DNA of 27,309 nt, from the IMG/VR virus record IMGVR_UViG_3300032401_000066, positions 1 through 27,309 of that record; one strand, 5' to 3'. The notes under the pieces were generated by a model, which worked only from the letters and a program-made list of their open reading frames with translations, did no database searches and was not told the DNA's origin. The position numbers were made by a program, and so were the translations under genes. The DNA comes from a virus. The stretch's first letter is position 1; every line of letters starts with the position of its first letter. This document shows positions 1 through 27,309 of this stretch, in pieces.

Positions 1-1
1 T

Positions 2-2323
2 AAAGAAAGCCAAGAAGCAGCGGCAAAGTTAGGCATTGCATGGAACTATGGCGGGCTGCAAGCTAAGGGATTTACGGGTTTAATGGCTGAGCTGGCTGTA
101 GCTATTGACAAAGATAAGGAGGCATCGGCGCGCTTACTTGGCAGCCAAGAAGCGATGCGCGGTGCATTTGCCGCGGCATCAAAAGATGGCTCAGATTTCA
201 AAACAATTCTTGAGCAAATAGGCGGTGCAGCAGGTAAGACTGATGCAGACTTTCAAACAATGAAAGGAAGCCTTGAGAATACACTCAAGGCATTAGATAC
301 ATCATTCAAGAACCTAAGCGAAGCGCTAGGCAAAGCATTCGGGCCAACGCTTGTCATTGCCATTCAAGATATAACCAAAGGGGTAAACGGGTTCGCCGAT
401 GTTATGGCAATGGTGCCGCAGCCCGTGATGAATGCAGCGGGCGAGCTAGCAAAACTAATCATACAGTTATTGCTAGTAGATAAAGCAATCAAAGCAATCA
501 TTGGATTAAATGCGGCATTTGTTGCGGCCCAGGTTGCAATGGCTGGCGCTACTGCTACCACTGGCGCCGCAGCAACAACTAGCGCCGGAGCATTTGCGCT
601 TTATACCAACAACGCAAGAGCACTGCAAGCTACATCTGTAGCCGCGACTGCCTCCGTGGGCGGCCTGGCTGGCGCTTTGCTGGGCCTTGCCAGTATTGGC
701 ATTATTACAGTTGGCATCAATTATGTAATAACACAAACAGGCGCAATACTAGGAAGCTCTACAGCAGCAGGTAAAAGCGAAGCAGCGGGAACTCCAACAT
801 CTTTAGCGCAGCAGCTTAAAGGTAAAACCGCAGCAGAGCGCAATCAAATGCTAGCGGCAGCACAGAAGAATCTAGCAAATGATAAAAAACTTGCTAGCGC
901 GTTGGCCTTGCAAATACAAATGCAAGACAATGCAGCACTGTCATCTAACGAACGTGCGCTGCCATCGGATAGGGCAAGACTTACCGAACTGCAAGCTCGT
1001 ATCAATACAGGCCAATCAAGAATTAAAGCAATACAAACAACCCCAATCCAACGCGCCGCAGCGACTGGCAATGCCATAAACACCCCAATAGGCGCAACGG
1101 TAGGTGACACCACTGCTACAGGCCCTACCGGTAGCAAGGCAGGCGGTGCTGATGGCGCTAAGCGCGCTGCTGATGAAGCACTAAGGGAGTCGCAGCGCGT
1201 TGCTGATGTAGTAAAGGATCAGCAGTTTATTACAAAGCAAAAAGGCATACAAACTAAGTTTGCACGGTTGATATTTGAAGCAGAACAAGATGCTGATCCG
1301 ATACGAGTACGCCAACTGCAAACAGCAGAAGCATTAGTGCTGGCAGGTAATGAAACTGCGCGATTGCTAGAAGAAGAAAAAAACAACGTAGTGCAACTTG
1401 CTATTGCTCGCACCAGGCAAGCCGTAGCGGAAGCTATCAATCAGGAAGGGGTTCAAGATGTGCTAAAGCTGCAGCTAGAGCAGAAAAAGAACTTTAATGA
1501 AATCATCGCCGGACTTGACCTAGAGCTAGCACTTAAATCTGCTACCACCGAGCAGGCGCGTGAGCAACTAAGGCTGGCCTATGAGCTAGCCAAGCTGCAA
1601 GGCCAAGGGTTTACGCCTAAGGAGATTGGCGCCATCACTGCTAAGAAGACTGAACTAGCTAGACCCAAAACTGATAGGGAACGACTTGAAAGCGCAGCCG
1701 CTGGTGTCAAGGCAGAACTTGATGCATTAACCGATCCGATCAATATGATTACAACTGCCGCCGCTGGCATCGGCGACGCATTTAGTACATCCTTTAAAGG
1801 TATCATCAGCGGCAGCATGACTGCCAAAGAAGCACTTGCTAGCTTCTTTACTAGCGTGGCGGATATGTTCCTTGATATGGCCGCGCAAATCATCGCCAAG
1901 ATGATCCAGATGGCAATCCTTAATACCATCGTGGGCTTACTGCCAGGTGGCAGTAGTGGCGGGATTGGCAGCAGCATGTTCAAGCCTGGCGCACCAGCGC
2001 AAATGGTGCCGTCATTGCCGGGGGCCAAAAATTACTCCGGCGCATTTAAGGCCCGTGCCAAAGGTGGCCCCGTATCCAGCGGCCAGACCTACATGGTGGG
2101 CGAGCGTGGCCCCGAGCTGTTCGTACCAGGCCGCAGCGGCACTATCATTGCTAACGACAAGATGGGCGGCGGCGGCGTCAACGTGGTCGTTAACGTTGAC
2201 GCCAAAGGCAGTAGCGTAGAAGGCAACGATCAAGACGCTAACCAGCTTGGCCGTGTCATCAGTGCTGCGGTACAGTCAGAGCTAATCAAACAACAACGCC
2301 CTGGCGGAATCCTGGCACGCTAA
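2..2323 (+). CDS. Tail tape measure protein (lambda gpH type), 5' partial
   Basis: The protein spans the siphovirus tail lumen and sets tail length during assembly. The frame is open to the left edge (from base 2), so the true start lies outside; the first internal ATG is at 83. The first 130 residues carry the conserved tape-measure pattern (KGFTGLMAELA, LLGSQEAMRGAF, AGKTDADFQTMKGSLENTL, then a segment ending LGKAFGPTL). Long Ala/Gly/Lys-rich helical and hydrophobic stretches follow. Near residue 550 (counted from ATG 83) comes a C-terminal part with FSTSFKGIISGSMTAKEAL, like the lambda tape-measure C-terminal family. The last 80 residues have the GGPVSSGQTYMVGERGPELF signature seen at the ends of many tape measures. 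At least 773 residues remain. The stop overlaps the next start (TAATG), indicating translational coupling to gpM. Confidence 0.93.
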   Translation, partial: KESQEAAAKLGIAWNYGGLQAKGFTGLMAELAVAIDKDKEASARLLGSQEAMRGAFAAASKDGSDFKTILEQIGGAAGKTDADFQTMKGSLENTLKALDTSFKNLSEALGKAFGPTLVIAIQDITKGVNGFADVMAMVPQPVMNAAGELAKLIIQLLLVDKAIKAIIGLNAAFVAAQVAMAGATATTGAAATTSAGAFALYTNNARALQATSVAATASVGGLAGALLGLASIGIITVGINYVITQTGAILGSSTAAGKSEAAGTPTSLAQQLKGKTAAERNQMLAAAQKNLANDKKLASALALQIQMQDNAALSSNERALPSDRARLTELQARINTGQSRIKAIQTTPIQRAAATGNAINTPIGATVGDTTATGPTGSKAGGADGAKRAADEALRESQRVADVVKDQQFITKQKGIQTKFARLIFEAEQDADPIRVRQLQTAEALVLAGNETARLLEEEKNNVVQLAIARTRQAVAEAINQEGVQDVLKLQLEQKKNFNEIIAGLDLELALKSATTEQAREQLRLAYELAKLQGQGFTPKEIGAITAKKTELARPKTDRERLESAAAGVKAELDALTDPINMITTAAAGIGDAFSTSFKGIISGSMTAKEALASFFTSVADMFLDMAAQIIAKMIQMAILNTIVGLLPGGSSGGIGSSMFKPGAPAQMVPSLPGAKNYSGAFKARAKGGPVSSGQTYMVGERGPELFVPGRSGTIIANDKMGGGGVNVVVNVDAKGSSVEGNDQDANQLGRVISAAVQSELIKQQRPGGILAR

Positions 2324-2661
2324 TGGCTACTTTCCCTGATTACAAACCACGCGTTGGCGCAAGCAAAAGCAGCGCCCCCACCGTACGCTCCACCAAGTTT
2401 GGCGATGGCTATGAGCAGCGCGTGCGGTTTGGCCTCAACCAAGACCCCAAAGAATGGACACTGGAGTGGAATGTAACCGAGGAAGTAGCCGATGAAATTG
2501 AAACCTTCCTAGAAGCCCGCGCTGGTGCCGAGTCATTTGACTGGACACCACCTGATACCAGCACCAGCTACAAGTGGGTATGCAGCGAATGGCAAAAAGC
2601 AATAGATGAACCATTCCGCGCTGTTATCCGAGCCACGTTTAAACAAGTGTTTGAACCTTAG
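2323..2661 (+). CDS. Minor tail protein M (tail tip)
   Basis: This 112-residue protein matches the phage minor tail protein family of lambda gpM in length and pattern: an N-terminal FPDYKPRVGASKSS segment, KFGDGYEQRVRFGLNQ, then WTLEWNVTEEVADEIETFL and a C-terminal SFDWTPPDTSTSYKWVC part. Known role of the family: a component of the distal tail tip connecting the tape measure complex with the baseplate-like tip. It starts in the TAATG overlap with the tape measure gene, and this H-then-M order is the same as in lambda. Unlike lambda, the next gene is not L; three other structural genes intervene. Confidence 0.88.
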   Translation: MATFPDYKPRVGASKSSAPTVRSTKFGDGYEQRVRFGLNQDPKEWTLEWNVTEEVADEIETFLEARAGAESFDWTPPDTSTSYKWVCSEWQKAIDEPFRAVIRATFKQVFEP

Positions 2662-2688
2662 ACTGATGCAGCCACTACCGCTGACATA

Positions 2689-3546
2689 ATGGCAGTTACT
2701 GTCTTGTCCGGTACGTCCGGTGCCCTTTATTACAAGCCTGCTGGCACCACCGGATCGTTTCCTGAAACCGGCGTCAACGCCAGCACTGATGTAATTACAG
2801 TTCAGCAATACCTCAATCTAAAAGCTGGCGATCCAGTCAAGTTTCGCATCGTTAACAGCCAGACCGGCGAAGCTGGCACTGGCACGCTGCCTGCTCCTAT
2901 CTCAGCGGCTACCACTTACTACGTCTTGACCTACACCGCCGCCACTGGTGCGCTGACGGTTTCGACGGCTGCTGGCGGCACTATCCTTGCGATTACTGAT
3001 GATGGCACTGCCGTAGCATTTAACGAGTTTGAGGTGTACTACGCCGACTACGCCGCTGTTGGGCAGGTGCAGTTATGGTCGCTTGAAATCAGCCGCGCTG
3101 ACATCGACGTAACCACCATCGGTCAGGTTGTCGGGCAGCTCGCGCCATTCCGTTCTTATATTCCTGGTTTTGCTGATGGCGCCGGCACTGCTACCGTTTA
3201 TGTCACCAACGAAGATGCGGCACTGTCTAACCGCATGGTTGAGGATGTGCTACAGCGGCAACAAGTTGGTTGCGGCTTCAAACTATATACCGACCAAGGC
3301 GCCACTGAAGACTTCAGCCGCAGCATCACCATGGATGCTGTGCTGCTTAGCGCCAGCTTGAACATCAACCCAGACGATGCTCAGCAGGTAGAGATCACGT
3401 TTCGTCCGGGCGGTGCTCCTACGTTTGACTTCAACTCTTCTCCGGGCGGCGGCGGCGGTGGGGGCGAAACCAGCTATTATGGGGACTGGATCGCCCAAAC
3501 CTACGGGTTTGAGACCGACATCTACCCCTCCTGGTGGGCATCTTGA
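2689..3546 (+). CDS. Tail-tube-like structural protein with inserted beta domain
   Basis: The 285-residue product looks like a tail tube or other beta-rich virion protein. Residues about 1-30 and 125-250 contain the tube-like pattern (WSLEISRADIDVTTIGQVV, FRSYIPGFADGAGTATVYV, then a C-terminal MDAVLLSASLNINPDDAQQV segment). Between them, residues about 35-115 form a separate beta domain (LKAGDPVKFRIV, TTYYVLTYTAATGALTVSTA, ILAITDDGT) of the sort inserted in phage tail proteins. A run of seven glycines precedes an aromatic-rich tail ending YPSWWAS. The position after the tape measure and gpM is odd for a main tube gene, which normally precedes the tape measure. It may be a second tube-like or tip decoration protein. 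The family call is by pattern only. Confidence 0.6.
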   Translation: MAVTVLSGTSGALYYKPAGTTGSFPETGVNASTDVITVQQYLNLKAGDPVKFRIVNSQTGEAGTGTLPAPISAATTYYVLTYTAATGALTVSTAAGGTILAITDDGTAVAFNEFEVYYADYAAVGQVQLWSLEISRADIDVTTIGQVVGQLAPFRSYIPGFADGAGTATVYVTNEDAALSNRMVEDVLQRQQVGCGFKLYTDQGATEDFSRSITMDAVLLSASLNINPDDAQQVEITFRPGGAPTFDFNSSPGGGGGGGETSYYGDWIAQTYGFETDIYPSWWAS

Positions 3547-3549
3547 ATC

Positions 3550-3909
3550 ATGGCTGCACCAAACCTTAAAACCCCAACGACGATCACCGGCAAAACCGTG
3601 GGTTACGCCGTGACCGCCTCACTGGCTGCTGCGCTCAGCAACGGCGCCAGCTCCGGCAAGGTGCTGAAGATCAACAGCGTCTACTGCGCCAACGTGGACG
3701 GAGCTGCTGCTGCTGATATCAGCCTGGAGCACTACAACGGCACCACCGGCTTCAAGATTGCCAACACCATCACCGTGCCTGCTGATGCCACGCAGGTGCT
3801 GGTAACCCGCGAGGCTTACATCTACCTAGAAGAAGGCCACAGCCTCCGCGCAGTAGCCAGCGCCGCCAGCGACCTAGAGCTGGTGATTTCGTATGAGGAC
3901 ATCAGCTAA
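3550..3909 (+). CDS. Small putative virion structural protein
   Basis: The 119-residue protein has no membrane segment or catalytic motif. It reads as a compact beta sandwich: KVLKINSVYCANVDGA, ADISLEHYNGTTGFKIANTI, TQVLVTREAYIYLEEGHSL, ASDLELVISYEDIS. Similar short proteins with a TITGKT opening occur among structural genes of cyanobacterial phages, as far as I recall; I cannot name a family. It lies three bases after the tail-tube-like gene, and its stop overlaps the next start (TAATG), so the three genes of this inserted block are translated together. A role as a virion decoration or tail-tip component is inferred from position only. Confidence 0.7.
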   Translation: MAAPNLKTPTTITGKTVGYAVTASLAAALSNGASSGKVLKINSVYCANVDGAAAADISLEHYNGTTGFKIANTITVPADATQVLVTREAYIYLEEGHSLRAVASAASDLELVISYEDIS

Positions 3910-4691
3910 TGCTGGGCTTTAACGGCGGATTGATGGGTGTACGCAAGGTGCCGACCACTGGCTCGGCATCAGGGCTGTGGTTTCAGAATGAGCAGAGCGT
4001 GGCGAAGCGGGCGGGGATTTGGCCAAACGTTGCATCAGACCCCATGCCAGGGCTGTCACCTATTTTCTGGTATGACTTCGCTGATGAAGCGACCGTAACC
4101 ACGTCGGGTGGACAGATCACCCAAATCACAGACAAAGGAAGTGCAAACCGCACGTTAACAAAAAGTGCAACCGGCCCCACTTACGCGACAACTATCAATG
4201 GGAAAAAGGTATCGGACTGGGGAACGTCTACGCATTCCAATTATCTACGCAACACATCAGCAACATCGTTTAACATTGCAGAACTATACATTGTTGCAGA
4301 CAGCAGCGACACCGGCAGTTTTGCGGCTGGCTATTCCGGCTTAGTGACAAGCCTAACAGGCACAGACATTTTTGTAAATGGCGGCGGAACAGGATTTGAA
4401 GCAGGATATGGGCTGTTCAACAGGATTTTCCTAAACGGAGGAACGACTGATCGCTTTAGCAACGTTTTTTCTGAAATTGAAAGCCCTTGCATTCTTAGAG
4501 TCGCAAACAGCTCCGGCACCGCAACTACTTCAACCGATGGCTTTCAGATTGCTTTGGATAGAAGCAATGTATCGCGAGGCTGGCGAGGCTTGATTGCCGA
4601 AGTTATTTGTTTCTCGTCGGTATTGGGTTCTCAGGATCGAACAAATTTACAGAGCTGGCTTGGCTCCAAGTGGGACATCACACTAGTCTGA
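3909..4691 (+). CDS. Lectin-like (concanavalin A/LamG-fold) virion protein
   Basis: The 260-residue protein has two parts. Residues 1-40 carry a short anchor with SGLWFQNEQSVAKRAGIWP, a pattern that I associate with the ends of cyanophage structural proteins. The rest (about 50-260) reads as a concanavalin-A-like jelly roll: WYDFADEATVTTSGGQITQI, then DKGSANRTLTKS, a middle ELYIVADSS strand, and the closing segment SRGWRGLIAEVICFSS followed by SQDRTNLQSWLGSKW, which is typical of phage LamG-like domains. Such domains bind carbohydrate, so attachment to surface glycans of the host is a reasonable inference. It is the last gene before the 155-base gap preceding gpL. No catalytic pair is evident. 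Confidence 0.68.
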   Translation: MLGFNGGLMGVRKVPTTGSASGLWFQNEQSVAKRAGIWPNVASDPMPGLSPIFWYDFADEATVTTSGGQITQITDKGSANRTLTKSATGPTYATTINGKKVSDWGTSTHSNYLRNTSATSFNIAELYIVADSSDTGSFAAGYSGLVTSLTGTDIFVNGGGTGFEAGYGLFNRIFLNGGTTDRFSNVFSEIESPCILRVANSSGTATTSTDGFQIALDRSNVSRGWRGLIAEVICFSSVLGSQDRTNLQSWLGSKWDITLV

Positions 4692-4724
4692 CCCGTCCTA
4701 GACTGACTCCAACGCAGGTACATC

Positions 4725-4778
4725 ATGGCTTCCCTGATCTACAACTCAGCCATTGACGACATGACCCGTGGCGCGTAG
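4725..4778 (+). pseudogene. Possible remnant of a phage structural gene (first 17 codons only)
   Basis: Inside the 155-base gap between the lectin-like gene and gpL an ATG opens a frame reading MASLIYNSAIDDMTRGA and then TAG. From memory this resembles the first residues of a widespread small phage protein family that continues with a segment like NFDTDTFKVML; that continuation is absent here. The piece therefore looks like the stump of a deleted gene, although a chance 17-codon frame is possible. The remaining gap (4779-4846) shows nothing convincing. Confidence 0.35.
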
Positions 4779-4846
4779 CCGAGACGCGGTAGCATTATGA
4801 ACCTTGACATGGCTGTCCCCTACACTACGCATATGAGGCTTAAGCG

Positions 4847-5569
4847 ATGGCCGTACCTGTTTCCGAGCTACAAAAGGTTGCACCTAGCTCCGTCATTGAG
4901 CTGTTTCAGTTAGAGCTTAATTCGGCGCAGCATGGCGTTAACGAGACTTACTATTTCCACGCTGGCGTTAATGCTGATGATAGCGGCAACATCCTATGGG
5001 ACGGGCAAGAGTATATCCGCTATCCAATCGAGGCGACAGATTTTGCTTACAACGGCACCGGTCAATTGCCACGCCCCAAAATGCGTGTCAGCAATATCTT
5101 TGGCACAATAACAGCAATTATGCTGTCACTACCCGATGGGTTACTTGGCGCTAAGGTTACTCGCATTCGCACGTTAGCCCGTTACATTGACGCGGTTAAT
5201 TTTCCGGGTGGCGTTAATCCATTCGGAACACCAGACCCGACCGCTGAGTTTCCGCGTGAGATCTACTACGTCGACCGCAAGTCAACAGAAACTCGTGATG
5301 TAGTTGAATTTGAACTTGCGGCAGTGTTTGACCTTGCCGGCATTCAAGCCCCCAAACGGCAGTGCATCGCCAACATCTGCCAATGGGTCTACCGCTCAGC
5401 AGAATGCAGCTATACGGGGAGCAGCTATTTTAATGAAAACGACAATCCCGTTGGCACATTAGGCGCTGATGTATGTGGCAAGCGGCTTAGTAGCTGCAAG
5501 AAGCGTTTCGGGGAGTTTGGCATATTACCATTTGGCAGCTTCCCCGGCATCGGCACCTTCTTCTCATGA
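4847..5569 (+). CDS. Minor tail protein L (Fe-S-binding tail tip protein)
   Basis: The 240-residue protein matches lambda gpL in length and layout. The N-terminal half has [28 protein letters not shown] and [10 protein letters not shown]; the C-terminal domain has the family's cysteine pattern, with Cys178, Cys187, Cys210 and Cys217 ([12 protein letters not shown], then [15 protein letters not shown]), plus an extra Cys173. In lambda gpL the equivalent cysteines bind an iron-sulfur cluster; retention of all four suggests the same here. The protein acts in tail-tip assembly with gpM, gpK, gpI and gpJ. The gene overlaps gpK by ATGA. Confidence 0.9.
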
Positions 5570-6267
5570 CCTGGCAAGCGGACGCATTAGAACACGCAAA
5601 AGCCGAAGACCCGCGTGAATCCTGTGGGTTGCTGGTTGTGATCAAAGGCCGCAAGCGGTATCGACCATGCAAAAACCTAGCCGCTAGCCCAAATGAGATG
5701 TTTATCCTTGACCCACTGGATTGGGCAACAGCAGAAGATGCAGGGGAAATCACAGCAATTGTGCATTCGCATCCTGTTACGCCGCCGTCACCATCACCAG
5801 CAGACCGCACAAGTTGTGAGCTAAGCGGGCTGCCATGGCATATCGTCAACCCTAAAACCGAGGCATGGGACGAATGCATACCATGCGGCTACAAGGCACC
5901 GTTGGCTGGCCGTGAGTGGGTATGGGCTGTGCATGATTGCTGGACGCTTGTCCGCGACTGGTATACCGAAAATGGCATCATGCTGCGTGATTGGGAGCGC
6001 CCCAACAATCCTGATGACTTCTTAGCAGATCCAATGTTTGATCGCTGCTGGCGCGATACAGGATTCCGCGAGCTTGACGAAGATGAACCATTGATGCCTA
6101 GCGATGCACTACTGATGAGCATCGGCGGAGACGGCTTGAATCATGTTGCAATTTATCTTGGCGACCAGTTGGTGCTGCATCATCTTGAGGGTCGCCTTAG
6201 CAGCCGTGACCTTTATGGCGGTTGGCTACTAAAATGTACTGGTAGGAGGTTGCGTCATGCTGCGTAA
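5566..6267 (+). CDS. Tail assembly protein K: JAMM metallopeptidase plus NlpC/P60 peptidase
   Basis: The 233-residue protein has the lambda gpK two-domain plan. Residues 1-100 form a JAMM/MPN domain with Glu18 (PRESCGLL) and the zinc motif His67-Ser-His69-Pro, Ser77, Asp80 ([14 protein letters not shown]). Residues 115-233 form an NlpC/P60 domain with the catalytic Cys125 ([13 protein letters not shown]), His193 ([10 protein letters not shown]) and a polar residue near His206. Both active sites are intact. Known role: tail tip assembly, and probably local peptidoglycan cleavage during DNA entry. It starts in an ATGA overlap with gpL and ends 11 bases inside gpI. Confidence 0.92.
6244..6249 (+). 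promoter_or_regulatory. Strong Shine-Dalgarno site fixing the gpI start
   Basis: AGGAGG lies seven bases before the ATG at 6257, inside the 3' end of gpK. It is one of the few textbook ribosome binding sites in this window, where most starts rely on stop/start overlaps, and it supports the gpI start chosen here. Confidence 0.7.
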
Positions 6268-6865
6268 GATCAAGCTATACGGCGCCCTCGCTAAGTTCAT
6301 CGGTCATCGCGTACTAGAAGCTGACGTAGCCACTGCCGCCGAGGCGGTGCGTTTCCTGCTGGCCAACTGGCCTGAGCTAGAAGCACACATGAACGACCAG
6401 CACTACCGCGTCAGCATCGGCACCTACGACCTCGACCTAGAAGAACTGCATCACCCGGCTGGTGCGGCACCTATCAGCTTTGTGCCAGTGGTGGCAGGCG
6501 CCGGTGCAGCAGGGCGGATTATCCTAGGCGCAGCTTTGATTATCGGCGCCTTTTTTACCGGCGGCGCAACCATTGGATTGCTAGGCTTGGCCGCTCCTAT
6601 TGCGGTAAGCACTGTTCTGTTAGGCATTGGCGCCAGCCTGGTTCTTGGCGGCGTGGCTCAATTGCTAACGCCAGTGCCTAAAGTCCCCAAGGGAGTTAAC
6701 AACTCTGGCAAAGATACAGACGATGACCCCCGCAAATCGTATAGTTTTAGCGGCATTCAAAATACCAGTCGCCAGGGCGTACCGGTGCCAATTGTTTACG
6801 GTGAAACTGTTGTTGGTGCTGTGACAATTTCAGCAGGTATCGACACTGTGCAGGTGGCAGGATGA
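6257..6865 (+). CDS. Tail assembly protein I
   Basis: The 202-residue protein fits lambda gpI: an N-terminal ubiquitin-like part ([20 protein letters not shown], residues 4-23, and a [15 protein letters not shown] helix), a hydrophobic centre with two candidate membrane-inserting segments (about 87-100 and 106-137), and a polar tail ending in the family-typical [15 protein letters not shown] before the last 12 residues. Known role: needed for assembly of the tail tip, with gpJ and gpK. The start is supported by the AGGAGG at 6244. The stop overlaps the start of gpJ by ATGA. Confidence 0.88.
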
Positions 6866-9800
6866 CAAAAATTGTCGGCGCCGGCAAAAAGAAATCACCC
6901 GCTAGCAGGCAATCTGCGCCTTCGCCGCCGCGTACGCCAACGGTAGAACAGGACAGCTTGCAGTCCAGCCAGTATGTCACCATCTTGGATCTCCTAAGCG
7001 AAGGAGAAATTCAAGGTTTGAAAAATGGACTGCAATCAATTTTTCTAGACAACACGCCGATCCAGAATCCAAACGGCACTCTTAATTTTCAGAATGTCAC
7101 AATCTACGATCGCAATGGTACGCAAAACCAAGACATAATTCCTATAGCTTCGGACATTGAAGACGAAAGGCCGGTCAACGTTAATGTTTTGCAGGCGGTT
7201 CCTATTGTAAGAACAATTACCGACACGAATGTTAACGCAGCTCGGGTAACGATCACGGTGCCGCAGTTGCAGGAGTTTACAAGCCAAGGCGATATTTTTG
7301 GCACAGATGTTAGACTTCAGATTGCAGTTCAATACAACGGCGGTGGCTTTACAACAGTCATCGACGACACAATTGCCGGGCGCACACCAGACGCATACCA
7401 GCGTGATTACCTAGTTTCTATTGCCGGCGCGTTTCCTGTAGAGATTCGCGTTACGCGAGTCACGCCAGACAGTGCAGATCCGAATCTGCAAAATGCTTTT
7501 AACTGGACATCCTACACTGAAATTATCTACGCTAAACTGCGCTACCCCAATAGTGCGTTGGTAGGGCTGCGAGTAGATGCAGAGCAGTTTAACTCTGTAC
7601 CAGAAAGATCCTATCTGATACGCGGCATCAAAGTACGAATCCCAAACAACGCAACTGTAGATTCCACTAATGGCCGACTGACATATGCCGGAGTATGGAA
7701 CGGCACGTTTGGTGCCGCACAGTGGACCAGCGATCCAGCCTGGATTCTGTTTGATTTGTTGACCAGCACTAGGTACGGATTCGGTAACCACATCCAAGCA
7801 TCGCAGCTTGATAAGTTTGCATTTTTCAGTGCATCCCAGTATGCGTCTGCGCTGGTGCCAAATGGCTTTGGCGGCCAAGAGCCTAGATTCTCCTGTAATG
7901 TCAATATCCAAACTAAAGAAGAAGCGTACAAATTAATCAACGACATGTGCTCTGTGTTTAGAGCCATGCCGTTTTACAGCATCGGCAGCCTTACGCTATC
8001 GCAAGATCGACCGGCTGACTCATCGTATTTATTTACGCTTGCTAATGTTAGCGAAAAAGGCTTTGGCTATAGCGGTAGCAGCTTGAAGAATCGGCCTAAT
8101 GTTGCCGTAGTTAGTTACCTTGACATTCCAAGCCGTGACATTGCCTATGAAGTGGTTGAGGACTATGAAGCCATTGCTAAATACGGAGTAGTTACAACTG
8201 AAGTTTCTGCATTTGCCTGTACTTCACGCGGGCAGGCATCACGCATTGGCGAATGGCTCCTGTATTCCGAGCGGTATGAAGGCGAAACCTGCACGTTTAC
8301 TGCATCCATTGATGCCGGGGTGCAAGTGCGGCCTGGGCAGATTATTGACATCAGCGATCCAATGCGGGCTGGAAGTCGACGTGGTGGCCGAATTACGACT
8401 GCAACTACCACTGCAATTACCGTAGACAATAGCGATGGGCTGCCAGTGTCAGGCGGTAATTTGTCGGTGATCTTGCCCAGCGGCACAGTTGAAAGCCGCG
8501 CTGTAAGCAGTCGCAGCGGGTCTGTTATTACAGTTTCAGCAGCATTTACAGCCGCGCCAAATGCGAATAGCGTATGGATTTACCAAACAGATGATATTCA
8601 AACTAGCCAGTGGCGTGTAATTGCTGTAAGCGAGCAAGATGGCAGTCAATATGCGGTCACTGCACTATCTTACGACGCTAGCAAATATGACTACATTGAG
8701 CGCGGACATCCGCTCATGCCACGCGATATTACCAACCTTAATGTAATACCACCGTCACCAACAAACCTAACGGCAACTGAAGTTATTTATGAAAACAATG
8801 GCCGAGTCCTAGTTAAAATTATTGTCAGCTGGCAGCGCGTTAATGCCGTCAATCAATACAAGATTCGTTACAGAGAGCGGTTTGGTAATTGGAAAAGTTT
8901 TACGTTAGAACGCAATGATTATGAAATTCTAGACACCGCTAATACTCAGTACGAAATACAAGTTTACAGCTTAAATGCTGCGCTACAGCAATCTGTAGAA
9001 CCTGCAAATCTGCTATTCCAAGCAGTCGGCAAAACCGCAGTGCCAGGGGATGTTCAAGACCTATCAATCGAATCAATCAGCGCCAACAGCGCTCGTTTGA
9101 GGTGGGCACCCACTGCTGATATTGACGTAAGGATTGGCGGTCGCGTACACATCCGTCATAGCAACCTTATCGATGGCACCGGCACATGGAGCAATAGCGT
9201 TGACTTGATTCCCGCAATTGCGGGCTACAACACCGAAGCCATCGTGCCATTGGTCGAAGGTGAAATCATCGTCAAGTTTGAAGACGACGGTGGCCGCCAG
9301 TCAATTGGCGAAACCAGCGTCATCATGGATTTTCCAGATGCACTGGGGCCGTTTCTGGTTCAAGCACGCCGCGAAGATGCCGATGTGCCGCCGTATCAAG
9401 GCAACAAAACAAATGTTTTTTATAGCGATGACCTAGACGGTCTAACGCTTGACGGCAGTGCATTATTTGATTCCATTGCTGACGTAGATCCAATATCCTC
9501 ATTTGATTATATGGGCGATATACTGGCCAGCGGCGAATATGAGTTTTTAAATACGCTTGACCTTGAAGATGTTTACGCTTTGGATTTGCAAAGATATTTT
9601 GTCACCAATAGCTTTTACCCTAACGGTGCAATCGATAGCTTGCTTGACCTAATTGATCTATGGGATGACTTTGATGGTGGCATCATTGACCAAGTAAACG
9701 CTAAATTGTATCTAAGGCATACAAACGACAACCCGAGCGGTTCGCCTACCTACACGGCATGGCAAGAGTTTGTAAACGGCACATTCAAAGGTCGTGCATT

Positions 9801-10161
9801 CCAATTCAAAGCTGAGCTGCAATCTTTTAATGTTTCGCAAAACATTGTCGTTGACCAGTTGGGCTATACAGCAACCTTCCAGCGTCGTCAAGAGCAAAGC
9901 TCTGGTCCAGTATCCAGCGGCGCCGGCACCGCGACCGTGGCTTACGATTATCCATTTTTCACTGGCACCGCAACGCTTGGCGGCTTGAACGTCACCAGGC
10001 CATCGGTTGGGATTGTGGCGCAAGACATGAACAGCGGTGATTACTTTCGCGTCACCAACAGCACAGGGCCTAGCTTCCAAGTCACGTTTTTTGATAGCAG
10101 CAACACACCCGTAAGCAGGAATTTCATGTGGTCTGCTGTAGGATACGGGAAAGGAGCGTAA
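6862..10161 (+). CDS. Central tail fibre / host specificity protein J
   Basis: At 1099 residues this is the size of lambda gpJ (1132). The first 400 residues carry the family pattern: VTILDLLSEGEIQGLKNGL near residue 40, the ALVGLRVDAEQF region, DPAWILFDLLTSTRYGFG at about 290-307, and the tail hub part (SRIGEWLLYSERYEGETC, VQVRPGQIIDISDPM) at about 460-500. Two fibronectin type III domains follow at roughly 629-725 and 727-815. The C-terminal 280 residues are acidic and low in Cys and are probably the variable receptor-binding part. Known role: trimeric tip protein that binds the host receptor. It starts in the ATGA overlap with gpI and is followed by the S74 fibre. Confidence 0.93.
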   Translation: MTKIVGAGKKKSPASRQSAPSPPRTPTVEQDSLQSSQYVTILDLLSEGEIQGLKNGLQSIFLDNTPIQNPNGTLNFQNVTIYDRNGTQNQDIIPIASDIEDERPVNVNVLQAVPIVRTITDTNVNAARVTITVPQLQEFTSQGDIFGTDVRLQIAVQYNGGGFTTVIDDTIAGRTPDAYQRDYLVSIAGAFPVEIRVTRVTPDSADPNLQNAFNWTSYTEIIYAKLRYPNSALVGLRVDAEQFNSVPERSYLIRGIKVRIPNNATVDSTNGRLTYAGVWNGTFGAAQWTSDPAWILFDLLTSTRYGFGNHIQASQLDKFAFFSASQYASALVPNGFGGQEPRFSCNVNIQTKEEAYKLINDMCSVFRAMPFYSIGSLTLSQDRPADSSYLFTLANVSEKGFGYSGSSLKNRPNVAVVSYLDIPSRDIAYEVVEDYEAIAKYGVVTTEVSAFACTSRGQASRIGEWLLYSERYEGETCTFTASIDAGVQVRPGQIIDISDPMRAGSRRGGRITTATTTAITVDNSDGLPVSGGNLSVILPSGTVESRAVSSRSGSVITVSAAFTAAPNANSVWIYQTDDIQTSQWRVIAVSEQDGSQYAVTALSYDASKYDYIERGHPLMPRDITNLNVIPPSPTNLTATEVIYENNGRVLVKIIVSWQRVNAVNQYKIRYRERFGNWKSFTLERNDYEILDTANTQYEIQVYSLNAALQQSVEPANLLFQAVGKTAVPGDVQDLSIESISANSARLRWAPTADIDVRIGGRVHIRHSNLIDGTGTWSNSVDLIPAIAGYNTEAIVPLVEGEIIVKFEDDGGRQSIGETSVIMDFPDALGPFLVQARREDADVPPYQGNKTNVFYSDDLDGLTLDGSALFDSIADVDPISSFDYMGDILASGEYEFLNTLDLEDVYALDLQRYFVTNSFYPNGAIDSLLDLIDLWDDFDGGIIDQVNAKLYLRHTNDNPSGSPTYTAWQEFVNGTFKGRAFQFKAELQSFNVSQNIVVDQLGYTATFQRRQEQSSGPVSSGAGTATVAYDYPFFTGTATLGGLNVTRPSVGIVAQDMNSGDYFRVTNSTGPSFQVTFFDSSNTPVSRNFMWSAVGYGKGA

Positions 10162-10167
10162 CTTCAG

Positions 10168-11589
10168 ATGGCTCAAGCGGATTATGTGGTAGCCAATGGT
10201 ACAGGCGCTGCTGTACGCAGTGACCTGAACGGCCAGCTTGCCGCGATCGTCAGTAACAACAGCGGCGTAACCGAACCGGCAACGATGTATGCTTACCAGT
10301 GGTGGGCAGACACAACGACGGGACTACTTAAGATCCGCAACGCTGCAAATAATGCGTGGATCACGCTGCGGGAGCTGGATGGAACGCTGCTGATGGAGAA
10401 TGGCACGGCCGCATCGCCGGGGCTGTCGTTTGCGTCTGACCTTGACACTGGCCTTTTCAGCGCTGGCACTAATGCCATTGGCGTTGCCACCAATGGCGTC
10501 GAGCGCGTTGAGTTTGGCACCAGCGAAGTGGTGTTCAATGATGGCGGCGCCAACTGCGACTTTCGCATTGAAGGCGACACCAACACCAATTTGTTTTTTG
10601 TTGATGCCTCGGCAGACACTGTTGAGATAAACGGCGATGTAACGATCACCGACAAAATCATTCACAGCGGCGACACCAACACAGCGATCCGATTCCCTGC
10701 TGCGGATACTGTTTCAATTGAAACCGATGGCTCCGAACGCGCCCGCATCGACCCCAATGGCAGGCTGCTGGTAGGGACGACTAGCGCGCAGGGAACGAAT
10801 GCCTTACAAATTGAGCAATCCAGTGGGGGCTTTATTAGTCTCCGTCGCGCTGAAGCCGCTACTGCTATTACTGACGGCGAAGATCTCGGGGCCATTGAGT
10901 TCCAAGATAATGCTGGCGGTGTTTATGCCCGCATACTTGGTGAGGCGGACGGCACGGCAGGGGCCAGCGACTACCCAGGAAGGCTTGTACTGGCCACCAC
11001 AGCCGACGGGGCGAGTTCTCCGACGGAGCGGATGAGGATTAGTAGTGGGGCTGTCTATGTCAATACAACTACCAATTTCCCTGGCGCAGGGAACACTGCT
11101 ACTGGCTTAATGATTGAAGCCGTTGCAACTGGCTGCACTCTTTTTAGTAATAGAAGTGACCAGCCGTCACTGTACGCAGGACGCAACTCAGATGGAGTAG
11201 CAGCTTATTTCACAAGAGGCGGCATTAATGTCGGAAGTATTTCAGTAACTGCAACGACCGCAGCATTTAATAATTTATCTGATTACAGGGTGAAAGAACA
11301 CGTCGTTCCCATTACGAATGCAATTTCCAGGCTGCAATCATTAAAGCCCAGCAGATTTAACTTTGTTATAAATCCAGGGCAGACTGTTGACGGCTTCATC
11401 GCCCACGAAGCTCAGGACGTGGTGCCTGAGGCCGTCACCGGAACCAAAGATGCAGTTGATGAAGACGGCAACCCCGTCTACCAAGGCATCGACCAGTCCA
11501 AGCTGGTGCCTCTGCTGACGGCTGCGTTGCAGGAAGCTATTGGTGAAATTGAATCGCTGAAGGCTCGCGTTGTAGCACTTGAGCCATGA
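10168..11589 (+). CDS. Tail fibre with C-terminal S74 self-cleaving chaperone
   Basis: The 473-residue protein begins with a short attachment region (MAQADYVVANGTGAAVRSDL) and a beta-rich shaft with repeated SIETDGSERARIDPNGRLL-like segments. From Ser371 it carries a peptidase S74 intramolecular chaperone: SDYRVKE with the Ser371/Lys376 dyad, LKPSRFNF, GFIAHEAQDVVPEAVTG, YQGIDQSKLVPLLTAALQEA, and a final coiled coil ESLKARVVALE. In this family the C-terminal domain trimerises the fibre, then cuts itself off just before the serine, which here would release a 103-residue piece. It follows gpJ by six bases and is presumably a side fibre for host recognition. Confidence 0.92.
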   Translation: MAQADYVVANGTGAAVRSDLNGQLAAIVSNNSGVTEPATMYAYQWWADTTTGLLKIRNAANNAWITLRELDGTLLMENGTAASPGLSFASDLDTGLFSAGTNAIGVATNGVERVEFGTSEVVFNDGGANCDFRIEGDTNTNLFFVDASADTVEINGDVTITDKIIHSGDTNTAIRFPAADTVSIETDGSERARIDPNGRLLVGTTSAQGTNALQIEQSSGGFISLRRAEAATAITDGEDLGAIEFQDNAGGVYARILGEADGTAGASDYPGRLVLATTADGASSPTERMRISSGAVYVNTTTNFPGAGNTATGLMIEAVATGCTLFSNRSDQPSLYAGRNSDGVAAYFTRGGINVGSISVTATTAAFNNLSDYRVKEHVVPITNAISRLQSLKPSRFNFVINPGQTVDGFIAHEAQDVVPEAVTGTKDAVDEDGNPVYQGIDQSKLVPLLTAALQEAIGEIESLKARVVALEP

Positions 11590-11720
11590 CCGTCCGCGCT
11601 AAAACCGGCACAGCCTCACTGCAACACCAGCCGGGCAAGCCTAAACTTACCCGCCAAGGCAATGGCGCCCGCAGTAAGCCCAGCCATGGCCGCAAGCTTA
11701 ATCGCGGCCAAGGAAAATAG
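11586..11720 (+). CDS. Very basic 44-residue protein
   Basis: The frame opens in an ATGA overlap with the fibre stop and runs 44 codons to TAG. About 13 of the 44 residues are Lys, Arg or His; there are no acidic residues and no Cys. It begins MTVRAKTGTASLQHQPGKPK and ends SKPSHGRKLNRGQGK. Tiny basic proteins ending in a similar RGQGK tail are, as far as I remember, found next to structural genes in cyanophages, but I do not know a function. The composition would suit binding nucleic acid or polyanionic surfaces. The overlap with the upstream gene and the clean frame argue for a real gene. Confidence 0.6.
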   Translation: MTVRAKTGTASLQHQPGKPKLTRQGNGARSKPSHGRKLNRGQGK

Positions 11721-11749
11721 GTAGACTCACTAAGTAGCTCACTGCCGCA

Positions 11750-12019
11750 ATGATCGAACTTATTGCCGCAGTAGCAGGCGCCTCAATCACAGTGGCGGCT
11801 ATGGGTGCCATGGGCTTCAGCAGACGCAACGATGAAGCCCGCGATGCCGTGATACGCCTAACCAGCGCCGTCGAGTCAATTTCTGTTCAGCTACAAATAC
11901 TCCATACCGACATCAAAGACGAGCGCAAAGAAACCTTCGGCCGCCTAAATGGCGTCGAGCATCGAGTCACCAAGCTAGAAGCCAGCGGCGTCTGGGACGG
12001 CCGCAACAGGCGCCAATGA
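11750..12019 (+). CDS. Small membrane protein with cytoplasmic coiled coil (lysis cassette)
   Basis: The 89-residue protein has one membrane segment at residues 2-24 (ELIAAVAGASITVAAMGAMG), then a basic junction FSRRND and a long charged helix with heptad spacing (AVIRLTSAVESISVQLQILH, then ERKETFGRLNGVEHRVTKLE). It resembles accessory lysis proteins placed just before a holin, but I cannot name a family. It precedes a two-membrane-segment holin-like gene with an ATGA overlap, and the endolysin lies two genes later. Role in lysis is inferred from position and topology. Confidence 0.72.
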   Translation: MIELIAAVAGASITVAAMGAMGFSRRNDEARDAVIRLTSAVESISVQLQILHTDIKDERKETFGRLNGVEHRVTKLEASGVWDGRNRRQ

Positions 12020-12222
12020 CTACCACGCCCACTGAACGCAGCTACCTAATCCGATGCCTAGTGGCACTGCTGGCCACCGGCATCACCATCGGCGGCATTG
12101 ACCTTGCGGTGTGTCGATTCCGCACACCAGCCAACTGCGACCCGCAGTCATCCGCCGTTTATGCTGCGGTAGGTGCAGCCGCCGGCTGGATCGGCGGTTT
12201 GCTCGTCCCCACAAAACCATGA
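12016..12222 (+). CDS. Putative holin (two membrane segments)
   Basis: The 68-residue protein has two hydrophobic segments: about residues 10-32 (LIRCLVALLATGITIGGIDL) and 47-64 (AVYAAVGAAAGWIGGLLV), separated by a short loop with Cys33 and Cys41. The N terminus is polar. Size and topology match class II holins, which form the inner-membrane pore that releases endolysin, and the gene sits in a cassette ending in the endolysin. Both ends overlap neighbours by ATGA. No sequence family is recognised, so the call rests on topology and position. Confidence 0.62.
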   Translation: MTTTPTERSYLIRCLVALLATGITIGGIDLAVCRFRTPANCDPQSSAVYAAVGAAAGWIGGLLVPTKP

Positions 12223-12500
12223 CCAAGATATTCCACACCATCGCATTAGAGCTGGGCCGCGTGGCACTGCGCCTTGCCGCTGATCGAGCCCTTCGCAAGG
12301 AACTGCCTGGCATCTTTGCCAAGCTTGACCTAGAACTGCCTTACATGTTGGCAAGCAGGGCTAAGCCGCCTGAAGTGCAGGCGGTAGTGACTGACATCAT
12401 TGAAGAGAAGATCGGCCACAAAGCAACCGCCACCCAAGTAAGCGCCATCCTTGGCCTCTACGATCCAGTCAAAGCAGCGATCCGCAACATCAAGCGATGA
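12219..12500 (+). CDS. Small helical protein of the lysis cassette, unknown function
   Basis: The start is taken at the ATG in the ATGA overlap with the holin-like gene; the frame is open further upstream to 12111, but that would cover half of the holin gene. The 93 residues are mostly helical and amphipathic (IALELGRVALRLAADRALRK, then a PPEVQAVVTDIIEEKIGHK segment and a C-terminal VSAILGLYDPVKAAIRNIKR). There is no clear membrane span, signal peptide or catalytic motif. The stop overlaps the endolysin start by ATGA. I do not recognise the family; involvement in lysis timing is only suggested by its place. Confidence 0.68.
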   Translation: MTKIFHTIALELGRVALRLAADRALRKELPGIFAKLDLELPYMLASRAKPPEVQAVVTDIIEEKIGHKATATQVSAILGLYDPVKAAIRNIKR

Positions 12501-13552
12501 GCAGCATTAAGCCTAGCGACCTGTTCCGCTACTACAAGGCGCTGCCACATCAAATGGCGGGCATTGTTGAATTAGAAGAGCAGCTATTAAAGCGTGTGCC
12601 TGATCTCTTTAATAGGGATCAGGAGTGGTTTAAGACATGGAGCCAAGCTGGTAAGCAGCCAGATCCACCGGCATGGTTTGACCCTGCGCGCAAAATTGTC
12701 GCTGAGTTTGAAGGATGCCGCCTTGAACCGTACTTATGCGCCGCTGGCATTCCTACGCTTGGCTATGGCCGAACTGGCAAGGATATTACTTTTGACACCA
12801 AGCGGATCAGCCAATCACAAGCAGATCAGTGGCTCGCCGAGGATCTACAACGCTTTGCAGATGGCATCCACCGCCTGCTACCCGGCAGCAATCTATGGAG
12901 TGCTAACCAGCAAGCGGCGCTGATCTCATGGGCATTTAACGTAGGGCTTGGCGCGGTTGAATCCAGCACGTTGCGTAAGCGGCTGCTAGCTGGTGAATCA
13001 GGCGTTATCGTCATTCCGCAGGAGCTGCCCAAGTGGGATAAAGCCAACGGCAAGCCTCTGCCAGGGCTTACACGCCGTCGCTCTGCTGAAGTTGCTTTAT
13101 TTGCTGGCAAGCAGCCATTGCAGCAATCAGCGCCGCGCTTTACCCCGGCGTCGCCGTTTACTGCGCTCATTACACCGCATATCACTTACGGTGAGGTTTG
13201 CGTTAATGAAGAGCGCAGGCGTTTTATTAGTCAAGCTCAGTGTGACATCTGCACTGAATTGTGCATCTTTATCGAGAAAGCCCGCGCTCAATTCGGTAAC
13301 AAGCCAGTCGTTATTACTAGCGGGCATAGGCCAAAAAATGTGAACCAAGCAGTTGGTGGAGCCAGCAATAGCGAGCATCTTTATGAACCAGGATGCGGCG
13401 CCATTGACTTTTTCATTAGCGGAGTACCCGTAAAGGCCGTGCAAGATTGGTGCGATGCTAAGTGGCCTTTTTCACTTGGCTACGGTGCAGCCAAAGGGTT
13501 TATCCATCTTGGCATTCGTGCTGGTCGCCCGCGTGTGCGTTGGAATTATTGA
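12497..13552 (+). CDS. Two-enzyme endolysin: GH24 lysozyme plus M15 peptidase
   Basis: The 351-residue protein combines three parts. Residues 1-60 form a helical lead. Residues 63-204 are a T4-type lysozyme: Glu72, Cys81 and Thr87 keep the spacing of T4 Glu11, Asp20 and Thr26 (FEGCRLEPYL then CAAGIPTLGYG), with Cys in the Asp place, a variant known in phage lysozymes. Residues 225-351 form an M15-type carboxypeptidase: SGHRP at 276-280, His294 (NSEHLY), Asp304 (AIDFF) and His337 (FIHLG) as zinc ligands. The enzyme should cut both glycan strands and peptide stems of peptidoglycan. No signal peptide is seen, so export needs the holin. It is last in the + strand cassette. Confidence 0.93.
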   Translation: MSSIKPSDLFRYYKALPHQMAGIVELEEQLLKRVPDLFNRDQEWFKTWSQAGKQPDPPAWFDPARKIVAEFEGCRLEPYLCAAGIPTLGYGRTGKDITFDTKRISQSQADQWLAEDLQRFADGIHRLLPGSNLWSANQQAALISWAFNVGLGAVESSTLRKRLLAGESGVIVIPQELPKWDKANGKPLPGLTRRRSAEVALFAGKQPLQQSAPRFTPASPFTALITPHITYGEVCVNEERRRFISQAQCDICTELCIFIEKARAQFGNKPVVITSGHRPKNVNQAVGGASNSEHLYEPGCGAIDFFISGVPVKAVQDWCDAKWPFSLGYGAAKGFIHLGIRAGRPRVRWNY

Positions 13553-13566
13553 TCATCTGATGATAA

Positions 13567-13600
13567 AACACCTTTGCTTGCCATTCTTGATGGTGTTCTT
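13567..13600. terminator. Possible hairpin terminator between convergent genes
   Basis: AACACC at 13567-13572 pairs with GGTGTT at 13592-13597, followed by CTTT. An alternative inner stem CCAT/ATGG (13581-13593) competes with it. The site lies between the endolysin stop and the end of the oppositely oriented sigma gene, where a terminator is expected. The stem is only six base pairs, so the call is weak. The rest of this 92-base gap shows nothing else. Confidence 0.25.
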
Positions 13601-13644
13601 TACATATCCCATTAGCGCATACGCGCCATATAGCGCCGATATGT

Positions 13645-14550
13645 TCAATGGTTGCAGTTGCCAAGTGGGGTGCCATGGAGTTCTTTTCCTTTGTTGAGCA
13701 TCATCCGCAATCTAAACAATGCCATGCGTTCAATTTGCTGTACCCGTGATGGCGCAACACCAAACTTTGCGGCAATCTCAGCCCACGTTAGCGGCTCTTG
13801 CAGCCTACGACTGCGAAGGACAAACTTAGAGCGCTCGTCTAAATACTTATCAATTAGCTCTAGCATTTCTTCCGCTTGATGGCTGATGCTAAGTTCATCC
13901 ATATCAATCAATGACTTAGGGTCAGCGATCATATCAATCAGCGATAATGTTTCACTTGCTGCTGATATTGCATCCAAGCTATGCACTGCATGACTGCGGC
14001 GCAATGCATCGTGGATAGTATTTATGTCAACGCCGATATGCTCTGCTACTTCTATTAGTGTCGGTGTGCGGCCAATGCGCTGCCCTAGGTCTGATGTAGT
14101 ACGAGCTATCTTTGACAGCAAGTCATGCAACCCAGTCGGTAATCTAATCATCGCATCGCTTTGCGATAATGCACGTTGGATGCCTTGCTTTATCCACCAG
14201 TAGGCATAGGTTGAAAACTTATAGCCGCGTGATGAATCAAATAATTCAACCGCTCTGGCAAGCCCGATATTACCCTCTTGGATGAGGTCCATTATTTCAA
14301 GTGACTTGCGCCTTCGGTTTTCATACTTCTTTGCTACATGCACCACTAGCTGTAGGTTGCATTGCATAAACCGCTCACGCGCGCGCAGGCCGCTGCGTAA
14401 TAGCCGCTGCTCTGCATCTGTCAACGGTCGCTCTAGCTGCTGTAATTCACGCATCTTGGCGATACGTCTGCCGTATTGGATCTCCTGGTCCACTGTGAGC
14501 AATGGATACCGTGCAATCTCGTTAAGGTAGCTTTTGAATGATGGGGACAT
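13645..14550 (-). CDS. Sigma-70 family RNA polymerase sigma factor
   Basis: The 301-residue protein is a full group-2-like sigma factor without region 1.1. Region 1.2: SFKSYLNEIARYPLLTVDQE (4-23). Region 2: NLQLVVHVAKKYENR, DLIQEGNIGLARAVELFD, RGYKFSTYAYWWIKQGIQR (108-126), IRLP. Region 3: about 150-195. Region 4: LTWAEIAAKFGVAPSRVQQI (254-273) helix-turn-helix. It should bind host core polymerase and guide it to promoters. Compared with E. coli sigma-70, Gln437 is kept (Gln122) but Thr440 is Gln125, and Arg584, Glu585 and Arg588 are Pro268, Ser269 and Gln272, so promoter preference may differ from the host's. The likely origin is a cyanobacterial sigma gene. It is convergent with the lysis genes. 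Confidence 0.93.
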   Translation of the reverse strand: MSPSFKSYLNEIARYPLLTVDQEIQYGRRIAKMRELQQLERPLTDAEQRLLRSGLRARERFMQCNLQLVVHVAKKYENRRRKSLEIMDLIQEGNIGLARAVELFDSSRGYKFSTYAYWWIKQGIQRALSQSDAMIRLPTGLHDLLSKIARTTSDLGQRIGRTPTLIEVAEHIGVDINTIHDALRRSHAVHSLDAISAASETLSLIDMIADPKSLIDMDELSISHQAEEMLELIDKYLDERSKFVLRSRRLQEPLTWAEIAAKFGVAPSRVQQIERMALFRLRMMLNKGKELHGTPLGNCNH

Positions 14551-14794
14551 GATGAATCCATTAGTTCATACAATGGAAGCACAGTTCCATGGCGCAGCCA
14601 ATGCAAGTGCATTACGAGCATTGCACGCCAAGGGTGATTGGAATGGCTTGCTGGAATATGCGCTGCTGCTAGTTGAGCTAGAAGCAAGCCAGCGGTCGCA
14701 AATCCAATGGTTAGCCCGTGAGGCTTGTGGTGGCATAGGCCGCACAGGAAGTAGCGAAGAACCCGCCAGCCTCGGGGATCTCCATGGTGCATGA
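14549..14794 (+). CDS. Small helical protein on the opposite strand, unknown
   Basis: This is the only + strand frame with protein-like content inside the - strand block. The 81 residues include an amphipathic helical core, ASALRALHAKGDWNGLLEYA and LLVELEASQRSQIQWLAREA, followed by a Gly/Ser-rich tail. The competing - strand frame here is rich in His, Leu and Arg and does not look like a protein. The ATG at 14549 overlaps the sigma start codon on the other strand; ATG at 14573 is an alternative that frees the sigma start. The 3' 84 bases overlap the end of the next - strand gene. A real gene is likely but not certain; function unknown. Confidence 0.5.
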   Translation: MMNPLVHTMEAQFHGAANASALRALHAKGDWNGLLEYALLLVELEASQRSQIQWLAREACGGIGRTGSSEEPASLGDLHGA

Positions 14795-15094
14795 CCTTAC
14801 GTTGCACCAATGAACGCAGGTGCCGCAATGCGAGCGGTGTGGAGCGCCTGTAGTGTCCAGCCAGTTTGGTAGTGGTGTAGCGTCTAGCTCAGATGCAGTA
14901 GGTGGCGGAATGTGTCTCCAGTTCTTGTAGATCACTGCATTGCGCAGCGTTTGTGTCCCTACACCCCACCTTCTAGCAAGTTGCGGCAATGTCCCAACTG
15001 GGCCTTTCATTACATAGATGCGAGCAAGGCGCACTTGCTCTTCAGTTAGCCGAGCGTTGTAGCATTTTTCACCGCGTTCTATTGCCGGTTTCAT
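14711..15094 (-). CDS. Helix-turn-helix protein with Cys-rich metal-binding tail
   Basis: The start is set at the ATG forming an ATGA overlap with the gene before it; an ATG at 15106 would add four residues. Of the 127 residues, 15-62 form a DNA-binding helix-turn-helix (LTEEQVRLARIYVMK, then LPQLARRWGVGTQTLRNAVI, KNWRHI), similar to the small HTH units found in phage homing-type or regulatory proteins. The tail has Cys90, Cys93, Cys97, Cys102 and Cys117 (HCGTCVHWCNVRSC), a likely zinc or iron-sulfur site. A regulatory role is inferred. It is the last clear gene of the long - strand operon before the sigma gene. Confidence 0.75.
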   Translation of the reverse strand: MKPAIERGEKCYNARLTEEQVRLARIYVMKGPVGTLPQLARRWGVGTQTLRNAVIYKNWRHIPPPTASELDATPLPNWLDTTGAPHRSHCGTCVHWCNVRSCTMEIPEAGGFFATSCAAYATTSLTG

Positions 15095-15255
15095 GTGTGG
15101 TTCCAATGGCGGATTACGCCAGCAACTATGAATGTGTTAGTGGTTAGGTAACTGCCAAGAATGGCAAGGCGCACCAGAGCCACCCGATCAGCGATGCGGG
15201 GGTTAGGATGCGCCTTCTCGCCTAGGGCTTTGGCTAGGACGCGCCAGTGGGTCAC
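15091..15255 (-). CDS. Small membrane protein, GTG start
   Basis: The 54-residue product starts at a GTG lying in a GTGA overlap with the upstream gene and preceded by GGAGG four bases away. An upstream ATG in the same frame would add 23 implausible Cys/Arg-rich residues. Residues 1-26 are basic (THWRVLAKALGEKAHPNPR), and 27-48 form a membrane segment (ALVRLAILGSYLTTNTFIVA, then GVI). It ends RHWNHT. No family is recognised. Its stop overlaps the start of the HTH protein by ATGA. A membrane-associated role in the early phase is all that can be inferred. Confidence 0.62.
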   Translation of the reverse strand: MTHWRVLAKALGEKAHPNPRIADRVALVRLAILGSYLTTNTFIVAGVIRHWNHT

Positions 15256-15419
15256 TGGGCCTCCAGCTCGTTTGCGATGGCATCCAGATCGTTTGCAGCA
15301 GCCCGCAGAGCGGCGGCAATGCACTGCTTGTAAACCGGATCGTTTACAACATTGAAGTTGCCATTGGTGGCGGCAACCATGATTGCCTGCGCGGCGGGGG
15401 ATAGCGGTTGGTCAGTCAT
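15252..15419 (-). CDS. Small helical protein, unknown function
   Basis: The frame of 55 codons begins MTDQPLSPAAQAIMVAATNG, continues with a segment containing NDPVYKQCIAAALRAAAND and ends LDAIANELEAQ. It is Ala-rich and predicted helical. I associate the LSPAAQA opening and the AAALRAAAD core with small proteins common in picocyanobacterial phages, but no function is known to me. It overlaps the preceding gene by eight bases (ATGACTGA) and the following one by GTGA, which supports that it is translated. Confidence 0.65.
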   Translation of the reverse strand: MTDQPLSPAAQAIMVAATNGNFNVVNDPVYKQCIAAALRAAANDLDAIANELEAQ

Positions 15420-16068
15420 TTGGCAGGGCCTCGAAGGTGGGTAGGACGTTGGCGGGGAGCCAGTGTGTGTAGATCAGGGAGTCGTCGGAACCGCGGCTGC
15501 TACTTGCCCATTTGGGATTAAGCAAGATCCAACCATCAGGGAAAATGAAGTCATCTTCCTTGTGGCCGGGGTGCCACCACCAGCACCAACCTTCCGCATC
15601 GCACTCCTCAGGGTCCGGCAGCCGCTTGCTCACCGGCACCGGCTGGATGGCGGGTGTGCCCCAGCGGGTAATGGCATACGCCGCCGCTCGGAACACTTTT
15701 GGCGCGTGCCATTCGGGCTTGTGAATAATGGTGTCTGGGCCTGGGTAGTTGCGGCAGAACCAGCCTGAAAAATTGGCCAACGCCTCATCCGTCACCCCCA
15801 CCGGCACCGGCTGGATGGCGGGTGTGCCCCAGCGGGCAAGAGCTTCCGCAATAGCGTTTTCAAAGCCAACCTGTGAACCTTCGCCCATGTGGCGATAGAA
15901 CAGTTCAGTTACGTCATCATCCGTTGGCGCCACCGGCTCGGGCTGGGCTAGGGCGGCGCGGGCGCGTTCAATCAGTTCTTGAATAACTTTGGGCCTTCTG
16001 CCGTCCCAAGTGTATTCAAGTGTCGTCGTTAGCTCTTCGCACAGGGCGCGGAAGTCGGTGCTAGTCAT
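15412..16068 (-). CDS. Repeat-containing protein with DUF551-like C terminus
   Basis: The start is the ATG in an ATGACTAG overlap with the previous gene; ATG at 16074 would add two residues. The 218-residue protein begins MTSTDFRALCEELTTTLEYT. It has two modules, each ending RWGTPAIQPVPV (about residues 80-91 and 136-147), encoded by a perfect 38-base direct repeat. The C-terminal part from KRLPDPEE on has the DUF551-like layout: WCWWWHPGHKE, DGWILLNP, and a final YTHWLPANVLPTFEALP. Function of the family is unknown. It is probably an accessory early protein; the repeat may allow gain or loss of modules. Confidence 0.75.
   Translation of the reverse strand: MTSTDFRALCEELTTTLEYTWDGRRPKVIQELIERARAALAQPEPVAPTDDDVTELFYRHMGEGSQVGFENAIAEALARWGTPAIQPVPVGVTDEALANFSGWFCRNYPGPDTIIHKPEWHAPKVFRAAAYAITRWGTPAIQPVPVSKRLPDPEECDAEGWCWWWHPGHKEDDFIFPDGWILLNPKWASSSRGSDDSLIYTHWLPANVLPTFEALPND
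15631..15668. repeat. 38-base direct repeat, copy 1
   Basis: This is identical to 15799-15836, 168 bases (56 codons) away and in the same frame. It encodes the RWGTPAIQPVPV segment and lies at the border of the C-terminal domain. Confidence 0.95.
15799..15836. repeat. 38-base direct repeat, copy 2
   Basis: This is the perfect partner of 15631-15668. The flanking bases differ on both sides, so the identity is limited to the 38 bases. That suggests either recent module duplication or gene conversion. Confidence 0.95.
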
Positions 16069-16288
16069 TGCCATTACCCTCCTGGTTAATAGTGTTGGCG
16101 GGATCGTCGCGGTCTATGGCAATCAGCCGGTCCATCTTGTCGCCCTGGTAAGGTTGCTGCGCAGCCTCTAGCGCCTCGATGCGGGCGCGGAGTTCAAGCA
16201 GGGCTGTGGATTCGGCGCTGCCTAGCGTCTGGCCTTGGCGTTGCAGCAACTTCCACTGCTCAGGCGTGGCGCGGTGCTGGCTAGTCAT
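16061..16288 (-). CDS. Small coiled-coil protein, unknown function
   Basis: The start is placed at the ATG in the ATGACTAG overlap with the upstream gene; the frame is open to 16348, but that would run deep into the neighbour. The 75 residues begin MTSQHRATPEQWKLLQRQGQ and contain a heptad helix (TALLELRARIEALEAAQQ), then an acidic tail ending NQEGNGND. No family is recognised. It is part of the tightly overlapped set of small genes running from SSB to the HTH protein. Confidence 0.68.
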   Translation of the reverse strand: MTSQHRATPEQWKLLQRQGQTLGSAESTALLELRARIEALEAAQQPYQGDKMDRLIAIDRDDPANTINQEGNGND

Positions 16289-16643
16289 CGAGGGACTCCA
16301 GGGCGCGGCGGATTGCATCGGTAGTGAACGCTGATCCAGGTGTGTCATGCAACTCGTCCAGGATCTCTTCCAGCTCAGTTAGCGCCTGCTCCTTCAAGCT
16401 CGGCGGCTTGGCGCGGCGCATTGAACGCAGCCAGTTGGCAAGCCCGTTGCCGTACATCGTGTTGATGTTGGCAATACACGCCTCCAGCTCCTGGTCGGCG
16501 CCCCATTGGGCGGATTGGGTGGCGACGTTCTGGAGCCGGTTGGTCGTGATGGTGATGGACGCCTGCTCAAGCAGACCCCACGGGTAGTCCAACCACTGTT
16601 GTACTAGCTCTGGCGGTGGGGTGATGGGGTGTTCAGTATTCAC
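16281..16643 (-). CDS. Small protein of picocyanobacterial phage type, unknown function
   Basis: The 120-residue protein starts at GTG (16643) and overlaps the preceding small gene by 11 bases. It begins with a proline-rich lead (HPITPPPELVQQWLDY), then a segment QWGADQELEACIANINTM and a PPSLKEQALTELEEILDEL helix. I recognise the QWGADQELEAC and PPSLKEQAL blocks as recurring in small proteins of freshwater cyanobacterial phages, but know no function. It has no membrane segment or catalytic motif. Confidence 0.72.
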   Translation of the reverse strand: MNTEHPITPPPELVQQWLDYPWGLLEQASITITTNRLQNVATQSAQWGADQELEACIANINTMYGNGLANWLRSMRRAKPPSLKEQALTELEEILDELHDTPGSAFTTDAIRRALESLDD

Positions 16644-16785
16644 TTACGGCCTCAAACAACTTGGCTAGCTCGATCACATGCTTGGCGAAGGCAACGTGGG
16701 TCATAGTCGCTTGGGCGGTAGGTGGGCGCTTGTAAGAGTCGAGCCACCAGTCGTGGAAGGCGGCTTCAATTGAGGTAGCGTTCAT
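16633..16785 (-). CDS. 50-residue protein between SSB and the next small gene
   Basis: ATG lies in a TGATG overlap with the SSB stop and the frame runs 50 codons: MNATSIEAAFHDWWLDSYKR, then a PPTAQATMTHVAFAKHVIEL segment and a final AKLFEAVSEY. It is a helical, Trp/His-containing small protein, like the short hypothetical proteins that follow SSB genes in phages. The start/stop overlaps on both sides and the sensible composition support a real gene. Function unknown. Confidence 0.65.
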   Translation of the reverse strand: MNATSIEAAFHDWWLDSYKRPPTAQATMTHVAFAKHVIELAKLFEAVSEY

Positions 16786-17132
16786 CAGAAAGCAACCTCG
16801 TCACTGGATTGTGCGGCGCGTGGCAAAAACTCAAACCGCTGCACGCTCATGATGTGCTTGCTGCGCTTGGAGCCGGTTTCTTTATCAGCCCATTCCTGGC
16901 GGCGGACGTTGCCGGTTACAAAGATGCTGTCGCCTTTCTTGCAGCGGTCAACTACTACCTCAGCAGACTTACCCCAGATCTCAATGTCAATTGCATTGTT
17001 GATCCAGTTGCCGTCTTTATCCTTGCCTTCTTGGATGCCACCTGCAAAGTTAGCGACCATGGTGCCGCTATCGAATGTGCGCAGTGCAGGCTCAGTGATG
17101 ATGCGAATGATGCCGGATGCGTAAAGGCTCAT
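16785..17132 (-). CDS. ssb: Single-stranded DNA-binding protein
   Basis: The 115-residue protein has the OB fold of bacterial and phage SSB: an N-terminal ASGIIRIITEPALRTF strand pair, MVANFAGGI, the AIDIEIWGKSAEVVVDRCKK segment, GDSIFVTGNVRRQEW, and SKHIMSVQRFEFLP. It ends SSDEVAF, an acidic-plus-hydrophobic tip like the bacterial SSB tail that recruits partner proteins. It coats single-stranded DNA for replication and for Bet-mediated annealing. It starts in an ATGA overlap with the HTH gene and is two genes downstream of bet. Confidence 0.9.
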   Translation of the reverse strand: MSLYASGIIRIITEPALRTFDSGTMVANFAGGIQEGKDKDGNWINNAIDIEIWGKSAEVVVDRCKKGDSIFVTGNVRRQEWADKETGSKRSKHIMSVQRFEFLPRAAQSSDEVAF

Positions 17133-17338
17133 GTCAGTGGTGTAATGGAATTGGATTCTTCAAATGCCAGCACTTGCGCTAGCGGATACCGCACCCGTGG
17201 CGTACCAGCAGGAAAGCCAATGCGCGGGATGGTGTAGTACCTAGGGCCGATGCCGCGTGCGCGTTGGTTTTTGATGGCTGCTGGTTGCAGCCCCCAACGC
17301 GCTGCTAACTGGTCAGTGCTTAGGTACGGCTCAGTCAT
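17129..17338 (-). CDS. Small helix-turn-helix DNA-binding protein
   Basis: The start is taken at the ATG overlapping the bet stop (ATGACTGA); the frame is open to 17389, but that would intrude on bet. The 69 residues begin MTEPYLSTDQLAARWGLQPA, a MerR/excisionase-like HTH, and continue with AIKNQRARGIGPRYYTIP and RVRYPLAQVLAFEES, the usual winged part of this domain. Such proteins act as excisionases or local transcription regulators. No attachment site or integrase is visible here, so regulation is the more likely role. Confidence 0.78.
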   Translation of the reverse strand: MTEPYLSTDQLAARWGLQPAAIKNQRARGIGPRYYTIPRIGFPAGTPRVRYPLAQVLAFEESNSITPLT

Positions 17339-18086
17339 CAAATGGGTCCTCTTCAGCAGTGGTAAAGCTGGCCTCCTTATCCAGCGCAAGCGCTAGCAGG
17401 ATCTCCTGCTGCTCAGTGGATAGGTCACCCTTACGGGCTTCCATGCGCTCGGTCACCTTGGCGAGGGCTTCCATATTGGTTGCCTTTGCAATGGCAGCCT
17501 TGCCAGCCGTAAACACCTTGTCATCGCCGGCTGGCAGCGCTGGTGCTGGTGTGCTGGTGACCGTAACAGGCTCGACAGCCTGCTCCATTTCATCGCTGCT
17601 GTAGACGCCGCTTAGGTCTGCAGGGAACGCCTTACGGAGTGCGAGTGCTTCGCTGCACTTAGCAATCATGGTGGCGCCCATTTTGGTCCACAACCCTTGG
17701 CCGGCGTTGTAGTCAGCAAAGCGGGCAACACCTGTGAACGGATGGCTAGCACCTTTGCGCCAGATGGTGGTCTTGGCGGCGGCAGGTGGCTTACTGCCAA
17801 GCCATACATCAGTCCACTGGCCGTCATCACCGCACCAGAGCGTCTCGCTGCCGTCTAGTTGGCCGGTGCGCTCCGCAATGCTGCGCAGGCCGTCGATGCC
17901 AGCTTGGATGGTCATCTTGCCGCCACGCTTGATGGCGTATATCTGCTTGCTGAACGGGTCAAGCCCTGTCCGCTGGCAGGCATAGGCAAATAGCCGTAGC
18001 TCATCACCGCTGCAGCCAGGCGCGATGGTGGTGCTGATCAGTTGGGCCTGCTCTGGTGTCCAGAGTGCTAGGGAGCTAGAAGTCAT
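17331..18086 (-). CDS. RecT/Bet-family single-strand annealing protein
   Basis: The 251-residue protein has the phage Bet signature: LRLFAYACQRTGLDPFSKQI at 30-49, IYAIKRGGKMTIQAGIDGLR, IAERTGQLDG, and WTKMGATMIAKCSEALALRK. The C-terminal 80 residues are low-complexity with an acidic end (EEDPFDD), a plausible contact for SSB. It promotes annealing of single-stranded DNA during phage recombination, using ends made by the neighbouring exonuclease, whose 3' end it overlaps by 11 bases. The exonuclease-annealase-SSB set in one operon is a complete Red-like system. Confidence 0.92.
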   Translation of the reverse strand: MTSSSLALWTPEQAQLISTTIAPGCSGDELRLFAYACQRTGLDPFSKQIYAIKRGGKMTIQAGIDGLRSIAERTGQLDGSETLWCGDDGQWTDVWLGSKPPAAAKTTIWRKGASHPFTGVARFADYNAGQGLWTKMGATMIAKCSEALALRKAFPADLSGVYSSDEMEQAVEPVTVTSTPAPALPAGDDKVFTAGKAAIAKATNMEALAKVTERMEARKGDLSTEQQEILLALALDKEASFTTAEEDPFDD

Positions 18087-18864
18087 CGGAGGTGATAGTT
18101 GTGGTGCCGTAGAGCGCCCAGTTAGGCAGGCTCAGCGGTTGGATGGTGTTGCCGTAGCCAGGCCATTCAGCAATGGCGCGGCAGTCGGCGATGGTCTGCA
18201 GGTTGTTGCGGCGTTCCGCTTCACCATGCAGCGCTGCAGTCTCGTCTAGCTCGTAACAAGCGGTAGCGAATGGGTACTGCTTCTCGACTGCGATGAAAAC
18301 AAACCGCTCAGCAAAGGTGCCGGCGAGGTAGTGGTTCTGCTGAACGTGGTACCGCCACTGCGCAACCGACTTAGCAACCCCCTTGGGGCTGGCATCAGTT
18401 GTGGTCTTGAGATCCACAATGGTGGTGCCGTTGTACCAGTCAGGGCGGCACTTGCAGCGCAGACCTGTTTGGATGTCATCCCACCAAAAGCTTTGCTCTG
18501 CCTTGCCGTCACGCAGCAGTGCTGCAGCAGCTTGATGGCTGCGCACACTGCCGGCCATTGCCATCGCCTGCTCCATCTCTGAAGCAGTGACGGCTTCGAT
18601 ACCGCCGGCTTCCATCTCAGCAGCCATCTCCTTTCCGGCCTTGGTATTACGCGGCAGGCAGATGCCGTAGCGCTTGCCAATCTCGTCGGGTTCCAGCACT
18701 GCGCAATGGGTCAAGCTGCCGAGCTTCATTGCAGCCGTCTGCACTGATGGCGGACGATCTGGTGCTAGGAAGCGGCTCCAGTAGTGGTAGGGGCTGTTGG
18801 CCACTGCATGGAGATGGCTGGCGCTGATGGCTGGGTCGGCGTGGTACTGCTCGTTAGTGATCAT
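18076..18864 (-). CDS. RecE-like PD-(D/E)XK 5'-3' exonuclease
   Basis: The 262-residue protein matches the RecE C-terminal nuclease type (DUF3799). Visible motifs: SASHLHAVANSPYHYWSRFL at 14-33, GSLTHCAVLEP with His53, Glu124 in EQSFWW, the catalytic pair Asp142 (CRPDWY) and Asp151-Leu-Lys153 (IVDLKTT), and Gln176/Tyr179 in QQNHYLAG. All active-site residues are present. It resects double-stranded ends to give the single strands that Bet anneals. ATGA overlap with the gene upstream; 11-base overlap with bet. Confidence 0.9.
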   Translation of the reverse strand: MITNEQYHADPAISASHLHAVANSPYHYWSRFLAPDRPPSVQTAAMKLGSLTHCAVLEPDEIGKRYGICLPRNTKAGKEMAAEMEAGGIEAVTASEMEQAMAMAGSVRSHQAAAALLRDGKAEQSFWWDDIQTGLRCKCRPDWYNGTTIVDLKTTTDASPKGVAKSVAQWRYHVQQNHYLAGTFAERFVFIAVEKQYPFATACYELDETAALHGEAERRNNLQTIADCRAIAEWPGYGNTIQPLSLPNWALYGTTTITSDDF

Positions 18865-19244
18865 GACCTAGCCTCCCATTCACCGCACCAGTCGGCATCA
18901 TCAGTGCCCGGCCAATAGGCAATGTGCTCTGTGTCGTCCACGTCGGCGTGGATCATTACAGATTGCGGCGCGTTGCGGCGGCATTCACCGCCGGGCTTTG
19001 ACCATTTCAGCCAGTAGCGGCAGACGCTGCACATTGCACTGGTCGCAATTGGCAATTGATTCGCAGTCGCAAGATCTTGCCAATGCTTGGTTGGACGCCA
19101 TCGTGCGCCAGCTCCTACTTGTTGCCAATTGACCTGAACGCATGAATTGCCTTCTGGGTATTTAGCAAGCTCGACGCGGCTTTCCTTGTCAGCGTCATCT
19201 CTAGTTGGTGGGCGGTCAACTACCCACTCGCGCGAGGTGGTCAT
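18861..19244 (-). CDS. Cys-containing putative metal-binding protein
   Basis: The 127-residue protein has a conserved-looking C-terminal half with four cysteines: Cys72 and Cys75 (MCSVCRYWLKW), Cys88 (GGECRRNAP) and Cys120 (ADWCGEWEA), with AYWPGTDDADW between. This CxxC...CRRxxP...WP...WCGEW arrangement recurs in small phage proteins and probably holds zinc or an iron-sulfur centre. The N-terminal half is polar and less ordered. Function unknown; placed directly before the exonuclease with an ATGA overlap. Confidence 0.7.
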   Translation of the reverse strand: MTTSREWVVDRPPTRDDADKESRVELAKYPEGNSCVQVNWQQVGAGARWRPTKHWQDLATANQLPIATSAMCSVCRYWLKWSKPGGECRRNAPQSVMIHADVDDTEHIAYWPGTDDADWCGEWEARS

Positions 19245-19441
19245 GCTGCTACCCCACTGCGCATCTTTTGATGCAGCCTGCTGGCTACGCCGTAGGTGGC
19301 GACCATCTCAGGAAATGCAGCAAGGATGCGCCGCTTGTTGTTGGGGTCAGCGGCAAGGCCGGCATTGCCCATTGCTTGGTAGAAGCTGCCGGCGTATTTG
19401 CTGGCAGTAACGAAGGTCCAATAAACGTCAGATTCGCTCAT
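19241..19441 (-). CDS. Small hypothetical protein
   Basis: The 66-residue protein reads MSESDVYWTFVTASKYAGSF, then a middle NKRRILAAFPEMVATYGVAS and a short basic end. It is helical with no membrane span. I do not recognise a family with known function, although the RILAAFPEMVATYG block looks familiar from cyanobacterial phage proteins. Both ends overlap neighbours by ATGA, typical of this operon. Confidence 0.66.
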   Translation of the reverse strand: MSESDVYWTFVTASKYAGSFYQAMGNAGLAADPNNKRRILAAFPEMVATYGVASRLHQKMRSGVAA

Positions 19442-19581
19442 GGCTTGAGGTTGGTATGACAGGCGGGATGGTTGTGGTGCGCTTGCACAGTGGCATCACG
19501 GCCACCGGCATAGCCAGCGGCGTAGATGGCAGCAAGCACCACCAATGCAGTGATGCGGTTAACCCAAGGGTTGCTGATCAT
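19438..19581 (-). CDS. 47-residue membrane microprotein
   Basis: ATG at 19581 opens a frame of 47 codons between two genes, with ATGA overlaps on both sides. It begins MISNPWVNRI, has one membrane segment (ITALVVLAAIYAAGYAGG, residues 10-27) and a His/Cys-containing tail (HHNHPACHTN) that could bind metal. The topology and overlaps support a real gene; the function is unknown. It is one of three single-span small proteins in this - strand operon. Confidence 0.62.
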   Translation of the reverse strand: MISNPWVNRITALVVLAAIYAAGYAGGRDATVQAHHNHPACHTNLKP

Positions 19582-19760
19582 GCGAGTACCTGACGGACGC
19601 GATAACGGGTGATGTTCATGTGCTCAGCAATGCGGCGCTGCGCCCAGCCGTAGCTGCGCAGCCGCTTAACGCGCTGCTCGGTGCTCTCAGTTGCCCATAG
19701 CAATACCAGCAGCGGCAGTAGCAGCAGCGCTAGTAACAGGGCGATGGTCGTAGCGGTCAT
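19578..19760 (-). CDS. Membrane-anchored helix-turn-helix microprotein
   Basis: The 60-residue protein joins an N-terminal membrane segment (residues 5-22, TIALLLALLLLPLLVLLW) to a compact HTH (QRVKRLRSYGWAQRRIAEHM then NITRYRVRQVLA, residues 29-60) of the resolvase-like type. It is unusual for a DNA-binding unit to be fixed to the membrane in so short a protein. The start is preceded by a 15-base leader shared with the gene at 19820-20020. Function unknown; tethering of DNA or membrane-sensed regulation are possibilities. Confidence 0.68.
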   Translation of the reverse strand: MTATTIALLLALLLLPLLVLLWATESTEQRVKRLRSYGWAQRRIAEHMNITRYRVRQVLA

Positions 19761-19775
19761 GGTTCTCGGGTTGGG
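19755..19775 (-). repeat. Shared leader/start repeat, copy 1
   Basis: On the - strand this reads CCCAACCCGAGAACC, then ATGACC, ending at the start of the membrane-HTH gene. The same 21 bases occur at 20015-20035 before another small gene. A common translation or regulatory leader is likely. The rest of the 59-base gap has a small GCGGC/GCCGC hairpin (19795-19812 region) without a T run. Confidence 0.8.
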
Positions 19776-19819
19776 GTAATTAACGCCGGATTGGGTGCGG
19801 CTCCGGCAGGCCGCGTGGG

Positions 19820-20020
19820 TCAGACTGCAACCCAGCCTTGGTTGATCAGCGAGCGGTAGCAGTTGCGGGCGTTGCCGGTGAAGTGCTTACGGGTGCAGGC
19901 TTGGTACCAGGTTTGCGAGTTAGGGCCAAATCCCCAAGTAGTCATGACGACGTACTCGGCGCCAGCGGGCGTGAATGAAACGCGCTTCTCGATTTTGGCG
20001 TTCTCAAGGGTGAAGGTCAT
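19820..20020 (-). CDS. Small hypothetical protein with shared leader
   Basis: The 66-residue protein begins MTFTLENAKIEKRVSF, continues through a PAGAEYVVMTTWGFGPNS segment and ends with RKHFTGNARNCYRSLINQGW plus VAV. The aromatic/basic C-terminal part (CYRSLINQGW) looks like a small alpha/beta fold. No family is recognised. The ATG follows the 15-base leader also found before the membrane-HTH gene. It is the first gene after a promoter-like sequence on the - strand (20063-20090), unlike most genes here, which overlap their neighbours. Confidence 0.68.
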   Translation of the reverse strand: MTFTLENAKIEKRVSFTPAGAEYVVMTTWGFGPNSQTWYQACTRKHFTGNARNCYRSLINQGWVAV

Positions 20021-20035
20021 GGTTCTCGGGTTGGG
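20015..20035 (-). repeat. Shared leader/start repeat, copy 2
   Basis: This is identical over 21 bases to 19755-19775; it covers the 15 bases before the ATG and the first codons of the gene at 19820-20020. Confidence 0.8.
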
Positions 20036-20062
20036 ATGGAAGCTCTCGCCTCCTGTCCCGGT

Positions 20063-20090
20063 ATCCTACACCCTACGCCGCCCTCGTCAA
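20063..20090 (-). promoter_or_regulatory. Promoter-like sequence before the small-gene group
   Basis: On the - strand, TTGACG (20090-20085) and TAGGAT (20068-20063) are separated by 16 bases, matching the sigma-70 consensus at five and four of six positions. It sits at the stop of the VRR-NUC gene and 42 bases before the start at 20020, and so could drive the small genes and the recombination set separately from the helicases upstream. Confidence 0.5.
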
Positions 20091-20437
20091 CCGTCAGCAG
20101 TCGTAATCCGTAACGCATCCTCAACGCTGCGGGCCACACCTGCGATGCCACCTGCTGACAGCACTGCATCGAGCCACTGCTGCTGCTCTGGCTTGACCCG
20201 GCCGGTAGGGGTCTTGACCTCAATGCTGGTGAAGACGGCCACCTGCTGACCCACCATCTCTGGGGTCACGGTGCGTATTGTCCAGCCGATTAGGTCAGCG
20301 CTGCCCTTGGCAAGGCCAAAGCTCACCGGGCGCCCATGCTGGTCCCGCAGCGTGCCGGTGTTATTGCGGAACAGCCTGGTAGCTCCGGTGCTGCAGGTCA
20401 GGCGGATGTGTTGCTGGATGGATTGCTCAGGCGCCAT
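20087..20437 (-). CDS. VRR-NUC domain nuclease
   Basis: The 116-residue protein is a stand-alone VRR-NUC domain of the PD-(D/E)XK superfamily: an N-terminal EQSIQQHIRLTC helix, GSADLIGW with Asp48, the catalytic Glu73-Val-Lys75 in TSIEVKTPTG, and Gln85/Gln86 followed by QWLDAVLSAGGIAGVARSVE. Stand-alone phage versions are thought to act as structure-specific nucleases, possibly on branched or Holliday junction DNA. It overlaps the SF2 helicase by 11 bases and probably works with it in recombination or packaging preparation. Confidence 0.88.
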   Translation of the reverse strand: MAPEQSIQQHIRLTCSTGATRLFRNNTGTLRDQHGRPVSFGLAKGSADLIGWTIRTVTPEMVGQQVAVFTSIEVKTPTGRVKPEQQQWLDAVLSAGGIAGVARSVEDALRITTADG

Positions 20438-21770
20438 ACCGTTTAGCCAGTCGCGCTTGGTAGACGCGTTCCGCCCATCCTCGCTTGTAGCCGCGCTGCT
20501 GCGCTAGCTCGCGCAGGTCGTCGAGGGATTGAGCGGTGCCTTGCTGGCGGCGCTGCTGCCGTTGCACCTCAACCAGCTCCCCCTCAACCTGCTGCAGCTC
20601 GCGCACCTCAGCGGCGAACGTATGGCCGCACTCACCGCACTGCTTAGCCTGGCTAGCCATTGCAGCAAAGCACTGCGGGCACACCTTGACCGATGGCGCC
20701 TTCTCCCGGTCACGCTTAGCTAGGCCCTCCAACGTCCACTCACGCGGTTCTAGGTGGTGGCCGAGGCGCAGCGTGTTGCCGACGTGATCCAGCACCACTG
20801 CAGCAGCCTTGCCGGGTGATGGCCGCAGGCAGCGACCGATCATCTGCAGATGCAGGCTGGTGCTAGCGGTAGGCCGCAACAGGATGCAGCCGCCGACGCT
20901 GGGCACGTCTACGCCTTCACCTATAAGTGCGCAGCTCGTCAGGATGCGTATGCGACCAGTACCTAGCGCTTGCAGCAGGTCACGGCGTTGCTCGCTGGTC
21001 ATGCTGCCGTCGATGCTGGCGGCTGGGATGCCGGCACCCATGAACAGCCGTGCTACTGCCTCGGCATGTGCCACTGAGCAGCAGAAGGCGATCGCTGTCT
21101 GGCCGTCTAGGTGTTTGCGGTAGTGGCTCAGGCAGTCGCCCATGATCGTGCCGATACGGTGCTCAGCCTCACGGGTGTCGAAGTCACCCATCCGTTTGCG
21201 TAGGCCAGTGGTGTCAAACCCCGGCGGCGCCAGCACCCGTGCAGGCGCGAGGTAGCCGTTATCGGTTAGCCACGCAGCGCTAGGGCCTTCAACCATCGCC
21301 TGGTAATGCTCGCCAAGACCGCGACCGTCGAGCCTGATTGGGGTAGCAGTGACGCCGAGCAGATGCGCTTGGTGGAAGTGTTCCAGTGTGCGCGCCCAGG
21401 TGCCGGCATTGCTGTGGTGTGCTTCGTCGATGATCACCAACTGGAAGAAGTCACGCGGCAACTTATGCAGCCTGCGGGCCAAGGTCTGGATTGATGCCAC
21501 CTGCACAGCTGCAGATAGGTCCATGGCGCGGTTAGCGGCGATCACACCATGCGGCATTGGCAAGCTGCGGCACGCTTGGTCCAGCAGCTCTTGCCTGTGT
21601 ACCGCGATCAGCACGCGGTTACCTTTCTTGGCGGCAGCTTGGGCGATGTGGCTAAAGCAGACGGTCTTGCCAGCGCCGGTAGGCAGTACCGCCAGCACTT
21701 TGCGATGGCCTAGTTGGTATTGCAGGCGGATGGCGGTGATCAGCTCGGCTTGGTAGGGGCGGAGGTTCAT
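20427..21770 (-). CDS. SF2 DEAD/DEAH-type DNA helicase with zinc ribbon
   Basis: The start is the ATG in a TGATG overlap with the methyltransferase; the open frame reaches 21983, but the added residues would cover the neighbour. The 447-residue protein has motif I PTGAGKT (30-36), motif II DEAH (115-118), motif III TATP (141-144), motif V GEGVDVP and motif VI QMIGRCLRPSPGK (309-321). A zinc ribbon follows with Cys364, Cys367, Cys378 and Cys381, and then a Gln-rich helix. Related phage helicases unwind or remodel replication and recombination intermediates. It is translationally coupled to the nuclease downstream. Confidence 0.92.
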   Translation of the reverse strand: MNLRPYQAELITAIRLQYQLGHRKVLAVLPTGAGKTVCFSHIAQAAAKKGNRVLIAVHRQELLDQACRSLPMPHGVIAANRAMDLSAAVQVASIQTLARRLHKLPRDFFQLVIIDEAHHSNAGTWARTLEHFHQAHLLGVTATPIRLDGRGLGEHYQAMVEGPSAAWLTDNGYLAPARVLAPPGFDTTGLRKRMGDFDTREAEHRIGTIMGDCLSHYRKHLDGQTAIAFCCSVAHAEAVARLFMGAGIPAASIDGSMTSEQRRDLLQALGTGRIRILTSCALIGEGVDVPSVGGCILLRPTASTSLHLQMIGRCLRPSPGKAAAVVLDHVGNTLRLGHHLEPREWTLEGLAKRDREKAPSVKVCPQCFAAMASQAKQCGECGHTFAAEVRELQQVEGELVEVQRQQRRQQGTAQSLDDLRELAQQRGYKRGWAERVYQARLAKRYGA

Positions 21771-22735
21771 CAGTCCATCCCCTCTATATCGAGCAATTCT
21801 GTTTGATCTGGAGTGCGCGTATCTTCTACCGCAATCTGCATATTCTTGATCGCTTGTTTGTAATACGACTCTTTTAGCTCGATGCCGATGCCACGGCGGC
21901 CAAGCTGCACAGCGCCGTATACCTCGCTGCCAACGCCCATGAACGGGGTCAGCACCGTTTCGCCAGGGTTGGACCGCAGGCATATGGCGCGGTCAATCAC
22001 GTCCAGTTGCAGCGGGTGGACGTGTTTCTCATCATCAGGATCTTTGCCATCACGGAACGGCAGCACCCGCCCCATGTTGATGTCATCCCAAATAGACGAG
22101 GCGTAACGGCGCCAGATCCAATGGCTAAAGCGGTTTTCAGTTTGCTTGCCTTTCCATCCTTTGTACTTATGCAGCTCTACCGGGATAGGGCATTCGCCGG
22201 CGTAGTGGTCTAGCCCGGTTGGATGCGCAACTGGGATAGTATTCTCACCACTGCGCCGAAAGATCAACAAATAATCAGCACTTGCAACGCCTGCGTAAGC
22301 GCCATCATCAACAATTGTTTTATGCGCCAAGCTCTTTACCATTGTTCGGTTTCGCACCCACAACGGCTCTTTCCATATCGTATGGCGAGCCACAAAATGC
22401 CAGCCGTGCTGTTGATGCAATTCAATAATTTTGCCGGGTAAATCAATCAATGAATCTTTGCCGCTGTTGCCGCTTGATATATCAGTGCAATGCACAGCGG
22501 TTAAGCGGCCAGGCAATGTCAAGCGGTGCAGATCTTTGACTACAAAGCCGTAATGATCCATAAATTGATCATAGTCTTTGCAGTTGCTAATATCACGCTC
22601 GTTAGAGCTGTAAACATACAGTCCAGCAAATGGCGGCGAGTAGATCGAGAAATGGACAGAAGCCGCCGGCAGGCTTTGCATTACTTCAATGCAGTCGCCG
22701 TTATAAATTGCATAGCGGTCAGTGATCATAGCCAT
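21770..22735 (-). CDS. DNA methyltransferase (beta-class N4-cytosine/N6-adenine type)
   Basis: The 321-residue protein has the beta-class order: catalytic motif IV SPPF (33-36) near the N terminus and the AdoMet site near the C terminus (HPLQLDVIDRAI 240-251, then TPFMGVGSEVYGA 263-275 and RRGIGIELKESYY 280-292). SPPF/SPPY is more usual in N4-cytosine enzymes; TPF replaces the common DPF. No restriction enzyme gene is nearby, so this is an orphan, probably protecting phage DNA from host restriction or marking it. Start could also be the ATG at 22729, which gives an ATGA overlap with the SNF2-like gene upstream. Confidence 0.9.
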   Translation of the reverse strand: MAMITDRYAIYNGDCIEVMQSLPAASVHFSIYSPPFAGLYVYSSNERDISNCKDYDQFMDHYGFVVKDLHRLTLPGRLTAVHCTDISSGNSGKDSLIDLPGKIIELHQQHGWHFVARHTIWKEPLWVRNRTMVKSLAHKTIVDDGAYAGVASADYLLIFRRSGENTIPVAHPTGLDHYAGECPIPVELHKYKGWKGKQTENRFSHWIWRRYASSIWDDINMGRVLPFRDGKDPDDEKHVHPLQLDVIDRAICLRSNPGETVLTPFMGVGSEVYGAVQLGRRGIGIELKESYYKQAIKNMQIAVEDTRTPDQTELLDIEGMD

Positions 22736-24099
22736 GATGGAACCTCAATAGGATTGGTGTTGTATTCTTTGCGCTGGATGTCCAGCGAGTGATTCATTTC
22801 AGCAACAAGGCTGCCAAACATTTGCTCAGCCTGCCCGCGTTTGCGATGCAGGTTTTGCATGATTCGCCGTTCGCCTTCGGTCAAGATGATGTCAACTGTT
22901 ACAGGTCGCTTTTGACCAAATCGCCAGCAGCGCCTAACCGACTGGTAATACTGCTCAAAGCTATGCGAAGGAAAATAAGTGATGTGGTTGCAGACTTGAA
23001 AGTTCAAGCCCCAAGCGCCAATCTTTGGCTTAGTGATTAGCACCCTTGATCGACCTTCCGCAAAATCAATCAACCGGCGCTCCTTGGCCTCATCTTTGTC
23101 CTTGCCGGATACCTGTATTGCGCCTGGTATCAGCCGCTCTAGCAGGTCGCCCTCTTCGTTCAAATGGCACCACACCAGCGCCGGCTGGCCAGTATCGGCA
23201 ACCATGCTGGCCACTTGCTCGCATCGCTCCACAACCGTGCGTTTCTTTTCAGCGCGTTGCTCCCTTAGGTCTGTTGCTGGTATGGCAAACAGCATCCCCT
23301 CGGGAATGGTGCTGGTCTCAATCAAGTGGTCAATCTCATTCAGCGGCGGCAAAGTAAACCGGCCATCATCAAAGCCAAGGTCTGATGGCTGGCGGCAAGC
23401 CCTCGCCCAGCTTGTAACCCACCTCCAAAACGGCTGCTCAGCGTGACCCTTGAAGCGCCATTTGGGGGCCTCGCCGTACATGCGGCGGCTAGTCAAATTG
23501 TTCTGATCGTTCTTGAAGAACCGGGCGAGCATGTCCATGTGGCCCATGTAGCCAAGGGCTTCAGAGCTGGTGCCTAGTTCGATGAAGTCGTTAGGCGCAG
23601 CAGTGGCGGTGGCTAGTAGTCGGTAGGGCACCTTGCGCATGAAATCGGTGATCTCATTGCGGCGGGCGCCGTCGAAGCTCTTAAGGATGCTGCTCTCATC
23701 GCAGACCACGCCGGCAAAGTCAGCCGGTTTGAAATGCTCAAGCCGCTCGTAGTTGGTGATCACGATGCGGCCCGGCACGGTGCCATCGCTGCTGCGGTAA
23801 CACTCAATGCCAAACTTTTCACCCTCGCGGATGGTCTGCGCAGCAACCGCTAAGGGGGTCAAGATCAGCACCGGCTTGCCAGTGTGTCGAGCCACGTTCT
23901 CAGCCCATGTGAGCTGCATAGCGGTTTTGCCTAGCCCGCAGTCGGCGAAGATCGCAGCGCGACCCTTGCGCACAGCCCAATCCACCAGCGATTGCTGAAA
24001 ATCAAACAACTGGTCAGGCATAAACACCGGATCAAAACCGTGCGTCGCACCCTCATGTGTCTTTTGGTCAAGGAAGTCTTTGTAGGTCATGGCAGCCAT
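22726..24099 (-). CDS. SNF2-like SF2 helicase/ATPase
   Basis: The 457-residue protein has motif I DCGLGKT (53-59), motif Ia LILTPLAVAAQT, motif II variant CDES (133-136), motif III ATATAAPND (163-171) and motif VI SVRRCWRFGQKRPV (387-400), as in phage SNF2-type helicases. It is a double-strand DNA translocase, probably moving proteins off DNA or helping recombination. It is the first gene of the - strand operon, starting 15 bases beyond the palindrome at 24114-24130; AAGG five bases before the ATG is a modest ribosome site, and ATG at 24090 is an alternative. It overlaps the methyltransferase and the pair is probably coexpressed. Confidence 0.91.
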   Translation of the reverse strand: MAAMTYKDFLDQKTHEGATHGFDPVFMPDQLFDFQQSLVDWAVRKGRAAIFADCGLGKTAMQLTWAENVARHTGKPVLILTPLAVAAQTIREGEKFGIECYRSSDGTVPGRIVITNYERLEHFKPADFAGVVCDESSILKSFDGARRNEITDFMRKVPYRLLATATAAPNDFIELGTSSEALGYMGHMDMLARFFKNDQNNLTSRRMYGEAPKWRFKGHAEQPFWRWVTSWARACRQPSDLGFDDGRFTLPPLNEIDHLIETSTIPEGMLFAIPATDLREQRAEKKRTVVERCEQVASMVADTGQPALVWCHLNEEGDLLERLIPGAIQVSGKDKDEAKERRLIDFAEGRSRVLITKPKIGAWGLNFQVCNHITYFPSHSFEQYYQSVRRCWRFGQKRPVTVDIILTEGERRIMQNLHRKRGQAEQMFGSLVAEMNHSLDIQRKEYNTNPIEVPSWL

Positions 24100-24105
24100 C
24101 TGGCC

Positions 24106-24133
24106 TTGCCACCGTAGCAGCCGCTGCTACACT
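24106..24133 (+). promoter_or_regulatory. Promoter for the RHH-primase transcription unit
   Basis: TTGCCA (24106-24111) and TACACT (24128-24133) are separated by 16 bases and match the sigma-70 consensus at five and four of six positions. Predicted transcription would begin near 24140, only about 17 bases before the GTG of the RHH gene. The spacer contains a perfect palindrome. Confidence 0.55.
24114..24130. promoter_or_regulatory. Operator-like palindrome in the promoter spacer
   Basis: GTAGCAG and CTGCTAC form perfect seven-base arms around CCG. The site fills the spacer and touches the first three bases of the -10 element, so a bound protein would block polymerase. It is also 15 bases from the start of the divergent SNF2-like gene. 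The RHH protein encoded just downstream is the obvious candidate ligand. Confidence 0.55.
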
Positions 24134-24156
24134 GTGCAAGCACCTAGCCCAGCACC

Positions 24157-24321
24157 GTGCGCTTAAGTCATCCAACCCATATACGACTAACACCAGACCA
24201 GTTGCAGCGCCTTGACTCATGGCGTGGTAATCGCATGAGTCGCGCCACTGCTATACGGCTACTACTGGAGCAGTCGCTTGACCTGCACCTAAACGGCATC
24301 CTGCCAGCCACTAAGCGATGA
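24157..24321 (+). CDS. Small ribbon-helix-helix protein, GTG start
   Basis: The frame runs from GTG (24157) to a TGA that overlaps the primase start by ATGA. The 54 residues fit the Arc/CopG ribbon-helix-helix fold: strand THIRLTP (7-13), helix DQLQRLDSWRGN (14-25), turn MSRATAIRLLLEQSLDLHL (27-45). RHH proteins bind DNA as dimers through the strand and typically repress their own promoters. Shorter versions from ATG 24235 would lose the strand, so the GTG start is preferred. The next upstream in-frame stop is at 24145. No classic ribosome site is visible, but a promoter and palindrome sit directly before it. Confidence 0.68.
   Translation: MRLSHPTHIRLTPDQLQRLDSWRGNRMSRATAIRLLLEQSLDLHLNGILPATKR
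24214..24241. repeat. Inverted repeat inside the RHH gene
   Basis: GACTCATG (24214-24221) and CATGAGTC (24234-24241) are perfect eight-base arms, 20 bases centre to centre, about two helical turns. It could be a second binding site for a dimeric regulator upstream of the primase gene, or be a chance result of coding sequence. Confidence 0.45.
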
Positions 24322-26369
24322 GCCTTACCGAAGAGCTTGCACGCCTACCCGATAGGTGGGGATATGTCGCTGTCGATGATCAAAAGCGTCCTTATCAGAC
24401 CAAGTGGCAGGAGCGACCACTAGATAAAGATGGCTTGCAGGCTGAGCTAGAAGCTGGCAGCGCCAAGGCCATTGGCGTGTGCTGCGGTGTCCCATCTGGT
24501 GGTTTGCTGTTTCTTGATCACGATGGTCGCAGCGCTAGCACAATCCTCCGCGACTGGGGTTGCCCCATGTCGTCTATGCCGCGTAGCTGGACCGTCACCT
24601 CTGGCCGTGATGGCAGGTTTCAGGTCATCTACCGCGTACCGGAGCAGTACTGGCCAGACATCGCCACGCGCAAATACAAATCCGGCATCACCGACTCCGA
24701 CAACAAGCCAGAGCAGATCGAACTCCGATGGACCGGTTGCCAGTCCGTTGTAGCTGGTGCGCACCCAACCACTACCGGCTACCACTGGGTTGCCAAATAC
24801 AGCCCCGAAGACCTCGACCTAGCAGAAGCGCCGCTGTGCCTGATTGAGAAAATGCTCAAGCCAGTGGCTGAGCCGTTGCCATTGCTGGCGGCTTCTGATG
24901 ACGCAGACCGTGCGCGCTCATACCTTGATGCGCTATCCAGCAGCCGCGCTGATGACTATGACGACTGGCTAAACGTTGGCATGGCGCTCCATAGCGTTGG
25001 TGATGACAGCCTCCTAATCGATTGGGAGCACTGGTCTGCGCAATCCGGCAAGCACAAGCCCAGCGACTGCCAGCGCAAGTGGAAGAGCTTCAAGAAGTCC
25101 GGCATCAGCCTTGGCACCCTTGGCGACATGGCCAAGAAAGACGGCTGGCGCTCGCAGCGCCGTGAACCTAGCCGCACCGTTGCCAGTGGGGCCAGCGATG
25201 GTGGGGGCGATAAGCCGCCGATCATCACCAAGCCGGAGAAGCTGGAAACCGCAGAGCTGTTGGCACTGCTGCGCAGCCAGGCTGATGAGATCCGCTACAA
25301 CGTCTTCACCCAGCAAATCGAGATCAAAGGCAAGGTCGTTGACGGTGCCGACCGCTTCTACCTCAAGCTGGCTGAAATGGGTTACAAGGTTGGCAAGGAG
25401 CTAGCCATTGACTGCCTAGTCCAAGTCGCCAATGAAAACTTTTACAACCCAGTCACCGAGTACCTGCTCCATTGCGAGCAGCACGTTGAGCCGACCTACA
25501 TCGATGGCCTAGCAACCGCGTACCTCAGGCCAGGTGATGGCGGCACCAGTATTTACGACGAGATGCTCAAGCGCACGCTTATCGGCGCTGTTGCCCGTGC
25601 TTTTGACCCTGGCTACAAGCACGACACCGCTTGCGTCATCATGGGCGATCAAGGCGCGTACAAGTCCAGTTTCTGGGGGTGCCTTGGCGGTCCGTTCTAT
25701 TCCGATGCCTTAGGCGACATCAGCACCAAGGATGATGTAATGGTGCTGCACCGTTCCTGGATTATGGAATGGGCAGAGCTTGATCACATTACCAACCGCA
25801 AGCACGCCGGCCAAGTTAAGGCGTTCCTCTCGCAAGCGGTTGACCTACTTAGGGTTCCATACGGTAAAGCCGTTGAGGCATTTCCTCGCCGTGGCATTAT
25901 TGTTGGCACCACCAACAAGACCGCTGGCTTCTTAGTTGATGAAACCGGAAACCGCCGCTTCTGGGTAATTCCTACAACTAAAACCCAGGTCGATCAAATT
26001 AACACCGCAACTCTGCTGATGGAGCGCGATGCGATTTGGTCTGCTGCTGTTCACGCATACCGCAACGGCGAAACTAATCGCCTCCCGCTTGCGATGGAGC
26101 TTGCAGTTCAGCAGGAAAATGATGCCTACATGATTGAATCACCATGGCGTTCAGCCATCCTTACCTACCTTGCTGATCGCCGTTCCATGGAGGTATTGAC
26201 CTCTGAGGAGATCCTCGCCAAGGCCATCCAGAAGCCCATGGAGCGCCAGACCAAGGTGGACCAAATGCAGGTTGCATCCATCCTGAAAGAGCTTGGTTGG
26301 ACCAAACACCGCGAATCATCCGGCAAGCGGCGTTGGTACTACCAGCTAGACGACCAACCTAGGGGCTAG
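24318..26369 (+). CDS. Primase-helicase (prim-pol, PriCT and VirE-like ATPase)
   Basis: The 683-residue protein has three parts. Residues 5-175: bifunctional primase/polymerase fold with Asp67 and Asp69 (LLFLDHDGRSAS) as likely metal ligands and WTVTSGRDGRFQVIYR. Residues 198-276: PriCT-2-like domain (DDYDDWLNVGMALHS then a WEHWSAQS region and WKSFKKSGISLGTL). Residues 415-600: VirE/D5-like P-loop ATPase with Walker A GDQGAYKSS (443-451), Walker B IMEWAELD (482-489), sensor VGTTNKT (529-535) and DETGNRRFWVIP (541-552). It should initiate phage DNA replication by priming and unwinding. It overlaps the RHH gene by ATGA and is followed by the noncoding repeat region. Confidence 0.93.
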   Translation: MSLTEELARLPDRWGYVAVDDQKRPYQTKWQERPLDKDGLQAELEAGSAKAIGVCCGVPSGGLLFLDHDGRSASTILRDWGCPMSSMPRSWTVTSGRDGRFQVIYRVPEQYWPDIATRKYKSGITDSDNKPEQIELRWTGCQSVVAGAHPTTTGYHWVAKYSPEDLDLAEAPLCLIEKMLKPVAEPLPLLAASDDADRARSYLDALSSSRADDYDDWLNVGMALHSVGDDSLLIDWEHWSAQSGKHKPSDCQRKWKSFKKSGISLGTLGDMAKKDGWRSQRREPSRTVASGASDGGGDKPPIITKPEKLETAELLALLRSQADEIRYNVFTQQIEIKGKVVDGADRFYLKLAEMGYKVGKELAIDCLVQVANENFYNPVTEYLLHCEQHVEPTYIDGLATAYLRPGDGGTSIYDEMLKRTLIGAVARAFDPGYKHDTACVIMGDQGAYKSSFWGCLGGPFYSDALGDISTKDDVMVLHRSWIMEWAELDHITNRKHAGQVKAFLSQAVDLLRVPYGKAVEAFPRRGIIVGTTNKTAGFLVDETGNRRFWVIPTTKTQVDQINTATLLMERDAIWSAAVHAYRNGETNRLPLAMELAVQQENDAYMIESPWRSAILTYLADRRSMEVLTSEEILAKAIQKPMERQTKVDQMQVASILKELGWTKHRESSGKRRWYYQLDDQPRG

Positions 26370-26406
26370 ACGGCGAAACGCCTTGCAGCGCAGCGTATCT
26401 CAGCCG

Positions 26407-26415
26407 CCTAACCTC
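26407..26415 (+). repeat. CCTAACCTC motif, left copy
   Basis: This perfect nine-base inverted partner of 26488-26496 is the outermost copy of the CTAACCTC family in the noncoding region. Confidence 0.6.
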
Positions 26416-26465
26416 ACGACCGACCTACCTCCCCTTAAGAGTTACCCCGTACCTCCCCCTACCCC

Positions 26466-26487
26466 TCTATTTACTTATTTTATTTAA
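26466..26487. other. AT-rich tract (possible unwinding element)
   Basis: Twenty of 22 bases are A or T, in contrast to the C-tracts just before it. It lies between repeats of opposite orientation, as expected for a site where strands open. It could instead supply -10-like sequences, although no convincing -35 is seen. Confidence 0.5.
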
Positions 26488-26506
26488 GAGGTTAGGTTGG
26501 TTAGAC
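26488..26506 (-). repeat. Double CTAACC motif, reverse orientation
   Basis: The + strand reads GAGGTTAGGTTGGTTAGAC: two GGTTAG units nine bases apart. Its right half together with the following G (26499-26507) is a perfect nine-base inverted match to CGTCTAACC at 26534-26542. Confidence 0.65.
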
Positions 26507-26534
26507 GGTCGGACAAAGCCAGTCATATCAAGGC

Positions 26535-26554
26535 GTCTAACCTCGTCCAACCTC
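26535..26554 (+). repeat. Tandem ten-base repeat before the RHH gene
   Basis: GTCTAACCTC is followed directly by GTCCAACCTC (one mismatch), ending ten bases before the ATG at 26565. Spacing of one helical turn suits adjacent binding of protein dimers. Confidence 0.65.
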
Positions 26555-26564
26555 TGAAGCGCCC

Positions 26565-26849
26565 ATGCAAGAGATCAAAGTCCGTTTCGAGCCCGCTGAC
26601 CTGACCGCTTTGGACCGCCAAGCGGCAGCATCAGGCACCAGCCGCTCAGCGTTCATTCGCAACAAAGCGTTAAGACCGCCGGTTGCACGGTTGACCACGG
26701 TGGAGTACCATGCGCTGGTTGCTGATGCAGTTAGCGCCATGCGCGGTGACTTGCCTCGGCTGCAGGTTGAATATCTCGTTGCTTATGTCATCACCAGACT
26801 TGATCAACATCAGCGCCAAGCAGTCGCCGGTCATCAACCGACTACATGA
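26565..26849 (+). CDS. Ribbon-helix-helix (CopG/MobC-like) DNA-binding protein
   Basis: The 94-residue protein opens with an RHH unit: strand EIKVRFEP (3-10), helix ADLTALDRQAAASG (11-24), turn and helix TSRSAFIRNKALRPP (25-39). The C-terminal 55 residues form another helical part (HALVADAVSAMRGDLPRLQV then a VEYLVAYVITRLDQHQR segment), as in MobC-like proteins of plasmids and phages. It likely binds the repeats that end ten bases upstream of its start, as autoregulator or as origin-binding protein. It is the second RHH gene around the primase gene. The next gene overlaps its 3' end. Confidence 0.82.
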   Translation: MQEIKVRFEPADLTALDRQAAASGTSRSAFIRNKALRPPVARLTTVEYHALVADAVSAMRGDLPRLQVEYLVAYVITRLDQHQRQAVAGHQPTT

Positions 26850-27003
26850 CTGCATGACGCAAGCGATGGCATACGCCCATGCCATCCGCGACAATGCTCA
26901 AGATGACGGCGTGCCCATCCCCATGGAACTCGTCGCCAGCTTTCAAGACGATTACAACAACATCATCGCTGCACTCAATGAAGCTCACAACATCGCAAGC
27001 TGA
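26785..27003 (+). CDS. Small hypothetical protein between RHH and clamp genes
   Basis: The 72-residue reading starts at ATG 26785 (MSSPDLINISAKQSPVINRL), continues DCMTQAMAYAHAIRDNAQDD and ends with a VPIPMELVASFQDDYNNIIA segment. Codon third positions are G/C-rich from about 26800 onward, which supports translation inside the 65-base overlap with the RHH gene; a start at 26854 would avoid the overlap and give 49 residues. It is helical and acidic, of unknown function. The stop lies 26 bases inside the clamp gene, suggesting translational coupling. Confidence 0.6.
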   Translation: MSSPDLINISAKQSPVINRLHDCMTQAMAYAHAIRDNAQDDGVPIPMELVASFQDDYNNIIAALNEAHNIAS

Positions 27004-27309
27004 TTTAGACCATGCACTGCGCACCATTGCACCTGCAGTAGGCACGCGCAGCTCACACCCGATCCTTGACTGCTGCCTCATCACTGCTGGCGGTGGCAAT
27101 GTCACCATCACCGGCTACAACCTTGACCTAGGCATCACGGTGACCATCCCAGCAGTGGTCAATACCGCTGGCGCTGTAGCGCTGCCGTATCGGCTCCTAG
27201 CTGGCCTTGTAAGCCGTATGGACGCCGGCGATGCCGTGGACATCACAGATGGCGCTGTGAGCGCTCCTGGTGGCTCCTATGGCCTTGCGGTGTCCGATGC
27301 TGCGGATTA
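26978..27309 (+). CDS. dnaN: DNA polymerase III beta sliding clamp, 3' partial
   Basis: The frame opens at ATG 26978 and is still open at the window end, giving 110 residues, about the first of the three domains of a beta clamp. The start MKLTTSQADLDHALRTIAPA, then GTRSSHPILDCCLI, VTITGYNLDLGITVTIPA and GAVALPYRLLAGLVSRM follow the N-terminal pattern of bacterial DnaN, and the wording NLDLGI is close to cyanobacterial versions. The clamp encircles DNA and holds the polymerase. A phage copy would give the phage control over processivity or replace a host clamp. A reading from an earlier start is blocked by the overlap with the small gene before it. The remaining domains are beyond the window. 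Confidence 0.85.
   Translation, partial: MKLTTSQADLDHALRTIAPAVGTRSSHPILDCCLITAGGGNVTITGYNLDLGITVTIPAVVNTAGAVALPYRLLAGLVSRMDAGDAVDITDGAVSAPGGSYGLAVSDAAD

Follow-up and report, generated by a model that had tools for sequence, protein, structure and literature searches.

CopG is a repressor with the ribbon-helix-helix (RHH) fold. In plasmid pMV158, this small repressor is co-transcribed with a downstream replication gene and controls it (as described in PMC5717011). In the Arc/Mnt immI region of Salmonella phage P22, a small RHH autorepressor of 53 aa is encoded downstream of its operator, which lies inside two overlapping face-to-face promoters; record NC_002371 gives the arc promoter at 14793-14821 (+), the mnt promoter at 14798-14826 (-), and the arc operator at 14798-14818. 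Arc contacts bases through Gln9, Asn11, and Arg13 (as given in PMC12645479). Additionally, pseudo-symmetric bidirectional promoters that engage RNA polymerase in either orientation have been described in Escherichia coli (Warman et al.; PMC12825309), where five tested promoters had a shared -10 element and starts 10-23 bp apart. Cluster A mycobacteriophages fall into superinfection immunity types, in which repressor-operator specificities diversify between related phages (as reported in PMC6550527). The locus described here shares features with these systems, and we consider it probable that it encodes an Arc/CopG-like autorepressor acting on a symmetric two-way promoter, with exchangeable specificity types.

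The window (the whole stretch of DNA analyzed) comprises 27,309 bases of an IMG/VR virus record and is a genome fragment, with a tail tape measure gene at one end and a DnaN-like gene at the other. The locus comprises the following features:

21770..22735, minus strand: DNA methylase gene, second in the leftward operon (N6_N4_Mtase, E 1.8e-15)
22726..24099, minus strand: divergent SNF2-like helicase gene, starting at 24099 or, likelier, at 24090
24106..24133, plus strand: predicted rightward promoter, -35 TTGCCA at 24106-24111, 16 bp, -10 TACACT at 24128-24133
24111..24139, minus strand: predicted leftward mirror promoter, -35 TTGCAC at 24139-24134, 17 bp, -10 TACGGT at 24116-24111
24114..24130, no strand: predicted operator, a 17-bp dyad GTAGCAGC-C-GCTGCTAC with 8-base arms and a 1-base centre
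24157..24321, plus strand: predicted RHH autorepressor gene, GTG start, 54 aa, kept upstream of the primase in relatives
24318..26369, plus strand: primase/VapE-like helicase gene (VapE-like domain, E 1.3e-59; PriCT_2, E 1.4e-19)

The original prediction had named a 54-codon, GTG-started frame that overlaps the primase start by ATGA. Both were recovered from the open reading frames, the RHH stop overlapping the primase ATG at 24318, and the overlap suggests that the primase gene is probably co-transcribed with the RHH gene. The divergent operon had been placed 15 bases from the palindrome, which holds for a start at 24099 but not for the likelier start at 24090, 24 bases away; the latter is preferred because the matches of most relatives begin at residue 3 or 4. 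Searches of viral contigs yielded 51 RHH relatives with the RHH protein and 329 relatives with the primase (80 kept), and further alignment-based scans raised the total to 348 RHH ORFs, representing 163 non-redundant gene-plus-promoter entries. The RHH gene was directly 5' of the primase gene in nearly all sufficiently long loci.

The AlphaFold2 model of the RHH product (pLDDT 89.1) is a strand-helix-helix with ribbon residues His8 and Arg10 and helices at 13-23 and 29-45, and the monomer thus shows the N-terminal strand and two helices of the Ribbon-helix-helix superfamily. In a second-look structure comparison, the RHH domains of NikR, ParD, VapB12, and ParG matched with Z of 4.2-5.8, values that may reflect only a common arrangement and were therefore weighed jointly with the residue covariation described below. 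The NikR domains were the best matches (Z 5.5-5.8; for 2hza, 45 residues, rmsd 2.0, 29% identity), which bears out the claim of an RHH protein. In contrast to NikR, the window protein is without a metal-binding domain and belongs to a different kind of genome with different target genes. Foldseek alone returned nothing significant for the window protein (best E 1.6), and no convincing RHH relative emerged when solved structures were searched by sequence. The window protein was also without any Pfam match, not reaching the gathering cut-off of RHH_1 (CopG), to which 3 of 23 diverse family members matched at E 0.016 or worse. A weak profile match was obtained to phrog_4738, a transcriptional repressor (E 0.0011 for the window protein; among the 23 diverse members, 14 matched with E no higher than 0.1, and the best reached 2.6e-08). 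P22 Arc gave no BLASTP alignment with the window protein and matched 13 PHROGs without phrog_4738 among them, so that the two proteins have neither sequence similarity by BLASTP nor a PHROG family in common, and the window protein falls outside the Arc family (PHROG 228 and kin).

The half-sites of the predicted operator are (G)TAGC and GCTA(C), with centres 11 bp apart, compared with 9 bp for TAGA/TCTA in P22. A perfect seven-base palindrome had been proposed within the promoter; it is present there, but its arms are 8 bases long. When the 57-base gap was shuffled 2000 times with its dinucleotides preserved, arms of 7 bases or more with a loop no longer than 3 arose in 106 shuffles, and arms of 8 bases or more with a loop no longer than 1 in 16. 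Because shuffles match it (16 of 2000), the palindrome of the window alone is mildly unusual and weak evidence, and its weight comes from its conservation among relatives. A dyad of the form xTAGC-N7-GCTAx, with small variants, was found at the same place in 158 of the 163 non-redundant relatives, a result in favour of the original prediction.

The five entries without the dyad in place were L329, which is cut by a contig end, and four rearranged loci (L038, L042, L043, and L047), in which the RHH gene is downstream of other genes on its own strand. In rearranged loci, the operator was found where it had been predicted beforehand, ahead of the operon's first gene and 2.3 kb upstream of the RHH gene. 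It heads the operon in all four rearranged contigs with enough upstream sequence (L038, L041, L042/L127, and L043), and the left gene was divergent in both of the two examined. All rearranged loci are of the type with Arg in the ribbon and GTAGC in the operator, indicating that the match between residue and operator persists over 2.3 kb. We also scanned IMG/VR viral contigs for the element only. Two exact patterns, drawn from relatives already seen, returned 73 and 22 loci, many of them on the contigs of those relatives, and 93 of these 95 loci (94 of 96 with the window) have the RHH gene just downstream on the plus strand; given the origin of the patterns, the near absence of matches without the gene is the point of the scan. 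Among the loci with the gene, Arg always occurred with GTAGC and Leu always with TTAGC. One of the two exceptions, L193, ends at a contig edge, and the other, L148, is a different system. In this unrelated record, the same 36-base element pattern (1118-1153) has on one side a gene resembling a lambda-type repressor (405-1061, -) and on the other a Cro-like ORF (+), as read from their translations, and represents chance or convergence.

The exact site GTAGCA-N5-TGCTAC (0 mismatches) is present as a single copy in the window. Of 26 long relatives, 17 had one copy of exact GTAGC-N7-GCTAC, one had two, and eight had none, the latter being Leu or Gln types or, in L126, carrying GTATC half-sites. 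A regulon of many operator sites is therefore disfavoured, since most long relatives with the exact site have just one. No plasmid copies of the cassette were found in a plasmid scan, and a scan of genome_contigs gave a single match, in a phage-like contig of a MAG.

The genes beside the element are diverse. The left neighbours fell into 25 sequence clusters (153 entries). The right neighbours (156 entries) fell into four, of which the VapE-type cluster holds 138, another primase cluster 15, and the last two 2 and 1. As the neighbours differ across clusters, the element can be seen as a hub where varied operons dock on both sides. In L174 and in L230, a phage-like contig that had been binned with a betaproteobacterial MAG, the gene following the RHH cassette is exonuclease-like, as read from its translation, instead of a primase. 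A tentative alternative, to which we give rather less than even weight, is a control of the copy-number type, in which the RHH protein would set the level of the replication gene as in the CopG/rep pair and control of the left operon would be incidental. Such control has been described in pMV158 (PMC5717011), and a small RHH gene before a replication gene is what most loci show (VapE-type in 138 of 156 and the other primase cluster in 15 of 156). Against this reading, the operator of the rearranged loci heads an operon that starts with helicase and methylase genes, and an exonuclease-like gene lies behind the RHH gene in two relatives plus L230. The locus differs from CopG/pMV158 in that the replication gene is a phage primase-helicase, the promoter is symmetric and two-way, and a second operon runs divergently.

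The promoter TTGCCA-16-TACACT of the original prediction was located at 24106-24133 and is conserved, with a -35 of TTGACA in some relatives. Against the two-way reading, the leftward promoter fits the sigma-70 consensus less well, and a 9-of-12 consensus scan did not list it. Symmetry was counted in a set of 136 distinct elements of 45 bases each. All 136 have the final T of the rightward -10, and 133 have its mirror image, the A of the leftward -10, although the bases between these -10 ends and the dyad were not mirrored. On the left, 117 elements have a TTG at 8 or 9 bases from the dyad (exact TTGACA in 18); on the right, 129 have one at 8-10 bases from it, as the leftward -35 (exact TTGACA in 13). 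The 19 elements lacking the left TTG and the 7 lacking the right one also count against this reading. A simple ORF rule called the left gene divergent in 140 of the 152 entries that were long enough; in the other 12, too, an ORF of 56 aa or more starts on the minus strand no further than 33 bases away, and two of these, L358 and L250, were inspected fully. A comparison of the decay of the mirrored -35 at loci with a non-divergent left gene had no power, the doubtful L358 and L250 both being divergent. The -10 elements are separated by 12 bp, close to the roughly 13 bp in P22 when annotated promoter ends are taken as -10 ends. In contrast to P22, the operator arms here are part of the -10 elements, a single repressor is present, the partners are replication genes, and the specificity types are exchangeable. 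Unlike the E. coli bidirectional promoters, this element has two separate -10s with predicted starts about 36 bp apart, and its symmetry would double as an operator.

It is improbable, in our judgment, that the RHH protein represses its own operon only, with the mirror elements of the reverse strand serving as extended contacts or as initial-transcript sequence. The rightward promoter alone scores as sigma-70-like, and part of the symmetry would come free because the dyad is symmetric for the sake of the protein, but conservation tracks TTG..TAnnnT on the reverse strand rather than a perfect extended dyad, the reverse-strand spacing is 17 compared with mostly 16 on the other side, and divergent genes of 25 sequence clusters start beside the element. 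Type II antitoxin function, with autoregulation through the RHH domain, is very improbable. The fold neighbours do include the antitoxins ParD, VapB, AtaR, and TacA, but no toxin gene is adjacent, the window neighbours are a primase-helicase and an SNF2-like helicase with a methylase, the partners vary freely on both sides, and the protein exceeds its RHH domain by too little to accommodate a tail that binds a toxin.

The sequences show the gene, the dyad, the promoter symmetry of the two strands, the covariation of residue and base, the exchange of an island, and an operator that stays with the operon's start; binding, repression, the use of both promoters, and timing are inferred. Under the preferred reading of an autorepressor on a two-way promoter, the 54-residue RHH protein would repress both its own RHH-primase operon and the divergent helicase/methylase operon. 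It would bind the 17-bp dyad, whose arms would form parts of both -10 elements of two overlapping face-to-face promoters, and the accumulated protein would shut RNA polymerase out of both. Replication and DNA-modification genes might thereby be limited by delayed negative feedback. Control of both units by one bound dimer had been suggested. The mirror promoter and divergent genes favour control of both units, but a pair of dimers, each on its own half-site with centres 11 bp apart, is likelier than a single dimer. Such a locus would provide a defined early control point for cyanosiphophages.

Ribbon residue 10 and the operator change together. With Arg10, both half-sites had G as their outer base in 90 of 90 cases. 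In the right half-site, the outer base was C with Gln in 38 of 38 and T with Leu in 29 of 30, the exception having A. The left half-site varied more, its outer base being C in 20, A in 9, T in 7, and G in 2 of the Gln type, and T in 23 and A in 7 of the Leu type. Across 119 unique proteins, the normalised mutual information between residue 10 and the right outer base was 0.982, with 0.775 for the next column, a covariation that is partly inherited linkage because gene and operator adjoin; residue changes inside the RHH family itself may be few. The column most tied to the operator base is the ribbon residue aligned by eye with Arg13 of Arc. The changing operator base is position 3 of the -10 element, the position at which sigma-70 is tolerant. 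Residue 10 may thus read the outer base of each half-site, and specificity could change while the promoter is kept, because sigma tolerates a change at this position. With a single residue tracking a single base across more than 100 repressor-operator pairs, these loci form a natural series on which the co-evolution of DNA recognition and promoter function could be tested.

The distribution of the types was compared with a primase tree built by a quick method, in which L022 forms a long branch. Of 113 entries, 106 were followed by an ORF of 250 aa or more, and 76 of these matched primase; 75 primases (score above 300 bits) were kept, 71 of them with both traits. The three classes required 21 changes on the tree of 75 primases, compared with an average of 24.3 for shuffled labels. 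Operator and residue changed together in independent pairs on supported branches by 8:0. In 10 of 12 unlike-type pairs, hand-picked from the tree, the tail-plus-primase DNA was 86-97% identical, whereas the promoter was 49-67% and the DNA-binding part 44-74% identical; in the remaining two, primase identity was 62% and 70%. In the pair L074/L024, the flanks are alike on both sides (78% and 89%), from which we infer an exchanged island of about 160 bp. As judged from these alignments, the promoter and the DNA-binding domain are exchanged as one such island, and would travel between phages as a single cassette. The R, L, and Q types occur together in metagenomes 3300042879 (L029, L112, and L244) and 3300035187 (L012, L069, and L272).

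Among cultured phages, S-H1, a phage of Synechococcus WH 7803, carries the RHH gene at L228:4001-4153 (14943-15095 of record MK105819) behind the same promoter-operator, with the element at 14901-14917 of that record. Its protein joins an Arg ribbon to a body of the Leu/Gln type, and G stands in its operator. No gene is annotated at this position in the S-H1 record, and none of the papers retrieved on ribbon-helix-helix proteins in cyanophages seemed to concern such a phage switch. On the strength of that search, a search on S-H1, and the S-H1 annotation, we take the switch as undescribed. S-H1 offers a ready test system for the repressor-operator pair. The nearest cultured primase relative is S-LBS1, in which SLBS1_A51 (L229:31899-32078), annotated as hypothetical, is a far-diverged RHH-like ORF in the syntenic place; the same operator was not seen there. 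Cluster A mycobacteriophages are temperate. In contrast, integrase is rare here, and the repressor is a 54-aa RHH protein beside the primase. Among the 26 long relatives, possibly incomplete genomes, tyrosine integrase (PF00589) was found in one and serine recombinase (PF00239) in none. The single tyrosine integrase is in a Leu-type phage (G014, the record of L131; 33907-34398, -). S-LBS1 encodes an integrase by Pfam match, and those who described the phage infer that it is capable of lysogeny (PMC6157547); lysogeny may therefore occur in the wider phage group.

A further idea, which we regard as speculative and put forward with some doubt, is that the cassette is a compatibility-group locus in these mostly non-integrating cyanophages, where the RHH protein would silence the replication promoter of a co-infecting phage of the same type. 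This would explain the near-random shuffling of ribbon classes over the primase tree, the exchange of a cassette of about 160 bp, and the coexistence of types within samples. If so, rare types would gain, and superinfection immunity would arise without lysogeny. If cross-repression is real, competition between co-infecting phages could be tested with a protein of 54 residues.

Additional genes of the window touch on transcription and replication. A phage-encoded sigma-70 factor with regions 1.2, 2, 3, and 4 was found at 13645-14550 (-) and could serve promoters of its own phage; S-LBS1 also carries a gene annotated like it. Between the primase gene and the DnaN-like gene lies a second RHH-type gene (26565-26849, +), which is NikA-like (Pfam PF21983, E 1.4e-07). 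The last gene, at 26879-27307 (+), encodes the N-terminal part of a homologue of the DNA polymerase III beta clamp (E 4e-09) and is cut by the end of the record.

Follow-up and report, generated by a model that had tools for sequence, protein, structure and literature searches.

The noncoding gap at positions 26370-26564 of the window (the whole stretch of viral DNA analysed here, 27,309 nt long) is proposed to be the replication origin of this freshwater cyanophage and, together with the primase-helicase gene that precedes it, to form one exchangeable module; from the sequence comparisons we put the probability of this reading at about 0.88. The reading is adopted because the repeats in the gap travel with the primase-helicase gene, give way to wholly different ones when another gene takes its place, and are found again next to a related gene on a plasmid. 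In its support, the gap keeps its place, its repeats are arranged in inverted fashion and are linked to the initiator gene, gene and gap are exchanged en bloc, and the layout is seen again on a small plasmid. A first-pass annotation had already named the gap as a candidate origin, and the primase linkage, the natural swaps and the layout of the plasmid p2-NIES88 speak for that suggestion. A literature search found no origin described for this group of freshwater picocyanobacterial phages.

Layout of the gap and its conservation in relatives

The first base of the gap is the base after the primase stop codon, in the window as in relatives. Pfam matches bore out the flanks as originally described, with a PrimPol/PriCT_2/VapE helicase gene on one side and a NikA-like RHH gene (RHH2) followed by a clamp gene on the other (Table 1); a 97-aa reading frame at 26710-27003 (+), without a family match, overlaps both RHH2 and the clamp gene. 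The first-pass description of the gap as the longest noncoding one holds only because a missed gene, 24157-24321, fills a 218-nt stretch before the primase; the TGA of this previously unlisted gene overlaps the primase ATG (ATGA). The motifs reported in both orientations were present at coordinates correct to 1-2 bases. Exact copies of CTAACCTC lie at 26408(+), 26488(-) and 26537(+), accompanied by CCAACCTC at 26547(+), GTCTAACC at 26535(+) and 26499(-), and GTCCAACC at 26545(+), and all three CTAACCT copies of the 27.3-kb window are inside the gap. The reported AT-rich tract and strand-biased C-tracts, with a C-rich plus strand, were also recovered, and the order from left to right is C-form copies, C-tract, 20-nt AT-tract, the G-form and again C-form copies.

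Table 1. Coordinates of the features discussed, with the basis for each assignment
Feature	Position	Strand	Basis
Small RHH-like gene, 54 aa, GTG start	24157..24321	+	Translation; similar frame in relatives; positional counterpart of pRN1 orf56
PrimPol - PriCT_2 - VapE (SF3/AAA+) helicase - C-terminal winged helix, proposed initiator	24318..26369	+	Pfam, PDB, Foldseek
Winged helix (H-H-H-E-E), codons 609-677, proposed iteron reader	26142..26348	+	AF2 model
Gap, proposed replication origin	26370..26564	.	Syntenic in 70 distinct relatives; swapped along with upstream gene
Left core dyad ACGCCTTGCAGCGCAGCGT	26378..26396	.	Sequence differs among relatives, dyad often kept
Left iteron set, C-form CGCCTAACCTC + CGACCGACCTACC	26405..26429	+	Motif positions
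Pyrimidine/C-rich tract	26426..26467	+	Sequence; also seen in relatives' alignment
AT-rich tract, proposed melting site	26468..26487	.	19/20 A/T; AT-rich in relatives
Right iteron set, G-form GAGGTTAGGTTGGTTAGACGG	26488..26508	+	Motif positions
Right core dyad GCCAGTCATATCAAGGC	26518..26534	.	Relatives' alignment and inverted-repeat comparison
Outer right iterons, C-form CGTCTAACCTC + CGTCCAACCTC	26534..26554	+	Motif positions
NikA-like RHH gene (RHH2)	26565..26849	+	Pfam PF21983 1.4e-7; copies with 90-94% identity next to other iterons
Beta-clamp N-terminal part, cut by window end	26879..27309	+	Pfam PF00712 4e-9, phrog_947 1.8e-18

The repeated-7-mer score of the gap was 17, against a maximum of 14 in 500 shuffles of the gap; since the same score is reached by ~6 of 543 window tiles of equal size, the window alone is no proof and the case rests on the relatives. 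The inverted repeat of the window gap is weak, 18 of 300 shuffles being as good. DnaA boxes (TTATNCACA with at most one mismatch) were not found in the gap. GC skew, raw or coding-strand-corrected, was uninformative: across S-LBS1 and six relatives it did not change direction reproducibly at the gap.

When viral contigs were scanned with the primase or the RHH protein as query, 141 loci were obtained, and the primase-RHH gap was kept in 70 distinct relatives (counted as distinct sequences) at a length of 193-287 nt. Conservation of the repeats in relatives had been put forward as a check on the origin, and the place and layout of the gap are the same in the 70. Folded back on itself, the aligned gap is an imperfect inverted repeat of ~55-65 nt per arm, in which the iterons face each other across the C-tract and AT-tract; this inverted repeat beat all 300 shuffles in most lineages tested, but it is weak in a few lineages besides the window. 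Supportively, none of 500 shuffles scored as high for repeated 7-mers in most relatives, whose scores reach 135-144. The iteron varies between lineages (CTAACCTC near the window, GTCTAACCGTC in L027, GTCCTAACC in L039, and TGCCCTACC in L072, L076 and L081), and copies agree inside each gap. The two iteron sets around an AT-rich region are clearest in L076 and in the isolate S-LBS1, a full tailed phage related to the window phage, in which all 11 genome copies of CCTAACCT fall within 343 nt just 3' of the primase. At the end of the S-LBS1 record (L143, 34268-34641), a segment of ~121 nt from the iteron region occurs twice with a spacing of 253 nt, which is either a true duplication or an assembly artefact. 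Another record, G015 (95,070 bases, locus L015), contains a primase of 98% identity that is truncated at one end and, at 86163-87029, another PrimPol match that is distant, so that it possibly holds two replication genes or is chimeric.

Long hairpins form when the gaps of relatives are folded (z down to -6.7), as might be expected of a transcript-end or RNA element acting in termination, mRNA stability or attenuation. We regard such an element, in place of an origin, as very unlikely: no intrinsic terminator was found in the gap region, no Rfam family matched in the gap, the folding of the window gap is ordinary (z -0.8), and multi-copy, phased, lineage-specific motifs on both strands resemble protein sites.

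Linkage of the repeats to the primase-helicase gene

The main alternative offered by the first-pass annotation was that the repeats are an operator array through which RHH2 represses its own promoter. RHH proteins often bind short repeats, and the gap directly precedes RHH2. The main prediction of this model fails in natural swaps, in which an RHH2 90-94% identical to that of the window sits behind two other primase-helicase types: L082, L087 and L094 carry a Zn-ribbon/Toprim-like primase-helicase, gap repeats GTTACG and then such an RHH2, and L086 and L088 a D5_N/DUF5906 primase-helicase, gap repeats GCGTCCG and then such an RHH2. Closely similar RHH2 genes are therefore preceded by wholly different repeats when the primase-helicase differs. 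Reciprocally, the repeats persist where no RHH2 was found after the primase (L073, L074, L077, S-LBS1 and L162). Over all loci, the repeats stay with the primase-helicase gene whether the next feature is an RHH gene, another small gene, a tail gene or, in S-LBS1, the end of the record. In S-LBS1 no RHH gene follows the iterons, and a small gene resembling RHH proteins (A51) precedes the primase. Two metagenome-derived bacterial contigs, L161 and L162, have a protein other than RHH2 after the primase; repeat-like motifs 3' of the primase are clear in L162, and in L161 there are a few by eye but no statistical excess. Furthermore, L052 has an RHH2 closer to that of another lineage, yet keeps the repeats of its own group, and no sigma-70 promoter match was found in the region, although such scans are weak for phages. 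An RHH2 operator is thus highly improbable.

The borders of similarity define what is exchanged. In the swapped loci, left-hand similarity to the window stops at the primase start and right-hand similarity restarts at 26562/26565, which is the RHH2 start codon; the exchanged unit is therefore the initiator gene plus the gap. Such joint exchange is inconsistent with an RHH2 operator and agrees with an initiator that moves along with its cognate origin. RHH2 is outside the exchanged unit and is unnecessary for the repeats. One junction carries three initiator types with three iteron classes, an association that suggests, at the level of sequence, initiator-specific iterons.

A counterpart frame of the small gene 24157-24321 lies at the same place in most lineages, swapped cassettes included. 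Its product looks like an RHH protein: Pfam RHH_1 matched below cut-off in two relatives (E 0.02-0.03) and did not match the window copy. The gap could accordingly be an origin whose iterons are read by this small protein and not by the winged helix of the primase-helicase. In most lineages this gene, too, goes with the primase; in pRN1 the same place is taken by ORF56, which acts as transcriptional repressor and copy-number protein (PMC4234260); and the swap is compatible with such a reader because similarity to the swapped cassettes (24282-24323, 86-90%) reaches only the 3' end of the gene. We nevertheless consider this reader unlikely, since the repeats adjoin the primase end and are not placed before the small gene, the plasmid p2-NIES88 has the same iterons and, by annotation, no pre-vapE gene recognised as RHH, and the isolated C-terminal domain of Cch2 binds the Cch2 iterons (PMC7581432).

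The plasmid evidence favours the primase-helicase as the partner of the repeats. When plasmids were searched at the protein level, p2-NIES88 from Microcystis aeruginosa (NZ_AP024567, L164; 3,117 bp, two annotated genes) was found to carry CCTGCCCTACCTGCCCTACC, an ATATATA-rich tract and AGGTAGGGCAGGTAGGGCAGGTAGGG directly 3' of vapE, and all nine of its AGGTAGGG copies lie just 3' of that gene. The putative plasmid origin thus resembles the window in having iterons that flank an AT tract 3' of vapE, and differs in that PrimPol is absent. Its iterons TGCCCTACC / GGTAGGGCA are identical to those of the phage relatives L072, L076 and L081, and the plasmid and phage proteins have only the helicase and winged helix in common (31-36% identity), which indicates that part as the iteron reader. 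Eight more distant cyanobacterial VapE plasmids (Nostoc, Phormidium and others) had no such arrays 3' of the gene, NIES-298 among them being covered for 145 nt only.

The predicted initiator and its relation to known replicons

The primase-helicase matched PriCT_2 (1.4e-19) and VapE (1.3e-59) in Pfam. Its sole PDB profile match at E<=0.01 was 7pds (E 6.8e-33). This structure, of the VapE-type helicase PriRep1 with dsDNA, was also the best Foldseek match of the model. By Foldseek, the N-terminus matches the NrS-1 and pRN1 ORF904 primase-polymerases. Residues 3-290 match CyRepA1-family replication proteins of Synechococcus elongatus plasmids, whereas for the C-terminal part the matches are VapE proteins from other cyanobacterial plasmids. 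AF2 modelled the winged helix at pLDDT ~75-86 and the helicase core poorly; between lineages, the winged helix belongs to the most variable parts of the protein. Residue 654, in the third helix of this domain, is Asp in every one of the six distinct primases that make up the GCCCTACC class; the remaining 65 have Ser or Ala there, and p2-NIES88 also has Asp at the matching position; as the six phage primases are mutually related, this association is a lead, not proof. We advance only tentatively the wider proposal that these cyanophages swap at least three mutually dissimilar initiator-origin cassettes at a fixed junction between two small RHH-like genes, with the winged helix reading an iteron code (Asp 654 with GCCCTACC).

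The mechanism that we propose is modelled on the PICI, SaPI and Cch2 initiators, each of which has its origin immediately downstream of its gene. In this model the iterons, arranged as two opposed sets, would be bound by the winged helix at the C-terminus of the PrimPol-VapE protein; two helicase rings would then load in head-to-head orientation and open the AT-tract that separates the sets, the PrimPol domain would prime on the exposed single strands, and replication would start at the gap and run in both directions.

A PICI/SaPI-type, pRN1-like initiator-origin module fits the gap and the primase-helicase best. The origin of PICIs has an AT-rich region with an iteron set on either side and lies immediately downstream of the initiator gene (PMC6092414), a position shared by SaPIs (summarised in PMC7581432). 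The PICI/SaPI pri-rep-ori shares with the window the origin directly 3' of the initiator gene, the two iteron sets around an AT-rich region, a VapE/D5-type AAA+ helicase initiator with a C-terminal DNA-binding domain (here predicted), and an initiator with its own iterons (here suggested by association); the present modules differ in belonging to tailed cyanophages, in joining PrimPol and helicase in one protein and in having a small RHH-like gene on either side. A PICI as such, a small satellite without structural genes, was rejected, as tail genes are present in the window (tape measure matches) and S-LBS1 is a full tailed phage. The pRN1 replicon requires orf56, orf904 and sequence 3' of orf904 (PMC4234260), and the missed small gene overlapping the primase start gives the window the same order of small regulator gene, PrimPol-helicase and origin. 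The Rep of Bordetella phage BIP-1, for which a downstream origin was proposed (PMC4234260), has the PrimPol-PriCT_2-SF3 order of the window protein, and in pRN1 and BIP-1, as here, the origin region is able to form stem-loops of poorly conserved sequence. However, iterons are lacking in the pRN1 origin, which consists of one large stem-loop, whereas phased iterons dominate here and the window fold has z -0.8; the pRN1 Rep gave no specific binding to its origin in gel shifts (PMC4234260). For SCCmec Cch2, the isolated helicase C-terminal domain specifically binds repeats 3' of the helicase gene (PMC7581432); that putative origin is like the present one in position, and unlike it in having three 5-nt iterons and a separate primase-polymerase. 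The NrS-1 primase-polymerase, similar in its N-terminal fold, primes at TTTGGTTA (PMC8718748), and GTTGGTTA at 26496-26503 is tentatively close to this motif; as a candidate element the motif was rejected, with one near match in the gap and no enrichment in the window.

Implications for cyanophage replication

The gap is very probably a PICI/pRN1-type origin belonging to tailed cyanophages, and its natural swaps are unusually clear. Among bacterial replicons, an initiator gene followed by downstream iterons has been described as a layout found only in PICIs (PMC6092414), and the present case would extend it to tailed phages. The natural swaps, the isolate S-LBS1 and the two-gene plasmid offer direct test systems for origin choice and initiator specificity, and the module is a possible replicon for cyanobacterial vectors. 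If the proposed swapping and iteron-code reading are true, phages and small plasmids such as p2-NIES88, whose iterons are shared with cyanophage relatives, could compete for one another's initiators or borrow them.
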